Assembly (NCBI GenBank): GCA_026707945.1
Contig: JAPOVV010000115.1
Location: 310,001-374,000 of the forward strand
Direction: 5' to 3'
Length of the DNA: 64,000 nucleotides
Origin: Gammaproteobacteria bacterium
Lineage (GTDB): Bacteria > Pseudomonadota > Gammaproteobacteria > Pseudomonadales > Azotimanducaceae
The notes below the pieces were generated by a model. It made no database searches. It was not told where the DNA came from and worked only from the letters and a program-made list of their open reading frames with translations. The position numbers and the translations under genes were made by a program. This document shows, in pieces, positions 1 through 64,000 of this stretch (positions are counted from its first letter, which is position 1; each line of letters begins with the position of its first letter).

Positions 1-166
1 GCATGCGTTAAACCGATGGAGTTGTATTCATTTGGAACGTCCGGACAGTAGGAATTGAGCGAGTTCACGGCACTTCTGACACGTAAAGTGCTAATTGGTT
101 TCGTGTGTATTGAGGGAGAATACTTGGCGTCGTACTCTAAACTGCGCAGCTGGTTGTAGAAGGAGT

Positions 167-2587
167 TCAGTTGGCGAGTCGTTCGTCGAGCGTCCCCGTG
201 AGATCCTCTTCGACGAGTGACCGGTAAGTCGCTGCATCCATTCCTAGCTCTTGGTCAAACACTTCCTGGCTATGTTGTCCAACGCAGGGCGCAGGTCGGA
301 TCGGGGGTGTGCCTAGGGTAGAAAATCGAAACGGTCGTCCTGGCATCCAGTTGCTACCTGATTCAGGATGATGCACCTTTTCGATAAAACCAGCATCTCG
401 AAGCGCTTGGTCAGGTTTGCTGTACAGCTCTATTAGTGGAACGACTCTCGATGCACAAATTCCAGCGTCTCGCAACTGGGTTGCCAGATGCTCTGCATCT
501 TTATTGCACACCCACTCGTTTAGGACTTGGTCGATATCCGCTTCTCTCGCTTTTCGAGATATCTCGTCTCTGAATACTGGGTCCACTAGACGATCGTCCG
601 CCACCAGTCGGACGAGAGCAGACCACATTTCGTCAGTCTCTACTGCGATCGCAATCCAATCGTCCCCTGCCGCCTTGTACATGTTGTGAGGAGCGTGCGC
701 TAGATGCCTATTCCCTCCTGGTGAAGGGATTTCTCCACATGCGTCATATTCGATGACCGCGTCGCCTATGGCCGAAGAGACGGCTTCCATCATGGACAAG
801 TCAACACGTTGTGGTTCACCTGTCCGATCCCGGTGTTGCAGTGCTGCCATGATGGTTGCGACAAGGAAATAACCACTGATCGGATCGGGATACAAACCGC
901 CAGTATTCATCCCGGAGTCGCCGTCGTAACCATGAATCGACGACAAGCCAGCCATGGGTTCAGTCGTCGCGCCGTTCGCGGGATAGTGACTATAAGGACC
1001 GGATTCCCCATACCCAGAGATCGACGCCCAGATCATGCCTGGTTTCACAGCATGGAGTCGCTCGAGTGTGACGCCCCAGCGCGGCAGAACGGTCGGGCGG
1101 AAATTGTCAATGAGCATGTCGAACTTCGGGATTAGCTGCCAAAGGATCTCCTGTCCTTTCGGATGAGTCAAATCGAGGTCGATCTCTCGCTTATGCAAGT
1201 TCACTGAGTTGTAGTGTCCTTGATTATTTGGAACGTGCTGAGTGCGCGTTTCGTCTCGTACGCCCGCAGGAACGACATTGCTAATGCGGCGAAAGGCGTC
1301 GGGGTGTTTTATCGATGCAATTTGCACGACATCTGCACCAAGTAGCGCCAACAGTTCGGTAGCGAACGTACCGGACCACGCTTGGCCGAAACTCAACACG
1401 CGTATTCCGGAGAGAGGACCCTCAGAATACGATCGTGCAGCTTCAGATTGTGGGGATTCCGTTTTAGTGCGACGGACTTCGTCTAGCGAATGCTCCCCGA
1501 GTCTCGGCGCAGGGGTGTGCACCCGCCATGGCGATGGGTGTAACTTGGCTGGCGCGCCGGAAACTCGAACTTTATGACCGGCGATTGCGGTTTCAGCGAA
1601 ATAGTCACGATCCTGCAAGTGTTCGTTTTCTACCAAATCATCAATGTTCTGTACGACACCGATAACGCATCGCAACTCCGCTAGTGCATGAAACACTGGC
1701 CATCGCTGCAATTTTGGCAGGGATTCGGCGAGGCCGTGCACAACATCTCGGAGGTCTTGTGAGTGACGACCGATATCGGAAATGAGTTCCGGTCTTCTAC
1801 CTTGCGCAGGAAGCCCACAAACGTTCATAGCGGCGGTCCAGTTGTGAAAATCGGCCAAACCTAAGTTCATACGGCCGTCTGCTAGGTTCCATAACGGACC
1901 AGGCGACCCACGAGGTCTGCCACCGCCTGGACCACGATTGGCCGATCGCCCGTGATATACGCCAGCAACACCCCAAGGATGAACGGTTAAGGCGTACGCC
2001 TCGAGTTCACTAACGTCGACTCGTTCGGGTCCAGATTGGGAATCACGACATCGGAGCGCAGAAGCGGCAGCAATGTATCCCATGACACCGCCCACGATAC
2101 CGTTTTGATTGCGCGGCATCGCAAGTGGCGGTTCATCTCGAAAACCGTTGATCGATGCCCAACCACAATGAGAGCTGAGCGTCAGGTTATTTCCTTGCCT
2201 TCCCTGCAACGAACCATGCAAGCCATAGGCTGTGATGCAGAGATGTACCGCGTCATCTGGAAGTGCAGTCTCAATATCGGCGATATAGTCGAGGTCAAAC
2301 GATGTCGTGACGACAAGCTCGGCAGTGGAAATTAGCTCATTCCGTTCGACATCACTCGTAACAACGAAGGACCGCTTGTTCCAATTAACAAAAGCGTGGA
2401 TGACGCTACTTTCGGTTCGTTCGGATGAATCGGAGAATGGGGGTTCGCTTCGACATGGGTGGCCTTCTGGTGGCTCGGCGAGAATGACATCCGCTCCGAA
2501 GTCTCCGAACAAACGCGCCGCAAATGCACCCGAAACCCTTGTCGATAAATCGACGACACGTAATCCTTCGAACGGTTTTGTTTGCAT
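167..2587 (-). CDS. Fused double-domain CaiB/BaiF CoA-transferase
   Basis: Predicted family III CoA-transferase (CaiB/BaiF, Pfam CoA_transf_3), which moves CoA between carboxylic acids in the cytoplasm. The 806-residue product holds two tandem copies of a roughly 380-residue domain. Copy 1 begins near residue 5 (FEGLRVVDLSTRVSG) and copy 2 near residue 392 (LSGIRVLSFGQAWSG). Each copy has a match to the segment that carries the family's nucleophilic Asp (VDVSELEA and VDLSMMEA). Most family members are single-domain proteins that form interlocked dimers, so this looks like a fused pseudo-dimer. The ATG at 2587 is preferred; a TTG lies three codons upstream. The substrate cannot be told and no dedicated CoA-ester pathway gene is adjacent. 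Family assignment is firm, specificity is unknown. Confidence 0.88.
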   Translation of the reverse strand: MQTKPFEGLRVVDLSTRVSGAFAARLFGDFGADVILAEPPEGHPCRSEPPFSDSSERTESSVIHAFVNWNKRSFVVTSDVERNELISTAELVVTTSFDLDYIADIETALPDDAVHLCITAYGLHGSLQGRQGNNLTLSSHCGWASINGFRDEPPLAMPRNQNGIVGGVMGYIAAASALRCRDSQSGPERVDVSELEAYALTVHPWGVAGVYHGRSANRGPGGGRPRGSPGPLWNLADGRMNLGLADFHNWTAAMNVCGLPAQGRRPELISDIGRHSQDLRDVVHGLAESLPKLQRWPVFHALAELRCVIGVVQNIDDLVENEHLQDRDYFAETAIAGHKVRVSGAPAKLHPSPWRVHTPAPRLGEHSLDEVRRTKTESPQSEAARSYSEGPLSGIRVLSFGQAWSGTFATELLALLGADVVQIASIKHPDAFRRISNVVPAGVRDETRTQHVPNNQGHYNSVNLHKREIDLDLTHPKGQEILWQLIPKFDMLIDNFRPTVLPRWGVTLERLHAVKPGMIWASISGYGESGPYSHYPANGATTEPMAGLSSIHGYDGDSGMNTGGLYPDPISGYFLVATIMAALQHRDRTGEPQRVDLSMMEAVSSAIGDAVIEYDACGEIPSPGGNRHLAHAPHNMYKAAGDDWIAIAVETDEMWSALVRLVADDRLVDPVFRDEISRKAREADIDQVLNEWVCNKDAEHLATQLRDAGICASRVVPLIELYSKPDQALRDAGFIEKVHHPESGSNWMPGRPFRFSTLGTPPIRPAPCVGQHSQEVFDQELGMDAATYRSLVEEDLTGTLDERLAN

Positions 2588-2653
2588 ATGAGGCAACTAG
2601 CTTGTGGATACCGAAGTCCGATTGATTATCGCACGCGCTTTTTTACTCATGTA

Positions 2654-3919
2654 TCAAGTTGAAGTCTCTCGTGCGGAAGAGAGCGCGGCTCCAATTCGTG
2701 CATGCGACGCTTTTGCAACACCACAGTCGCGTGCAAATCGATCCCATTCAGCAACAACTGTAGTAGTATGTTCGATTACTCGAGCGGATTCGACTTTCGT
2801 CAAATCTGCGCTCTTTCCGAGAGCCAAGAGATGCTCGTGAGGAATTTGCCGACCTCGTCCGAACACGGAGGTCGAGTGTTCTCCACCCGGTCCAGGCGAA
2901 AAAGTGAGGTCGTATGCGGGTGCGAGCTTCCATTCACCGCTACGCCCCATTAGAAAGGTGAACTGACGAGCGTGATCGTCTCGATTGTGTGCGAGGACAT
3001 TGAAAACCGCGAGCTTAAACATAGCCAAGACTTCCCGTCGATCATGCGTAACCGCTCGTGTAAGAGCAATTAAGTCGCGGTAGTCGAGTGATGGCAGTCG
3101 AAAATCGGCATAGAGCAAGCCGCTCGCGGAATGGGCGTGTAATCGCTGGGTTCCAATTCGATCGAATCGATGCGAGACGAAGTAACTCTTACCTTCGTTG
3201 TCTGTAATTAGTCGAGTAACAGGTACGCGAACACCAGCAGCACGCGCCATGTCGGCATAGGCTTTTTCAATGTTGGCAGCATCGATTGGATCGTCTACAC
3301 CTCGAAATTTCACGAGGCAGTGTTGGTATTTTTCGTCAACGATGGTCGGTCCATAGACCGCGCCGTCTTCAGCATCAATAGCCACCATAGCTTTGGGTCG
3401 AGCGCCTCCAGGAGATCCGCCAAGTTGTCCAAGTTCGGCGATGACATCAGTCGCCTTTCCTTCCAACACATCACGTGCATCGCTAGCTAGGACGTTTAGG
3501 TCTATTGCGGTCTTACTCTCCGTCCAAACGTTCATCGCTGGCTCGTAGCTTAGAGCGCCAATTCCTCGATCGCCGACCCACGCGAGCCGGTCGAGGGGTG
3601 TCAAAGATGCGGGATCAATTCCAAGCTCGCGGGCGCGGCGGTCCACAAGTAATCTACCCCAACTGTCAGGAAGGCTGTCATGAAACACGCCGAGCAGACC
3701 TTCGAATACGCCAACGTCATGGGGGCGTATCGTCGTGGTGCCAGCCGGAATTCGATGATGTACGGGCGAAATTTCCAAACCTGCTGATCGAAAATCATCG
3801 GCGTACTCGAAATGAGCCACCCTGTTGATGTAACCGAGTCGACCAACTGTCTGAACGTCGTTTTCACTCCACCGCAGAGTTACATTGAGTAACTCACTCC
3901 GCGGGACCGATTCAGTCAA
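2654..3919 (-). CDS. hipA: HipA-like serine/threonine kinase toxin
   Basis: 421-residue HipA-family kinase. E. coli HipA phosphorylates glutamyl-tRNA synthetase, stalling translation and promoting persistence; the target here is unknown. Visible parts are the N-terminal subdomain (residues 15-130), a glycine-rich loop GGSPGGARPK (167-176) whose Ser matches the autophosphorylated Ser region of HipA, the catalytic loop HNRDDHAR (311-318), and the metal-binding APAYDL (333-338). All key kinase elements look intact. It starts four bases inside the end of the upstream HTH gene, so the two are translationally coupled as in a toxin-antitoxin operon. It could also be a regulatory kinase without toxicity. 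Confidence 0.88.
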   Translation of the reverse strand: MTESVPRSELLNVTLRWSENDVQTVGRLGYINRVAHFEYADDFRSAGLEISPVHHRIPAGTTTIRPHDVGVFEGLLGVFHDSLPDSWGRLLVDRRARELGIDPASLTPLDRLAWVGDRGIGALSYEPAMNVWTESKTAIDLNVLASDARDVLEGKATDVIAELGQLGGSPGGARPKAMVAIDAEDGAVYGPTIVDEKYQHCLVKFRGVDDPIDAANIEKAYADMARAAGVRVPVTRLITDNEGKSYFVSHRFDRIGTQRLHAHSASGLLYADFRLPSLDYRDLIALTRAVTHDRREVLAMFKLAVFNVLAHNRDDHARQFTFLMGRSGEWKLAPAYDLTFSPGPGGEHSTSVFGRGRQIPHEHLLALGKSADLTKVESARVIEHTTTVVAEWDRFARDCGVAKASHARIGAALSSARETST

Positions 3920-4221
3920 GCTAGTCGGCCGCGCTTGCGTACTTTTGGCTTCGACATCAGCTGGTCTAGCGTTGCGTCTTGCTCATTGGATTCCAGCAAC
4001 CTTTCAAGGCCGGCGTGTTCGTCGAGTGTGACGAGTAGGCGTACGAATGAAATTAAGGAGATTGATCCCGTTCGTTCAAACTTTTTAAGCGTACCCAACG
4101 GCACTCCTGAGCGTGCAGCAAGGCCAGTTTGAGTCAGGTTTCGTGCAAGTCGACAGCGTTTCAGACGATCTGCTAGATCCTCCGTCACTTCCGGAGCGGA
4201 TAAAATAGTGTATAGATGCAT
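3916..4221 (-). CDS. hipB: HipB-like XRE-family HTH antitoxin
   Basis: 101-residue DNA-binding protein with a Cro/C1-type helix-turn-helix at about residues 17-70; its recognition region reads TQTGLAARSGVPLGTLKKFE. Its position directly upstream of hipA with a 4-bp overlap identifies it as the probable antitoxin and autorepressor. The C-terminus is basic (KPKVRKRGRLA). A perfect 6-bp inverted repeat overlaps its own start codon at 4212-4227, which fits autoregulation. Family assignment is clear; the pairing with HipA is inferred from arrangement. Confidence 0.85.
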   Translation of the reverse strand: MHLYTILSAPEVTEDLADRLKRCRLARNLTQTGLAARSGVPLGTLKKFERTGSISLISFVRLLVTLDEHAGLERLLESNEQDATLDQLMSKPKVRKRGRLA

Positions 4222-4227
4222 ATCTAT
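4212..4227. promoter_or_regulatory. Palindrome over the hipB start codon, candidate autoregulatory operator
   Basis: ATAGAT-GCAT-ATCTAT is a perfect 16-bp palindrome. It overlaps the minus-strand ATG (4221-4219) of hipB and is followed upstream by very AT-rich DNA (4228-4265) that could hold the promoter. Repressors of the HipB type bind palindromes at their own operon. No second copy was located by eye. Confidence 0.45.
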
Positions 4228-4383
4228 TAATGACCCGTATATTATTTAAGGGATATTTTAATAGTCTTTAGAGAGTACTGCTGCTAGTCGTTTTAGATCT
4301 GTATGCCCCTAATGCGATTCATGGCGCTGTTGCGCGTGCTTACATCACAGATCATCAAGGATTGAGGAAGTTCTGTGGGAGCG

Positions 4384-5136
4384 CTAAACACCGAGTATGT
4401 AGGCAACTTGAAGGCATGCCAATGCGTTGACGAATGCGTGCATAAAGAGAGGCACGACAAGTGTTCGACTACGGTGTCGAGCGATACCAAGAAGAATACC
4501 TAGCACGAAAACCTGTGCTACGTCGAACGCGCCATACTGTGTGTGGATTACTGTCCATAGTATGGTGGTGAGGAGGATCGTTCCAGTCGCGCCTAGTCTG
4601 GATTGAAACCAGCCTGTAAACAGAAACCCGCGAAAAAACGACTCCTCGAATAACGGCGCCGCAATCACGATAGCAAGTACGAGGAGAGGAACGTTGGTAG
4701 ATGCGCCGTACACGTCCCTCCACCAATCGGGTACCGCAGGTTGATTTAACAACCAGCCGACCACGCCTAGCAACACGACAGTTGCAAGCGTAACACCCAA
4801 CCAGTAAAACACTCCCTTCGCAGCTGGACGATGTATCGCGAGATATTCAGCTAATGACACACCCTTCCGCAACGCGATAATGAGGAGAATCAGTAAGGTT
4901 CCGCCTAGCGCGGATACGAGCGTAGACGCCACCACGAAATCTGGATTTCGCTCCAGCGTTTCCAGCGATTCAGCTGATGCAACCTCACCACTACTATCAA
5001 TAACGAAGGGAATCGTTGCGATCGTTGACAAAAGTAGATAAGCAAGAAAGACAACAAACCCCAATCCGGCCGTCGCCCAAACTCCTATGGGTTTCCAACT
5101 CACTAGATTGTCCGTTGGCGGTTCAGATTCGGCCAC
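4384..5136 (-). CDS. CPBP-family intramembrane metalloprotease
   Basis: 250-residue polytopic membrane protein of the CPBP/ABI (CAAX-protease-like, glutamic-type) family. The conserved motifs are FEESFFRGF (Glu164, Glu165, Arg169), a His in TVIHTQYG (His198) and a His in FMHAFVN (His233), which together form the intramembrane active site. About seven hydrophobic segments are visible (near 20-44, 68-90, 108-130, 148-163, 183-200, 205-220, 225-247). Members in bacteria are linked to bacteriocin self-immunity or membrane protein processing. No bacteriocin gene is nearby, so its substrate is unknown. Confidence 0.82.
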   Translation of the reverse strand: MAESEPPTDNLVSWKPIGVWATAGLGFVVFLAYLLLSTIATIPFVIDSSGEVASAESLETLERNPDFVVASTLVSALGGTLLILLIIALRKGVSLAEYLAIHRPAAKGVFYWLGVTLATVVLLGVVGWLLNQPAVPDWWRDVYGASTNVPLLVLAIVIAAPLFEESFFRGFLFTGWFQSRLGATGTILLTTILWTVIHTQYGAFDVAQVFVLGILLGIARHRSRTLVVPLFMHAFVNALACLQVAYILGV

Positions 5137-5368
5137 TTAGCTACTCTATTTACAGATCAAACGTTTTAGGCAATCCGTCACGTGGTTTTCAACAAACACA
5201 TCGCGGTCAATGCGATTGGGAGGATTGACCCACATTATCTGGAAATACAGAACGAGCATGCGGCTTCCGCGTGTCCGCTAGGTGAGGATTTCGTTACGTG
5301 GCTTACCAGAGCACTGATCGCAATCGCTAAACTTTCCATGCTAGAAAGTAGCCCTAAATGAGGAACCC

Positions 5369-5713
5369 ATGAGCGAAACGAGTGTCGAAGACACGATCCG
5401 CGGTCAAATCAACGACAACCCTATTCTTCTGTATATGAAGGGATCCCCGTCTGCTCCACAATGTGGTTTTTCGTTGCGAACAGTACAGTGCCTTATCGAC
5501 TGTGGTCAACGCTTCGCTTACGTGGATGTACTAAGTAATCCCGACATACGGGCGACATTACCGCAAATAGCTGACTGGCCGACCTTCCCGCAGCTGTACG
5601 TCGAGGGCGAGCTCGTTGGTGGTTGTGATATCGTCTCAGAAATGCATGAGAACGGCGAACTCAAGCCGTTGCTTGAAGACGCGACATCAAAAGCTCAGGC
5701 GTCGACCGAGTAG
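5369..5713 (+). CDS. grxD: Monothiol glutaredoxin (Grx4 type)
   Basis: 114-residue CGFS-type monothiol glutaredoxin, which carries or inserts [2Fe-2S] clusters using glutathione as ligand, often with BolA. The active site CGFS is at residues 32-35, preceded by the conserved Lys in YMKGSP (Lys24). The WPTFPQLYV and GGCDIV segments form the glutathione-binding surface. It converges with rnt, and the two coding regions overlap by 19 bp at their 3' ends. Confidence 0.95.
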   Translation: MSETSVEDTIRGQINDNPILLYMKGSPSAPQCGFSLRTVQCLIDCGQRFAYVDVLSNPDIRATLPQIADWPTFPQLYVEGELVGGCDIVSEMHENGELKPLLEDATSKAQASTE

Positions 5714-6333
5714 TTCGACCGGTTCACAATCTCGCAAAACACCCTTGCGGTGATTTCTGCGTCGTAGCTCGCTGAGTGAGCGGCGTCAGGGTCAAAATCC
5801 ATCCCAATACGCTTCGCGGCTTCGTGCAAGACCGTATGGCCGAGCGCGACCGCACTGAGCGACGCCGTATCGAGTACCGTGAACGGGTGAAATGGATTGC
5901 GACCCACTTTATTGCGTGCTGCGGCTTCGAAGATGAAACGATGGTCAAAGTGAGCGTTGTGACCGGTTAATACTGCTCGCTTGCAGTCCGCGTCTTTTAC
6001 CGCTTTCCGAATGAAGCGAAAACTCTCTCGTAACGCGGTTTCCTCGTCAACACTTCCACGGTCCGAGTCTGCAGGGTCAATATGAGTTAGCTCGATGGAC
6101 TTTTCTGTCACGGAGGTAGCTGGGTGCGGCTCGATATTCCATGTGTGGATCGCATCGGGCGACAATCGATCATTCTCCCACTTTAAGAGTACGACGGCCA
6201 GTTCAAGCAATGCGTGCTGAACCGGATCAACGCCACCTGTTTCCACATCAACAACGACCGGAAGAAAAGCGCGGAATCGATCGTTTAAGTTCAAAGTACG
6301 AACTGTTCGTGAGAGAAAGCGTGCGTTAGACAA
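5695..6333 (-). CDS. rnt: Ribonuclease T
   Basis: 212-residue DEDDh 3'-5' exoribonuclease that trims tRNA and other stable RNA 3' ends, including end turnover of tRNA CCA. Motifs: VDVETGG (Exo I, Asp and Glu), HNAHFDH (Exo II), and HSASYDAE (Exo III with the catalytic His and Asp). NPFHPF is typical of RNase T. The only plausible start is a TTG at 6333; no ATG precedes the conserved DRFRAFLPVVVDVE block. The 3' end overlaps convergent grxD by 19 bp. Confidence 0.95.
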   Translation of the reverse strand: MSNARFLSRTVRTLNLNDRFRAFLPVVVDVETGGVDPVQHALLELAVVLLKWENDRLSPDAIHTWNIEPHPATSVTEKSIELTHIDPADSDRGSVDEETALRESFRFIRKAVKDADCKRAVLTGHNAHFDHRFIFEAAARNKVGRNPFHPFTVLDTASLSAVALGHTVLHEAAKRIGMDFDPDAAHSASYDAEITARVFCEIVNRSNYSVDA

Positions 6334-6471
6334 CCAACAAATTGTCTGTTGAATTTGTCTAGGTGCTTAGAAGGTCTGTCAAGCAGGTTGCTGTAGTCGC
6401 ACACACTGTAGAAGCATACATAGATTTGTGCTTACTTGAACGCTAAGTGAGCTTGACGGAAATCCAAAGCG

Positions 6472-6483
6472 TGATCGCGATCA
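6472..6483. promoter_or_regulatory. 12-bp perfect palindrome upstream of argG
   Basis: TGATCGCGATCA lies 28 nt before the argG start, inside the 178-bp divergent rnt/argG region. It contains two GATC sites. It is not an ArgR box (which is AT-rich), so a regulatory role is only possible. Confidence 0.2.
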
Positions 6484-6511
6484 ATTCGATAATTGGTTCT
6501 TCGCAGTACAA

Positions 6512-7756
6512 ATGCCATTCATGGAAAAGGTAGTTCTCGCCTATTCAGGCGGTTTGGACACGTCGGTGATTTGCCGCTGGCTACAGGAAGAGCGGCAACT
6601 TGAGGTCATTACGTTTACGGCTGATATCGGTCAAGGAGAAGAGCTTGAACCGGCTCGAACAAAAGCCGAAGCGATGGGTGTGTCCGAGATCCATATTGAA
6701 GACCTTCAGGAGGACTTTGTACGCGACTACGTGTTTCCCATGTTTCGAGCGAATACCGTATATGAAGGAGAATACCTACTCGGTACGAGTATCGCACGCC
6801 CGTTAATCGCTAAGCGCTTGGTTGAGATCGCGAAGGTGAGCGGCGCATCAGCGATAGCTCATGGTGCGACCGGAAAAGGCAATGACCAAGTCCGGTTTGA
6901 GTTAGGTGCGATGGCATTAGCGCCTGAAATTGAAGTGATTGCTCCTCACCGTGAATGGGATTTAACCACTCGGGTCTCGATGATGGCGTACTGCGAGAAA
7001 CACCAGATTCCTGTTGAGTTCACTCGTGGCTTTGAATCTCCGTATTCGATGGACGCCAATCTCCTGCACATCTCTTACGAAGGAGGTGAGCTGGAAGATC
7101 CGGGCGTCGAACCTTCTGAATCCATGTGGCGAAGGACCGCATCCGTAGTTGATGCACCAAACGATCCTGAGTACGTCGAAATTGACTTCACGTGTGGCGA
7201 CCCGGATGAGTTGAATGGCGAGAAACTAACGCCAGCACAGATGCTCACTCGCTTGAATGAATTAGGTGGGGTTCACGGTATCGGGCGGCTCGACATGGTC
7301 GAGAATCGCTTCGTCGGTATGAAATCGCGTGGTTGCTATGAAACACCTGGGGGAACGATTCTCTTGGCTGCACATCGAGCAATGGAATCCATAACACTCG
7401 ATCGCGAGGTAACCCATCTTCGGGATGAACTAATGCCCAAGTACGCGAAAATCATTTATAACGGGTATTGGTGGTCACCTGAGCGACTCGCATTGCAAAC
7501 GTTCATTGATGAAACCCAGAAACCTGTCAGCGGACGGGTGCGAATGAAGCTTCATAAAGGTACGGTTACCACCGTTGGCCGTTGGTCAGAACTCACCAGT
7601 TTGTATGACGAGGCTACTGTAACGTTTGAAGAGGACGAAGGTGCTTATAACCAAGCTGACGCAACTGGATTTATCAAACTAAACGCGCTACGTTTAAAAA
7701 CCGCTGCACGTAAAGGTCGAAGTAACGAAACCGGTGCCGTTGCATGGCCTAAATAG
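6512..7756 (+). CDS. argG: Argininosuccinate synthase
   Basis: 414-residue ATP-dependent ligase that joins citrulline and aspartate, the penultimate step of arginine synthesis. The N-type ATP pyrophosphatase loop AYSGGLDTS is at residues 10-18; [13 protein letters not shown] and the SPYSMDANL segment are family signatures. Length matches the type I (about 400-residue) enzyme. ATG 6512 is used here; an in-frame ATG at 6521 is equally possible, as neither has a clear Shine-Dalgarno. argJ, another arginine gene, lies 36 kb away in this window. Confidence 0.96.
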
Positions 7757-7802
7757 GCAGTGGAACTCTCTCGACCTAAGATCAAGCACTAAATGAAATG
7801 TT

Positions 7803-8444
7803 TCAATCGACGTCTTGATTTTTACGTTTGTATTCACACAAATCGTTGATGACACAGCGGCCACAAAGGGGTCGACGTGCTTTACACACATATCGTCCGT
7901 GCAAGATTAGCCAATGGTGAGCGCCTTGCTGGAATTCCTCGGGTACGAGACGCACTAGCCGATCTTCGACTTCCCGAGGGGTCTTGCCGTGTGCAATGTT
8001 CGTGCGATTCCCGACGCGGAAGATGTGAGTGTCGACGGCAATCGTGGGCATTCCAAAGGCCGTATTGAGCACGACATTCGCAGTTTTACGCCCTACGCCT
8101 GGTAACGTCTCGAGTTGCTCCCTGTCTCGTGGAATCTCACCGTTGAATTGTTCAATCAGGATACGACTTGTCGCGATGATGTTCTTGGCCTTGCCTCGAA
8201 AAAGACCAATAGTTCGGATGTAATCCTGTAGTTTGTTTTCACCTAGTTCCAGCATCGTGTCCGGTGTGTTAGCGACTTTGAAGAGTTCTGCGGTCGCAGC
8301 ATTTACCGAGACATCCGTTGCTTGCGCGGACAGAATCACGGAAACGAGCAGTTCGAACGGCGTACCAAAATCAAGTTCGGTGGTTGGTTCCGGATCGGCC
8401 GCACGAAGTCGTTCGAAAATCGCCGTCCGTTTCGTTCGATTCAA
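7803..8444 (-). CDS. nth: Endonuclease III
   Basis: 213-residue base-excision-repair glycosylase/AP lyase acting on oxidised pyrimidines. The helix-hairpin-helix motif LPGVGRKTANVVL carries the catalytic Lys, and IAVDTHIFRV the catalytic Asp. The C-terminal [4Fe-4S] loop is C-X6-C-X2-C-X5-C (from CKARRPLCGRC). The start is TTG at 8444, overlapping the stop of rnfE as TTGA. It is the last gene of the rnf operon, as in many gammaproteobacteria. Confidence 0.96.
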   Translation of the reverse strand: MNRTKRTAIFERLRAADPEPTTELDFGTPFELLVSVILSAQATDVSVNAATAELFKVANTPDTMLELGENKLQDYIRTIGLFRGKAKNIIATSRILIEQFNGEIPRDREQLETLPGVGRKTANVVLNTAFGMPTIAVDTHIFRVGNRTNIAHGKTPREVEDRLVRLVPEEFQQGAHHWLILHGRYVCKARRPLCGRCVINDLCEYKRKNQDVD

Positions 8445-9031
8445 CGTGCGTCCATTTGAGGCTCTGTATCGGATTTGGCAATGGCTTCGACTCGACGATC
8501 CACAAACTGATAACCCGCAAGTAGTAAACCAAAGATTAGGAACGCGCCGGTCGGATCCAGTGCGAGCGGCAAAGCGGGGGCGGTCAACTCCCGAACCGCA
8601 CCGAAACCGATTAAAACGATGGCGAATCCAATACTCGTTGTCACTGCGTCGAGTAAAGCGACAGTGAATCTTTCTTTACTCGCAACCTGATTAATTCGTC
8701 CAAGGATCATGCAGTTCGTAACGATGATCTGCATGAACAATGCGATTTGCATATAGAGTGTGAACGCGAACGCTTCCATGATCAGCACCGCGACTGTCGT
8801 AAACGTTGCGATGACGAGTACGAACATGGGCAGTCGCACAACATCAGGAATGAAGCGTCTTAGCAGTGAAATCAATGCGGCTGAACCTATAAGCACAAAA
8901 GCGCTTGCGATTGCTAATCCACTGGCGTTGGCGACAGAATTACTCACTGCTAGTAACGGGCAGAGTCCGAGCAGCTGTACCGCAGCGACATTCTGCGACC
9001 AGAGATTTCGTTTTAGGACTTGCTTCAGCAC
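8441..9031 (-). CDS. rnfE: Rnf/Rsx electron transport complex subunit E
   Basis: 196-residue integral membrane subunit of the Rnf/Rsx complex, homologous to RnfA. The complex couples NADH-ferredoxin electron transfer to Na+ or H+ movement, or reduces SoxR. The N-terminus has the family block LWSQNVAAVQLLGLCPLLAVSNS; about six hydrophobic helices follow, with a conserved NCMILGR segment. It is shorter than E. coli RsxE (about 230 residues). Start is GTG. It is separated from rnfG by a three-gene insert but keeps its link to nth. Confidence 0.93.
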   Translation of the reverse strand: MLKQVLKRNLWSQNVAAVQLLGLCPLLAVSNSVANASGLAIASAFVLIGSAALISLLRRFIPDVVRLPMFVLVIATFTTVAVLIMEAFAFTLYMQIALFMQIIVTNCMILGRINQVASKERFTVALLDAVTTSIGFAIVLIGFGAVRELTAPALPLALDPTGAFLIFGLLLAGYQFVDRRVEAIAKSDTEPQMDAR

Positions 9032-9065
9032 GTGTTTGCGCAGATCGTTCGTGGATGTTGTTTGT

Positions 9066-10553
9066 TTAGCTGTTCCTTGGAAAACCGAGATCGACCGAGC
9101 TCTCTTCTAGCGAAGACCAACGAGAGGTCACAACCTTTGGACGGGTGAAAAACCGAACACCATCGGGACCATACATGCTCGTGTCACCAAATAAAGAGTC
9201 GTTCCATCCACCGAAGCTGTGGTATCCAACCGGGACCGGAATCGGTACATTGATTCCCACCATACCGGCTTCAACCTCGTCCTGAAATGCACGAGCGGCA
9301 CCGCCATGCCGTGTGAAAATCGCGGCACCATTTCCCCATCGATTCTCTTTGATGAGCTGAATCGCCTCGTCGTACGTATCTGTTCGAACAACACTTAGCA
9401 CGGGTCCAAAAATCTCGTCGGTGTAAACGGACATTTCCGTTGTGACATGATCGATTAGGGTCGGCGCAAGAAAATAACCATCACCTTCAAACTTATGGTT
9501 CCTTCCGTCCACTACGACGGATGCGCCATCGTCAGCACCTTGTGCGATGTAGCCAGATACGCGTGATCGATGATCTGCTGTCACCAGCGGACCCATTTCT
9601 GAAGAAGCGTCGCTGCCGTCGCCGACTTTGAGCTGAGCAATGCGGTCGCGGATGGCGTCGATTAGTTCGTCCGCGATCGGACCGACCGCGACGAGGACCG
9701 ATATGGCCATGCATCTTTCGCCCGCAGAACCATATGCCGCAGAGACTGCCGCGTCAGCGGCAACATCCAAATCCGCATCCGGTAGAACCACCATATGGTT
9801 TTTTGCGCCCGCGAGTGCTTGGACGCGTTTGCCGTTTTTAGTGCCAGTTTCGTAAACGTGTTGGGCAACAGGTGTGGATCCCACGAACGAAATTGCTTGA
9901 ATCGTTGGGTGTTCTAGCAATCGATCCACCGCGACTTTGTCACCTTGAACGACGTTGAGCACGCCGTTAGGAAATCCAGCTTCGTGGAACAATTCGGCTA
10001 GCAACAAAGCGGCCGATGGATCGCGCTCGGACGGCTTGAGCACGTACGTGTTTCCTGCCGCGATGGCGTTAGGTATCGTCCAAAGTGGAACCATCACGGG
10101 AAAGTTAAACGGGGTGATCGCGGCGACGACGCCGAGTGGTTGGCGGAGGGTATAAACATTAACGCCGGTTGCTGCCGCTTCGTTGTACGACCCTTTAAGG
10201 TGTTGCGCGATACCACACGCGAATTCAATGTTCTCTAGACCACGAGCCACTTCACCCGCGGCGTCGCTTAGGACTTTGCCGTGTTCGAGCGTGATAGCGC
10301 GTGCGAGATCATCCGTGTGATCTTCCACAAGATTGCGAAATCGAAACATGAGTTTCGTTCGAGTCGCGATGGATTCTTGACGCCACGATTCGAACGCTTG
10401 ATGCGCTGCCGATACCGCAGAATCGACATCCTCGGCCGATGCGAGGCTGACGTTAGCGGTTTGCTTACCGGTTGCCGGATTGAAAACCGGACTTGTGCGG
10501 TTTGACGTAGCGATCTCGCTAACGCCATTGATCAGATGGTTGATCTGTTTCAT
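9066..10553 (-). CDS. mmsA: Methylmalonate/malonate-semialdehyde dehydrogenase (CoA-acylating)
   Basis: 495-residue aldehyde dehydrogenase of the MmsA type, which converts methylmalonate semialdehyde to propionyl-CoA, or malonate semialdehyde to acetyl-CoA. Visible: NAD+-binding PFNFPVMVPLW, glycine motif FVGSTPVAQHV, and the catalytic Cys in GSAGERCMAISV, which is the MmsA signature. The C-terminus has the family SFGGWNDSLFGD. It starts 90 nt after the LLM-class gene on the same strand and ends 34 nt before rnfE. It may close a degradation route begun by the neighbouring oxygenase. Confidence 0.92.
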   Translation of the reverse strand: MKQINHLINGVSEIATSNRTSPVFNPATGKQTANVSLASAEDVDSAVSAAHQAFESWRQESIATRTKLMFRFRNLVEDHTDDLARAITLEHGKVLSDAAGEVARGLENIEFACGIAQHLKGSYNEAAATGVNVYTLRQPLGVVAAITPFNFPVMVPLWTIPNAIAAGNTYVLKPSERDPSAALLLAELFHEAGFPNGVLNVVQGDKVAVDRLLEHPTIQAISFVGSTPVAQHVYETGTKNGKRVQALAGAKNHMVVLPDADLDVAADAAVSAAYGSAGERCMAISVLVAVGPIADELIDAIRDRIAQLKVGDGSDASSEMGPLVTADHRSRVSGYIAQGADDGASVVVDGRNHKFEGDGYFLAPTLIDHVTTEMSVYTDEIFGPVLSVVRTDTYDEAIQLIKENRWGNGAAIFTRHGGAARAFQDEVEAGMVGINVPIPVPVGYHSFGGWNDSLFGDTSMYGPDGVRFFTRPKVVTSRWSSLEESSVDLGFPRNS

Positions 10554-10651
10554 CAGTATGTCTCAGTGAAAATCGTGGCGCGTGACATCAGTCATGATTC
10601 AAAATGGCAAAAACCAATTTGCGCTCACTCCTACCTTGCGATGTTCATCAG

Positions 10652-11656
10652 CTAATCTGCGAAAGCTGGCAGCACGTGCTGCTCGTATGCTTCCAGTGTG
10701 GCTTCTTGAGCGTCGTGCATTAGATAGATCGCGAACTGGTCTACGCCTGAGTTTTGCAGGACTTTGAGTTTATCAATGTGATCTTCAACATGGCCAAGCA
10801 CACAAAATCGATCGACAATTTCGTCAGGTACGAAATCTGTGGACGGATTACCGGCACGCCCATGATGGGAGTAATCGTATGCCCCACGTTCCTTAATATA
10901 GTCCGTGAGCGCTCTAGGTACGCTCCCGCCTTCAGCGCCGTATCGATTCACAATATCGGCGACATGATTTCCGACCATACCGCCGAACCATCGAAGTTGG
11001 TCGCGCTGATGCTTAATGTCATCGCCCACGTATGCTGGCGCAGCTACGCAGGTTGCAATGGACTCGTGAGACCGGTTTGCAGCAGAGGCAGCTTGTCGAA
11101 CTGACCCTAACGTCCATTCGAGGATCTGCGGGTCTGCTAGTTGCAGAATGAATCCGTCGCAGTTGCGCCCAATGCAGTCAAGAGCACGGGGTCCATAACC
11201 ACTTCCCCACATAGGCAAGTCCCAACCCTCATTAACCCAATCGAAGTGCACTTCTGTATCGTTGAGTAAAACGGTATTGCCGGCGACCAGTCCTTTGATG
11301 ACGCGCATGCATTCGGTCATCTCGCGAAGCGTTCTAGGTTTTCGACCGATGTAGCGAAGCGCTGAATCGCCTCGGCCCATGCCGCAAATGGTCCGCGGTC
11401 CATACGCGTCGTTTAGTGTGGCAAAAAGTGATGCGAGCACCGACCAATCGCGTGTACCAGGATTCGTCACCATCGGACCAACGATGATCTTTTCTGTTTC
11501 GGCAAGAACGCGTGAGAGGATGATGAAAGGTTCTTGCCATAGAACGGGTGAGTCATAGACCCAAAGGTGTGTGAAACCATTTGCCTCAGCTCGTTGAGCC
11601 AGCTCTACGACACGCCGAGCGGGTGGGTCAGGTTGAAGAACGAGTCCGAAGTCCAT
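10652..11656 (-). CDS. LLM-class flavin-dependent oxidoreductase
   Basis: 334-residue luciferase-like TIM-barrel flavoprotein (bacterial luciferase/F420 superfamily). The start MDFGLVLQPDPPARRVVELA and the MGRGDSALRYIGRKP and MWGSGYGPRALD segments are typical. Cofactor could be FMN or F420, and the substrate is unknown. ATG 11656 is chosen because an AGAGAG stretch lies about 8 nt upstream; an in-frame ATG at 11686 adds ten unconserved residues. It sits between a Rieske oxygenase gene and mmsA in the same orientation. Confidence 0.85.
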   Translation of the reverse strand: MDFGLVLQPDPPARRVVELAQRAEANGFTHLWVYDSPVLWQEPFIILSRVLAETEKIIVGPMVTNPGTRDWSVLASLFATLNDAYGPRTICGMGRGDSALRYIGRKPRTLREMTECMRVIKGLVAGNTVLLNDTEVHFDWVNEGWDLPMWGSGYGPRALDCIGRNCDGFILQLADPQILEWTLGSVRQAASAANRSHESIATCVAAPAYVGDDIKHQRDQLRWFGGMVGNHVADIVNRYGAEGGSVPRALTDYIKERGAYDYSHHGRAGNPSTDFVPDEIVDRFCVLGHVEDHIDKLKVLQNSGVDQFAIYLMHDAQEATLEAYEQHVLPAFAD

Positions 11657-11747
11657 CGTGGTTCTCTCTGTTCTAGAAGTTGACATATCGTCGCTGCCAC
11701 ACGTAACTTACTGGCGTGAGAGTACGCGTTGGCATCAAAGACGTTTG

Positions 11748-12854
11748 CTATTTACTACGAACCTCCTCAAAGGCTCGTTCGCGATGTACGGGTGGAGGCT
11801 CGACACCGTTCAAGCGCCAGTTGTAGTAGTGATTGAAGTCGCGTACAACCCGTTCCACCGATAACAACTGACCCGGCTCGAAATCGCCAATCATGCCGCG
11901 TTGAACACGCTCACAGATTTCCTTGTCCTCCGGCAAAAAATCTGGTATTGCAGTCGCTTCAATAGTATCCGTGAGCCATTCTCCGATGTCGCGAAGGGTG
12001 CTTCGATGTTGCGTTTTTGCTAATGCACTCCCAGTACGAATCTGGCAACTGTGAAGTCCAGTTGGATAAGTTGCTAACCACAGCAAGCTGCCTTCGGTTA
12101 GAACGCCGACGAAGCCGGGGGGAATGCTGAAGAGGCGGTAATCGTTGCTCTTCATATACGTCCCACCTGTCACGCTCGAACGCGCAGATCCCGCAATATA
12201 GTATGAGTCTTTTGTCGGTGTGTATGGTTCAAGCGAGTCCGGGTGAACTTTGAATAGGTGGTAACTCTCCATGGCATTCATGATCGCGATCTTCCAATTG
12301 CATTGCCATTCTTCCTTCGATTCAAGGTCTGTGCGATGACGTAATTCGTCGATACCAAATGCAGCGACATACGGTTCTATCGTCTTAAGTCGAGAAGACA
12401 TTGCTTCGACTTCAGAATTCAAACTAACGAAGATGAGTCCGTGCCAGCTTTCAACACGATAGGTGGGTAAACAGTGCTTTGACTTGTCGATAACATCTTC
12501 TTTTTGAAACGGCACGATGAGTAATTGACCTGAATCGTCGTACGTCCAGGCATGGTACGGACACTGGATGCGCTTTTCGTTCGTTGGTTTGTCCACAAGC
12601 AATGTGCCTCGGTGGGCGCACAGATTCGACAACGCCCTTAGTTCACCGCGTTGATCGCGCAATAACAATACGGGTTGTCCGCCGACATCGATCGGTAGCT
12701 GGTCGCCGGGAGATTGAAGCTTGTCTTCGGTCGCGACAAAGACCCAGTCATTGCGCCAGATTCTCTCGATTTCGATGTCCATCCACGCTCTGTCGCGATA
12801 AGAACCTGCAGGTAACGCGCGAGCCGGATCGAACGTGATAGTCGTTGACGACAT
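11748..12854 (-). CDS. Rieske non-haem iron oxygenase, alpha subunit
   Basis: 368-residue ring-hydroxylating-type oxygenase. The Rieske [2Fe-2S] motif is Cys79-X-His81 with Cys98-X2-His101 (CAHRG and CPYHAW). The mononuclear iron site is in NAMESYHLFKVH, with His199 and His204 as ligands and Glu196 nearby. Such enzymes need a reductase and often a ferredoxin; none is encoded beside it, but rnf genes for a ferredoxin-linked complex flank it. Relatives act on aromatic rings or on quaternary amines such as glycine betaine and carnitine; the substrate here is not known. A 184-bp gap separates it from rnfG. Confidence 0.9.
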   Translation of the reverse strand: MSSTTITFDPARALPAGSYRDRAWMDIEIERIWRNDWVFVATEDKLQSPGDQLPIDVGGQPVLLLRDQRGELRALSNLCAHRGTLLVDKPTNEKRIQCPYHAWTYDDSGQLLIVPFQKEDVIDKSKHCLPTYRVESWHGLIFVSLNSEVEAMSSRLKTIEPYVAAFGIDELRHRTDLESKEEWQCNWKIAIMNAMESYHLFKVHPDSLEPYTPTKDSYYIAGSARSSVTGGTYMKSNDYRLFSIPPGFVGVLTEGSLLWLATYPTGLHSCQIRTGSALAKTQHRSTLRDIGEWLTDTIEATAIPDFLPEDKEICERVQRGMIGDFEPGQLLSVERVVRDFNHYYNWRLNGVEPPPVHRERAFEEVRSK

Positions 12855-13038
12855 TTAGTTCCCTAGAGATTGATTTATAAAAACGACAAGCTATTGTCTA
12901 GTTTAGACTGATCAGAACTTAGTTTGATTAGACAAGATAGGCCACTCTTAAGTCGCGCACCCTTCGCTTCCGTCTCGATCTCAAACGGCGATCCGCGATC
13001 CCATTGATCACTTGCTGAATCTACGATCGCTTTTCGAA
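12855..13038. other. Gap at the left boundary of rnfG, with inverted repeat
   Basis: This 184-bp stretch is the only sizeable break in the rnf transcription unit and is where a promoter for the inserted three genes would lie. It holds an inverted repeat TTGTCTA (12894-12900) / TAGACAA (12929-12935). No convincing coding sequence was seen. Confidence 0.35.
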
Positions 13039-13542
13039 CTATGTAACGAACGAACAAGACTCTATCAATTCGATTTGCAGTGCTTCCCGTTGCCTTACAG
13101 CGTCCCGCACCGCTCGTGTCGTGATGGTGGCGCGACTTACTACATCGATTTCATCGAGTGGTCGCTCCCCGAATGAGCTAATCCAATCCATGGGACGTAG
13201 GGGATCGGCAAACCCGGGTGTTTCGCGATGAGAGACGACGCGAACACCAACAAGCGTTGAACCTAGAAATGCGACCGCGATCTCGATATCACCGCCGTAT
13301 CCGCGGGATGTAACTCTTCTGATCTCAGCGCGGTGGGAGCATTCTTCAAGCTGACTTTCCGTCAGATTGAGTTCCTCAATGCGGGCATCCAGGATAGCGC
13401 GCAAATCCTGAAGTTCGGCCTCTTCCGCAAGGTTTCTGTTTTCCTCGATTTTCGGGTTCGTAAAGTGAGCGGTCGTGGCTAGAAGACTTCCCAATATCGC
13501 GGCAACTAGAGCTAGTGTGAGGATGGGAAGAAGCGATTTCAT
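13039..13542 (-). CDS. rnfG: Rnf/Rsx electron transport complex subunit G
   Basis: 167-residue subunit with an N-terminal membrane helix (about residues 5-25) and a periplasmic FMN-binding domain that carries covalent FMN on a Thr. HRETPGFADPL matches the family core. The flavinylation motif, normally S/T-G-A-T-x-T, reads SRATIT here, with Gly replaced by Arg but the Thr kept. The protein is about 40 residues shorter than E. coli RsxG. It overlaps rnfD by 4 bp. Confidence 0.88.
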   Translation of the reverse strand: MKSLLPILTLALVAAILGSLLATTAHFTNPKIEENRNLAEEAELQDLRAILDARIEELNLTESQLEECSHRAEIRRVTSRGYGGDIEIAVAFLGSTLVGVRVVSHRETPGFADPLRPMDWISSFGERPLDEIDVVSRATITTRAVRDAVRQREALQIELIESCSFVT

Positions 13543-14432
13543 GTCGGCGAAGTTTGTCTATGTCTGATTCTTTCCAGCAGCGGCACGAAACAATTCGCGA
13601 GCAATACTGAGAAAGCGAACCCGTCTGGCCAACTCGAGTATTTTCGAATGAGCATTGCAAGTACGCCAATACCGAGTGCGTAGATCACAATGCCGGCGCG
13701 ATTCGAAGGTGATGTCACAGGATCGGTTGCGATAAAAAACGCTGTTAGCATCGTACCGCCAGCGAACCAATTGAACATCGGCGAACCATGGCTCGTCGAG
13801 CTTCCGCCGTCGTCCAGCATAAATGCGGCGACTCCGATACCAGCAATGACGCAAAGAGGCACGAGTGGGGAGATCACGCGCACGGCGATGAGATACAGAC
13901 CGCCGAAAGCGAATGCTAGATTGACCCATTCATGATTAGCGGCGCCGAATGCACCGAAGGCCGGCGTACTGGACACTTCCTCGATCGTTGTTGAACCACG
14001 ATGCGCCAATTGCTCAAGCGCAGTTGCACCACTGATGGCATCGAACTCAACGACGAGCGCGGGGTAGGCTAGTAGTACAGCTCCGTAGCCTGCCATTGCG
14101 GGGTTGAAGACGTTGTTTCCGAGTCCTCCGAAGGCGTGTTTAGCGATCGCTATGGCGATGATCGATGCGACCAGACACGCGAACCATGGCGTTGTAGAGG
14201 GGAGACATAGACCGATCAGCAAACCCGTGACGACGGCACTTCCGTCGGACAAATCACGCGTCGAGCGAGTGCAGACGATTTCTGTGACGAGTGCCCCGAT
14301 GGTCGCAACGCCGATGACCACCAACGTACGCCAATCTGCGAGCCAAACCTGAACGACCATTCCTGGTAGAAGAGCAACCATGACGTGGACCATGACACTC
14401 GTCGTTGTTCGTTGACGCCGATCGATCACCAT
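13539..14432 (-). CDS. rnfD: Rnf/Rsx electron transport complex subunit D
   Basis: 297-residue polytopic membrane subunit with covalently bound FMN. DAISGATAL contains the SGAT flavinylation site. FNPAMAGYGAVLLAYP and GGTMLTAFFIATDPVTSP are signature stretches of RnfD/NqrB. About nine hydrophobic segments are present. It is some 50 residues shorter than E. coli RsxD. It overlaps rnfC (7 bp) and rnfG (4 bp), indicating one transcript. Confidence 0.93.
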   Translation of the reverse strand: MVIDRRQRTTTSVMVHVMVALLPGMVVQVWLADWRTLVVIGVATIGALVTEIVCTRSTRDLSDGSAVVTGLLIGLCLPSTTPWFACLVASIIAIAIAKHAFGGLGNNVFNPAMAGYGAVLLAYPALVVEFDAISGATALEQLAHRGSTTIEEVSSTPAFGAFGAANHEWVNLAFAFGGLYLIAVRVISPLVPLCVIAGIGVAAFMLDDGGSSTSHGSPMFNWFAGGTMLTAFFIATDPVTSPSNRAGIVIYALGIGVLAMLIRKYSSWPDGFAFSVLLANCFVPLLERIRHRQTSPT

Positions 14433-15487
14433 TTGCGAGGTGTATGAAGTCGAACTTCCCGGGCGCGAGTCTCGTCAGACCGTCGTTCCGCGACTCGTGC
14501 GTTGCGTCGTTCGAATCGTGCATTCGCACGTTGCTTAAGACGCTCTACGCTGGTTTGGCGTTTACCTTGTCGAATCCAGTCGAGTAGAGGGATCGTGCTA
14601 GGACACACGACCACGCAAGCGCCGCATTCGAAACAAGCGTCGAAATAAGCATCAAGTCCTTGTTGACGACTCTGCGACTGTTGTGTTCGCAACATCTCTT
14701 CGACGGGTAGGTAACGCGGGCAAACGTCGTCACACCATCCGCAGTGGATGCATGCGCGCGCGAGTTCTGTACGGTCGTGTGCTACGGCATTGGTCGTGAG
14801 TTTTACAACGGCGTTTTTAGATGCCATAACGCCCGTAGCGACACTCCCGTGCCGTATTAACAAAGGCGTTGCAGCAAGGCTTTCGATCGGAGTGTCTAGT
14901 TCTACCCAGCGCTCTTCATCAAAGACCGTTACAACGCGATCGGTCGGTCGATAGCCGTCACGCACGGCCTCACAGATTGCGAATAGCGTCGCAACGTTGA
15001 GAACGACGAAACCGCGTTGTGAGGGATATTCCGATGAAGGAATCGATTCATTGAAAATCGTTTTGATTAGGGTGCGTTCTTCACCATTGGCAGGATGGTC
15101 GCTGACCATTTCGCACGTCACGTCGGAGAAATCGGAATCCTGAAATGATTGATGAACTCGCCGGTCTGAAACGGCGAGCGTCAGTTGATCACAATCAAGA
15201 CAATGTCCGACGATCCGTAGGCCATCCAGAACGTGACTTAAGTGTTGCTGCATAAGCGACCGGTCTGCGTTGACGCCAGGCTCACATTCGACGCCGTTTG
15301 CGATGACATGTCTTGTACCGTAATGGCGCCCTGAAGCCAATTTCGCTGCCGCGGGGTACCCCGCACCACCCATTCCTACGACGCCTGCTTCTTTGATACG
15401 TGCGAGGATGTTCGATGCCGTTGCTTTTGACCAATCAATCGGTTCAAACTCAGGAGTCGAGCGCGGTAACCGTTCAAGCATGAGCAA
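14426..15487 (-). CDS. rnfC: Rnf/Rsx electron transport complex subunit C, lacking the N-terminal domain
   Basis: 353-residue peripheral subunit that binds NADH, FMN and two [4Fe-4S] clusters. The nucleotide/FMN-binding 51K-like core starts almost at once (KEAGVVGMGGAGYPAAAKLA, residues 32-51; ANGVECEPGVNADR). Cluster motifs are CIHCGWCDDVCP and CFECGACVVVCP. Normal RnfC carries about 100 residues (RnfC_N barrel-sandwich domain) before this core; here only about 30 residues precede it and rnfB ends just inside the start. The E. coli-type C-terminal repeat extension is also absent. This is therefore an unusually compact form. Confidence 0.92.
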   Translation of the reverse strand: MLMLERLPRSTPEFEPIDWSKATASNILARIKEAGVVGMGGAGYPAAAKLASGRHYGTRHVIANGVECEPGVNADRSLMQQHLSHVLDGLRIVGHCLDCDQLTLAVSDRRVHQSFQDSDFSDVTCEMVSDHPANGEERTLIKTIFNESIPSSEYPSQRGFVVLNVATLFAICEAVRDGYRPTDRVVTVFDEERWVELDTPIESLAATPLLIRHGSVATGVMASKNAVVKLTTNAVAHDRTELARACIHCGWCDDVCPRYLPVEEMLRTQQSQSRQQGLDAYFDACFECGACVVVCPSTIPLLDWIRQGKRQTSVERLKQRANARFERRNARVAERRSDETRAREVRLHTPRKW

Positions 15488-15995
15488 CTTTTGCGTTTAG
15501 GTCGATGCAATCAACGGGACAGACGGGAACGCACAGCTCACATCCAGTGCAGTGGTCGATGATGACCGTATGTGCGAACCGTTCCGCGCCGACGATCGCG
15601 TCTACCGGACATTCGCTGATGCATAAAGCACATCCCACACACTTGGATTCATCAATGAAAGCTACGGTGTTAGTCGCCATCGTTTCCGACGGTTCAGCGA
15701 TTGGACGACCCATAAGTTCTGCGAGTGCGATCGCCGTTTCGCGACCGCCAGGCGGACAAAGATCAGCACGTTCCCCCGAAGCGACAGCCTCTGCATATGG
15801 GAGGCATCCAGGGTATCCACATTTGGCACATTGGATTTGCGGTAGAAGATCGTTAATCCGATCAGCGAGCCGATTGACGGGTCGCTTTGATGCTGCCCAG
15901 CCTGACAACAACAGAATCCCGCCACCAAATACAACACCGAGAAGAGCCAGTGTCAGACCAACGCGAAGCACTTCCTGCACGACGAGCGACATCAA
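15474..15995 (-). CDS. rnfB: Rnf/Rsx electron transport complex subunit B
   Basis: 173-residue ferredoxin-like subunit anchored by one N-terminal membrane helix (about 8-30). The first cluster motif is the Fer4-like CAKCGYPGCLPYAEAV, completed by a later Cys in DLCPPGG. Two classical [4Fe-4S] motifs follow: CVGCALCISECP and CTGCELCVPVCP. It starts in a 4-bp overlap with rnfA and ends 14 bp inside rnfC. Length is near the usual 190. Confidence 0.95.
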   Translation of the reverse strand: MMSLVVQEVLRVGLTLALLGVVFGGGILLLSGWAASKRPVNRLADRINDLLPQIQCAKCGYPGCLPYAEAVASGERADLCPPGGRETAIALAELMGRPIAEPSETMATNTVAFIDESKCVGCALCISECPVDAIVGAERFAHTVIIDHCTGCELCVPVCPVDCIDLNAKVAHA

Positions 15996-16561
15996 CCCAT
16001 TCCTCGAAATCCAGCAAACGCAAGCGCCATAAATCCGGCAGCTAATAGTGCTACAGGGGTTCCTCGGAACGGACGCGGAATCGTTTCAGATTGCAGTCGC
16101 TCTCGAAGGCTCGCAAATGCAACTAGAACAATCCCGAAACCAAGAGCTCCTCCGATCGCGTAGACCATCGCTTCGTACAGAGGGAATTCAGCGATCGTCA
16201 GTGCCAAGCCAAGAATGGCGCAATTGCTCGTGATTAAAGGTAGGTATATACCTAGCAGTTGATGCAGAACAGGGCTGATCTGGCGAATGTAGATCTCAGT
16301 CATCTGAACCACCGATGCGATTGCAAAGATAAACGCGATGATGCGCAGATACTCAAGACCTAGTGGGACGAGCAAAAAGTTGTACAGCGAGTGCGTTAGT
16401 AGGGTGGTCAAAACCATGACGAAAGCTGTTGCTAACGTCATAGGGATAGCCGTTTCTAGCCGTTGGGAAGTGCCGACGTACGGACACAATCCGAGAAACT
16501 GCACAAGGACGAAGTTGTTTACCAGTGCTATTCCAACAAACAGCGCAAGTAAATCAGACAT
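15992..16561 (-). CDS. rnfA: Rnf/Rsx electron transport complex subunit A
   Basis: 189-residue six-helix membrane subunit, paired with RnfE in the core of the complex. FLGLCPYVGTSQRLETAIPM and ITSNCAILGLAL are conserved family stretches; the Cys residues in these helices coordinate the intramembrane [2Fe-2S] cluster in related complexes. It follows metG by 14 bp, so metG-rnfABCDG probably form one operon. Confidence 0.95.
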   Translation of the reverse strand: MSDLLALFVGIALVNNFVLVQFLGLCPYVGTSQRLETAIPMTLATAFVMVLTTLLTHSLYNFLLVPLGLEYLRIIAFIFAIASVVQMTEIYIRQISPVLHQLLGIYLPLITSNCAILGLALTIAEFPLYEAMVYAIGGALGFGIVLVAFASLRERLQSETIPRPFRGTPVALLAAGFMALAFAGFRGMG

Positions 16562-16575
16562 TTCGAGCGAGGAGA

Positions 16576-18576
16576 CTAGGTGACGCGCATTCCTGGTTGT
16601 GCGCCGTCGTCCGGTGCAAGCAAGAAGATGTCCGAACCTCCAGGACCGGCTGCCAGAACCATCCCTTCGCTCACGCCGAATTTCATTTTGCGTGGTTGTA
16701 AGTTAGCAACTACGACAGTGCTTCTCCCGACTAATTCGTCAGGTTTGTAAGCAGAACGAATACCGGACAGCACCGTTCGTTCATGGTCACCTACATCGAG
16801 CCTGAGGCGAAGCAGCTTATCTGCGCCATCAACGACGTCGGCTTCAACGATTCGGGCGACGCGTAGGTCGACCTTTAAGAAATCGTCGATTTGAATTTCT
16901 GACGGATCGCTATCGGTCACTTCAGTTTCCTTTGGTGTTGCTTCTTCGGCTCCCGCTTCAATCATGTTATTGAACGTCTTGAGTTCGATGCGATTTAGAA
17001 GTCGCCCGAACTTACTCAAGCGATGTGACAGTAGAGGTTGGGTTAAGTTGTCCCATGTCATAGGACCCGCGTTTAGGAATTCTTCAGATCGATCCGTCAA
17101 ACTTGGCACGATGGGCTTAAGAAACCCGATAAGTACGCGATATAGATTAATGCCCATTGAACAGATTCCTTGGACCTCATCGCGACGCCCATCATCCTTG
17201 ATGAGCTGCCAAGGTGCTTTGTTCGCCAAGTATTGGTTGCACTTGTCGGCGAGCTCCATTACTCTGCGAACGACCCGGCGCGTATCGCCTTCCTCGTACC
17301 ACGCAGCGATGCGGTCTGATTCGTCGACAAATTCCTGCCAGAGCTCGGGTTCCGCAAGCTCGCTTGCTAGCTTGTTGTCAAAGTTCTTCGCGAGAAAACC
17401 CTCACTCCGAGCGGCGATATTGACGAGTTTCCCGACTAAGTCACTGTTCACGCGTGATACGAAGTCCTCGCGCCCAAAATCGATATCCCCCGAATTGGGT
17501 CCGAGACGAGCGCCTAGGTAATAACGCAGAAGGTCCGGATCAAAGAAGTCCAGGTATGTTTGCGCGAGCACGAAGGTTCCGCGACTTTTAGACATCTTCT
17601 CGCTGTCCATCGTGAGCATGCCGTGGACGTGGACCTTCAAAGGCGTGCGGAAGTCGGAATGGTGTAGAACGGATGGCCAGAACAGACAATGGAAATTAAT
17701 GATGTCCTTACCGATGAAGTGGTGCACTTCACAGTCACTATCGGGTCGCCAAAATTCATCAAAATCGACACCATTCTTCGTACACCAGTTCTTGAAGCTC
17801 GCGAGATAACCGATCGGCGCATCCATCCATACATAGAAGAATTTATCGACGGTATCGGGAATTGGAAAGCCGAAATATGGTGCGTCTCGGCTGATGTCCC
17901 AGCCTCGTAGTCCGCCGTCAATCCATTCGGTGAGCTTGTTGGCGATTTCGGGTTGTTGTGAGCCGTTGTGAATGTACTCCCTCAAAAACTCGGTAAATTT
18001 CGGCAGGTCGACGAAATAGTGCTCCGAATTGCGCAGAATCGGCGTTGAGTTCGAGATAGCTGATACAGGGTTCTTCAGTTCACGAGCGTCATACGTCGCA
18101 CCACAACTATCGCAGTTGTCGCCAGGTTGGTTCTCCGCGCCGCATCGAGGACATTCGCCACGTACGTTGCGATCGGCCAAGAACATTTTTCGCTCTGGAT
18201 CGAACAATTGCTCCACGTTGTCGGTGTATATGAAACCGCGATCCCGCAATCTCGTGTAGATCAAGTTCGAGTAATACTGGTTTTCGTCAGAATGCGTGCT
18301 GTAGTAGTTGTCGTGACTGATATGGAATCGTTCAAAGTCCGCAATATGCTCTGCGTGAAGACGCTTGATGAGTTCTTCTTCGCTCACGCCATCCCGTTCA
18401 GCGAGCAACATCGTCGCTGTACCGTGCGTGTCGTCTGCGCAGACGTAGATACATTGGTGACCACGCATCCGTTGGAAACGCACCCAAATATCAGTCTGGA
18501 TGTGTTCGAGTAGATGACCCAAGTGAACCGAACCGTTCGCATACGGTAGTGCACTTGTGACGAGGATTCGTCGCAT
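16576..18576 (-). CDS. metG: Methionyl-tRNA synthetase
   Basis: 666-residue class I aminoacyl-tRNA synthetase that charges tRNA-Met. Seen: the HIGH-type motif HLGH in [12 protein letters not shown], a zinc knuckle [17 protein letters not shown], the KMSKS motif (KMSKSRGTF) and a C-terminal Trbp111-like tRNA-binding domain (about 565-666, [13 protein letters not shown]). The start at ATG 18576 ([15 protein letters not shown]) fits the family; the frame stays open upstream without a conserved extension. It is divergent from mrp, as in pseudomonads. Confidence 0.97.
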
Positions 18577-18627
18577 GAATAAGCCGGATTTTGAGATGTA
18601 GAAGTACGTCGGGCAGACGCTAGCGAA

Positions 18628-19713
18628 TTGCAACTATACAATAAGAAATTAGCCCGAACGCGACATATTTCCTTGGCGCGCCCACTTGAAGAGTTTCCTG
18701 ACCCCATCCTCGATGTTACATGGGGAGAGCTAGGCGCAGTTCGTCACGCGGCCAAATTAGACGGAGTTTGGCACGCCGAAGTAGCTCTCGGCTATCCAGT
18801 CGAGGGGTTACAGGACCATTACCGCAAACGAGCCGCGGAGTGGTTAGGCGAGTCCGAGGTCGTATTAGATCTGCTCTTCAAGCCCCCGCTGCGGAAAGCA
18901 CTGTCTGGTGCAAATAACGTCATCGCGGTTGCTTCAGGTAAAGGGGGTGTCGGCAAGTCGACGACCGCAGTAAACCTGGCATTAGCCCTTGCCGACATTG
19001 GCGCCAAGGTCGGGATTTTGGATGCAGATATCTATGGACCAAGTCTAGGATTGATGCTCGGTGTACCACCAAATCGACGGCCGGAAGTCAGGGATAGCAA
19101 ATTCTTTGTGCCGATCCGGATTCATGGGATCGAGACCATCTCCATGAGTATGCTCGTAACTGATCGAACTCCAATGGTGTGGCGTGGACCTATGGCGTCA
19201 GGTGCGTTACAACAACTGTTGAAACAAACACTTTGGTCAGATGTAGACTATCTGATCGTTGATATGCCTCCTGGAACAGGCGATATACAGCTGACGCTTT
19301 CGCAGCAAGTTGCGGTCAGTGGTGCTGTTATCGTTACAACGCCGCAAAACATCGCGCTCGCTGATGCGGTCAAAGGAATAGAGATGTTTCAGAAGGTCAA
19401 CATCCCGATCTTGGGGATCGTCGAAAACATGAGCTTCTTCGAATGCGACGAGTGCGGCAAGCGTCATGAAATCTTCGATAATGCAGGTGGAAAGACGGTT
19501 GCTAAGGACTATTCGACACGCGTACTAGGAGAGTTTCCGCTACATCCTTCAATACGCACGAACACCGATGCAGGCCATCCTCCAGTCGTATCTGAACCGG
19601 ATAGTGAAATTTCCGAGCTCTTTCGTAAAGCTGCGCGCTTAACTGCGGCATCCTTGTGGGAGAATGCAAGTCAACAAGCCGAAGCGCCTACGATCGCAAT
19701 CGATAACGAATGA
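18628..19713 (+). CDS. mrp: Mrp/ApbC iron-sulfur cluster carrier ATPase
   Basis: 361-residue P-loop NTPase that binds and transfers Fe-S clusters. The N-terminus is a MIP18/DUF59-like domain (about 1-90). The deviant Walker A is [23 protein letters not shown] and [15 protein letters not shown] are signatures. The cluster-binding CXXC is in CDECGKRHE. The start is TTG at 18628, with no better codon before the conserved N-domain. dcd follows with a 4-bp ATGA overlap. Confidence 0.95.
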
Positions 19714-20282
19714 GCATCAAACCAGACACATGGATCCGAGAAATGGCGGTCAACCGCGGGATGATCACGCCATTTGAAGCCGGACAAATTCGGCGCACGG
19801 AAGCAGGAGAACGCCTTATTAGCTACGGAACCTCGTCTTATGGGTACGACGTCCGGTGCGATCGCGATTTCAAGGTGTTCACCAACATCAACTCAACGAT
19901 CGTGGATCCGAAGAACTTTGACCCGAAAGGCTTTCACGATCTCAAAGATGTGGACGAGTGTGTGATTCCGCCGAACTCATTCGCGTTGGCGAGTACGGTA
20001 GAGACGTTTGATATCCCCGCGGACGTATTAGTGCTGTGTGTCGGGAAATCAACGTACGCACGGTGCGGCATCATCGTAAACGTAACGCCACTTGAGCCGG
20101 AATGGGTTGGTCAGGTAACGCTAGAGTTTTCAAATACCACAAGTTTGCCAGCGAAGATTTACGCAGGTGAAGGTGTTGCGCAGCTGTTGTTCTTCCAGTC
20201 TGATCAACCTTGTGAAACGACGTACAAAGATCGAGAAGGGAAGTATCAGAACCAGCGTGGCGTGACGTTACCCAAAGCGTAG
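19710..20282 (+). CDS. dcd: dCTP deaminase
   Basis: 190-residue trimeric enzyme that deaminates dCTP to dUTP for dTMP synthesis. The active site blocks [21 protein letters not shown] (with catalytic Ser, Arg and a following Glu in QVTLEFSN) and [11 protein letters not shown] are conserved. Length equals E. coli Dcd (193). It is translationally coupled to mrp and converges on purM with only 1 bp between the stops. Confidence 0.96.
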
Positions 20283-20283
20283 C

Positions 20284-21312
20284 TCACGCGATTTCGAAGC
20301 GATCTTGACTCACTACTAACTCACCAGATTGAGCTCTGCTCTGCTGCGGTTGCATACGGCCGAGTAAATACGGGATTTCACCCGCTTGAGCGAGACTATG
20401 TGTAACGTGCGAGGCGTTCCGCGGACCAACGAAGAGGACCATACCGATACCGCAATTAAATGTCTCCAACATCTCAAGACCGGAGATTGATAGTTGATCC
20501 TGAAGCCAACTGAAGATATAGGGCTTTAGCCAATAGGGGTCGATGTGAGCCTCCAACGTCCCAGAGAACGCACGAGGTAGATTGTCTTTGAAGCCTCCCC
20601 CCGTAATGTGAGCCATAGCTCGAATACGCTTCACAAGCGGAAGCAACGATCTCGCATAAATACGCGTTGGCGTAAGCAGCGCGGACAGTATCTTGGGCTC
20701 AGGTGTCGCATCGAGTTCGCTCAGGAGCTTGCGGATGAGTGAGAATCCATTGCTATGTGGACCTGAAGAGGCGAGACCAATAATGAAATCGCCGGCTTTG
20801 ACGTTCTCTGGCTTGAGGATTTCATCTTCTTCGACCCACCCAACGCAAAAGCCAGCCAAGTCGAATTTACCATCGGGATAGAACCCGGGCATTTCGGCCG
20901 TTTCGCCTCCGACCAGTGCGCAGCCTGCGATGTCACATGCCTCGCCGATACTCTTGATGATCGTTTCTCCGTCATCCACATTAAGCTTCCCCGTTGCGTA
21001 GTAATCCAAAAACAAGGTAGGTTCAGCGCCATACACGAGCACGTCATTCGCGCACATGGCGACAAGATCCTGTCCAACTGTGTCTAGTTGATCGTGCTGG
21101 AGAAGCAGATCCAGTTTTGTACCGACACCGTCGGTGCCTAGTGCCATCACAGGACTCTTGTACTTGTCTGGAACTTTGCATAGCGCAGCAAAACCGCCTA
21201 AGCCACTCAGCATGTCTGCGGTGCGATTGCTCCCTAGCGCAGGTTTGATGCGGTTAACGAGCTCATTTCCAGCGTCAATGTTGACGCCGGCGCGTTTGTA
21301 TGCGTCTGCCAT
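20284..21312 (-). CDS. purM: Phosphoribosylformylglycinamidine cyclo-ligase (AIR synthetase)
   Basis: 342-residue enzyme that makes aminoimidazole ribonucleotide from FGAM and ATP, step five of purine synthesis. GTDGVGTKLDLL, CANDVLVYGAEPTLFLDYYATGKL, VGGETAEMPGFY and HITGGGFKDNLPR are all signature stretches. ATG 21312 (MADAYKRAGVNIDAGN) gives the family N-terminus; a TTG eight codons upstream is less likely. purN does not follow within the visible region. Confidence 0.97.
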   Translation of the reverse strand: MADAYKRAGVNIDAGNELVNRIKPALGSNRTADMLSGLGGFAALCKVPDKYKSPVMALGTDGVGTKLDLLLQHDQLDTVGQDLVAMCANDVLVYGAEPTLFLDYYATGKLNVDDGETIIKSIGEACDIAGCALVGGETAEMPGFYPDGKFDLAGFCVGWVEEDEILKPENVKAGDFIIGLASSGPHSNGFSLIRKLLSELDATPEPKILSALLTPTRIYARSLLPLVKRIRAMAHITGGGFKDNLPRAFSGTLEAHIDPYWLKPYIFSWLQDQLSISGLEMLETFNCGIGMVLFVGPRNASHVTHSLAQAGEIPYLLGRMQPQQSRAQSGELVVSQDRFEIA

Positions 21313-21514
21313 GGCAGAGAAAGTCGGTCTTAACAAGAAGGCAAAGCGAAGATATGGTGGATTATCAGGTTTATTCCGTCCGCGAACTTACGATTCGTAC
21401 GAGCGCAATGAAGATTTCCTCCCAAGTGCGGTTGATTAGTGTTTCTAACGGGTCGAGAATTAACTTAAAAATAGCTTTGCAGGCGTACCCGCTTTCTACA
21501 ATGCGGTCGTTTAC

Positions 21515-21540
21515 TTGATGTATCAATGCGTTTACATCAA
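21515..21540. promoter_or_regulatory. 8-bp inverted repeat between purM and the DUF2066 gene
   Basis: TTGATGTA (21515-21522) and TACATCAA (21533-21540) form a perfect inverted repeat with a 10-nt spacer in the 295-bp divergent region. Its size and position fit a transcription-factor operator. It does not match the PurR consensus. Confidence 0.4.
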
Positions 21541-21607
21541 TCTCTAGATTGGCGTAGAGACACCTTGCATTTCATCCAAAAGGGATCCGGAACATTTTCG
21601 AATTAGC

Positions 21608-22681
21608 TTGATCGTGAACATCGTGCTTGCTTGGTTGCGAAGACTCGCATGGGTGCTCTTGGCGGGTACGAGCACTATTCAAGCAGCAGATCTTGATTGG
21701 CTCTACGACGTTGAGTTTTCTGTTGCTGATCAGTCCGAAGCTGAACGACTCGACGCATTGCGAGAAGGACTTGAAACCGTCTTGATTCGCATTACCGGAC
21801 TGCGCGAATTACCAGATTCGCACGTTATTGATGCGGCGTTTAACGACTTAGACGCGTATCAAATGCAGTTTCGATACGAGCAAGAGCCTACTAGTGATGA
21901 TGGAGATTACAGAACCCGCTTGATCATTAACTACGATGAAAATGCGGTACAAGCGCTGATTCGAGACGCCGGGCTACCGGTTTGGTCAGCACAGCGTCCC
22001 CATGTCTTGTTCCTGATCTCGATTGTGGACGGGGGACGCAGAACGGTGTTAAACGAAATCCATGAGAGTGAAGTGCAAAACGTTATTCGTGCTACTGCCT
22101 CGCGACGCGGTGTTGACTATAGTCAACCTCTAATGGACTTCACCGATCGAACAATTCTTCGAGAAGGTGCGATCGCCTTCGGCTTTGTTTCGTCGATCGC
22201 GCCCCTAAGACATCGGGTTCGCGCAGATTTAGTTGTCGTGGTCAGGGTCGATCCTCTCATTTTGAAGCAACATCGTGTTTGGTTGACCATCCATGATGCA
22301 ACGGGGCAGCGCATACAGGTATTTGACGATGGTGATCTAGCGCGAACGACGGCTGAGGTAGTGCACCGTACTGCCGATTACCTAGCCCGGCGGTATGCCG
22401 TCACAGGTGGCGAGGCAACGGCGCTTCATCTGGCGGTGACCGGCATATCAGACATTGTCGAATACAAAGCCGTCCTCGATTACCTCTCAAAATGGGAATT
22501 CATCGATAGAGTACTGCTGAGCTCGGTAATTCGTGATCGCTTTGAATTCGAACTCCGTACAGCATCTACTTGGAACCAGCTAGCGATCTATTTTGACGAG
22601 GATGGCGTGCTCACCCCTCATTCTGTTGTTAGTGAGTCAGAAGGGCAGATTCCCGAGTACGAATGGCACAGTCCCAAATAA
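21608..22681 (+). CDS. DUF2066 family exported protein
   Basis: 357-residue protein with a signal peptide (about 1-27, ending near STIQAAD). The mature part matches DUF2066, a gammaproteobacterial family of unknown function usually encoded next to purM and hda, as here. EGLETVLIRITGLRELPDS is a typical family block. The start is TTG at 21608. A role in the envelope is inferred from the signal sequence only. Confidence 0.8.
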   Translation: MIVNIVLAWLRRLAWVLLAGTSTIQAADLDWLYDVEFSVADQSEAERLDALREGLETVLIRITGLRELPDSHVIDAAFNDLDAYQMQFRYEQEPTSDDGDYRTRLIINYDENAVQALIRDAGLPVWSAQRPHVLFLISIVDGGRRTVLNEIHESEVQNVIRATASRRGVDYSQPLMDFTDRTILREGAIAFGFVSSIAPLRHRVRADLVVVVRVDPLILKQHRVWLTIHDATGQRIQVFDDGDLARTTAEVVHRTADYLARRYAVTGGEATALHLAVTGISDIVEYKAVLDYLSKWEFIDRVLLSSVIRDRFEFELRTASTWNQLAIYFDEDGVLTPHSVVSESEGQIPEYEWHSPK

Positions 22682-22770
22682 AATCACGTCGTACCATCCA
22701 CCGTAGTCCCCCATTGCGGGCGAAGGAAGCACAATCGACGGGCGCGGACCCATCCTCTACGACCTAAACG

Positions 22771-23361
22771 ATGAGTCTTTTACCTAACACACTGACCGTC
22801 ATTCGAATCCTATTGGTGTTGCCTATTGGGTGGACACTCTGGATAGGACAATTCGAGACGTGTCTGGTGCTCCTGATCATCGCGGGCGTCTCAGATTCGT
22901 TGGACGGTTTCCTCGCACGTCGCTACAACTCGACGTCGCGATTTGGCGAAGTTGCGGACCCGATAGCCGATAAGTTGCTAGCGTTAGTAGTTGTATCGGT
23001 GATGTTAATAACAGGCTTACTTCCACTTTGGGCGTCCACAATCATCATCGGTCGTGAAGTTGTTATTCTCGGAGGAGCCATCGCTTTTCGATCGATTGTT
23101 CAACGCTTGGATATTGAGCCACTGATGATTAGTCGAATTAATACCTCAGTGCTTATCGTAGTTTTGTGCGCGATCATCGCGTCGCAGACCGATATACCTC
23201 AATTGGCCAGTCTCACTGCGCGATTCGTAGATCCTGTAGGTGTCTACCTCATGGTCTTATTTACCGTGGTTTCAGGTATCGCCTATGTATATACGTGGTC
23301 CGTCCGACTTAAAGAACATCTCGCGGTACCCGATAAGCAAGTCAACTCAACAAATCCTTGA
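22771..23361 (+). CDS. pgsA: CDP-alcohol phosphatidyltransferase (PgsA-like)
   Basis: 196-residue membrane enzyme that moves a phosphatidyl group from CDP-diacylglycerol to an alcohol, most likely glycerol 3-phosphate. The family motif D-G-X2-A-R-X8-G-X3-D-X3-D is complete (from DGFLARRYN to GEVADPIADK). Five to six hydrophobic helices are visible. Classic pgsA sits beside uvrC in gammaproteobacteria, so this hda-linked copy may be a second enzyme or have another acceptor. Its stop overlaps the TTG start of hda. Confidence 0.82.
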   Translation: MSLLPNTLTVIRILLVLPIGWTLWIGQFETCLVLLIIAGVSDSLDGFLARRYNSTSRFGEVADPIADKLLALVVVSVMLITGLLPLWASTIIIGREVVILGGAIAFRSIVQRLDIEPLMISRINTSVLIVVLCAIIASQTDIPQLASLTARFVDPVGVYLMVLFTVVSGIAYVYTWSVRLKEHLAVPDKQVNSTNP

Positions 23362-24005
23362 ACGATAAAGTCGGTCTGGGTCTTACGACCGCGTCCGAAG
23401 CTTCATTCGACACTTTTTTTATCGGTGAGAACGAACTTGCGTTAGATCGCGCGCGTCACGGCGAACGTGTGTGGCTCTTTGGCGAACGTGCAACTGGTAA
23501 GTCTCACGTATTGCACGCCTTGGCGCAGGAAACGGCAGATGCTCGATACATCACCGAACATCCACCGAATCTCGACAAGGATTCCACGGCACCATTGTTG
23601 TTGATTGACGATATCGACGCTCTGTCTGGAAATGAAGAGAGCGAGTACGCGCTATTTGCAGTGTACGAGGCGACCGATTTCGCTAAGACTCGGTGGGTGG
23701 TGACCGCACAGAGTGCGCCGAACGAAGTCTCGTTTCTCTATCGAGATCTTGCTTCAAGAATGAGTCTATTCGAACGTGTGGAACTTCGACCCGTGCCGGA
23801 GTCAGCTCGGGGGAGCCTGCTCAGGTTCTGGGCGAACGATCGATCGATAGGAATTTCTGACGAAGTCATTCAGTTTTTACTTGATCGGATACCTCGAACA
23901 CAGGAAAGTTTGTGGGACACGTTGCAGAAGCTCGATCGAAAATCTCTGCTCGAAAATCGAACGCTGACGATTCCCTTTGTGCGCGAAGTTATGAACTTTG
24001 AATAA
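23358..24005 (+). CDS. hda: DnaA-related regulatory inactivator Hda
   Basis: 215-residue AAA+ protein similar to DnaA domain III. With the sliding clamp it stimulates ATP-DnaA hydrolysis and prevents re-initiation. Walker A is GERATGKSHVLHAL and Walker B LLLIDDIDAL; a sensor-like stretch RLASRMSLFERVELRPV-type (23758-23800) follows. The start is TTG, in a TTGA overlap with pgsA. The N-terminal clamp-binding motif (QLPL-like in relatives) is degenerate: the aligned stretch reads VGLGL, with no Gln. Confidence 0.88.
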   Translation: MNDKVGLGLTTASEASFDTFFIGENELALDRARHGERVWLFGERATGKSHVLHALAQETADARYITEHPPNLDKDSTAPLLLIDDIDALSGNEESEYALFAVYEATDFAKTRWVVTAQSAPNEVSFLYRDLASRMSLFERVELRPVPESARGSLLRFWANDRSIGISDEVIQFLLDRIPRTQESLWDTLQKLDRKSLLENRTLTIPFVREVMNFE

Positions 24006-25065
24006 CGTTAAGCACATCGTGGTCACGGGAGGTGGAACCGCTGGACACGTCATTCCGTCGATTCCAATTATTCGGCGACTATTGGACGATGGTTTGAAGG
24101 TGTCGTTTATTGGTTCGACGAGCGGACTAGAGGAACTCCTGGTCGAAGGTCTTGATCTGGATTTCTATGGCATCACGACAGGGAAATTGCGGCGTTATTT
24201 TTCATTCGAGAATCTAGTCGATGGCTTCCGAGTGTTTATTGGGATCTGGCAAGCGTTTGGATTGATACGACGCATCAAACCGGTCGTCGTCTTTTCGAAA
24301 GGCGGTTATGTGGCTTTCCCGGTCGTATTCGCAGCTTGGCTAAATCGGGTACCAGTCGTCGCCCACGAATCCGATCTTACGCCAGGATTGGCGAACCGAC
24401 TGTGTTTGCCGTTTATAAAGTCGTTGTGCTTGAACTTCCCTGAAACCTCCGTTAGAGCACGGAACGTGCTTATCACCGGAACGGCTGTCCGCCCTGATCT
24501 ATTGAACGGTGATGCTGAACGAGGACGAGAATGGTTGAGTGTGCCCCAAGATTTGCGTGTGCTAGTCGTGGTTGGAGGTAGTTTGGGGGCCGCTGCGATC
24601 AACACGGTTGTTCGAGAGTCGCTAGCACGACTATGTGAAACGTATTTCGTCGTGCACGTATGTGGTGCGCATCAGGTTGACGAAAGCCACGTTCGCCCAG
24701 GTTATGCTCAGTATGAATACATTGCAGACGAGTGGGGCGATGTTCTAGCGACTGCGGACCTAGTGATTTCAAGGTCGGGCGCGAATGCGTTGTATGAGTT
24801 GCTTGCCTTGAAGAAAGTCAATATTCTCATTCCACTATCGAAGCGTGCGAGTAGAGGCGATCAGATTGAAAACGCGGCGATGGCGGAACGTCGCGGGTGG
24901 AGCTTCGTGGTACCTGAGGAGACCTTAAACTCGGACACGCTGCTGAGTGCTGTGGAGTTCGTCGAACGAGACCGCGCCTACTGGTTGAACAATTTACAAA
25001 CATTTGAAGTTAGAGACAGCGTTACGTTGATTTACGAAGAGCTCGCGAGGGCGGCTAGAAAATAG
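23998..25065 (+). CDS. MurG-family glycosyltransferase, Firmicutes-like
   Basis: 355-residue GT28 glycosyltransferase. The N-terminal GGGTAGHVIPSIPII loop, FSKGGYVAFPVV, HESDLTPGLANRL and the C-terminal sugar-nucleotide site SRSGANALYELLALKK all fit MurG, which adds GlcNAc to lipid I. The TGKLRRYFSFENLVD and HESDLTPG stretches resemble the Bacillus-type enzyme more than E. coli MurG. It starts at TTG 23998, 8 bp inside hda. Gammaproteobacterial murG normally lies in the dcw cluster, so this is probably a paralogue with a specialised or redundant role. Confidence 0.82.
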   Translation: MNNVKHIVVTGGGTAGHVIPSIPIIRRLLDDGLKVSFIGSTSGLEELLVEGLDLDFYGITTGKLRRYFSFENLVDGFRVFIGIWQAFGLIRRIKPVVVFSKGGYVAFPVVFAAWLNRVPVVAHESDLTPGLANRLCLPFIKSLCLNFPETSVRARNVLITGTAVRPDLLNGDAERGREWLSVPQDLRVLVVVGGSLGAAAINTVVRESLARLCETYFVVHVCGAHQVDESHVRPGYAQYEYIADEWGDVLATADLVISRSGANALYELLALKKVNILIPLSKRASRGDQIENAAMAERRGWSFVVPEETLNSDTLLSAVEFVERDRAYWLNNLQTFEVRDSVTLIYEELARAARK

Positions 25066-25220
25066 TCCGAAATCGTCACGCGAAGCGCGAGTTCCGCGCA
25101 TAGCGACGGCGATTTTCCGTTTGTACGGCAGCGATGAGGTGTAGCAAAACTTGCCTAGCGATTGTTGATGGATGTGGCTCTGCAAACTTGACAGTAGGTG
25201 TTGAAAACCGCTGTCCTTGA

Positions 25221-25478
25221 AATTTCTTCACGTCCGCACATACTACGAGTTACCATCAATATAGATCTGTCATCTACGAGGCCGAGTCCAAAATTGCGGC
25301 GACGAGTGGCGTCGACTCCGTCGTTGTCAACACAAATATTCGTTATGCGCCTCTCGATTTTTCTACATACACTATCGTTAACAAAGGAAAGGTGCGTACA
25401 GTTCGCGAACTAGAGCCAAGCCTGATCGTCAGAGTGCATGAGATGAGGACAGCTTTGATGGATAGAGTAACGAACTAA
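25221..25478 (+). pseudogene. Possible gene remnant without a start codon
   Basis: The 451-bp gap 25066-25516 holds no called gene. Within it, one frame is open for 85 codons from 25221 to a TAA at 25476-25478, and its translation looks protein-like (for example RSVIYEAESKIAATSGVD and ELEPSLIVRVHEMRTALMDR). It has no ATG, GTG or TTG until far into the frame. I do not recognise the family. It may be the 3' end of a decayed gene, or chance. Confidence 0.3.
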
Positions 25479-25516
25479 CCCCATTACGGCGAGCGCCAAG
25501 TAAATGATCTAACACT

Positions 25517-26014
25517 ATGGAAGAATCGCAAGTACTAGCTTTGACGATTCCGGGGATCGGTCTGCTCATCACGTTTCTCGTCATATGTTTCAAAGCAGGT
25601 GAATGGAAAGGCGGCGTCGATCGAGATCGTCAAAACTTCAATCAATTCATGATCGAAATTAGTGGGAAGATTGACGACATAATCGATAGGTTGCCGTCTA
25701 GGAGACTTCTCGCGGAAGAAAGCCCACTCGGTTTAACAAGCTTTGGGCGTGAGGTTGGTGAAGAGATAGGTGCAAAACAGTGGTCGGCCAATATGGTCGA
25801 GACGTTGAAGCCGCAAGTTGAACGAAAGTCGCCTTACGAAGTACAGGATTTCTGTTTTGATTTCGTGAAATCGAAAATGGAGCTGACGCCTGAGCAAACT
25901 AAACAGGTCGAAAGTTCAGCGTACAAGCACGGCGTGAAGAGAGAAAAGGTTCTTGAAGTACTCGTCATTGAGCTTCGTGACGCACTTATTGATGAACTAG
26001 AGCTTGATAAATAA
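25517..26014 (+). CDS. Hypothetical membrane-anchored protein
   Basis: 165 residues, not recognised. One N-terminal hydrophobic helix (about residues 9-26, TIPGIGLLITFLVICF) is followed by a charged, helix-rich domain that probably lies in the cytoplasm. The C-terminal 60 residues are strongly amphipathic (ELTPEQTKQVESSAYKHGVK). There is no obvious Shine-Dalgarno. Neighbours give no functional hint: a remnant upstream and convergent mnmC downstream, with 262 bp of featureless DNA between. Confidence 0.6.
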   Translation: MEESQVLALTIPGIGLLITFLVICFKAGEWKGGVDRDRQNFNQFMIEISGKIDDIIDRLPSRRLLAEESPLGLTSFGREVGEEIGAKQWSANMVETLKPQVERKSPYEVQDFCFDFVKSKMELTPEQTKQVESSAYKHGVKREKVLEVLVIELRDALIDELELDK

Positions 26015-26276
26015 AGAGGTCGCACGCGATTTCTGAATTGATATCGACAACATGGCTAGTCGAGTCTACGCCACACAAATTGCGAGAATCTGCGAACTAG
26101 GTCGCGTAGCCGATCTAGATAGGATTCTTGCTCAACTTATTTGAATTTCGTCTACAGAGAGAGTTTCGCAAGAGCGCAGAACGAATTGGTGTCGCTAGCG
26201 TGAATATCTACGGATTCGCTACATTCATCGGCGTCACGAATGTTGGACGTAATAGTGTGTTCTAGAAAAGCGTGGA

Positions 26277-28058
26277 TCAATCAGAATCAGAACCGGTTCG
26301 AAAACCGCGCGTCAAGGGATTTGGTCGGCGTTGCTGACGAATGCGGAAACGATCAGGCGAGAGCAATCTTGGTATCCCAATCGACCCTGGAGGCATCTCT
26401 TTCAACATTGCGCTCGCGATGAGCTCCGCCGCGAAAGGCGCAGTAATGGTGCCGCCGCTTCCATGAGCCCAACTAACCCATGAGTCGTTCGCGATTTCAC
26501 CAACGATCGGAAGTCGATCGGAGGAAACGACACGATTCGCACGAAATACGGATTTGTGCTCAAGAGATAGGTCCGGGAAGAGTGATTCGATCCTTAATCT
26601 ATTCGTACGGGTCGCGTCGCCTTCGGGCCATGGACTGTACTCGTAAGTCGATCCCCCGAAGAGCGTATCGTGTTGCGGGGCGACGTAGCCATTGTGCGCA
26701 ACGACATGGTGCAAGCTTCCTGTGCCGTGCGCGAGAGAAAACTCATCTACTTGCCCTGGAATGACGATCGCCTCGATTGGTATTGCATCGACGCGATTTG
26801 GGATGTCACACCCTGTTGCATAAATCGTTGCGACATTGACATCGCCCGTAGAAATCTCGTGATCGGTACTTGTCGATACTTGGATGCGTTCGTGATGAGC
26901 AAGCTCTTTGCAAAGCCGGGCACCATGCACGATCGCAGACCGTGGAAACCAAGCACTGCGTGTGGATCGTCCAATCAAATCATGAGTCGCATCGGAATCG
27001 AGTAAGTCCATCCAATCGTTGCCCAATAACTTGGCGACATCGGAAAGCCGTTCGACAGACATACCGTCATCCGGTAAGTGAAGCGCGCCGATCGTTGAGA
27101 CTGCGTCGTACCCTTTCAACATCGTCTGCGCGTGAGCGTAAGCGTGGATGCGGAATAGAGCGAGTAACGTATCTGCAGCCGATAGTCGCGGATGCTGTAT
27201 AGCGGCAGGGATCGATGAGGTTACAGTCCCTACGTTATCTTCCCGCTCAAGAAGCTCAACAGACACGCCTTTTCTTGCTAACGATTGAGCGACGGTTGTC
27301 CCGGCCAACCCACCGCCAATGACTTGTACACTCGTTGGTGAAGCGGCACGATTGATACCACGACCTTCGAGCGTCGCGAGTGTCGTGTGACGTTTTTGGG
27401 ACTCTTTACCTTCAATGCGTCGTGCTTGAAACCCTGCCTGCTGCAGTGAACTTCGAACTCGACCGGCCGCAGAAAACGTGGTGACGGTGCCTCCAGTTTT
27501 CGTGATCGCCTTCATTTTTTCGAGGAGATCAGGTTGCCACATGTCAGGATTGCGGTCTGGTGCGAATCCATCGAGGAACCATGCGTCGATTCCTGCTTTG
27601 TCGGCGTGAAGAAATTCGTCGAGAGCAGTCGCGACGTCGTTGTAACAAAGGGTGAGCTCTAGTCTAGGATCCGAGAAATAGCGTCGATGCCAACCCGGGA
27701 TGCGCGGAGGTAATCGTGAAAGCAACGCGTCGACTAGCTCGAGCTCGTTTCTGTAGGGGTTCAACGCGCGAGCAATATCCGCAGATTGAAGCGGATATTT
27801 GTCGATACTGATATACCGGATGCGAGTATGAATCCGACTGTCTTTCACCATCCGAGCAAGCGTCAGGAAATTGAGGCCGGTCCCAAATCCGAACTCCATG
27901 ACCGAAAACGTTGCTTCGTCGCGCATACGTTCGATCAGATTGGCTGGTTCGATGAAAACACGGCGTGTCTCCGCAGGTCCATCGTGCGCGAAATAGATAT
28001 CGCGAAACCGCTCGGAGTGCAACCGACCCTCGTTCCAGACAATGTCTGGATCGGGCAT
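26277..28058 (-). CDS. mnmC: Bifunctional tRNA mnm5s2U34 methyltransferase/FAD oxidoreductase MnmC
   Basis: 593-residue two-domain enzyme for the last two steps of mnm5s2U at the tRNA wobble base. The N-terminal SAM-dependent methyltransferase (about 1-225) has FSVMEFGFGTGLNFLTLA and WFLDGFAPDRNPDMW. The C-terminal FAD domain starts at VQVIGGGLAGTTVAQSLARK, a Rossmann GxGxxG. ATG 28058 (MPDPDIVWNEGRLHSE) matches the family; a TTG at 28079 is the alternative. It is divergent from the amidohydrolase gene with about 58 bp between. Confidence 0.95.
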   Translation of the reverse strand: MPDPDIVWNEGRLHSERFRDIYFAHDGPAETRRVFIEPANLIERMRDEATFSVMEFGFGTGLNFLTLARMVKDSRIHTRIRYISIDKYPLQSADIARALNPYRNELELVDALLSRLPPRIPGWHRRYFSDPRLELTLCYNDVATALDEFLHADKAGIDAWFLDGFAPDRNPDMWQPDLLEKMKAITKTGGTVTTFSAAGRVRSSLQQAGFQARRIEGKESQKRHTTLATLEGRGINRAASPTSVQVIGGGLAGTTVAQSLARKGVSVELLEREDNVGTVTSSIPAAIQHPRLSAADTLLALFRIHAYAHAQTMLKGYDAVSTIGALHLPDDGMSVERLSDVAKLLGNDWMDLLDSDATHDLIGRSTRSAWFPRSAIVHGARLCKELAHHERIQVSTSTDHEISTGDVNVATIYATGCDIPNRVDAIPIEAIVIPGQVDEFSLAHGTGSLHHVVAHNGYVAPQHDTLFGGSTYEYSPWPEGDATRTNRLRIESLFPDLSLEHKSVFRANRVVSSDRLPIVGEIANDSWVSWAHGSGGTITAPFAAELIASAMLKEMPPGSIGIPRLLSPDRFRIRQQRRPNPLTRGFRTGSDSD

Positions 28059-28116
28059 CGGTGAAAGAAATCTGCTCAATCTAGAATACGGCTGATCTTC
28101 ATTTGCTCACACCCTT

Positions 28117-29232
28117 ATGTCTGTTGTCATCGATTGCGATTCTCACGTCATGGAGCCACCTGATCTATGGCAGAACTACCTTGAGTCCAAGTATCGAGAT
28201 CGTGCGATTCGAATCGAAGAGAACGATGGCGTCGAGCAATTGATTATCGGTGAACAGGTCGTACTGCAAGGCGTCTTGGCCGGACTTGGTGGCGCGAACC
28301 TAAAACCTGCCGAATTGTTTACGCAAGGTGCGAAATACGTGGACGGTTGCCCTCCTGCGAGCTACGATCCCCATGAACGAGCGACCATGCTGGATGAATG
28401 GGGTGTGGATCGCGGCGTATTGTTTCCGACCATCGGAATCCTCCCGTTCCCGACGGAGGATGTTGATCTTGCGTCGGCCTACTGTCGGGCGTACAACCGT
28501 TGGCAAACCGATTTCTTCAAAGAGGTGCCTGACCGCGTCGTACCGATCGCAGCGTTGAACTGGCTTGATGTCGATGAAGCCGTTCGTGAACTACAAACTT
28601 GCATCGACGCGGGATTTCGTGGTCTATTCGTACCACCTGAAGTATGTGGCGGTCACCGACCTGGTGAAGCACACTTCGACCCAATCTGGGAGATTTGTAG
28701 CGAGGCGAATATCCCAGGGTGTTTTCACGTCATCGTACGTTTTTCGGGAACGGCATCGCCCTTCGGCGCTTGGTCGAGCGGCGGGCGGAACTTGGGTGGC
28801 GTGTTCACCTTTGGCATGGGTGCGTCGGGTCAGTTGATTCCGGCGATGGCGACGGTCGTACTCGATGGATTATTCGATCGATTTCCTGAACTAAAGATCG
28901 TCAGTGTTGAAGCTGGCTGTGGCTACGCTGCATATCTGATGGACAGACTTGACGAGAAGTTTCATTTCTTCGGATTCGCAAGCGGATTGGAGATGAAACC
29001 GAGTGACTATTTCAAGCGGAACTGTTACTTTGTTGCCGAGCCGGAAGAACGGACAATTGACGCGATGTGCGATCTTGTGGGTGAGGACCATATCCTGTGG
29101 GGAAGTGACTACCCACATATTGATTCGCGGTTAGATGCCCGAGAATTGATTGATGCTTCAGTAGCGGATTTAGCGCCTGCACGTCGTGCCAAAGTACTCG
29201 GCGAGAATGCCGTTTCATTATTCGGTATTTGA
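28117..29232 (+). CDS. Amidohydrolase 2 (ACMSD-like) family protein
   Basis: 371-residue TIM-barrel metal-dependent hydrolase or decarboxylase of Pfam Amidohydro_2. The metal-binding D-X-H is at residues 8-10 (IDCDSHVMEP), and the late Asp is in WGSDYPHIDSR. The family includes ACMSD and related decarboxylases and hydrolases of aromatic acids; the substrate is not known. ATG 28117 is the first codon of the conserved N-terminus. Confidence 0.86.
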   Translation: MSVVIDCDSHVMEPPDLWQNYLESKYRDRAIRIEENDGVEQLIIGEQVVLQGVLAGLGGANLKPAELFTQGAKYVDGCPPASYDPHERATMLDEWGVDRGVLFPTIGILPFPTEDVDLASAYCRAYNRWQTDFFKEVPDRVVPIAALNWLDVDEAVRELQTCIDAGFRGLFVPPEVCGGHRPGEAHFDPIWEICSEANIPGCFHVIVRFSGTASPFGAWSSGGRNLGGVFTFGMGASGQLIPAMATVVLDGLFDRFPELKIVSVEAGCGYAAYLMDRLDEKFHFFGFASGLEMKPSDYFKRNCYFVAEPEERTIDAMCDLVGEDHILWGSDYPHIDSRLDARELIDASVADLAPARRAKVLGENAVSLFGI

Positions 29233-29348
29233 AAGATTCACACTAAAATAACAACCCGTTTCACGGTCCCGTTCATGACGAGATCGTCTTCTTCTTCGCA
29301 CAGATCGTGCGTCTCAAATTTCCTTAAGTATTTAGTTGAGGTGTTGCA

Positions 29349-30566
29349 TTGCCAGACATGATGGATTGGTTGTTCGGCGTCGTCGGGTTATCACTTTGGG
29401 TGCCGATCGTTTTTACACTGGTGATGACCCACCTGACATTTGTCGCTATTACGGTCTATCTACATCGACACGCTGCACATCGTGCGCTTGAGTTACATCC
29501 TGCACTGAAGCACGTCTTTAGATTCTGGTTGTGGGTAACGACAGGGATGTCTACGAAGGAGTGGGTCGCCGTCCATCGAAAGCATCATGCGTTTACTGAG
29601 ACGCCACAGGACCCGCATAGTCCGGCGATCGAAGGACTGGCGGAGATTGTGTTCAAGGGTGTGAAGCACTATCGAAAAGGCATAACGCCGGAAACGATGC
29701 GTGTCTATGGTAAGGGCACGCCGGATGACTGGCTAGAACGCAACGTATACGTTACTCGAGAATTTACGGGGATTGGTGCGTTTTTAGTTCTAGATCTGAT
29801 CTTGTTTGGCGTTTCGGGCTTACTCGTCTGGGGCGTACAAATGTTGTGGGTTCCATTCTGGGCGGCGGGCGTCATTAACGGTATCGGTCACGCTTGGGGT
29901 TATCGCAATTTCGAATGCCCTGACCATGCGAAGAACATCGTCCCGTGGGGGATCCTCATTTGTGGGGAAGAACTACATAACAACCACCATACCTATCCCA
30001 ATTCACCAAAGTTGTCTGTGAAGCCTTGGGAAATCGATTTCGGTTGGACTTGGATTCGCTTGTTCGAGATGTGCGGGCTTGCAAAACCAAATCGGGTTGG
30101 CCCCGTTGCCACAAAGGACTTATCGAAGCAAGAGCTTGATCTTGATTCAGTGATCGCCCTCGCCAATGACCGATTCAACGTCATGGCGAAATTTGGCTCG
30201 AAGGTTGTATCACCGCTCGTACGTGCGCAGTATCAGGCGAACCTTGCCAATCGTTCTCGGCGTTTACTTCGACGGGCGAAGTCCGTGATCTGTCGCAATG
30301 ACAAGGCGCTCAGCGCGTCTGAACTACGACGCTTGGAAGAAATTAAGAAGCTGTTCCCAACGCTTGAAACCGTTTACTCGCTTCGCGTCCGACTATCGGA
30401 AGTTTGGTCGAAACGAACCGGTAATAAAGCCGATGTCTACGAAGCGCTAGGTGAGTGGTGTCAACAAGCCGAAAGTAAATTACGTGACCTCGGTCATATT
30501 GACGAACTTCAGTCCTTTATAAGCGAGCTAAAGTACTACGCGACGCCACAAACGTCGACTACATAG
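29349..30566 (+). CDS. Acyl-lipid/acyl-CoA fatty acid desaturase
   Basis: 405-residue di-iron membrane desaturase, probably delta-9 type, acting on acyl chains in the inner membrane. The three His boxes are HRHAAH (39-44), HRKHH (76-80) and HNNHH (210-214). Hydrophobic helices lie near 10-35, 57-68 and 140-180. About 150 residues after the last box form a charged helical C-terminal extension that many bacterial desaturases lack or have shorter. TTG 29349 is shown; ATG 29358 is equally possible. Confidence 0.92.
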   Translation: MPDMMDWLFGVVGLSLWVPIVFTLVMTHLTFVAITVYLHRHAAHRALELHPALKHVFRFWLWVTTGMSTKEWVAVHRKHHAFTETPQDPHSPAIEGLAEIVFKGVKHYRKGITPETMRVYGKGTPDDWLERNVYVTREFTGIGAFLVLDLILFGVSGLLVWGVQMLWVPFWAAGVINGIGHAWGYRNFECPDHAKNIVPWGILICGEELHNNHHTYPNSPKLSVKPWEIDFGWTWIRLFEMCGLAKPNRVGPVATKDLSKQELDLDSVIALANDRFNVMAKFGSKVVSPLVRAQYQANLANRSRRLLRRAKSVICRNDKALSASELRRLEEIKKLFPTLETVYSLRVRLSEVWSKRTGNKADVYEALGEWCQQAESKLRDLGHIDELQSFISELKYYATPQTSTT

Positions 30567-30624
30567 ATCGAATACCGCGCGTCGAATCGACGCGTAAAAC
30601 AGACGGTTGCGATCGAGACACGCA

Positions 30625-32361
30625 CTACATACGGGTTAAGACTCGTATCCCGAGTGCGTCCAAGCCCGTCTTCAACGTAGCTGCGGTTCGGCTGCACAAT
30701 GTGAGCCGACCATCTCGAATTTGCGGTTCCTCGCTGAGTATTGGGCAATGTTCATAAAAACGCATGAACCGAACGGTTAGCTCGTAGAGAAAGCTGCACA
30801 AATAATGCGGCTTTGCATCAGCGACGACTTGCTCGACGACCTCCTGAAATCGCAATAGATGCACGGCCAATTGTCGCTCGACTTCCGTATCGAGTCGCGG
30901 TGGCTCAGAGCATTGACCCATGTCGATATTGCCTTTTTCAAAAATGCTGGAAATTCGAGCGTACGCGTACTGTAGATATGGCGCGGTATTTCCGTCGAAG
31001 GCGAGCATTTCGTCCCAATTGAACGTATAGTCGTGTAGCCGATTTTTCGACAGGTCGGCATATTTCACTGCGCCAACCGCGACAGCGTGCGCGACTTCGT
31101 CTTGTTGCTCGTCGTCTAGATTCGGGTTCTTTTCATGAATCAGCGAGGTCGCACGGTCTATGGCCTCGTCAATAAGGTCGCGCAACAGAATGTTGTCACC
31201 AGAACGTGTCCTGAAAGGTTTACCATCGTTGCCGAGGATTTTTCCGAAAGGGTGGTGCTCAAGCATCACGCCAGGTTCCACGATATTCGCGAGTCGGCTC
31301 GCAGCGAACAACATTTCAAAGTGCAAGATTTGACGGGCGTCGGTGAAATAAAGCACGCGATCGGCATGTAACGTTTCTCCGCGGTAGCGCAGCGCCGCGA
31401 GATCAGTTGTGTGATAAAGGTAGCCGCCGTCAGACTTTTGCACGATCATCGGTTGAATGTCGCCGTCCTTGTTTTTAAATTCAGGCATGAAGATGCAGAG
31501 CGCACCTTCTGACTCCACAAGAACATCGTCTCGCTTTTGCAGATCTGAGATCAGGGGTGCGATGGTCGAGTTGTAAGCGCTCTCACCACGTGTGTCCTGA
31601 GGCTGAAGCGATATGTCCAATCGCGAGTAAATCTCGCTCATGTGTTGCTGAGCGAGCATCATGAAATGTTCCCACTTCGCAATAGCGGTTGGTTCGTGAG
31701 CTTGCAGAGCTAGCACCATAGAACGTGATCTGTTGGCGAAAGCCAGATCGGACTCAAACTTTTGACTGGCTTCTACATAGAGCGCTTCGATGTCGCTCAA
31801 CTCCGCATCCTGCGCAGCTTCATCACCGACATCATCGAGAAAGGCGAGGAGACGCCCGAATGCAGTACCCCAATCGCCGATATGGTTTTGGCGGATCACT
31901 GTGTGACCCGCGAGCTCTAGTGTTCTAGCGACGGCGTCGCCGATGACAGTGCTGCGAAGGTGGCCTACGTGCATTTCCTTTGCAAGATTCGGCGATGAGT
32001 AATCGACCACGACTCGTTTGGGATTCTTCGTTTCGGCAAGGAGTGTTGAATCTGTGAGTTGATCGCTGAGAAACGAAGGGCTCAGTCGAATGTTGAGAAA
32101 GCCGGGACCAGCAATTTCGATTGACTCAGCTAAATCACTCAGTTCTAGACCATTTAAAACCTCGGCTGCAAGTTGTCGAGGATTCGTGCGCATACGCTTC
32201 GCTGCGCCCATGATGCCATTGACTTGGTAGTCGCCGAATTCCGGTCGCCCGGCTGGAACGACGACCGCTGGTGGCTCGTCCTCGACGAACTTGTGGAGGG
32301 TAGCCTCAACTCGATCGTTGAGCGTACGTTGTAGATTGATCGTGACGGTCGGTTGATTTAT
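30625..32361 (-). CDS. argS: Arginyl-tRNA synthetase with apparent ATA start
   Basis: Class I synthetase for tRNA-Arg. LAKEMHVGHLRSTVIGD contains the HIGH-type motif. The first ATG in frame is at 32211, which would give 528 residues and cut off most of the N-terminal tRNA-binding domain. The frame stays open upstream and encodes that domain, including EFGDYQVNGIMGAAK. Between the in-frame stop and 32211 there is no ATG, GTG or TTG. An ATA at 32361-32359, overlapping the upstream stop as ATAA, would give 578 residues, the usual length (E. coli 577). The ATA start is an inference. Confidence 0.9.
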   Translation of the reverse strand: MNQPTVTINLQRTLNDRVEATLHKFVEDEPPAVVVPAGRPEFGDYQVNGIMGAAKRMRTNPRQLAAEVLNGLELSDLAESIEIAGPGFLNIRLSPSFLSDQLTDSTLLAETKNPKRVVVDYSSPNLAKEMHVGHLRSTVIGDAVARTLELAGHTVIRQNHIGDWGTAFGRLLAFLDDVGDEAAQDAELSDIEALYVEASQKFESDLAFANRSRSMVLALQAHEPTAIAKWEHFMMLAQQHMSEIYSRLDISLQPQDTRGESAYNSTIAPLISDLQKRDDVLVESEGALCIFMPEFKNKDGDIQPMIVQKSDGGYLYHTTDLAALRYRGETLHADRVLYFTDARQILHFEMLFAASRLANIVEPGVMLEHHPFGKILGNDGKPFRTRSGDNILLRDLIDEAIDRATSLIHEKNPNLDDEQQDEVAHAVAVGAVKYADLSKNRLHDYTFNWDEMLAFDGNTAPYLQYAYARISSIFEKGNIDMGQCSEPPRLDTEVERQLAVHLLRFQEVVEQVVADAKPHYLCSFLYELTVRFMRFYEHCPILSEEPQIRDGRLTLCSRTAATLKTGLDALGIRVLTRM

Positions 32362-32570
32362 TGAGACGATTCGCGGTGTCCTGCGATGTTAGCGATACTC
32401 AAAGCGCCGCAAATGACCACAAATACGATCGGAAATAGCAATCGATAGTTGATGGTCGGTTCGGGATCCAACGGGTCGAATGGCAGTAAGTAGTAAACCA
32501 CCATAACGGTAATGAAGCTACCAAGTAAGCTCAGACCGACGATGAGGGCAAACTGACGCACGCGTGCCAT
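32358..32570 (-). CDS. Small two-helix membrane protein
   Basis: 70 residues with two hydrophobic segments (about 6-28 and 43-62) joined by an acidic, proline-containing loop (LLPFDPLDPEPTIN). Not recognised. It lies directly upstream of argS on the same strand, with its TAA overlapping the proposed argS ATA start, and 10 bp after the cyclophilin gene. It is probably co-transcribed with both. Confidence 0.6.
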   Translation of the reverse strand: MARVRQFALIVGLSLLGSFITVMVVYYLLPFDPLDPEPTINYRLLFPIVFVVICGALSIANIAGHRESSQ

Positions 32571-32580
32571 ATTGACTAGC

Positions 32581-33156
32581 TTACTGAATCTCGACGCTGT
32601 GGATCACGGTTTTTTCGACAGGTACATCGGGATGACCCGCTTCAGTAGCCGTTTCTGACTTCTCAATATCGCGAACGACTTCCATTCCGCGAGTTACTTT
32701 GCCAAATACCGCGTATCCGGCTTTTGTTCCTTGTGCATCGAGACCCCAGTTATCGACAACATTTATGTAAAACTGTGCGCTCGCCGAATCCGGGTCATTC
32801 GTGCGAGCCATTGCGATCGTACCGGTTTCGTTGCTGACTTGATTGAATGATTCGTTTTTGATCGTCTTCTTTGCCATCTTTTGATTCATGTCGCGGTCAA
32901 ATCCGCCGCCTTGGATCATGAACCCTTCGATGACCCGGTGAAATATCAAGCCGTCGTAGTGATCTTTTTCTACTAACTCGAGAAAGTTAGCCGCCGTGAT
33001 TGGTGATTTATCGGCGTAAATCTCCAATTCGATTGCACCACGATTGGTCTCGATGACGACCGTGGGGTTGGATTCCTCTGACATGGCTGTAGCTCCCAAA
33101 ACGAATAACAAAGTAAATACACCGGATTGAATAACGGTTCTCAACGTGCGAATCAA
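32581..33156 (-). CDS. ppiA: Periplasmic cyclophilin-type peptidyl-prolyl isomerase
   Basis: 191-residue cyclophilin that speeds proline isomerisation. An N-terminal signal sequence (about 1-25, SGVFTLLFVLGATAMS) points to the periplasm. The catalytic core has IFHRVIEGFMIQGGGF, TIAMARTNDPDSASAQFYIN and FGKVTRGMEVV, including the active site Arg and Phe. The start is TTG at 33156; the next Met lies at the end of the signal region. A cytoplasmic PpiB-like form would follow if translation began later. Confidence 0.92.
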   Translation of the reverse strand: MIRTLRTVIQSGVFTLLFVLGATAMSEESNPTVVIETNRGAIELEIYADKSPITAANFLELVEKDHYDGLIFHRVIEGFMIQGGGFDRDMNQKMAKKTIKNESFNQVSNETGTIAMARTNDPDSASAQFYINVVDNWGLDAQGTKAGYAVFGKVTRGMEVVRDIEKSETATEAGHPDVPVEKTVIHSVEIQ

Positions 33157-33253
33157 TGAAACGCTTCCTAAGGTGTTCGAATGGCGGGAATTATGCGAAC
33201 GAACTTAGACTGATGGGCGATGACCCGTTAATCGCGATTAGGTCGAAATCGGG

Positions 33254-34027
33254 CTAGCTTTTGATTGCCGCGAGGTACTTGCTCACCGTCGTACGCAAGC
33301 CTTCTTCAAGCGCGTCTGAGATCAGAGCATGACCGATGGAAACTTCCGCAATGTCGGCAATTCCACAGAATTTCGCGACATTGGTTTGATTAAGGTCATG
33401 TCCAGCATTTACACCGAGCCCTAACTCGAGGGCTCGATTAGCGGCCGACTTATATTCGGCGAGACGCTCGTTCGCTATATCTGAATCTAGTCCGAAGTCC
33501 TCGGTTGCATCGACCCATGGTCCTGTGTAGAGCTCGATTCGATCCGCGCCGAGTTCTCGTGCACGCGCAACTTGCTCGAGATCTGGATCTAGGAAGAGGC
33601 TTGTTCGGACACCTAAGTCTTGATAGCGGCGCACATGTGCTGCGGCCGATTGAAACGTGTGGTCGTCCTTTAGGTCCCATCCATGATCCGATGTTAGTTG
33701 GTCTTCGTTGTCGGGCACCAACGTACACTGATCCGGGCGCGTTGTTTCGATGAGGGTCGTGAATCCGGGATATCCGTTTTCTCCCTTTGTGGAGTTCGGA
33801 TTTCCTTCGATATTGAATTCGACGTCGGGATGATCGGAAAGGAAAGCGTGAATCCTAGTGATATCGTCGGGAACGATATGGCGTTGGTCTGGACGCGGAT
33901 GTACCGTGATGCCATGTGCGCCAGCACGAAGTATCGTTGCACAACTTGCGACTAGATCAGGTTTCGAACCACCGCGAGCATTACGTAACCAAGCGATTTT
34001 GTTCACATTAACAGAGAGTCGGGTCAT
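33254..34027 (-). CDS. pdxJ: Pyridoxine 5'-phosphate synthase
   Basis: 257-residue TIM barrel that condenses 1-deoxyxylulose 5-phosphate with 3-amino-2-oxopropyl phosphate to form PNP. LSVNVNKIAWLRNARGG, GITVHPRPDQRHI and LGLGVNAGHDLN are conserved. ATG 34027 overlaps the stop of the upstream gene by 4 bp. pdxJ usually follows era-recO in E. coli; here it is in another operon, with yciB and ygfZ upstream. Confidence 0.95.
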   Translation of the reverse strand: MTRLSVNVNKIAWLRNARGGSKPDLVASCATILRAGAHGITVHPRPDQRHIVPDDITRIHAFLSDHPDVEFNIEGNPNSTKGENGYPGFTTLIETTRPDQCTLVPDNEDQLTSDHGWDLKDDHTFQSAAAHVRRYQDLGVRTSLFLDPDLEQVARARELGADRIELYTGPWVDATEDFGLDSDIANERLAEYKSAANRALELGLGVNAGHDLNQTNVAKFCGIADIAEVSIGHALISDALEEGLRTTVSKYLAAIKS

Positions 34028-34431
34028 AACAATCGACGACCTCCGAATCTCTTTCCGATTACAAAACCTATACCTAGAAAGATCAACGCAACAACCGCGC
34101 CGAGACCAAACAACTGAATTTCATTTCGTCGCTCAGATTCACGATACTCCCGAGCGAGAAGCTCGACCTCTTGCCGTAGTTGCTCGTTCACGATGGATAA
34201 CGCTTCAGAGCCGTATGCCGCATCTAGTTCGGCTTTCGAAATCGGTTGTCTCTGGTTTTGGGATGCGGTATTCAAATTAGAAATTGCATTGACTGGGTCT
34301 GCGATTTCATCTACGTCGATGAACTCGACAGGTGCGGGCTGTTCACCAACCTCTTGTGCGCTGGAATACATAGAGCACGAAACAAACACAACGATACTTG
34401 CTACAAGCATTGAACGGCGAGGAAATGTCAT
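34024..34431 (-). CDS. Exported coiled-coil protein with C-terminal membrane helix
   Basis: 135 residues, family not recognised. A signal peptide (about 1-27, MLVASIVVFVSCSMYSSAQ) is followed by an acidic linker, a helical segment (about 70-105, VNEQLRQEVELLAREYRES) and a C-terminal membrane helix (about 107-127) ending in basic residues. ATG 34431 is decided by a GGAGG 7 nt upstream and a TGATG overlap with yciB; the frame stays open farther upstream without sense. The layout recalls SH3-domain envelope proteins of the YgiM type but no SH3 is visible. Confidence 0.65.
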   Translation of the reverse strand: MTFPRRSMLVASIVVFVSCSMYSSAQEVGEQPAPVEFIDVDEIADPVNAISNLNTASQNQRQPISKAELDAAYGSEALSIVNEQLRQEVELLAREYRESERRNEIQLFGLGAVVALIFLGIGFVIGKRFGGRRLL

Positions 34432-35084
34432 CACGATTCCTCCGTCGTTTTGATAGCGTCGCCAAACTGTGGACGTTGTTTTGTCCAGACTAAATACAAG
34501 ATCACGAGTCCGAAGGAAAAAGCGATGCTGATGAAACCGCGTACAAATCGATAGCCGACCCAAAAATCGTCGGAGATCTGCAAATCTATCCAGGGAATCA
34601 AATTTGCTAAGACTAGATTCAGTCCCGCGTTTAAGAATATCGGAACACTCCAAAGCAACGTAATGATGTTCCATGTTCGTGTCGGAAAAATGATCAGCTT
34701 GCCAAGGATCAATTCGAACACGTTTTTCTTAATTAGAACTGACCCAACCAAGACGCAACCGATGAGTAAACCAGATACGGTCGAAAGTAACTTGATGTAA
34801 TCCGTATCGCCAAGCGCAAACGTTAGCGCAGCGAAGGCTAACGCGATGCCGGTTAGATATTTCATCCATTTCGGAATGCGCTGGCTTATAAGTTTGTAGA
34901 GTGCCAGCTGCAAAACTAACCCGCCCGCTAAACCCGCCGTAGCGAGCATGAGATCGCGACCGAATAGCAGAAAGACGCCGAAGAAACCGATGGTTGGTAA
35001 AAAGTCAGCAAGAAATTTCACCCAGCGCTTCATTGACGTATCTGGGATGTCAGGTAGCTGAGAGGCTTGTTTGGACTCGTCCAC
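34431..35084 (-). CDS. yciB: Inner membrane septation protein YciB/IspA family
   Basis: 217-residue polytopic membrane protein of the YciB/IspZ family, linked to cell-envelope integrity and division. Family features are FLADFLPTIGFFGVFLLFG, LVLQLALYKL, a late TRTWNIITLLWSVPIFLNAGL and a final helix before a polar tail. About seven helices. It is 30-40 residues longer than E. coli YciB owing to N-terminal and C-terminal extensions. Stop and start overlap as TGATG with the next gene. Confidence 0.87.
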   Translation of the reverse strand: MDESKQASQLPDIPDTSMKRWVKFLADFLPTIGFFGVFLLFGRDLMLATAGLAGGLVLQLALYKLISQRIPKWMKYLTGIALAFAALTFALGDTDYIKLLSTVSGLLIGCVLVGSVLIKKNVFELILGKLIIFPTRTWNIITLLWSVPIFLNAGLNLVLANLIPWIDLQISDDFWVGYRFVRGFISIAFSFGLVILYLVWTKQRPQFGDAIKTTEES

Positions 35085-35089
35085 GAACG

Positions 35090-35848
35090 CTATTCCGCGA
35101 TCAAATGGAGGTCATTGCTAGCCGCAGCCGTGGACGCGACAACGAGCGCTTCACCTGAACTTTGTGCCACGATCACTGCTTTGTCGCCGCTTTGCGTTTG
35201 GACTTGATCGCCAGGAGCAAGATTGCTATCGTCGTGCGATGCAAGAAGCAGATGTCGTTTTACTTGACCACGGTGCTGAGCCCTCGCAACGACTTCTTGA
35301 CCTAAATAGCAGCCTTTAGTAAAGCTAACTGCATCGAATTCGGTAAGGTTGAGCATCTGCGGTAGGAATTTACCGCTCGTCGGTTCAGTTACTAGCGCAT
35401 AACCCGTTTCAATCTGAAATCGATCTAAGTCATAAGCGTCTGCTTTGTGGTCGGTAAAGCTGTAGCTAGAGCCGTTCAATGAAAATTCAGCCGATCCTTC
35501 TTCGAGAGTTTGAGTGATATAGAAGGCGTTCGGATTGACGGTTAATTCGCAACGCGCAAAGCGCATATACGGCAGTAAATGCTGATGAACGATGTCCACT
35601 ACTGATGCGTGTATCAAGAGTACGAGCTGATCGGCTTTTACCGATACCCAGCCATTCGCAACGACCCGACCTCTGATCTCCGTGATCGCCATAGGTAAGG
35701 CAGAACCTGGTTGAAGGTCGTCCAAGTCACGCGTAATGTATCCTTGAAGAAAGGTTCGTAGATTCGGACCTGACAAAACCGCGGACACAAGATGGTTGTT
35801 GAGCATAAATCGCAGGTGAGAACCTTCAGATACCGCGAGAAGAGGCAT
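35090..35848 (-). CDS. ygfZ: Folate-dependent Fe-S maturation protein YgfZ
   Basis: 252-residue GcvT-like protein that uses tetrahydrofolate and supports repair or assembly of certain Fe-S enzymes. The signature K-G-C-Y-X-G-Q-E is present (FTKGCYLGQEVVARAQHRG). It is divergent from sdhE, the same arrangement as ygfZ/ygfY in E. coli, and 5 bp from yciB. Confidence 0.93.
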   Translation of the reverse strand: MPLLAVSEGSHLRFMLNNHLVSAVLSGPNLRTFLQGYITRDLDDLQPGSALPMAITEIRGRVVANGWVSVKADQLVLLIHASVVDIVHQHLLPYMRFARCELTVNPNAFYITQTLEEGSAEFSLNGSSYSFTDHKADAYDLDRFQIETGYALVTEPTSGKFLPQMLNLTEFDAVSFTKGCYLGQEVVARAQHRGQVKRHLLLASHDDSNLAPGDQVQTQSGDKAVIVAQSSGEALVVASTAAASNDLHLIAE

Positions 35849-35934
35849 GATTTCACAAATTTTAGGTTGGGACGTCCACGTGAGTAACCCGCGAGTTCAC
35901 CAGAAACGGTTTTTTTAGATCGCGACCGTCCCTA

Positions 35935-36210
35935 ATGAGCACTTCAACATTTAGTCGAAATCAAGCGATATGGCGGTCTCGCCGAGGTCTGCTCGAACTG
36001 GATCTGTACCTGACACCGTTCGCGGAAGCCTGCTTCGATGGCCTTTCCTTCGATTTGAAGCAACAATACGGCGAGTTACTAGAGTGCGAAGATCCTGAGA
36101 TCTTAGCGTGGCTGAAAGCGGGTGCTGATGTACCTTCTGAGTACGCAGCAATCGTCGCCAAGATCATAGAGTTCGTGCGAAGTAGACCTAGCCTTCATTC
36201 CGCTGAATAA
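35935..36210 (+). CDS. sdhE: FAD assembly factor SdhE
   Basis: 91-residue protein that helps attach FAD covalently to succinate dehydrogenase SdhA. The R-G-X2-E motif is in WRSRRGLLELDLYL, and the tail DPEILAWLKAG is conserved. Its divergent placement beside ygfZ is conserved in gammaproteobacteria. Confidence 0.94.
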   Translation: MSTSTFSRNQAIWRSRRGLLELDLYLTPFAEACFDGLSFDLKQQYGELLECEDPEILAWLKAGADVPSEYAAIVAKIIEFVRSRPSLHSAE

Positions 36211-36212
36211 AC

Positions 36213-37064
36213 TCAATCGATCAGGGCAGCGGGAGGACGTGTCTGCTTAGGCCAATATCCGGAGGTGTCTTCACCTCGACAGATGATCGCGTTTTTGATC
36301 CAGTTTGCGTAACGCTCATCGATAAGACGAACGTCGGGTGGCACATAACGTAGTGTCAATCCGCACCGTCTTTTGTCGGATTTATTGGGTTTGGACCCAT
36401 GCACCAACAGATCCGCATGCAGTGAAAACTCACCGGCTTTCAACAATAGGGGTTGCGGTTTTCCGTATCTCGTGTAGTCCTCGACTTCAAGTCCGAGTAC
36501 GACGTTTTCGTTTCGCTGTCGCCACGCCAGCTTGCCATCCCGATGAGAACCGGGCATAAAACACATGGGACCCATGTTACGACTGACATCATCGACGGCG
36601 AGCCAAACTGTCACCGTCTTGAACGGTCGAAACGGCCAATAGGTGGCGTCTTGGTGGAAAGGCACTTCACGCAAGTCGGAAGGCGATTTGCAAAAGTAAT
36701 GGCTACCCCATAACACGATATTCGGCCCAAGCAGATCTTCAACGTAATCTAATAGCAAGGGATTAGTAGCAATATCCCAGATGAAATCAATGCGCGTCTG
36801 ATAGCCGTTGATTGAGTACGCATCCCGCGATCGACGCTGAAACTCAGCAAGGAGCGAATCAAACTTTCGACGGTGTTCGTTCGCTTCCATCGAGTCGAAT
36901 AGATGGAGCTTCTCTATGAAGCCATTCTCGTTGAAATATGAGATTTGGGATTCGGTGAGCGTCTTAGGCGACCTGTTAACGATTGGTTGAAACACGTGCT
37001 GTTCTGCTTCGTCGATTGACCAGTAGTCGGGTTGCGTTTGCTTTGTTTGAGCTTTTCCAGTCAT
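36213..37064 (-). CDS. Phytanoyl-CoA dioxygenase family protein
   Basis: 283-residue Fe(II)/2-oxoglutarate-dependent oxygenase (PhyH family). The metal-binding H-X-D is in PFHQDATYWPF, and the distal His is in LLVHGSKPNKS, followed by the 2-oxoglutarate-binding Arg in RRCGLTLRYV. Substrate unknown; marine relatives act on a wide range of small molecules. It is divergent from a second PhyH-type gene, with about 70 bp between the start codons. Confidence 0.88.
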   Translation of the reverse strand: MTGKAQTKQTQPDYWSIDEAEQHVFQPIVNRSPKTLTESQISYFNENGFIEKLHLFDSMEANEHRRKFDSLLAEFQRRSRDAYSINGYQTRIDFIWDIATNPLLLDYVEDLLGPNIVLWGSHYFCKSPSDLREVPFHQDATYWPFRPFKTVTVWLAVDDVSRNMGPMCFMPGSHRDGKLAWRQRNENVVLGLEVEDYTRYGKPQPLLLKAGEFSLHADLLVHGSKPNKSDKRRCGLTLRYVPPDVRLIDERYANWIKNAIICRGEDTSGYWPKQTRPPAALID

Positions 37065-37133
37065 CCCCGATTGCTTGGGCTTATTCCCTAGTCTTCGCGG
37101 TATTATGTTTTGACAAATCGAGGAAGTAGCGTC

Positions 37134-38393
37134 ATGGCCACGGTTCCAAAAGTCGCATTGGAAGAGCGCGTCGAATTTGGTACGGATGCGTGGATTCAGA
37201 CACTAGAGGCGCATCTCAACGGAGCAGAGATACTCGGAGGAGCGAACTTTAGACACAGCGTGTCCCTAGAAAACGTACCACCACACCTCATGGATGGTCG
37301 GGACTCGCCAATTGGGTTTGTCATCGATATCAGTGCTGGTCGCGCAGTGGTGAAGGCAACCGACAGTAGACAAAGCGACGGCGAGACGACTCTGGATTAC
37401 AACCGTGCACAGCTACTTGCGACAACCTTTCTAGGTTCGAATCTAGACACGGCTGAAAGAAGATTGAAGGATGCACATCATCTCGCACAATCGGACCTCC
37501 CAATTCCGTTTGATGCTCCTGGTCTCGATGTTGAATTGAAGTCCGCGCTACGAAGCGCTCACGATCACATGGCTCTACGCACGATTGCAAACCCCGATGT
37601 TGTACAGCGTGCGCACGCGTTAGGCTTGGCTCGTAACTTAGCTGAGCTGGACGAGCGAGGGTATACGGTACTCCATGACGCGTTTTCTGACGAATTCGCG
37701 GATGAGCTTAGAGAGGAAGCACATCGCAATCATGATGCTGCGCCGCCAGATGTTGGATTTCGCGCGACCATGCTCCTTAAGCGAGGAGCGCTATGGGAAG
37801 AAGCAGTCATACACCCGTGGGTGATCGCGGTCGCGGAATATCTTCTCGGGCGAGGATGTCTGATCTACCAATCTGATTCGATCATCAAGGGACCGGGACT
37901 TGATACCCACCCGGGCTTGCATGCTGACTACGGCGCATCGAGGGTAGCTGAGCCTTTTCCGGAATACTGCGTTGAAGCCACAGCAGTTTGGGCAATTGAC
38001 GATTTTGACAAACCGGCAGGTCCCACCGTGATTGTTCCTGGTAGCTTTCGGAACCGCCGGCAGGTTCCACCCGGCACGACCCGAGAAGATGGCGTGCTGA
38101 TCGAGATGCCGAAAGGCTCAATCGCGTTTTGGCATGGCGCATCCTGGCATGGCGCGATGCCTCGACAAAGGGAAGGCAAGCGAACGTCGCTTCACAACGC
38201 GTACGCACGTTTCTTCATGCGACCCCTCGAAAGGTATGACGACATAGCCGAAGAGGTCGTCGACCGCAATCCGCCGATTTTCTCGACACTATGTGGTTTG
38301 GATGATCCATTCGGCAAGAGCGGGTATCACGGCGCAGACTTTGCGCGGATGCGTTACGCAGCCGCGGCTAGATACGGCTCGACGGCATATTGA
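37134..38393 (+). CDS. PhyH-like dioxygenase with long N-terminal extension
   Basis: 419 residues. The C-terminal half (about 180-400) looks like a PhyH-type Fe(II)/2-oxoglutarate oxygenase: H-X-D in GLHADYGASR, distal His in WHGASWHGAMPRQ, then KRTSLHNAYARFF. The N-terminal 150 residues do not belong to that fold and are unrecognised; they include a stretch GGANFRHSVSLENVPPHLMD. ATG 37134 is chosen because a GAGGAAG Shine-Dalgarno precedes it; a TTG at 37110 is unlikely. Confidence 0.82.
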   Translation: MATVPKVALEERVEFGTDAWIQTLEAHLNGAEILGGANFRHSVSLENVPPHLMDGRDSPIGFVIDISAGRAVVKATDSRQSDGETTLDYNRAQLLATTFLGSNLDTAERRLKDAHHLAQSDLPIPFDAPGLDVELKSALRSAHDHMALRTIANPDVVQRAHALGLARNLAELDERGYTVLHDAFSDEFADELREEAHRNHDAAPPDVGFRATMLLKRGALWEEAVIHPWVIAVAEYLLGRGCLIYQSDSIIKGPGLDTHPGLHADYGASRVAEPFPEYCVEATAVWAIDDFDKPAGPTVIVPGSFRNRRQVPPGTTREDGVLIEMPKGSIAFWHGASWHGAMPRQREGKRTSLHNAYARFFMRPLERYDDIAEEVVDRNPPIFSTLCGLDDPFGKSGYHGADFARMRYAAAARYGSTAY

Positions 38394-38515
38394 GAAAACA
38401 CTCTCGCTACGGAATTTGGGAAAACCTCGACGAAGCTTGACATGGTTTTCAGCTATCGCACGAGATCGAATAACTAAGCTGCAGGACTATTTATCAACTT
38501 GGAGTAGGAAGTAAT

Positions 38516-38534
38516 TGATAACCTGGTTATCAAA
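38516..38534. terminator. 19-bp perfect palindrome between convergent genes
   Basis: TTGATAACC-T-GGTTATCAA lies between the ends of the PhyH-like gene and dciA. It could fold as a short hairpin followed by ACTATTTTC and serve as a bidirectional terminator. Its symmetry also fits a protein-binding site. The stem is AT-rich, so termination would be weak. Confidence 0.4.
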
Positions 38535-38557
38535 CTATTTTCATTAATGTGGTCGGT

Positions 38558-38872
38558 CTACCTTCTGCTCACGCGAACCCGGACTTGCTTTAACTCCACA
38601 TAGTCCGAGAGCTGTTGTAGCTCATTGAGCAGCCGCTTTGCATCAAGCCGTATTTGTGTGGCCCAGGTCGAGGAATCCACGATCAGTGTCATGACGGTAG
38701 GTGTTCGACTGACGTAGATGCAGTGTTCTCCGCAATCACTTGGCAGCATGGAGCGGACGATCTGCAGATGTTGCCGATTTGCTTCGATCTTGAGCATCAA
38801 CGGGCGCAATCCGACGTAGGCAGATGTCGGATGATTAGGATCGATGGCGTCTTTAAGCGTGTATTCCCGCAT
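38558..38872 (-). CDS. dciA: DciA-like DUF721 protein
   Basis: 104-residue DUF721-type protein. DciA loads the replicative helicase DnaB in bacteria that lack DnaC. The stretch VMTLIVDSSTWATQIRLDAKRLLNELQ is the family core with the conserved Trp. It is divergent from secA, an arrangement also seen in Pseudomonas. It is short for the family (usually about 150). Confidence 0.75.
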   Translation of the reverse strand: MREYTLKDAIDPNHPTSAYVGLRPLMLKIEANRQHLQIVRSMLPSDCGEHCIYVSRTPTVMTLIVDSSTWATQIRLDAKRLLNELQQLSDYVELKQVRVRVSRR

Positions 38873-39019
38873 GTCCCTCGAGAAGTGGATAACCTACACG
38901 GACGTGTCAAATCCTACTTACGACGAGGCGTGAGCGGTCGTAGTCTGTGATAAAGAACCGTCTAACTGAGACCGAAAAGCCGATAATTGCCTGATCGGCT
39001 CAAGCCGACTTCTATTTCT

Positions 39020-41767
39020 ATGCCTCCAAAAATCATCAAAAAAATCTTCGGCAACCACAACGCCCGCGAACTGAAGCGGATGTCGAAGACCGTCGATCAA
39101 ATCAACGCACTTGAGTCGGAAATCAATGAGCTTTCTGATGCCGACCTCATGGCGCGTACTGACCATCTCAAAGCACGCTATCAGGAATCGCAAGACCTAG
39201 ATTCCTTATTACCTGAAGCGTTCGCACTTGCTCGAGAAGCTGCCTATCGCACGCTCGACATGCGACCTTTCGATGTGCAATTAATTGGTGGCATAGTCTT
39301 GCATGAAGGTTGCATTGCCGAGATGCGAACAGGTGAAGGCAAGACGCTTGTTGCCATCCTTCCTGCATATCTAAATGCGCTGACCGGTCGTGGTGTCCAC
39401 ATCGTGACTGTGAATGACTATCTGGCTCGACGTGACGCAGAGTGGATGGGTCCCGCTTACGAAGCACTTGGATTGACGGTCGGTGTGATCCAGTCTGGTC
39501 AAGAACATAGCGATAAGCAAACGGCCTATCAAGCGGATGTCACTTATGGGACGAACCACGAGTTCGGTTTCGATTATTTACGCGACAACATGGCATACCG
39601 TTTGGAAGACAAGGTTCAGCGCGATTTGTACTACGGCATCGTCGACGAGGTCGATTCGATTCTCATCGATGAAGCGCGAACCCCTCTACTAATTGCTGGG
39701 CCTGCGTCCGAATCGGTGGATCTCTATACGAAGATCAACCGTATACCACCAAAGCTCATTCAGCAAGAGAAAGTTGAAAACACCCTTCCTGCAGTCTTGG
39801 GTGGTGAAGAACCCGAAGACACTGGAGACTACTACGTCGACGAGCAAAACCGACAAGTTGAATTGACGGAACGCGGTCACGCGACCGTCGAAGCCGAATT
39901 ACAAAAGCTGAAATTGCTCGATGAGAGCGATAGTCTCTATGCAGCAGCGAATCTCGCGCTACTTCACCATGTGCTTGCGGCATTGAAGGCTCATTGCATC
40001 TACAAGCGAGATGTGGACTACATGCTGCGTGACGGCGAGGTGGTGATCATCGACGAGCATACCGGGCGCGCGATGGAAGGCCGACGCTGGTCGGAAGGTA
40101 TCCATCAAGCGGTTGAAGCGAAAGAAGGCATGTCGATACGCCAGGAAACGCAGACCATGGCATCGACAACGTATCAGAACTACTTCCGACTATACCCGCG
40201 ACTCGCTGGAATGACTGGTACGGCTGATACGGAAGCGTTTGAGTTTCGGCAGACGTATGGCTTGACCGTCATCGTTGTCCCGACGCATCTACCGATGATT
40301 CGTGATGACCACAACGACCTCGTCTATATGTCGTTGGATGAAAAGTACGAAGCGATCATCGATGACATACGTGATTGCCAAGAGCGACAACAACCTGTTT
40401 TGATCGGTACGGCATCCATTGAAGCGTCAGAACTCATTTCTCAAGAGTTGGCCAAGAACAAGATCGCGCATAACGTGCTCAATGCAAAACAGCATGAACG
40501 CGAAGCGGATGTCATCGCTCAGGCTGGCAGTCCGGGCATGGTCACGATCGCTACAAATATGGCGGGACGCGGTACCGACATCATGCTTGGTGGCAACTGG
40601 CAGGCAGAGATCGATGCGTTGGGAGATGCAGCGACGACCGATATCGTCGAGAAAGTCCGCAGTGAGTGGCAAAAGCGGCATGATCAGGTACTGGATGCAG
40701 GTGGACTGCACATCATTGGTACTGAACGACATGAGTCGCGGCGAATCGACAATCAGTTACGAGGTCGCGCAGGTAGACAAGGGGACCCAGGTTCGTCTCG
40801 CTTTTATCTTTCGTTAGAAGACGACTTGTTACGCTTGTTTGCAACGCCTCGTTGGCAATCGACGATGAAATCCATCGGCTTAGAACGCGGCGAAGCCATC
40901 GAAGCTAAGATGGTCAATACGTCGATTGAGCGTGCCCAGAAGAAAATCGAAGGGCGAAATTTCGACATCCGTAAGAACCTCCTCGAATACGATGATGTGG
41001 CGAACGACCAGCGGCAGATCATCTATCAGCAGCGCAATGAGCTGATGTCGTCCGGTGAAATCACTGGCATGATTGAGGACATGCGCGAGACGGTCATTGG
41101 GGATATCATCGCGGATCATCTTCCGCCGCAATCAATCCCTGAGCAATGGGACCTTGAAGGTCTTGAGGCCGCATTGCGTCGCGACATCGGCATTCAACTA
41201 CCGGTCGAATCGTGGCTTGAAGGTGAGGACGCCATTGAGCATTCGGATGAGTTAGGCGACCGCGTGCTTGAAGAAGTCGTTTCAGCGTATCGAACGAAAC
41301 GAGAGAGTTGGGCGACGGCCGGATTCGACGTCGAGGCGATAGAGCACCAAGTGCTGCTTCAAATCTTGGACAGTCGGTGGAAAGAGCATCTGCTTGCCAT
41401 GGACCATCTCCGACAGGGGATTCATCTACGTGCGTATGCGCAGAAGCAGCCGAAACAGGAATACAAGCATGAATCGTTTGAACTGTTTCAGGAGATGCTT
41501 CTCGACGTCCAACGAACGGCGACGAGTACGTTGTGTCGTATGCAGATTGAGAGTGAAGAACAGGCGCGAGCACAGGAACGCGAACGTCGTCGACGGGAAG
41601 AAATAAATCGACGCTTGCGTTATCAACAAGGTGCGAACGGCGAACAACAGGCTGAACCTCAACGTGTTCAGACTGTTCGTCGCGAAGAGCCTAAAGTTGG
41701 TCGCAATGCACCCTGTCCGTGTGGTAGCGGCAAGAAATACAAACACTGTTGCGGTAAAGCTGCCTAG
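39020..41767 (+). CDS. secA: Preprotein translocase ATPase SecA
   Basis: 915-residue motor that drives secreted proteins through SecYEG. Walker A is MRTGEGKT (102-109); DEVDSILIDEARTPL is the DEAD-type box; NMAGRGTDIMLGG and IDNQLRGRAGRQGDPGSS are helicase motifs. The C-terminal zinc-binding SEC-C motif PCPCGSGKKYKHCC binds SecB and phospholipid. ATG 39020 (MPPKIIKKIFGNHNAREL) matches known starts; a TTG at 38987 is upstream. No secM-like leader was found. Confidence 0.98.
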   Translation: MPPKIIKKIFGNHNARELKRMSKTVDQINALESEINELSDADLMARTDHLKARYQESQDLDSLLPEAFALAREAAYRTLDMRPFDVQLIGGIVLHEGCIAEMRTGEGKTLVAILPAYLNALTGRGVHIVTVNDYLARRDAEWMGPAYEALGLTVGVIQSGQEHSDKQTAYQADVTYGTNHEFGFDYLRDNMAYRLEDKVQRDLYYGIVDEVDSILIDEARTPLLIAGPASESVDLYTKINRIPPKLIQQEKVENTLPAVLGGEEPEDTGDYYVDEQNRQVELTERGHATVEAELQKLKLLDESDSLYAAANLALLHHVLAALKAHCIYKRDVDYMLRDGEVVIIDEHTGRAMEGRRWSEGIHQAVEAKEGMSIRQETQTMASTTYQNYFRLYPRLAGMTGTADTEAFEFRQTYGLTVIVVPTHLPMIRDDHNDLVYMSLDEKYEAIIDDIRDCQERQQPVLIGTASIEASELISQELAKNKIAHNVLNAKQHEREADVIAQAGSPGMVTIATNMAGRGTDIMLGGNWQAEIDALGDAATTDIVEKVRSEWQKRHDQVLDAGGLHIIGTERHESRRIDNQLRGRAGRQGDPGSSRFYLSLEDDLLRLFATPRWQSTMKSIGLERGEAIEAKMVNTSIERAQKKIEGRNFDIRKNLLEYDDVANDQRQIIYQQRNELMSSGEITGMIEDMRETVIGDIIADHLPPQSIPEQWDLEGLEAALRRDIGIQLPVESWLEGEDAIEHSDELGDRVLEEVVSAYRTKRESWATAGFDVEAIEHQVLLQILDSRWKEHLLAMDHLRQGIHLRAYAQKQPKQEYKHESFELFQEMLLDVQRTATSTLCRMQIESEEQARAQERERRRREEINRRLRYQQGANGEQQAEPQRVQTVRREEPKVGRNAPCPCGSGKKYKHCCGKAA

Positions 41768-41967
41768 GCCGAATTAAGCGTACCTATTTGTATACGCGAA
41801 CTAGGACTTGACTACTGTGCCGTTGTATTTATCGATAAATCTTTTCTCGTCGTGGACAAGTACTTCTTTGACCAGGGTTCCTTGAGCTTATTGATGTACT
41901 TCAAATTGAAAGGGGATGCCTCCGATATGGGATTGCGAGTTCCTCTTCGTAACGACAATCCGTCAAA

Positions 41968-42870
41968 TTGACAGCGTTCGCAACTATTCGTCCTGTCGGA
42001 CCGGACGACGCTTCGGACATTGTGAAACTTGCGGAAAATCTCGAGTGCGTACAGTGGGGTGGGTTGCCTCCTCTCACCACGCAGCTACTGTTGGGTCGGT
42101 GGCGACAACCCAACATTACTCCAACCTTTGTTCAAGTCGTTGAAACGGATAGAGGACTACAAGGCTACTCCGACGTTTATCAGGTCACTCCCCAACTTGC
42201 TAGATTTCACGGTGTAGCGACCAATGTGGAGATGGCTGCGAAGCTGATCGACTGGACGCGTGACAAGACTGCAAGTCAGGGTATGACGCTACAAACCAGT
42301 CTATCTTCTAAGGTGGAAGGACGAACGCTCTTTCCAAAAATCGTTGACCATCCTTTGTATTCATTAGTGGCAAAGACAGGATTTACCCCTGTTTCAACGA
42401 CGCGAGTGATGCGTCTTCGGCGCAACAGCGAGTCAATATACCGAACCTTTCCAAAGTCCTATCGGTTGACAGACTACGACGAGTCTTTGCTTCCCGCTTT
42501 GATAGCTACTTACTACGCCGCATGGCCAAAGGACTACTACGAAGGCGACGAAACTAGCGATATAGCTGAGATCTTCCGTCAAGCAAATCCCCGCGACTTA
42601 CGTCTTGTTATCTCGGACGTTGGTGAAGTTGTGGCTTATGTGCTCGTAAGCCGGACGACTTAACATGGCGTAATCGACGAAGTCGCGGTCCATCCGAGCC
42701 ACCGTCGCAAAGGACTCGGCGAAGTGCTAACGCTCTGGGCGATCCAAAACTTGGGAGACCGGACGATCACGCTTGTGGTTATGGACGAGAATCCCGCACG
42801 CAATCTATACGAAAAGCTCGGTTTTGTAGTCTGGGAGGAAAGGTTAGACCTGATGCTTCCGGGGCGGTAG
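41968..42870 (+). pseudogene. GNAT acetyltransferase gene interrupted by an in-frame TAA
   Basis: The first part encodes 231 residues (from TTG 41968) and ends at TAA 42661-42663. Immediately after the stop, the same frame continues with GVIDEVAVHPSHRRKGLGEV and NPARNLYEKLGFVVWEERL to a TAG at 42868-42870. That second part is the GNAT core: R-R-K-G-L-G is the acetyl-CoA pyrophosphate loop and YEKLGF the C-terminal motif. A single CAA-to-TAA change would explain the break. The truncated product lacks the acetyl-CoA site and is probably inactive. Confidence 0.8.
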
Positions 42871-43207
42871 CAGTGTGGAATCAGAGCGAGCAGGTTGAGA
42901 TGCACGCGCCTCTTGAAGTGATTTCTGGTCGCCCGAGCCTAATTCGACATGACAGCTCGTCCGCAGTCCGCTCTTAGTCAAAAGAAAAATGCTTGATATC
43001 GACAGGCGACCCGAGTATTTACGAGAGTATTGTCGCTTCATATTTCGATAGCGAATCCTTGTTGTACGAATAGAGTGAACGCACTAGAGGAGTCAGACTC
43101 CAAAGATCACACCACAAGTACGTAGTTCATTTTTAAAATCCCGACCGCATCGCTGGTCTGCGAGAACCCAGCGATGCAACATTACTTTCAATGCTAGATA
43201 GCTCAAC
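42871..43207. other. 337-bp non-coding stretch before argJ
   Basis: No convincing gene lies here. The only structure I see is the strong stem-loop at 43147-43177, listed separately. The rest has mixed composition without repeats. Confidence 0.4.
43147..43177 (+). promoter_or_regulatory. Strong stem-loop in the argJ leader
   Basis: GCATCGCTGG (43147-43156) and CCAGCGATGC (43168-43177) are perfect complements around an 11-nt loop, 30 nt before the argJ start. There is no T-run directly after it, so it is a poor intrinsic terminator. It could control translation or mRNA stability of argJ, or bind a protein as DNA. Confidence 0.5.
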
Positions 43208-44422
43208 ATGGCGGTCAATTTACCGGACATTGGCACACTCCTACCCGTAAATGGGATTGAGCTGGGTGTAGCGGCAGCGAATATTCGCTACGAGGACCGA
43301 CTTGACTTAGCGGTGATGACGTTTACTACCGGCTCGGTGGCAGGGGGCGTTTTCACGCAAAACAGCTACCGCGCAGCGCCGGTTATCGTCGCAGAAGCGA
43401 ACTGCGGTTCGGTTCGAGGATTAGTCGTCAATAGCGGAAACGCGAACGCCGCGACAGGCGACGTTGGTTTACGAGACGCGGAGCGAATGTGCAGCCTGCT
43501 AGGGGAGCATATCGGATGTTCCGCGCAAGAGGTTCTGCCTTTCTCGACGGGTGTGATCGGAGAGTACTTACCAATGGACCGGATGGCCGATGGCATCGAG
43601 ATCGCATTCAAAGCAAGTCGGCCTGAAGGTTGGAACTCGACAGCTACAGCGATCATGACGACAGATACTGCACCTAAAGGTGTGTCGGTTGAGTTCGACG
43701 TCGACGGTCACAAAATCGCTGCTACAGGTATCGTCAAAGGCTCTGGCATGATCCGCCCCGACATGGCAACGATGCTCGCATTTCTCGGCACCGATGCGAC
43801 GATTTCGAGCGATGTTGCTAAGCAGCTCGCGATCGACTTAGCCGAGCACAGTTTCAACCGCCTCACCATTGATGGTGATACCTCAACGAATGATGCGTTC
43901 GTCGTTGTCGCCACGGGAAAAGCTACGCTGCCAGTTGTCACGGATGTCAATTCACGCGCTTATTCGAAACTGCGTGAGGGTTTACAACCACTTGTGCAGG
44001 AACTAGCGATTCGAACGGTTCGCGATGGTGAAGGCGCTTCGAAATTCGTTACGGTTCTTGTTGAAGGTGGACGTACGGAACGCGAATGTTTGAATGTGGC
44101 GTATACCGTTGCGCATTCACCGTTGGTAAAAACCGCGATTTTCGCTGGAGACCCAAATTGGGGTCGCTTCTGCATGGCAATCGGACGAGCGGGTATCGCA
44201 GATTTGGATCCATACCGCGTTGGGTTGCACTTGGACGAGGTGTGCGTTGCAACCGACGGAAAAATCGATCCCGGTTACGTCGAAGCGCGGGCAGCTGAGG
44301 TTATGGCGTTGAACGAGTTTAGCGTCCGAATTCACCTTGGCCGAGGCACGGCGTCGGCAAAGGTATGGACGAGTGATCTATCGTACGAATACGTGAAGAT
44401 CAACGCTGAATACCGGACGTGA
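43208..44422 (+). CDS. argJ: Glutamate N-acetyltransferase/amino-acid acetyltransferase ArgJ
   Basis: 404-residue enzyme that recycles the acetyl group from N-acetylornithine to glutamate in arginine synthesis. The proenzyme self-cleaves before Thr188 in KGSGMIRPDMATML, giving alpha and beta chains. The N-terminal VVNSGNANAATG and C-terminal DPNWGRFCMAIGRAG are signatures. Whether it also makes N-acetylglutamate from acetyl-CoA (bifunctional form) cannot be decided by reading. Confidence 0.96.
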   Translation: MAVNLPDIGTLLPVNGIELGVAAANIRYEDRLDLAVMTFTTGSVAGGVFTQNSYRAAPVIVAEANCGSVRGLVVNSGNANAATGDVGLRDAERMCSLLGEHIGCSAQEVLPFSTGVIGEYLPMDRMADGIEIAFKASRPEGWNSTATAIMTTDTAPKGVSVEFDVDGHKIAATGIVKGSGMIRPDMATMLAFLGTDATISSDVAKQLAIDLAEHSFNRLTIDGDTSTNDAFVVVATGKATLPVVTDVNSRAYSKLREGLQPLVQELAIRTVRDGEGASKFVTVLVEGGRTERECLNVAYTVAHSPLVKTAIFAGDPNWGRFCMAIGRAGIADLDPYRVGLHLDEVCVATDGKIDPGYVEARAAEVMALNEFSVRIHLGRGTASAKVWTSDLSYEYVKINAEYRT

Positions 44423-44444
44423 AGCTAATCGAGTTCCCTAATCG

Positions 44445-44642
44445 CTAATCCTGCCGTGGCGCGCCAGGTGGTTCTTCATCCATACCTTCTTCTCCGGGTA
44501 TTCGATGCTCTTCGTCAAGCCACTTGCCAAGATCGATCATCTGGCATCGTTTTGAACAAAATGGACGCGCCGGGTTGTTGATGTCCCATATCACGGCTTT
44601 ACGACATCTAGGACAAGGTACTAGTCTTTCGGGTTTAGGCAT
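44445..44642 (-). CDS. yacG: DNA gyrase inhibitor/zinc-binding protein YacG
   Basis: 65-residue zinc ribbon protein that binds GyrB and inhibits DNA gyrase. Zinc ligands are the C-P-x-C in [10 protein letters not shown] and C-x3-C in [18 protein letters not shown] 44642 gives the normal length; a TTG three codons upstream is unlikely. It follows coaE, as usual. Confidence 0.93.
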
Positions 44643-44718
44643 CGCGTCCAAGCCGATATGAGTTTTTGGTGTCGTTCACTCATCGCCAAATATAAACCGA
44701 TCGCGATCTGACTCATAG

Positions 44719-45312
44719 TCAACCAGCCATAACTAGATAACGTCGGTGAAGACGGTCGACTTGCTCGTCGACAAGCTCGGTTGCTCCGTCGTTCAGGATT
44801 ACGTCGTCCGCGAGTCGAAGGCGGACTTTTCGATCCGCTTGTGACGCCACCATTTTTTGCGCTAACTCTCGGGTCATTCCATCTCGCTGCATAGCACGTT
44901 CAATTTGTACTTCTACTGGCGTGTCAATTACGACGAAACGATCGTATTGTGGTTGGCGCGTGTGCAATAGCGGGTTGACGACAATCGCGTAGCGAGACGG
45001 CGCTGTGTGCATATGGTGCATGGTTCGTTGACCGATCAGCGGATGCAACAGGCGTTCGAGCCAAACTTTGTCTTCACTATTGTTGAAGATTTGGCGGCGA
45101 AGTTTGGCTCGGTTTAAAGAACCTTCGTCGTTGAGCATGTCGTTGCCAAACCGCTCGACGATTTGATCAAGCGCAGGTTCACCCGGTTCAACGACTTCGC
45201 GGGAAACGTCATCTTGTTCGACGATCGTGATGCCGCGTTTCTCGAAGCAAGAAGCCGCAAGACTCTTACCACTTCCGATGCCGCCCGTCAAAACGACAAA
45301 CCAATTCGACAT
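44719..45312 (-). CDS. coaE: Dephospho-CoA kinase
   Basis: 197-residue P-loop kinase for the final step of coenzyme A synthesis. Walker A is GGIGSGKS (10-17). VVNPLLHTRQPQYDRFVVID and the LID region (ERAMQRDGMTRELAQKMVASQ) are conserved. It lies between pilD and yacG in the standard order. Confidence 0.95.
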   Translation of the reverse strand: MSNWFVVLTGGIGSGKSLAASCFEKRGITIVEQDDVSREVVEPGEPALDQIVERFGNDMLNDEGSLNRAKLRRQIFNNSEDKVWLERLLHPLIGQRTMHHMHTAPSRYAIVVNPLLHTRQPQYDRFVVIDTPVEVQIERAMQRDGMTRELAQKMVASQADRKVRLRLADDVILNDGATELVDEQVDRLHRRYLVMAG

Positions 45313-45371
45313 GGGATAAGTGCAGTAGCTCCAATTCGGACGTGCGATTTATAGTGAACGTCCGTTGTCGA

Positions 45372-46244
45372 CTAACCTCCCAAGTACATGGGTAACAGAC
45401 CAAGATCACGTCCGAGCAGCAATCCAATGCCTACAACACTTAAAAACGGCGCAAATCGGATGCCGACTTCGCGTTGATACGTGCCGACGACGACCATGTA
45501 CATTCCGAACGCGAAGGCAATCAACGCAGCGAAAAGAAGATTCAGTGGCAGTAGCACCCATCCCAGCCATGCGCCGAGGGCTGCGACTAACTTGAAATCC
45601 CCGTAGCCTAGACCGTTACGACCGGTTAGACTCCGATAGGCGAAATTTAAGAACCAGAACAAGCCGTATCCGGCGACTGCGCCGATGATTGCGTCTGTGG
45701 GACCTAGTGCTCCCGGCTGAGCGGCAGTGAATACGCTGAAGAGGAGCCCTGCGCCGATTAGAGGGATCGTTGCAACGTCCGGTAGCCAACCCGTTTCCCA
45801 ATCCATGTAGGCGACTGTGATCAGGCTAAGACAAAAGAACGCCTTGAAACAGAACTCAAGAGACGGACCATAGCTCATGAAAAGCACGAGCAGTAGAAGG
45901 GCCGAGGTTGCCTCTACGAGTGGGTACCGAACTGAAATGGGCATCTCACAACTCGCACAGCGTCCGCGCAGTATGAGCCAACTCACAATGGGGATGTTGT
46001 GTTGCCAACGTATTGGTGTGCGACAGCCAGGGCAGAACGAAGGAGGCCACGCAAGATTGAGGGGTGCAACTGTTGGCGGCTCGATGTTCAGTTGCTGAAG
46101 ACTTAGGTGGCGTTCGTCCCGTTCGACCTTCATGGGTAAACGAGTAATCACCACGTTCAAGAAACTACCTAGCACTAACCCGAAGACGACCACGAAGATG
46201 TGACCAAGTGGCGTTGTCAGCCAATAGGTGAGTTCAGAGAGCAA
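45372..46244 (-). CDS. pilD: Type IV prepilin peptidase PilD
   Basis: 290-residue membrane aspartic protease that cleaves and N-methylates type IV pilins and type II secretion pseudopilins. The cytoplasmic zinc loop has two C-x2-C pairs (CPGCRTPIRW and CASCEMPI). Catalytic Asps are in AYMDWETGWLPD and GYGDFKL. FGLVLGSFLNVVITRLP is the usual N-terminus. Start is TTG 46244, 11 bp inside the pilin-like gene. No pilB or pilC is adjacent, so its substrates are encoded elsewhere. Confidence 0.95.
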   Translation of the reverse strand: MLSELTYWLTTPLGHIFVVVFGLVLGSFLNVVITRLPMKVERDERHLSLQQLNIEPPTVAPLNLAWPPSFCPGCRTPIRWQHNIPIVSWLILRGRCASCEMPISVRYPLVEATSALLLLVLFMSYGPSLEFCFKAFFCLSLITVAYMDWETGWLPDVATIPLIGAGLLFSVFTAAQPGALGPTDAIIGAVAGYGLFWFLNFAYRSLTGRNGLGYGDFKLVAALGAWLGWVLLPLNLLFAALIAFAFGMYMVVVGTYQREVGIRFAPFLSVVGIGLLLGRDLGLLPMYLGG

Positions 46245-46659
46245 CTGGCAGATATCTCTTGAGATCGAAACATGCCTGTTTCGAGGGATACATCCTACAA
46301 AGCGAGCGCCCGTCTTTCGAAGTCGCTGTGACGTTGAACGCGCTATTTCCGACCACGTGCGCGACGTAGCGGTTTGAGTCGGTCACGCTAGGACGCCAAT
46401 CAATCATGTTGGAAAGGCTTTTGTCACCTTGAGCACGATCGAAAGCGCCGACTGCGTAACGTTGGTGCTCTTCGTGAAAGCGTTCCTGAAAGGGCACCAT
46501 CGAATCCATAACCCGATACGTAACTTGTTGCCAAGACGCATTTTTTGCGTTGTCGTAATCGAGATAAACGAGCGTAAAAAGCCCAAGAATCACGATGACA
46601 ATGGTGCAAACGGCCAAGGATTGGATCAATCGACTACTCTTCACAACGTCATTGCCCAC
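46234..46659 (-). CDS. Type IV pilin-like protein, tentative
   Basis: 141 residues with one N-terminal hydrophobic helix (about 12-33) and a soluble domain with two Cys near the C-terminus (RSLCRMYPSKQACFD), a layout like that of minor type IV pilins. The classical G-F-T-L-I-E cleavage motif is absent: the preceding sequence is SSRLIQSLAVCTIVIVILG. It is immediately upstream of, and overlaps, pilD. The start is a GTG at 46659. It may be a divergent minor pilin or another membrane-anchored periplasmic protein. Confidence 0.5.
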   Translation of the reverse strand: MGNDVVKSSRLIQSLAVCTIVIVILGLFTLVYLDYDNAKNASWQQVTYRVMDSMVPFQERFHEEHQRYAVGAFDRAQGDKSLSNMIDWRPSVTDSNRYVAHVVGNSAFNVTATSKDGRSLCRMYPSKQACFDLKRYLPVAL

Positions 46660-46665
46660 CTAGTG

Positions 46666-46690
46666 AAATCGCATACTAATCATGCGATTT
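46666..46690. promoter_or_regulatory. 9-bp inverted repeat upstream of the pilin-like gene and tRNA-Thr
   Basis: AAATCGCAT (46666-46674) and ATGCGATTT (46682-46690) form a perfect inverted repeat with a 7-nt spacer. It begins 7 nt before the GTG of the pilin-like gene and lies 50 nt before the tRNA promoter -10 box. It may be a transcription-factor site or part of the 5' leader. Confidence 0.4.
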
Positions 46691-46739
46691 ACGGGGATCT
46701 GCACGGCTCTGAGGGCATGGTTCCGAGGTAACCCAATCC

Positions 46740-46745
46740 TATAAT
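46740..46745 (+). promoter_or_regulatory. tRNA-Thr promoter -10 element
   Basis: A consensus TATAAT lies 9 nt before the tRNA 5' end. It is followed by a GC-rich discriminator (CGCGCGC), a feature of stable RNA promoters under stringent control. The -35 element is weak. Confidence 0.6.
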
Positions 46746-46754
46746 TTCGCGCGC

Positions 46755-46830
46755 GCCGGGATAGCTCAGTCGGTAGAGCAACTGTTTCGTAAACAGTAGG
46801 TCCGCAGTTCGAGTCTGCGTCTCGGCACCA
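46755..46830 (+). tRNA. tRNA-Thr (anticodon CGT)
   Basis: 76-nt tRNA with CCA encoded. The acceptor stem GCCGGGA pairs with TCTCGGC, with discriminator A at 46827. The D arm GCTC...GAGC, anticodon arm ACTGT-TTCGTAA-ACAGT (anticodon CGT) and T arm CGCAG-TTCGAGT-CTGCG all fold. It reads ACG codons. A tRNA-Thr next to nadC and pil genes is also found in Pseudomonas. Confidence 0.97.
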
Positions 46831-46872
46831 GTGTTTTTAACGTTCGCAATCACTCTTTTACTGTACACGTTT

Positions 46873-47706
46873 TCAGATAAATCGCAAAGATAAGTCCAGT
46901 GCGACGACATCTTTTGTGATCGCGCCTACTGAAATGAAATCGACGCCGGTCTCCGCTATTTCGCGTATGTTCTCGATCGTCACCCCGCCAGAAGCCTCCA
47001 AATCAATCCGATCACCATACTGACTAACGGCGGCGCGCGTTCTAGCTAGTGAAAAGTTATCAAGTAACACTCGGGGTACGCCCAACGAGACACATTCAGC
47101 TAGTTGGTCGAGCGTCTCTACTTCAACTTCAAGAAGCAACTCAGGATGCTCGGTGCGTGCGTTTTGCACTGCATCCTGAATAGATCCTGCCGCTTCAATG
47201 TGATTTTCCTTGATCAGAAACGCGTCGAACAATCCGATCCGATGATTTTGTCCACCGCCAACGGAGACGGCGTATTTTTGAGCGATACGGAGTCCAGGTA
47301 ACGTCTTTCGCGTATCTAGAAGCTTCGCATTTGTGTGCTTAATACGATCGCAGTAAATCCTCGTTAGCGTGGCTGTTCCAGAGAGCAATTGCAGAAAGTT
47401 GATCATGACTCGCTCCGCGCTTAGGATCGAGCGACTCGCACCCTGAATCGTTGCCAATTCTTGACTAGCTTCAATCAAATCACCGTCATTGATCTGCCAA
47501 TCGATGGTGAAATCGCCAATCTGCCTTGCTGTTTCCTCCGCCCACGGTTTACCACAAAATACACCGGGCGATCTCGTAACTAACGTGGCATTTGACTTAT
47601 TTTGAGGGGGGATTAATGACGCGTTGACGTCTCCGTCGCCGACGTCTTCATGAATTGCGTGTGCGACGTTTCGCTCGATCGCACGGTGCATTTGATCGCG
47701 AGTCAT
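46873..47706 (-). CDS. nadC: Quinolinate phosphoribosyltransferase (nicotinate-nucleotide pyrophosphorylase)
   Basis: 277-residue enzyme that makes nicotinate mononucleotide from quinolinate and PRPP in NAD synthesis. HEDVGDGDVNASLIP, LLDTRKTLPGLRIAQKYAV, GGGQNHRIGLFDAFLIKENH and the LEASGGVTIENI block are all conserved. ATG 47706 (MTRDQMHRAIERNV) matches family length; the open frame upstream to 47805 is probably leader sequence. Confidence 0.96.
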   Translation of the reverse strand: MTRDQMHRAIERNVAHAIHEDVGDGDVNASLIPPQNKSNATLVTRSPGVFCGKPWAEETARQIGDFTIDWQINDGDLIEASQELATIQGASRSILSAERVMINFLQLLSGTATLTRIYCDRIKHTNAKLLDTRKTLPGLRIAQKYAVSVGGGQNHRIGLFDAFLIKENHIEAAGSIQDAVQNARTEHPELLLEVEVETLDQLAECVSLGVPRVLLDNFSLARTRAAVSQYGDRIDLEASGGVTIENIREIAETGVDFISVGAITKDVVALDLSLRFI

Positions 47707-47927
47707 GTTCACGAAAGAATGGATTCCTAGTGGAATTATTGAGGTCCCAAAGACCTTGTTGGACGCGTTCTGATTCGCTAGATAGAAAACACTTAATACC
47801 GCCATGCGAGACTACGGAAGAATTTTGATAGTTCGCTAATTCATATATTGATGGCTAGTACAGCGAAATGCGCTCTCCTTTGTGCGATGAAGCTAAGTCG
47901 CGAACGGATTGCTTGTCGGTTGACAAA

Positions 47928-49571
47928 CTAGCTTATTAGATCTGCTTTAGAAAATTCTCGATCGTATGTTCTGTAAGCGAGATAGCGCACCGCGACGCAA
48001 ATGACAACGCCCAGTAGGATCGAAACGCTAGCTGTCGTGTAGCTCGAATATATCCAAGAGCCTAGAGTATAGAAGATGACTACTCCTGCGATGACAGTTA
48101 GGCAAAAGTTGAGGCAAATACGTAGAGATGAGGGAGACGAACCAGCCTGTCGCGTAAATGGTAATGCCGGATTAACGATGGACTTCATATTAGCTGCAAA
48201 GTAGCAAAGCCATCCCAATGTGAATATGTGCAGGAAGGCGCTAGTCGTCGATTGCCAAAAAATGCTTGAGGCTATAAAGACAAGAAGAAGGGTTGGGAGG
48301 GCAAACACGACGAATATCCAATCGACAACCATAGCGGTAAATCTTGTATGGTTCGACGGCGACACGAAGAGTGCCCAACATGCAGGTGCGGAATTGCTAG
48401 TTCGTGAGACTTCAAATAGAGCGAATACACAAATGAATAAAACGGCACTGGTCATGGTGAGGAACCATGCCGGATCAGAAGCCGCAAATGGATCACTCAA
48501 GATCTCGGTTGTGTTTTTATTTTTAATGAGGAGGACGGTCCAAACGAAGAACAGTCCAAAGTAAGTAGAAAACACGCTTCGAAAAATCGAGTCGCGTCGC
48601 AAGTGTGAGAACGCTAATTTCCACATTGCGGTGCGCTCATATCCGAGCAAACCGAACCTCAGCGACGGAAACAGAGCGATCGCATACCGCTTGCTGCCTG
48701 TTGTGCCAACGTTCGCTGTTGAATCACTCAGCGCTGCTAAAAACGCGGTGTCGATTCTTTTGAATAGGTAGAGCCCGATCGGTATGCTACCGAAGGCCGC
48801 AAGCAACGCTCCCACGAATACTGTTGTACTTGTGTGTCCGTCTAAGAAGAGCAACAGGGCGATGAACCAATAAGGCGGAAACAAGAGAAAGAGCGGGTTC
48901 TCTTCTAAGTTCCAGGACTTGCCGACCTCGCTGAGTTCAACGTCATGTAACAGCATTACGACGCACAGTGCAAGGACGAACGCAAGGAAAACTAACCCAA
49001 CAATCGATTGAACATAACGTAACTTCGTGCCCCTAACTACACGAACCGAAAACGAATGCGCATATATCGCGGCGAAGCAAAGAAACACGACACAAAGCTC
49101 GATGCTCACGACCCAGCCTATGCCTGCGAAAAATCCGCGGGTGACCAGAATCACTAAAAATGCAGGAACGGTGATCCCTCCGCACACGAGCGAGTAGTAT
49201 GCGATCGATCCGGAGATTTTTGACGCTAGATGAGTTGCTGCACTGATGGGCAAAGCGCCGTATACGTGCAGTTCTTTATTAGCGAATAGGTGAGTGGAAC
49301 ATTGATCAGCCACTCCTCCATATACGAGTAGCGATAGAAAGGAAATCACCAGGAATTCACCGACGGGATAAGTCGAGATCGATACTGCGACCGCGGCGAG
49401 AACACTCAGGACGCCGAAGCCTAAAAACGGCAACAATGTTTCGGTTATTTCGTTGTGACGCGGCGTCGGTTCAGATCTTCGATCCATACGCAAAGCGCCT
49501 GAAGAGCGGATCATGTTCTTAACGCAAAGCGAGTGCATTACCCGCCACTGCGCTGTGTCAATGTTGAGCAT
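47928..49571 (-). CDS. ABC-2 type transporter permease
   Basis: About 547 residues with roughly a dozen hydrophobic segments, encoded 34 nt after an ABC ATPase on the same strand. It is probably the membrane partner of an exporter. No family signature is obvious. The ATG at 49571 follows a GTG at 49574; either could be used. The pair lies between ampD and nadC, where related genomes may carry ampE. Export substrate unknown. Confidence 0.75.
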   Translation of the reverse strand: MLNIDTAQWRVMHSLCVKNMIRSSGALRMDRRSEPTPRHNEITETLLPFLGFGVLSVLAAVAVSISTYPVGEFLVISFLSLLVYGGVADQCSTHLFANKELHVYGALPISAATHLASKISGSIAYYSLVCGGITVPAFLVILVTRGFFAGIGWVVSIELCVVFLCFAAIYAHSFSVRVVRGTKLRYVQSIVGLVFLAFVLALCVVMLLHDVELSEVGKSWNLEENPLFLLFPPYWFIALLLFLDGHTSTTVFVGALLAAFGSIPIGLYLFKRIDTAFLAALSDSTANVGTTGSKRYAIALFPSLRFGLLGYERTAMWKLAFSHLRRDSIFRSVFSTYFGLFFVWTVLLIKNKNTTEILSDPFAASDPAWFLTMTSAVLFICVFALFEVSRTSNSAPACWALFVSPSNHTRFTAMVVDWIFVVFALPTLLLVFIASSIFWQSTTSAFLHIFTLGWLCYFAANMKSIVNPALPFTRQAGSSPSSLRICLNFCLTVIAGVVIFYTLGSWIYSSYTTASVSILLGVVICVAVRYLAYRTYDREFSKADLIS

Positions 49572-49605
49572 CACTTGCTACAAGCATCGTCCACGCATGG
49601 CGCAT

Positions 49606-50367
49606 TCATTTAAGAGCATCCAATATGCCCTCCGTGACGCGAGCGCGATTTCGTGTGCCGGTCAGAATCGCAAAAGCTGATTCAAGCGAATCAGCGTCTG
49701 CTTGAGCAATGATTTCATCTACGTTTCCGTCAGCAATTAGTTTTCCTTTGTTGATGATGATCAGGCGCGTACACAATCGCTCGACCATTTCGAGAACGTG
49801 TGTGCATATGAGAACGGTTCGACCCTGAGCCGAAAGTTCGACGAGTAGGTCTTTAACAATAAGCGCGGTTGTCGCGTCCAGTCCTTCAAGCGGTTCGTCA
49901 AGTAGCAGAACCTCTGGATTGCTTAGTAAAGCCGAACAAATGACGACTCGCTGCCGTAAGCCCTTCGAGAACGTATGCATTCGTTTTTCTCGATCTTCGT
50001 ATAAACCGAATAAACGGAGGAACTTCTCGATTCGCGCCTCCGCGTCCTCATCCTCAATTTTGTGGAGGGTGGCAACTAAATCTAAGTACTCTTTCGCGGA
50101 GAGATGTTCAAACAGTGCTCCTGTTTCTGGAACGAAACCAACACGTTTCTTTACTTCGACGGGATCTTTGACGACATCGAATTCAGCTACGCTCGCAGAA
50201 CCTGAGGTAGGTTGGATCATTCCCGTCAAAATTCGTAGTGTGGTCGTTTTCCCCGCTCCGTTTGGACCTAAAAGTCCGACGATCTCCCCAGGTTTTATGC
50301 TCAAATCCAGTGACTGTAGAGCGATAGTTGCGCCGAATTTCTTTTCTAGCTGATGAGTTTCTATCAT
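49606..50367 (-). CDS. ABC transporter ATP-binding protein
   Basis: 253-residue ATPase of the DrrA/CcmA-like type. Walker A is GLLGPNGAGKTTTLRIL; the signature motif is degenerate (FSKGLRQRV rather than LSGGQ); Walker B is VLLLDEPLEGLD; the switch His is in LICTHVLE. It pairs with the permease downstream, so the two form an exporter. A permease-domain extension is absent. Confidence 0.93.
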   Translation of the reverse strand: MIETHQLEKKFGATIALQSLDLSIKPGEIVGLLGPNGAGKTTTLRILTGMIQPTSGSASVAEFDVVKDPVEVKKRVGFVPETGALFEHLSAKEYLDLVATLHKIEDEDAEARIEKFLRLFGLYEDREKRMHTFSKGLRQRVVICSALLSNPEVLLLDEPLEGLDATTALIVKDLLVELSAQGRTVLICTHVLEMVERLCTRLIIINKGKLIADGNVDEIIAQADADSLESAFAILTGTRNRARVTEGILDALK

Positions 50368-50654
50368 GGACTTAACTCAAGGGTCTTGGGACAAACAGAA
50401 TTCGTTTCCGACGTTTCAACAATTTTGCTGTCTCGTGTACAGACAAGCTGTGTGTACTGTATCGTGAGTCGCTTCACTGGTTGGTCTTGCGAGGACAAAC
50501 GAAAATCACCGATGGAACATGGTATCTGTCTAGCAATTGACGATTGATACAAAATCCGCAGGACATATTCAATACCTTGTTGAACGGAACGAGGATTTAG
50601 AGAATATCTGCGCGATGAAGTACCCAGAACGAGAGACGCAGTAAGAAGGTCTAC

Positions 50655-51227
50655 ATGAGGGTTTCAGAGGCTCATCGACTAGAGCCAGCAATTTTTGCGA
50701 AGAGTCCTAATTTCGACGCAAGACCGATAGGCATCGACGTTACGATTGTGGTAATCCACTGCATCTCATTGCCGAAAGGTCAGTTTGGTACCGGCTTACC
50801 GACGCAGCTTTTTTTAAACGCGATCGATTTTGAGCAATACCCGAAATTGGAAGAATTGCGGGAGTACCGAGTATCGGCTCACCTACTTATCGAACGAACA
50901 GGGGCGGTAACTCAATTTGTGCCGTTTAATGAGCGCGCGTGGCACGCTGGGGAATCTAGTTGGCAAGGTCGGAAGGACTGTAACGACTTCTCGATTGGGA
51001 TTGAACTTGAAGGTACGGACGACGCCCAGTTTGAGGACCCGCAATACGAAGTCTTAGTTGAGACACTGGTCGCATTACTGCAACGTTATTCAACGCTATC
51101 GGTAGGAAATATCGTTGGACATAGTGAAATAGCGGGCGGGCGCAAGACCGATCCCGGTAGTGGCTTTGATTGGCAACGGTTGCTCAAGGCAGTGATTGCT
51201 CAGCTGAACGACCCGAATCCTGCGTAG
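50655..51227 (+). CDS. ampD: 1,6-anhydro-N-acetylmuramyl-L-alanine amidase AmpD
   Basis: 190-residue cytoplasmic zinc amidase that removes the peptide from recycled anhydromuropeptides. The zinc and active-site motifs are VVIHCISLP (His35), WHAGESSWQGRKDCNDFSIG, and VGHSEIAGGRKTDPGSGFDW (His and Asp). Its activity controls the inducer of AmpR-type beta-lactamase systems; no such system is seen here. It is followed by a ROK kinase gene 18 bp away. Confidence 0.95.
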   Translation: MRVSEAHRLEPAIFAKSPNFDARPIGIDVTIVVIHCISLPKGQFGTGLPTQLFLNAIDFEQYPKLEELREYRVSAHLLIERTGAVTQFVPFNERAWHAGESSWQGRKDCNDFSIGIELEGTDDAQFEDPQYEVLVETLVALLQRYSTLSVGNIVGHSEIAGGRKTDPGSGFDWQRLLKAVIAQLNDPNPA

Positions 51228-51245
51228 AAGTAACTGACGGAGCTG

Positions 51246-52160
51246 ATGTACCGAATAGGAATTGATCTAGGCGGCACCAAGATTGAAGGCATCTTGATGG
51301 ACGCGCGAGGGGAGATCATAGAAACGATTCGTGTGGCTACACCTGGCGACTATTTCGGCACCGTTAAGGCAATCCACGAGATGACGCTACAGTTCGACAA
51401 GCAAGCTGATGCCATTTGTCCGGTTGGTCTAGGTACGCCAGGAGCATGGGTCGCACGGAGCCGTGCGATGAAGAACTGCAACAGCACGGTTCTAAACGGT
51501 AAGCCGTTCCTTCATGACCTGCAACGACTGCTGAACCGTCCAATTCGAATTGCGAATGACGCGAACTGCATGGTGCTATCGGAAGCGGTTGACGGTGCAG
51601 CCGCAGGCGCGCACTGTGTGTTCGGCGTGATCCTCGGAACAGGGGTCGGCGGAGGGTGCGTCGTGAACGGCGATCTTTTGGCTGGACCAAATCTTCTAGC
51701 AGGAGAGTGGGGACACAATGCGTTTCCGCGAGTCCCGGAGGAAGCTATTCTCGCGTTTGATCCCAAAGATGGCGAGCGGGCCTGTTATTGCGGGCGCACG
51801 AACTGCGTGGAGACTTTTTTGTCCGGACGTGGCCTGGAAGCAACCCATATTGAGCTCCATGGCGAGCGGATATCTGCGCCTGAAATCGGTCGTGGGGAAT
51901 CGCAACATGCCTCGCGGACGGTCGATGAGTACATTCAGCAGCTCGCGATCGCGTTAGCGGTCATCGTAAACGTCATAGATCCCGACGTCATTGTCATTGG
52001 TGGAGGCCTTTCCAACATCTCGCGCATATACGAAGAACTTCCTCCTCTTCTTCAGAAATACGCCTTTTCGTCGGAAGGAGAAACAATCGTCGTCCCCGCA
52101 AAATACGGTGATTCAAGTGGGCGGCGTGGCGCGGCATGGTTATTCCCGTCCGAAGGTTGA
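51246..52160 (+). CDS. ROK-family sugar kinase (fructokinase/Mak-like)
   Basis: 304-residue ASKHA-fold sugar kinase. The phosphate-binding motif is GIDLGGTKIEG; VGLGTPGAWV and GTGVGGGCVVNGDLLAG are ROK signatures. The ROK zinc site is EWGHNAFP with CYCGRTNCVETFLSGRGLE. Likely substrates are fructose, N-acetylglucosamine or glucose. Proximity to ampD hints at recycling of amino sugars, but that is inferred. Confidence 0.9.
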   Translation: MYRIGIDLGGTKIEGILMDARGEIIETIRVATPGDYFGTVKAIHEMTLQFDKQADAICPVGLGTPGAWVARSRAMKNCNSTVLNGKPFLHDLQRLLNRPIRIANDANCMVLSEAVDGAAAGAHCVFGVILGTGVGGGCVVNGDLLAGPNLLAGEWGHNAFPRVPEEAILAFDPKDGERACYCGRTNCVETFLSGRGLEATHIELHGERISAPEIGRGESQHASRTVDEYIQQLAIALAVIVNVIDPDVIVIGGGLSNISRIYEELPPLLQKYAFSSEGETIVVPAKYGDSSGRRGAAWLFPSEG

Positions 52161-52182
52161 CTATCCAACGGAGTGTTGGCTT

Positions 52183-53244
52183 GTGTCCCCTGAGACCTTT
52201 AGAGATTCCGTCTTAGCCGCGTTGAGTGCGGACAACGAGGATGCACTCAACCAACTCGTCGACGCATACGAACCCATAAACACCGATGTTCCAAATGAAG
52301 CCGAAAACGAAGCACTCACCTCAATCGGGAAATACGGTTATTCGGGACGGACAGAACGTTACCGACCTGTCGTCGAGACGCTTATCGACAATGGACTTCA
52401 ACCTGATTTGACGTCCTGTGCTTACCTGGGTTTGAGTGACCTCGCGAAAGAACTCGTCGCTCGAGATTCAGATTTGGTGAATGCCCTGAATGGGGAGGGC
52501 TTTTCGCCTTTACATGCCGCTGCTGAGCGAGGTGATTTAGCGATCGTCACGTGGTTGTGTGAAGCTGGAGCCGATCCTCATATGCTTTCGTCGGGTGGTG
52601 AGCTTCCAATCGCACGCGCGTTACATGCTGGACCGTGGAAATCAGAGCGTGCGTTGGACGTGGTGGACTTCTTAGCGCCGTTGTGCGCATTGGATCAGCA
52701 ACTTTGGTTCGCCGCGGGTCGCGGCGATGTTGAACGCGTAAAGTCGATATTGAGCGACACAAGTGTCAATGTGGACGAACCGGATAACGCAGGTGAAACG
52801 TCGCTCTTCCATGCGTGTCATAACAACCAACCAGAAATCGTCCAATTGTTGCTCGATGCGGGCGCAGACTCTAATCTCAAGACCACCTCAGGTGACTCGC
52901 CGTTAGCGACGGCTTGTCTGCACTCGTTGTCGCAGGAATGCGATATTTCGATCATCAAAGCGCTCATGAATGCGGGTGCAGATAAGTCAATAGAGGCAGC
53001 GGTGATCTTAGAAGACGTTTCGTTTATCAGGGAGTATTTCGAACGTCATCCTCAAAAGCTCGACGACGATGATCCGATAACGCCGTTGCACTACGCCGTA
53101 CACACGGGTGTAGGAGAATCTCTCGCAGTATTGGTCGAATTAGGAGCTAAACCGGACGACGGTCTTTGGAGACATATCGAGCGCATCTTCGGCTCTGACG
53201 TGGAGTATTTGGAAAGGTTGCGCAACTTGAATCGTCAGAACTAA
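52183..53244 (+). CDS. Ankyrin-repeat protein
   Basis: 353 residues rich in ankyrin repeats: for example NGEGFSPLHAAAERGDLAIV, DNAGETSLFHACHNNQPEIV and ITPLHYAVHTGVGESLAV. Ankyrin proteins bind other proteins; the partner is unknown. There is no signal peptide or catalytic domain. The GTG at 52183 is preferred, with GGAG about 9 nt upstream; the frame is open farther upstream only as overlap with the ROK kinase gene. Confidence 0.82.
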   Translation: MSPETFRDSVLAALSADNEDALNQLVDAYEPINTDVPNEAENEALTSIGKYGYSGRTERYRPVVETLIDNGLQPDLTSCAYLGLSDLAKELVARDSDLVNALNGEGFSPLHAAAERGDLAIVTWLCEAGADPHMLSSGGELPIARALHAGPWKSERALDVVDFLAPLCALDQQLWFAAGRGDVERVKSILSDTSVNVDEPDNAGETSLFHACHNNQPEIVQLLLDAGADSNLKTTSGDSPLATACLHSLSQECDISIIKALMNAGADKSIEAAVILEDVSFIREYFERHPQKLDDDDPITPLHYAVHTGVGESLAVLVELGAKPDDGLWRHIERIFGSDVEYLERLRNLNRQN

Positions 53245-53283
53245 GGAGGTTCGGAGACAAAAGTGACCATTCAAATCCGACTC

Positions 53284-53289
53284 TATAAT
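53284..53289 (+). promoter_or_regulatory. Candidate -10 box for aceE
   Basis: A consensus TATAAT sits about 29 nt before the aceE ATG, in the 73-bp gap after the ankyrin gene. A GTGACC element 15-16 nt upstream could act as a weak -35. The leader would be short. Confidence 0.4.
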
Positions 53290-53317
53290 CATTTTGATAT
53301 ACCGGAATACTTGCGAG

Positions 53318-55990
53318 ATGCCTGCTGATCGGGCGAATCACGATAGCAATCCAGAAGAGACCGCCGAATGGATCGATTCGCTTGATTACGTACTAAAACA
53401 CGAAGGTTCAGAGCGCGCCGCGTACCTACTTCGCCAACTTTCGTCCCAGCTGACCCGTAACGGCTCCCAACTGCCGTTTACCGTCACGACGCCTTATCGC
53501 AATACGATCCCAGCACATTTAGAGGCAAACATACCAGGGGATCTTCATATCGAACGTCGAATCCGCAGCATGATGCGTTGGAATGCGTTGGCGATGGTCG
53601 TGCGAGCTAACCGAAAGGACGGGGATTTGGGCGGGCACATTTCTACGTTTGCGTCCTCAGCAACACTCTATGACGTTGGATTCAATCACTTCTTTCGAGG
53701 ACCTGAAGACGAGACGGCCGGCGACCTTATCTACTTCCAGGGACACAGTGCACCAGGAATTTACGCGCGATCCTATCTTGAAGGTCGGTTAGACGAAGAG
53801 GATTTGGACAGCTTCCGACAGGAGACCAATGGAAGCGGTCTCTCTTCGTATCCACATCCAAAGCTCATGCCGAACTATTGGCAATTCCCGACGGTATCCA
53901 TGGGGCTCGGTCCGATGCAGGCAGTCTACCAAGCCCACATCATGAAATATCTCGATGCGCGTGAATTGATCCCCATGCGTGATCGAAAAGTCTGGGCGTT
54001 CCTTGGCGATGGGGAATGCGATGAACCGGAGACGATGGGCGCGTTGGCATTGGCGGGACGCGAACGACTGGACAACCTCATCTTCGTCATCAACTGCAAT
54101 CTGCAGCGATTGGATGGACCCGTTCGCGGAAACGGCAAGATCATTCAAGAACTCGAAGGTGCGTTTCGTGGCGCCGGCTGGAACGTTCTCAAGGTCGTTT
54201 GGGGTCGCCTCTGGGATCCCTTGCTTGCGAATGACGAGAAAGGGCTGTTACAGCAGCGAATGGACGAAACCGTCGACGGGGAATATCAAAACTACAAAGC
54301 AAAAGGCGGTGGCTACACGCGCACTGAGTTCTTTGGTAAGTACCCTGAAACACTAGACCTCGTTAAGGATCTGAGCGACGATCAGATCATGCGCCTCAAT
54401 CGAGGTGGTCACGATCCGCAAAAAGTCTACGCCGCGTATCACACGGCCGTTCATCATGAGGGTCAGCCGACGGTCATCATGGCAAAGACCGTCAAGGGCT
54501 ACGGCATGGGCGATGCAGGAGAGTCCGAAAACACGACGCACCAGGTAAAAAAACTGACGTTCGATGAACTGAAGCATTTCCGCGATCGTTTTGATATTCC
54601 GCTAACTGACGTCGAAGTTGAGTCAGTTCCGTACTATCGGCCGCCGAAAGACCATGCGGAAATGGTGTATTTGCGACACCGGCGTGAACTGCTCGGTGGT
54701 TCGATCCCTCACCGGATAGAGGTCAAAGCGCGATTCGAAGTGCCGGACGTTTCGATCATGAAGGCGCAATTCGAGGGATCACGAAATCGCGAAATCTCGA
54801 CAACGATGGCATTCGTACGCATCTTAGGTGCGTTATTGCGCGACAAGGAAATCAAGGACCGAATCGTGCCGATCATCCCGGATGAAGCACGTACATTCGG
54901 CATGGAAGGCCTATTTCGCCAGCTTGGCATCTACTCGTCGGAAGGCCAGCTCTACGAACCAGTTGACGCTGGTGAACTTGCGGCTTATCGGGAAACGAAG
55001 GATGGGCAAGTTCTTGAGGAAGGTATCAACGAAGCGGGTGCGTTTGCGGCTTGGATTGCTGCCGCGACTTCATATAGCACACATGGATTCACACTGATTC
55101 CGTTCTACATCTTCTACTCGATGTTTGGGTTCCAGCGTGTAGGTGACTTCGCTTGGGCAGCGGGTGATATGCAAGCGCGAGGTTTTCTCCTTGGCGCGAC
55201 GGCCGGGCGCACGACCCTCAACGGCGAGGGATTGCAGCATGCCGATGGTCACAGCCACGTCTTGTCGGCCACGATTCCGAACTGTGTCTCGTATGACCCT
55301 TGTTATGCGTACGAACTGGCGGTGATCATTCACAGCGGCCTCCAACGAATGTACGCCCATGACGAGCATGTCTTCTTCTACATCACGTTGATGAACGAGA
55401 ACTACGTGCAGCCGCCTTTGCCGGAGGGAGTGGAAGACGACATTCTCAAAGGAATGTACCTGCTATCGACTCACGGCGACGAAGCACGTCAAACAGGGCG
55501 GGTCGTGAATTTGCTGGGTGGTGGCACGATCTTGCGCGAAGTCATCAAGTCCGCGGAGCGACTCTCATCAACATACGACGTCACATGTCGTGTTTGGAGT
55601 GTAACGAGCTTTACGGAACTGGCGCGGGAAGGCCTTGAAGTGGCACGTTGGAACATGCTCCATCCTGACCAGCCACAGCGCGAGTCGTTTGTTGCGACGA
55701 GACTTAACGGGGAGATCCCGGTGATCGCGGCGAGTGACTATATGAAGCTGCACGCAGAATCGATTCGATCGTCATTTGACGCGCCATATCGTGTCCTTGG
55801 TACTGATGGATTCGGACGCAGCGATAGTCGAAAAGCGTTACGAAGTCACTTTGAAGTCGATGAACGTTACATCACGCTCGCGGCGTTGAAGGAACTCGCT
55901 GATGCGCAAGTACTGTCGGATGCGGATGTTGCAAAGGCGATCGTCGACATGGACATTGATCCCGCAAAGCCTGAGCCGCGTCACGCATGA
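53318..55990 (+). CDS. aceE: Pyruvate dehydrogenase E1 component
   Basis: 890-residue homodimeric TPP-dependent E1 that decarboxylates pyruvate and acetylates the lipoyl domains of E2. The TPP motif runs from GDGECDEPETMGALALA to NCNLQRLDGPVRGN. EGLQHADGHSHVLSATIPNC and DGFGRSDSRKALRSHFEVD are conserved. ATG 53318 matches E. coli AceE (887); a TTG at 53294 is less likely. aceF follows with a 4-bp overlap. Confidence 0.97.
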   Translation: MPADRANHDSNPEETAEWIDSLDYVLKHEGSERAAYLLRQLSSQLTRNGSQLPFTVTTPYRNTIPAHLEANIPGDLHIERRIRSMMRWNALAMVVRANRKDGDLGGHISTFASSATLYDVGFNHFFRGPEDETAGDLIYFQGHSAPGIYARSYLEGRLDEEDLDSFRQETNGSGLSSYPHPKLMPNYWQFPTVSMGLGPMQAVYQAHIMKYLDARELIPMRDRKVWAFLGDGECDEPETMGALALAGRERLDNLIFVINCNLQRLDGPVRGNGKIIQELEGAFRGAGWNVLKVVWGRLWDPLLANDEKGLLQQRMDETVDGEYQNYKAKGGGYTRTEFFGKYPETLDLVKDLSDDQIMRLNRGGHDPQKVYAAYHTAVHHEGQPTVIMAKTVKGYGMGDAGESENTTHQVKKLTFDELKHFRDRFDIPLTDVEVESVPYYRPPKDHAEMVYLRHRRELLGGSIPHRIEVKARFEVPDVSIMKAQFEGSRNREISTTMAFVRILGALLRDKEIKDRIVPIIPDEARTFGMEGLFRQLGIYSSEGQLYEPVDAGELAAYRETKDGQVLEEGINEAGAFAAWIAAATSYSTHGFTLIPFYIFYSMFGFQRVGDFAWAAGDMQARGFLLGATAGRTTLNGEGLQHADGHSHVLSATIPNCVSYDPCYAYELAVIIHSGLQRMYAHDEHVFFYITLMNENYVQPPLPEGVEDDILKGMYLLSTHGDEARQTGRVVNLLGGGTILREVIKSAERLSSTYDVTCRVWSVTSFTELAREGLEVARWNMLHPDQPQRESFVATRLNGEIPVIAASDYMKLHAESIRSSFDAPYRVLGTDGFGRSDSRKALRSHFEVDERYITLAALKELADAQVLSDADVAKAIVDMDIDPAKPEPRHA

Positions 55991-57633
55991 GCGACTTCAA
56001 TGTCGTCATTCCTGATGTAGGTGAAGCGCAGGATGTCGAGGTCATCGAAATCTGCGTAGAGATTGGCCAGCAGGTCGAAATCGATGATGCGTTGCTGGTC
56101 ATTGAATCGGATAAGGCGTCAATGGAAGTCCCGTCGCCAAAGGCGGGAAAAGTTAAGTCGATTGACGTCAAACTTGGGGACATCATTGATACCGGCGACC
56201 TTGTTGCGGTACTTGAAGTAGAAGCGTCGGAAGCCGAAGCCGCGGAAACAACACCGCCAATCGACGCGACCGATGCTGTTGAAGCGGGGGTGGCAGAACG
56301 AACGACCGACGAAGACGAGTCGATCACTCAATCTACGACTGCCGATGGCCATGATGAGAGGTTTGAGATTCGGCTCCCTGAACTAGGTGATGTCGAAGAT
56401 GTTGAGGTCATCGAGGTGCTTGTCGAAGTCGGGGAGCCAGTTTCTTCGGATCAAGCGCTTATTGTGCTTGAGTCTGATAAAGCCACGATGGAAATCCCTT
56501 CCACGGTTGAAGGAGTTCTAGAGAGTCTGGAGGTCGCGGTTGGCGATAAGGTAACCGACCATACGCTCGTTGCGGTCATCAAAGTTACGACCGCACACCC
56601 TGAACCTGCGGCGATCAAGCAAGATACCGTCGCAACGTCGACGGCTCCCGAGGCCACGGTCGACACCAACGCGTCGACGCGCGTGGAAGTTGATCAGCTG
56701 CCGATTCGAGATGAGCAAGCACCGGACCGGGCGTCGTCGGTCTACGCAGGTCCGGCAGTTAGACGCTTGGCGAGAGAGCTGGGCGTTGATCTATCTGTGG
56801 TTGAAGGCTCGGGGGTACGTGGTCGCATCGTCAAAGACGACGTGAAGCTATTCGTCAAAACCGAGATGCTCAAACCCGCGCTCGCGGACACGTCAACTGG
56901 GATACCAGACGTCGAATATCCCGATTTCTCGAGATTTGGCGAGACCGAGGAAGTTCCACTCACGCGCATGCAGTCACGCGGTGCCGAGAACTTGGTCCGA
57001 AGTTGGCTAAACGTCGTGCACGTGACACAACACGACGAGGCAGACGTGACGGAGCTTGAGGAGTTTCGTGTGGAGCTGAATGATCAAGGTCAACTCGGTG
57101 AACAACGATTGACCGCCCTACCGTTCATTCTCAAAGCATGTGCCTCAACGCTTCGCGAACATCCGCGTTTTAACGCATCGATCAGTCCTACGCTGAAGAC
57201 GCTCATACTTAAAAAGTACATCCACATCGGAGTCGCAGTCGACACCCCTGACGGTCTGATCGTACCGGTCATACGCGACGTTCTTGATAAGGGGCTGCGG
57301 GATATTGCGGCTGAACTCGAAGCGCTAAGTAGCGCGGCGCGAGAGAAAAAACTCAAGCCCGATCAGATTAGCGGTGCCAGTTTCACCGTTTCGAGTCTCG
57401 GAAGAATTGGGGGAACGGGTTTTACACCGATCATCAATGCGCCGGAGGTGGCAATCCTTGGTGTCGCTAGGCTGGCAACGAAGCCCGTCTGGGATGGTAC
57501 CTCATTCGAGCCCCGCAAAATTCTGCCGTTGTCGCTATCGTATGACCATCGAGCGATCAATGGTGCGGAAGGTGGTCGGTTCATGGAATCGTTGGTGGAG
57601 AAACTGGGCGATGTTCGGCGGCTAATCCTCTAG
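55987..57633 (+). CDS. aceF: Dihydrolipoamide acetyltransferase (PDH E2)
   Basis: 548-residue E2 core of the pyruvate dehydrogenase complex. Two lipoyl domains carry the modified Lys43 (SDKASMEVP) and Lys165 (SDKATMEIP), separated by an Ala/Thr/Glu-rich linker. The E1/E3-binding domain is at about 252-289. The catalytic domain has the His motif SYDHRAINGAEGG (His521), in which the commonly found Asp of DHRxxDG is Asn. There is no lpd gene next to it. Confidence 0.96.
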   Translation: MSDFNVVIPDVGEAQDVEVIEICVEIGQQVEIDDALLVIESDKASMEVPSPKAGKVKSIDVKLGDIIDTGDLVAVLEVEASEAEAAETTPPIDATDAVEAGVAERTTDEDESITQSTTADGHDERFEIRLPELGDVEDVEVIEVLVEVGEPVSSDQALIVLESDKATMEIPSTVEGVLESLEVAVGDKVTDHTLVAVIKVTTAHPEPAAIKQDTVATSTAPEATVDTNASTRVEVDQLPIRDEQAPDRASSVYAGPAVRRLARELGVDLSVVEGSGVRGRIVKDDVKLFVKTEMLKPALADTSTGIPDVEYPDFSRFGETEEVPLTRMQSRGAENLVRSWLNVVHVTQHDEADVTELEEFRVELNDQGQLGEQRLTALPFILKACASTLREHPRFNASISPTLKTLILKKYIHIGVAVDTPDGLIVPVIRDVLDKGLRDIAAELEALSSAAREKKLKPDQISGASFTVSSLGRIGGTGFTPIINAPEVAILGVARLATKPVWDGTSFEPRKILPLSLSYDHRAINGAEGGRFMESLVEKLGDVRRLIL

Positions 57634-57667
57634 CGAGCAATGTTGAGAGTGTGTTTGTATCGATTTA

Positions 57668-57703
57668 CCTTGAAATTTGGAAGTGGGACTTCCATTTTTA
57701 AGG
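57668..57703 (+). terminator. Intrinsic terminator after aceEF
   Basis: GGAAGT-GGG-ACTTCC (57679-57693) is a perfect 6-bp stem with a 3-nt loop. It extends outwards through AAAT/ATTT and CCTT/AAGG pairs with one bulge, and the T-run lies at 57695-57699. It lies 35 nt after the aceF stop. Confidence 0.65.
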
Positions 57704-57711
57704 TACTTCAA

Positions 57712-57757
57712 TCGATGAAATGAGCCAATTAATAAGGAAAACTATTCATTTCATCGA
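57712..57757. repeat. 12-bp perfect inverted repeat downstream of aceF
   Basis: TCGATGAAATGA (57712-57723) and TCATTTCATCGA (57746-57757) are exact reverse complements around a 22-nt AT-rich spacer. The 300-bp gap 57634-57951 holds this and the terminator, but no gene. It may be a protein-binding site or a small RNA hairpin. Confidence 0.5.
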
Positions 57758-57951
57758 GAGTTGACTATCGCATCGACGAGTTGCTGTGAATCGATTGGCT
57801 AGTTATCGTGTATCGCAGTGGTCGCTCGCGCGGTGCCATACTGTTGCGCTTACCACGAACACTTAACAGTTGCTGATCGTTTACAGCATCTCAACGATTG
57901 ATCGAATCCCCGACTTATCTAGTCGAATGAAATCGTCAAGATGTGTCCTCT

Positions 57952-58782
57952 ATGCTTCGCAGCACTGTTATTCAGAAGGGATCACACATCGTGACGCATG
58001 AACAGATCATGGTTGACAGGGACGGCCGAGTCGGCGTCATTACCTTAAACCGACCTGAACGCTTGAACGCATGGACCGATACGATGTCATCGGAGCTGAT
58101 GGCACAGATCGGTGAATGGAACGAAGACGATTCCATCGGTGCGATTCTCGTTACCGGTGCGGGTAGAGCGTTCTGTGCAGGAGCAGACCTAAACGTATTC
58201 GCCGAGCGGGTTGAAACCAATAAAGCGGGTCAAGGCGAATCGCTTCGACGCGGCGGTGCAAATTTCACGCACTTCATTCGTAACTCGAAACCAACCGTTG
58301 CGGCCATTAACGGTTACGCCGTTGGCGTCGGTTTGACGATGATCCTGCCGTTTGACATTCGCATTGCGTCCACCGCCGCGAACCTCAGCATTCGATTCAT
58401 CAAGATGGGACTCATGCCAGAACTCGGTTCGACGCGTCTGCTGGCAAACCTGATCGGTCTCGGCCCGGCAACCGATATGTGTCTTACGGGAAGAATGGTG
58501 CCTGGTGATGAAGCGTTGAGTCTCGGTTTGGTTAGCGCTGTCACCGTGCCTGATGACTTGATGGATGTTGCGATGGCAAAAGCCCAGGAAATCGCTAACA
58601 ACCCCACGCAAGCTGTCATGATGATCAAGGAATTACTGAGTCGGAATCCAATGGACGCAGATCTTGAGGCGGTGATGGAACGTGAAGGCATCCGCGATCA
58701 GATTGCGCGGCGGCTTCCCGATCACGCAGAAGCGGTATCCGCGTTCCTCGCAAAGCGCGATCCCAACTTCAATCAGAGTTAG
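57952..58782 (+). CDS. Enoyl-CoA hydratase/isomerase family protein
   Basis: Crotonase-fold enzyme, about 263-276 residues. GRVGVITLNRPERLNAWTD, GAGRAFCAGADLNVFAE (oxyanion hole) and the INGYAVGVGLTMIL block are typical; GLMPELGSTRLL covers the catalytic region, where the usual Glu residues are not clearly in place. The ATG at 57952 is shown; a GTG at 57991 (MTHEQIMVDRDGRVG) gives a more typical length. It precedes an SDR gene, so both may belong to an acyl-CoA breakdown route. Confidence 0.85.
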   Translation: MLRSTVIQKGSHIVTHEQIMVDRDGRVGVITLNRPERLNAWTDTMSSELMAQIGEWNEDDSIGAILVTGAGRAFCAGADLNVFAERVETNKAGQGESLRRGGANFTHFIRNSKPTVAAINGYAVGVGLTMILPFDIRIASTAANLSIRFIKMGLMPELGSTRLLANLIGLGPATDMCLTGRMVPGDEALSLGLVSAVTVPDDLMDVAMAKAQEIANNPTQAVMMIKELLSRNPMDADLEAVMEREGIRDQIARRLPDHAEAVSAFLAKRDPNFNQS

Positions 58783-58814
58783 ATAAGTATGCGGGTAAGA
58801 GAGGAACGACTGGT

Positions 58815-59702
58815 ATGGGCAGATTAGACGGAAAGATTGCGGTCATCACTGGCGCAACCAGCGGTATCGGTGAGGCAACTGTCGACGCTTACTGTGCAGA
58901 AGGCGCGAAAGTCGTGTTTTGTGGGCGCAACGAAGAACTCGGAAAGGCAGTTGAGGCAAGACAACCGGATGGCACGGCCTTGTTTGTGAAAGCGGATGTG
59001 CTGTACGAGGAAGAAATCGCAAAGGTGATTAATACGGCGGTTGAGACGTGGGGTCGTGTCGACGTCTTGTTCAACAATGCCGGTGGCTCCTCGGCGATCC
59101 CTGGTCGCCCTCATGCGTTCAACATCGAAGATGTGAACGAAGAAAGCTTCAAGTACTCCCAGTGGTACCTGTTAGGTACTTGCATGGTCGCCACGAAGCT
59201 CGTATCTCCGATCATGCGGAAACAACATTCAGGGTCCATCGTCAACAACTCGTCAAAAGGCGCGCACCAAGCTGAAGTCGCTGCGGATCCGTTGTATTCC
59301 GCAGCCAAAGCGGGGTTGTCCAACTACACGAAAGCGGCAGCGATGCAGCTCGGGCCGTTAGGGATTCGAGTGAATGCAGTCAGCCCGGGTGCAATCGCGA
59401 CACCCATCTTTTGGGGAGGCCACACCCACGGCCAGCAAATCACGCCGGAGCATAAAAAGAATCGCCTCGCGCGATTTGTCCGAAACGTCAGCGGTGGGCT
59501 GATGCCGCTCACTGGACCGGGTGGTGAAGCGATTGACATCGCGTATGCGTGTGTGTATCTAGGTAGCGATGAAAGTCGTTGGGTCACAGGCATTGATCTT
59601 GTCGTGGACGGTGGCATGCTCGCGGTAAAAGGCGATCATGTTGGTACGGCGAAACAAATGCGGGAAATGTGGGAGAAGCGCGACGCAACGGCGTCGACTT
59701 AA
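58815..59702 (+). CDS. Short-chain dehydrogenase/reductase
   Basis: 295-residue SDR oxidoreductase with an N-terminal Rossmann motif TGATSGIGEATV, NNAGGSSAIP, and the catalytic Ser/Tyr/Lys set in IVNNSSKGAHQ and YSAAKAGLSNY. VSPGAIATPIFW and the tail WVTGIDLVVDGGML are family-typical. The ATG has an AGAGGA Shine-Dalgarno. It follows the enoyl-CoA hydratase by 32 bp and is probably co-transcribed. Substrate unknown. Confidence 0.9.
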   Translation: MGRLDGKIAVITGATSGIGEATVDAYCAEGAKVVFCGRNEELGKAVEARQPDGTALFVKADVLYEEEIAKVINTAVETWGRVDVLFNNAGGSSAIPGRPHAFNIEDVNEESFKYSQWYLLGTCMVATKLVSPIMRKQHSGSIVNNSSKGAHQAEVAADPLYSAAKAGLSNYTKAAAMQLGPLGIRVNAVSPGAIATPIFWGGHTHGQQITPEHKKNRLARFVRNVSGGLMPLTGPGGEAIDIAYACVYLGSDESRWVTGIDLVVDGGMLAVKGDHVGTAKQMREMWEKRDATAST

Positions 59703-59727
59703 AAATCCTGCAAACTCATCGCGTTAC

Positions 59728-60105
59728 TTATGCAGAAGGTTTTCGGGAACGCATGCGACGGATAGCGTTGTCGAGTTCAGGTAGGTTTTGTTCTACAACT
59801 TCCCGCACAATGTTGAGGTTTATCGCCAAGTATCCGTGAGTGAGTCGGTTTCGCAACGCTTTGATCTCTGACCATGGAACGTCGGGTTCGGTAGCCTTGA
59901 TCGATTCGCTGAGGCGAGAAGTTGATTCTGCAAGCGCTTGTAGGTTACGTATTACGGCGTCTTGGACCAATTCGGAGTTCATGAAGCACTCTCTCGAACC
60001 TCTCGAATGACTCGCGATACGCGCGATGCAGTCGGTCACATGTTCCAGGAGAACGATGTCGCCGTCCGGGCGGCTAACAGCGGTATGGCTTCTCGGACTA
60101 CCCAT
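59728..60105 (-). CDS. hepT: HepT-like RNase toxin (DUF86)
   Basis: 125-residue HEPN-fold toxin. The catalytic R-X4-H-X-Y motif is intact at Arg85, His90 and Tyr92 (LRNRLTHGYLA), and the core QDAVIRNLQALAESTSRLSE matches the family. HepT cuts RNA (tRNA in some cases) and is controlled by the MntA antitoxin, whose gene overlaps its 5' end by 70 bp. The start at ATG 60105 is a best guess; the frame stays open upstream to 60129. Confidence 0.88.
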   Translation of the reverse strand: MGSPRSHTAVSRPDGDIVLLEHVTDCIARIASHSRGSRECFMNSELVQDAVIRNLQALAESTSRLSESIKATEPDVPWSEIKALRNRLTHGYLAINLNIVREVVEQNLPELDNAIRRMRSRKPSA

Positions 60106-60392
60106 TCGCGCATGGACGGATAGAGACACGTTTCGGTGACAACGTCGACCGGTCTCGCAAGGAGTTGCTCGGCGTCAATGGACAGACCGCATAGTGCCAA
60201 GGCGGAAGTTCCGGGTGGCGCGTCGACAAGAAGGTCCACATCGCTGCCGTCGTGGTAATCGCCTCGAACCATCGATCCAAACACTCTGACATTGCGTAAT
60301 CCTCGGCGCTCGGCGAGCAAGAGCAACTCTTCTCGGTGCTTGACGAGCAACGGAGGTAATTCACCTGTTGTGAAATCAGAGGTTTGTTTCAT
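60036..60392 (-). CDS. mntA: MntA-type nucleotidyltransferase antitoxin
   Basis: 118-residue minimal nucleotidyltransferase. The G-S-X10-D-X-D motif is complete (Gly39, Ser40, Asp51, Asp53; FGSMVRGDY). MntA proteins neutralise HepT by adding AMP to its active-site Tyr. Gene order antitoxin then toxin, with overlap, is characteristic. ATG 60392 is clear. Confidence 0.9.
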   Translation of the reverse strand: MKQTSDFTTGELPPLLVKHREELLLLAERRGLRNVRVFGSMVRGDYHDGSDVDLLVDAPPGTSALALCGLSIDAEQLLARPVDVVTETCLYPSMREWVVREAIPLLAARTATSFSWNM

Positions 60393-60678
60393 GATGCAAC
60401 AATTCGAGATTTCAATCGTGTCTTAGACTATTCTGGAATGAATACGTGCACCTAGTTCTTACATTGCTTTTAGACGTCACTTTGTACTCAATCGAGAGTT
60501 AGCTTCGCAGCAGCAGTCAAAAGACGCGATAGAGTGGTCGCTGGAATTCGCGCTAGAGCGATTCAAGAACCCCTTTCATTCGTACTGCAACACCGATCCG
60601 TAAGTAGGTTCAAGTCTTCAAGGGATTCAAAGTCGTGGTTTCGCTGATGAAGGTATCGAATATTTGACACCCACGAAA

Positions 60679-61692
60679 CTAGAACCAGCGATCGTGAATG
60701 GCTTGATAGCGGCCATCGGATTGCAGCTTCAGCAGTGTCGCGTTGAGAGATTCGCGAAGAGGCGACGAAGCTTGCAACGCCATACCGATGTAGTGAGGGG
60801 AGAACATAGGACCGGTCTTAACGAGGTCTTTACTACGCTGGACTAAGTGCGCTATGGCGAGCGTGTCGTGCATAACGACGTCCACGGATCCTTCACGCAT
60901 CGCGTCTGCAGCCTCGACGAGATCCGTATGTTCCATTGTTTCGACTCCAAGCTCATTCAGATATAGTGCCGCCGCCGTTCCTGCCTTCGTTCCTACAACG
61001 TATGTTCGAAGGTCGCCCACTGACTGAACGGGCTTCGCTGCACGTTGTCCTATCGCGTCAGCGGCGAATTGTCCGAAGATTACTCCGAAAGCGGTCACAC
61101 CCGTCAGGATCAATAGAGCTGCGCTAATTCGTCCCAACCATCGTTGCGGCGCAATGTCACCGTAGCCTACCGTGGACATGGTGACCAAACTAAACCAGAT
61201 GGACTGAAAGACACCAGGTATATACCGATCACTGATGGCGGTTTGGCCATGTTCCGACCACCACATCAGGTGCGCAAAGAAAATCACGAACACCAGCAAT
61301 AGAAGCAGCATCTTCAGGCTTTCGTCGCTGAAATTTGGAATAAGACTAGCTTCGATCAAACTAGCTGCCGAAAAACCGTTAGTAGTTACGGCATGGGTGA
61401 AATCCATATCGAGCTCGCGGTCGGCCGACACGCTTATACAGCCGATCGCGACGTCCGCGCTTGCAGTTTTTATCGCTTCGAGTTTTTCGTCGAACCCCAC
61501 TAGCTCGAGCTTGTAGTCGAGCTCAAGTTCCTCCGCGATCGCTTCCCAAAGCTCGATGGAGAAGCCACTCAATTCTTCGTCGGCGAAGACGCATGGGGGT
61601 AGCTCGCTTGCAACGACGCGGACCGGTTCGGCTGCCAAAACGCACGAGGTAGCAAAAACGACCGCGAGGGGCAGCAAGGCTCGTGCGTTCAA
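60679..61692 (-). CDS. GluR0-like ligand-gated potassium channel
   Basis: 337 residues with the layout of a prokaryotic ionotropic glutamate receptor. Signal peptide 1-21; amino-acid-binding lobe 1 about 23-118, with a conserved ligand-binding Arg (Arg92 in SADRELDMDF); membrane helix about 126-145; pore loop with the K+ selectivity filter TVGYGD (174-179); second helix about 187-212; lobe 2 about 220-337, with Asp276 of the VMHDTLAI block in the usual place. Binding of an amino acid would open a K+ pore in the inner membrane. It sits upstream of a convergent-free gap and downstream of a PspA-like operon. Homology is clear by architecture; ligand unknown. Confidence 0.9.
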   Translation of the reverse strand: MNARALLPLAVVFATSCVLAAEPVRVVASELPPCVFADEELSGFSIELWEAIAEELELDYKLELVGFDEKLEAIKTASADVAIGCISVSADRELDMDFTHAVTTNGFSAASLIEASLIPNFSDESLKMLLLLLVFVIFFAHLMWWSEHGQTAISDRYIPGVFQSIWFSLVTMSTVGYGDIAPQRWLGRISAALLILTGVTAFGVIFGQFAADAIGQRAAKPVQSVGDLRTYVVGTKAGTAAALYLNELGVETMEHTDLVEAADAMREGSVDVVMHDTLAIAHLVQRSKDLVKTGPMFSPHYIGMALQASSPLRESLNATLLKLQSDGRYQAIHDRWF

Positions 61693-61713
61693 ATACCTAG
61701 CCCAACATGCGAG

Positions 61714-61872
61714 TCATTGCTTGTTCAAACGCCGCCGCACGAACATGAACACGACGAAAACCGCGATAGTGAGCGCGACGATCGTCAATAAACTGGTGAG
61801 CCAACCAAGGACGAAATAAAGCAATGCCCCGACGACGAGAACGCCGAGTATGTACCAAAGCGACTTTTTCAT
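61714..61872 (-). CDS. Tiny membrane protein between the channel and PspA-like genes
   Basis: 52 residues: MKKSLWYILG at the start, two adjoining hydrophobic segments (about 5-24 and 28-46), and a basic end (VRRRLNKQ). The ATG at 61872 and TGA at 61714 frame it between the channel gene (22 bp away) and the coiled-coil gene (48 bp away), on the same strand. It is too short for a family call; small membrane proteins are common in phage-shock-type operons. Confidence 0.6.
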   Translation of the reverse strand: MKKSLWYILGVLVVGALLYFVLGWLTSLLTIVALTIAVFVVFMFVRRRLNKQ

Positions 61873-61920
61873 GTCATGTCAGTATGTGAAACAAGAATCG
61901 AACATGCGCTCGGTCGTTGA

Positions 61921-62688
61921 TTAGAGTTTGTCCGGTAAGTCAGGCGCGGGTGGCTTCGCTGCTTCGTCGACGCCGGCAAGCACTGCCGCAACGTCAGCGT
62001 CTTCGAACGCTGGGTCTTTCTTCTCGCGCGCGTCGCCAAGCAGTTCGGCTCGACGGTTTGCCGCGTTTGCGGCTTGACGCGATTTCTCAGCTTGTTCCTG
62101 CATGACTTTCGATGCCACACCTAGATTCGTACTGCCGCTGCGTATGCCGGCCAGCCGCTCCTGGTGTTGAGCACGCTTGTTGGCGCGACTTTCAGCGCGT
62201 TTCGCGCGCTCCATCTCCGCTTGGGCTTTCTTGAGATTTGACTCAAGCATCTTGATCGTTTCCGCCATTTCTTCCTGAATGGCTTCGACTTCGTCGAGAT
62301 CCTGCTTAGCCATTTCAGCTTCTTCGATCTCCGTACGTGCGCTCGCCAACAGCTCGGCGGCTTCCGCTTTGAGCTTGTCCGCAGCGAGTGAGAGCTTGTC
62401 GGATTTCTCGGGACTCGCTGCCGCAGCATCTTCAAGTGCACGAATTTGATCCATCTTCTTGTTGTAAGCGGTGCGTGCGGCTTCCGCCTCCGCGGCTTCG
62501 CGGTTGTAAGTCACTCGGTAGTCTTCGACTTCAAGCGCGAATTTCTCGAACTTCTCCCGCTCTGCGGCAATCTCTGCTTTTGAAGTGCCTTCAGGGTCAA
62601 GTTTGACCATACCGGTTAAGATGGCGTCTCCAGCGTCTGCCAGTTTGCCTTCGCCGTAGTTTTTCCAAAATGCGAGTTTGTCTAGCAC
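61921..62688 (-). CDS. PspA/YjfJ-like coiled-coil protein
   Basis: 255-residue protein that is helical throughout, with long Ala/Glu-rich coiled coils (about 35-190) and an acidic, Pro-rich tail. It resembles the PspA/IM30 membrane-stress family in composition and in its neighbour, a YjfK-like gene, as in E. coli yjfJ-yjfK. The GTG at 62688 is chosen because GGAGG lies 8 nt upstream; the longer frame to 62715 would put the Shine-Dalgarno inside the gene. PspA membership needs a profile search. Confidence 0.65.
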   Translation of the reverse strand: MLDKLAFWKNYGEGKLADAGDAILTGMVKLDPEGTSKAEIAAEREKFEKFALEVEDYRVTYNREAAEAEAARTAYNKKMDQIRALEDAAAASPEKSDKLSLAADKLKAEAAELLASARTEIEEAEMAKQDLDEVEAIQEEMAETIKMLESNLKKAQAEMERAKRAESRANKRAQHQERLAGIRSGSTNLGVASKVMQEQAEKSRQAANAANRRAELLGDAREKKDPAFEDADVAAVLAGVDEAAKPPAPDLPDKL

Positions 62689-62733
62689 GATTGCATCCTC
62701 CGTGTGTGTAAACAAAGTGAAGTTATCTTGGTT

Positions 62734-63495
62734 TTAAACTGCATCAGGCAGCTCCATGTCACTTGCTGCCAGCGGCAGGCCTACCCAGATTCGTACCCTA
62801 AATCCGTCGGCGTCACGCTCGACGGTTGGCAGTAGATACTCCTGTGTCCCGACCCCGCCTAAACCGTCAAATACCCTCGCGAACAACATAGTGCCGAGAT
62901 GTTCGACGTCGGTTTGACTCTCACCGTAGGGATCAAGCGTAATCGTTTCCTTCAAAGAGGCTGGCTTCAGCCAGATATCCTGGTCGGCTTCCCAGAGCCG
63001 TTCGTAGGTCAATTCATCGGGCGTGTGGAAGAGCGGCATTCCGAGAATGCCTTCATCTTTCGCGAGCCAAAAATCAACAGCAGAAGTCTCATCTTCATGC
63101 TCGGGAACGTCCGCCACAGCGACGTGATAGAGCGGCAGCTCGTACTGCTCATGGAATACGTAGCGTTCGTCAACGTGTTCGCCTTTGTCGTCCATCAAGA
63201 GCATGAGCATCGCGCTCTCGTCCGGGTCGTCACGGGAATCGAGATAGAGTCGAAAAGTCTTCATTCCGGCGAGCTCAACTTCGCTGAATGCCGCGAGTAA
63301 GGTTTCCGATCCTGGATAGGGCACGTGCGTCGCTTCGCCCGCCAGCAGGAACGGCGCTTCAGCAAACTGCACTCTGGAGCCGATACGCAAATTTAGTGGC
63401 AGCTCGCCGTCAACTCGGATTCTGTCCTTGCCATCGCCCGACCAGCGATCTTTAGCCGCTTGAACCTTCAGGCGCAAGTACTGTTTCATTGACAT
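62734..63495 (-). CDS. YjfK-like DUF2491 protein
   Basis: 253-residue soluble protein. LPLNLRIGSRVQFAEAPFLL at residues 33-52 and the later FRLYLDSRDDPDESAMLMLL resemble DUF2491 (E. coli YjfK), a family of unknown function encoded beside PspA-like YjfJ. It lacks a signal or membrane helix. It precedes the coiled-coil gene by 46 bp on the same strand and is likely in the same operon. Confidence 0.65.
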   Translation of the reverse strand: MSMKQYLRLKVQAAKDRWSGDGKDRIRVDGELPLNLRIGSRVQFAEAPFLLAGEATHVPYPGSETLLAAFSEVELAGMKTFRLYLDSRDDPDESAMLMLLMDDKGEHVDERYVFHEQYELPLYHVAVADVPEHEDETSAVDFWLAKDEGILGMPLFHTPDELTYERLWEADQDIWLKPASLKETITLDPYGESQTDVEHLGTMLFARVFDGLGGVGTQEYLLPTVERDADGFRVRIWVGLPLAASDMELPDAV

Positions 63496-63537
63496 AGCGG
63501 GTGACTCGACAATCGGATGCGCGGTGTACAGTGATTC

Positions 63538-64000
63538 CTAGTGTTCGCGAGTAAGGTCGTCAATCGCAGGTTGAGCATCAAGCACAGCACCAAGCAACGA
63601 TTCATATGCCTGTGCGTTCTCTTCGCGCCAGCCTAAGCTCGTGACCATATCGACCGGCACCGTCAGTGTCTCAACTTCGGAAAAGATGAATCCGTCCTGG
63701 ATATTCGCGTATTGGTCATCAGGAATATCGAGAAATACGTATACGTCTTCTCCCGATGGGTCTTTGTGGCCTTGAAAAAGCTTGCCATGACCGTACTCCA
63801 TATCGTTGAAGTCCCAGTCGTTTACTGGTACTAGCTTGACGTCGTCACCAAGCGTATTGGCGCGCTGTAGGAGTTGCGTGTTCAGTGACGCGACGAACAG
63901 CATGCAGTCGGACTCGCCATTTGCAACACGGTTAAGTGCAGATGTACCACCGACGTTTTCAGTGTGAACGTTCGCATAGGAGTCATCCATGTAAACGAAA
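63538..64000 (-). CDS. Unidentified acidic protein, cut by the window edge
   Basis: At least 153 residues. The ATG at 63990 is in frame, but the frame is open to the window edge, so the true start may lie outside. The protein is acidic, without membrane helices, and ends 42 bp before the YjfK-like gene on the same strand. I do not recognise it; E. coli has yjfI (DUF2170) in this place, but the sequence does not obviously match that family. Confidence 0.5.
   Translation of the reverse strand, partial: FVYMDDSYANVHTENVGGTSALNRVANGESDCMLFVASLNTQLLQRANTLGDDVKLVPVNDWDFNDMEYGHGKLFQGHKDPSGEDVYVFLDIPDDQYANIQDGFIFSEVETLTVPVDMVTSLGWREENAQAYESLLGAVLDAQPAIDDLTREH

Follow-up and report, generated by a model that had tools for sequence, protein, structure and literature searches.

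Our data show that a predicted GluR0-type ligand-gated K+ channel, encoded near the end of the window (the whole stretch of 64,000 nucleotides analysed here), stands at the end of an operon-like cluster which comprises a probably secreted NMT1_3 protein, a DUF2491 (YjfK family) protein, a helical protein, a 52-aa membrane protein and the channel itself. In the explanation we consider best, the GluR0-type channel takes the place of the RCK-sensor K+ channel of other DUF2491 loci. We put the probability at about two in three that the product is an amino-acid-gated K+ channel serving PspA-linked envelope-stress physiology as a member of this cluster. The conserved cluster, which is absent from the first-pass annotation, is more informative than the channel alone. 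The five genes are all on the same strand, are separated by intergenic gaps of 18–48 nt, and lie as follows:

63538..64000, minus: NMT1_3 (TAXI-like) protein, 549 aa, 3' part within the window; the gene extends beyond the window (L003:4039-5688 in full; Pfam NMT1_3, E = 9e-11)
62734..63495, minus: DUF2491 (YjfK family) protein (Pfam PF10679, E = 1.1e-12)
61921..62715, minus: helical protein and probable, divergent homologue of PspA/YjfJ (deep profile, weak fold matches; a start at 62688 is better conserved)
61714..61872, minus: predicted membrane microprotein, 52 aa, hydrophobic with a basic C-terminus, 21 nt before the channel start
60679..61692, minus: predicted GluR0-type ligand-gated K+ channel gene, 337 aa (translation; Pfam SBP_bac_3 and Ion_trans_2; PDB 2pyy/1ii5)

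The channel gene, for which the first-pass annotation named no strand, is translated from a TTG start at 61692 to a stop codon ending at 60679, and the plus-strand reading of 60679–61692 contains several stops. Its dN against the three closest relatives is 0.10–0.13, with dS of 1.5 and 1.7 for two of them and saturated for the third. Whole-gene dN/dS, taking the two halves of the binding domain (S1 and S2) together with the pore, is below 0.1 in both comparisons with estimable dS; the gene is under purifying selection and is not a chance ORF. The product is arranged in these parts:

61327..61626, minus: S1 half of the binding domain, residues 23–122, boundaries approximate (alignment to 2pyy; contains R92, C34 and C85)
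61054..61326, minus: pore, consisting of TM1, pore helix, filter and TM2, residues 123–213, boundaries approximate (Ion_trans_2 at 132–210)
61156..61173, minus: K+ selectivity filter TVGYGD, residues 174–179 (translation; the same in 7/7 clade members aligned)
60682..61053, minus: S2 half of the binding domain, residues 214–337 (sequence alignments; contains K236, H275 and D276, which align with GlnH K115, H156 and D157)

The split amino-acid-binding domain around a two-helix pore that the first-pass annotation had proposed is recovered by the profile search it had suggested, both models matching over their cut-offs: SBP_bac_3 gives a single match to residues 27–337, interrupted by the pore (E = 1.8e-20), and Ion_trans_2 covers residues 132–210 (E = 1.2e-14). 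Matches to Lig_chan-Glu_bd, Ion_trans and Lig_chan stay below the Pfam cut-offs. The filter at residues 174–179, Arg92 and Asp276 lie in the translation exactly where they had been placed, and all three are identical in 7/7 aligned clade members (the eighth, L011/L040, is truncated and was excluded from this alignment and from the pocket counts). An Arg in S1 and an Asp in S2 are present in 21/21 channel-like sequences aligned; the part of the 2010 survey available to us describes the ligand Arg and Asp as totally conserved (PMC2950845). With SBP_bac_3 halves flanking the pore, a K+ filter, the Arg/Asp pair and a best PDB match to a GluR0, the suggested GluR0-type architecture holds, and by its sequence-testable features the protein is a GluR0-type channel (Ger "Group 1"), its signal-peptide-like N-terminus and its topology having been judged by eye.

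Among PDB sequences, the channel matches the ligand-binding core of Nostoc GluR0 best (2pyy, E = 1.5e-25) and then glutamine-type binding proteins, with Synechocystis GluR0 (1iit and 1ii5) at 5e-8. When a profile of the clade is used instead, 2pyy ties with the GlnPQ chain 6h30, and the profile also aligns with animal iGluR stretches spanning LBD and pore. The proposed check by structure prediction gave a weak result. A Foldseek search places iGluR LBD-TMD chains at the top and 2pyy at rank 9 (E ∼1e-12), although the TM-score by query length is ∼0.35 and the AlphaFold model behind it is weak: built from 6 sequences only, it has a mean pLDDT of 58, with pore and hinge mostly below 50. A Foldseek search of BFVD with the same model returned two viral matches at E ≤ 0.001, both from giant viruses (E3T502 of Cafeteria roenbergensis virus and A0A7D3QWB5 of Fadolivirus), whose annotation is that of an amino-acid transporter or a solute-binding protein.

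Channels of this type are already known, and their presence in this class is ordinary. A 2010 survey lists prokaryotic iGluR members that have a K+ filter, with 12 "Group 1" sequences in the portion of that paper seen here (PMC2950845), and full-length homologues with TVGYGD occur in at least 8/273 other genomes of the class; the occurrence "in a gammaproteobacterium", which had been singled out beforehand, is true and is not unusual. The count comes from a class sample of 274 genomes including the window's own, in which 10 other matches spanning most of the query were chosen and TVGYGD was present in 8/10; it is given as "at least 8" because partly covered matches with a long open frame (e.g. 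G258 and G262) were left out. In a sample of 200 genomes of the family, again including the own genome, 12 genomes among the matches listed have a match over most of the query (one running off a contig end). Eight of them form one clade, in which the other seven channels are 49–84% identical to that of the window, and the remaining four are at 26–30% identity.

Pocket residues hint at a particular class of ligand. R92, K236, H275 and D276 align with the identical residues R75, K115, H156 and D157 of E. coli GlnH in 7/7 clade members, and GlnH F50 is matched in 6/7. Among other GluR0-like proteins, K at the position of 236 was found in 0/14 and H at that of 275 in 1/14, so that the K/H pair occurs in 0/14. 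The likeness is nevertheless partial, since GlnH D10 aligns with S29 of the channel and GlnH F13 is without a counterpart. The contacts through F13, F50, K115 and H156 are described as unique to GlnBP in the section of the literature consulted (PMC9022810). Given these GlnH-like residues, glutamine or a similar small polar amino acid is the first ligand candidate and our best guess.

The order NMT1_3–DUF2491–helical protein–channel is the same in 8/8 clade members of the family sample (L003 and L034–L040), which span two genera, L038 belonging to the other genus; the contig of L040 breaks off within the channel. The Pfam DUF2491 model matches 6/200 genomes of the family and the channel adjoins in all six, while DUF2491 of L038 and L039 falls below the Pfam model and was recognised by a profile of four YjfK-type sequences. 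We infer that the five genes are co-transcribed. A scan of the cluster for promoters and terminators was uninformative (1 promoter-like site versus 3.7 expected by chance, and 11 terminator-like sites versus 6.2), and no tRNA was found beside the cluster. Just downstream of the channel lies a HepT/MntA-like pair (HEPN plus nucleotidyltransferase, type VII toxin-antitoxin family; 59728–60392, minus strand), which is over the Pfam cut-offs and below the NCBIfam ones; both genes are seen in L035 and the MntA-like one alone in L036, while the surroundings of the channel in L034, L037 and L039 showed neither gene.

Two further members of the cluster deserve a short description. Hydrophobic ORFs of 46–54 aa occupy the microprotein site in 6/7 orthologue loci including the own one (L038 by hydrophobicity only), and no small hydrophobic ORF was found at this site in the seventh, L039; in L034 a second small hydrophobic ORF of 69 aa adjoins the microprotein. 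The 52-aa protein could be an accessory subunit of the channel. The 549-aa NMT1_3 protein has an N-terminus that resembles a signal peptide by eye and is probably secreted. Its N-terminal part is rich in Arg, Ser and Gly and is followed by a segment that looks like a coiled coil (by eye) and then by the binding domain; the similar NMT1_3 proteins of L132 and L133 have Ser-rich leaders.

It is more difficult to assign the helical protein. It has no Pfam hit, a PDB sequence search with it returned nothing at E ≤ 1, a YjfJ profile at E ≤ 1e-3 misses it, and PF04012, run against the whole genome at E ≤ 1, misses it as well while finding a normal PspA elsewhere. An identification as PspA from appearance alone was rejected, since the first shallow hhalign comparison (6 close sequences versus 4 PspA/YjfJ sequences) gave 0.9% and neither Pfam nor PF04012 matched. 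The assignment made here rests on a deeper profile of 12 sequences, including four remote relatives (L125, picked by eye, and L129, L132 and L133, found by profile), which against 27 YjfJ-type PspA frames gives an hhalign probability of 94.9% over 241 columns. With either profile reversed the value drops below 1%; among 20 heptad-block shuffles the highest value is 5.4%. The AF2 model (pLDDT 78) consists of a short N-terminal helix and a long helical hairpin; the top seven Foldseek matches are all Vipp1, at weak E values of 0.02–0.14, none of which passes 1e-3, and unrelated coiled coils come next. With moderate confidence, we take this protein to be probably a remote, divergent member of the PspA family.

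Searches of the class and the phylum yielded 31 other DUF2491 loci (in 3/273 and 28/397 other genomes respectively). A K+ channel matching a two-RCK-channel profile lies directly upstream of DUF2491 in 22/31 of them; Pfam finds Ion_trans_2 and TrkA_N in one such channel, that of L061. The other 9/31 showed no channel within 6.5 kb, so such loci do not always require one, and E. coli K-12 likewise has yjfIJKLMC without one. Among the 31 loci of the wider phylum we found no convincing GluR0-type channel near DUF2491, apart from a 30-bit match in L130 that lies about 4 kb away. Two of these genomes, from other classes of the phylum (L132 and L133), carry a cassette of NMT1_3, DUF2491 and helical protein with no channel detected beside it, of which we found no description in the accessible part of the DUF2491 paper that we located (PMC11237479). 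The same part describes clusters with RCK channels as a "third group", which combines a CesT/Tir-PspA dyad, a K+ channel that senses its ligand inside the cell, DUF2491, DUF350, DUF1190 and ATP-grasp. At E ≤ 1e-3, neither the window nor any of the 8 loci matched YjfI (CesT/Tir, DUF2170), DUF350, DUF1190 or the ATP-grasp YjfC, so the present cluster is not a canonical yjf cluster. Our searches of the openly licensed literature, judged from titles and the openings of abstracts, turned up no GluR0-type channel in a DUF2491/PspA-like cluster.

The conserved five-gene cluster and the replacement of the RCK channel suggest a job for the protein. A signal peptide would direct both halves of a clam-shell binding domain to the periplasm, and four subunits would assemble a K+-selective pore with the TVGYGD filter. 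The pore would then open as the domain closes around a small polar amino acid, perhaps glutamine or a close relative, and most likely an extracytoplasmic amino-acid signal would in this way act on K+ flux, membrane potential or cell volume within a PspA-linked envelope-stress response. Alternatively, the gene might be an ordinary free-standing GluR0 homologue that adjoins a DUF2491 cluster and is functionally unlinked to it. Profiles of DUF2491, PspA/YjfJ, the NMT1_3 protein and CC indeed found such neighbours in 0/4 of the other family loci and 0/10 of the class loci with full-length GluR0-like channels (some of the 14 stretches being short), and the cassette of L132 and L133 shows that the three upstream genes occur without a detected channel. 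Against this, the core order, strand and close spacing are kept in 8/8 clade members from two genera, with channels down to 49% identity, and K+ channels of another type are placed directly upstream of DUF2491 in those 22/31 other loci; we hold a neighbourhood of this unlinked kind to be unlikely.

The role of the binding domain itself can also be doubted, as it may no longer be a ligand sensor and the protein may be a constitutive or membrane-tension-sensitive K+ channel. The pore is the most conserved part of the protein in 5/5 orthologues compared, and with the three nearest relatives it is 93–96% identical as opposed to 77–83% for S1/S2; a response to membrane tension has been raised as a possibility for GluR0, in the part of the work available (PMC13099474). 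This loss seems improbable to us, however, since R92 and D276 are identical in 7/7 members, and the low whole-gene dN/dS, in which S1 and S2 are not separated from the pore, argues in the same direction. The binding domain might instead be controlled by redox state: C34 and C85, both in S1, are present in 7/7 clade members and 0/14 other GluR0-like proteins and are absent from GlnH, and a disulphide between them is possible. C85 aligns with GlnH G68, a residue that lines the ligand cleft. In the oxidising periplasm such a bond might lock or unlock the clam-shell, and the channel would then sense the redox state of the envelope. The cysteines may also be structural or reduced, and parts of S1 are modelled with low confidence; gating by redox state alone appears to us a rather slim prospect, much like the loss of ligand sensing.

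If the amino-acid-gated, cluster-linked channel is what the gene encodes, its position invites a more specific, speculative proposal. Glutamine or glutamate is abundant inside the cell and scarce in the periplasm, and an outward-facing channel beside a PspA-like repair protein would by virtue of this contrast open on a leak. The channel might thus serve as an alarm for the cell's own leakiness, opening when the membrane loses amino acid and shifting potential or volume as the PspA-like protein mends the damage, with C34/C85 as a possible redox switch. We consider this doubtful. Activation of Synechocystis GluR0 by effluxed glutamate, suggested in the part seen of a 2026 study (PMC13099474), would fit such a sensor of leaked amino acids as a hypothesis. 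If true, a DUF2491 cluster has exchanged an inward-looking RCK channel for an outward-looking one of glutamate-receptor type.

Several known systems can be set beside the window. Synechocystis GluR0 (Slr1257; 1ii5/1iit), the Nostoc GluR0 LBD (2pyy) and Ger Group 1 have in common with the window's channel, a bacterial relative of brain glutamate receptors, the order S1–TM1–pore–TM2–S2, the K+ filter, the Arg in S1 and the Asp in S2; the window's protein also has an N-terminus that by eye resembles their signal peptide, and all are without an N-terminal ATD and without M4, the window's protein ending at S2. According to the portion of the recent work at hand (PMC13099474), Synechocystis GluR0 mediates K+ uptake in E. 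coli LB2003, has a topology opposite to that of KcsA and takes part in the cell-volume response to high KCl; the remark made at first pass that the physiological role of such channels is poorly known is thereby partly outdated. What sets the window's clade apart from other GluR0 channels are the GlnH-type K/H pocket residues, the clade-specific cysteine pair and, in comparison with the 14 other GluR0-like loci and within the stretches examined, the DUF2491/PspA-like cluster. GlnH of E. coli (1ggg/1wdn), which is similar across both lobes and shares R75, K115, H156, D157 and F50, is by contrast a soluble ABC-transporter protein without a pore, and its D10 and F13 are unmatched in the channel.

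The cassette of L132 and L133 agrees with the window's cluster in three genes and in their order, and differs in having no detected K+ channel. With the yjfIJKLMC-type clusters the window shares a probable PspA/YjfJ relative (here remote and too divergent for Pfam), DUF2491 and a K+ channel with TVGYGD, whereas an NMT1_3 protein and a membrane microprotein stand here in place of the remaining genes. While the channel kind is known, a K+ channel of a DUF2491/PspA-like cluster with its sensor expected on the opposite side of the membrane is new among the publications searched. The linkage offers a concrete and testable envelope-stress hypothesis for one clade of bacterial channels of glutamate-receptor type. 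The contrast between the cytosolic RCK sensor of the yjfIJKLMC-type clusters and the SBP_bac_3 domain of the window, which is expected outside, suggests that the K+ pore is a recurrent component of DUF2491 clusters and that the sensing side is interchangeable.
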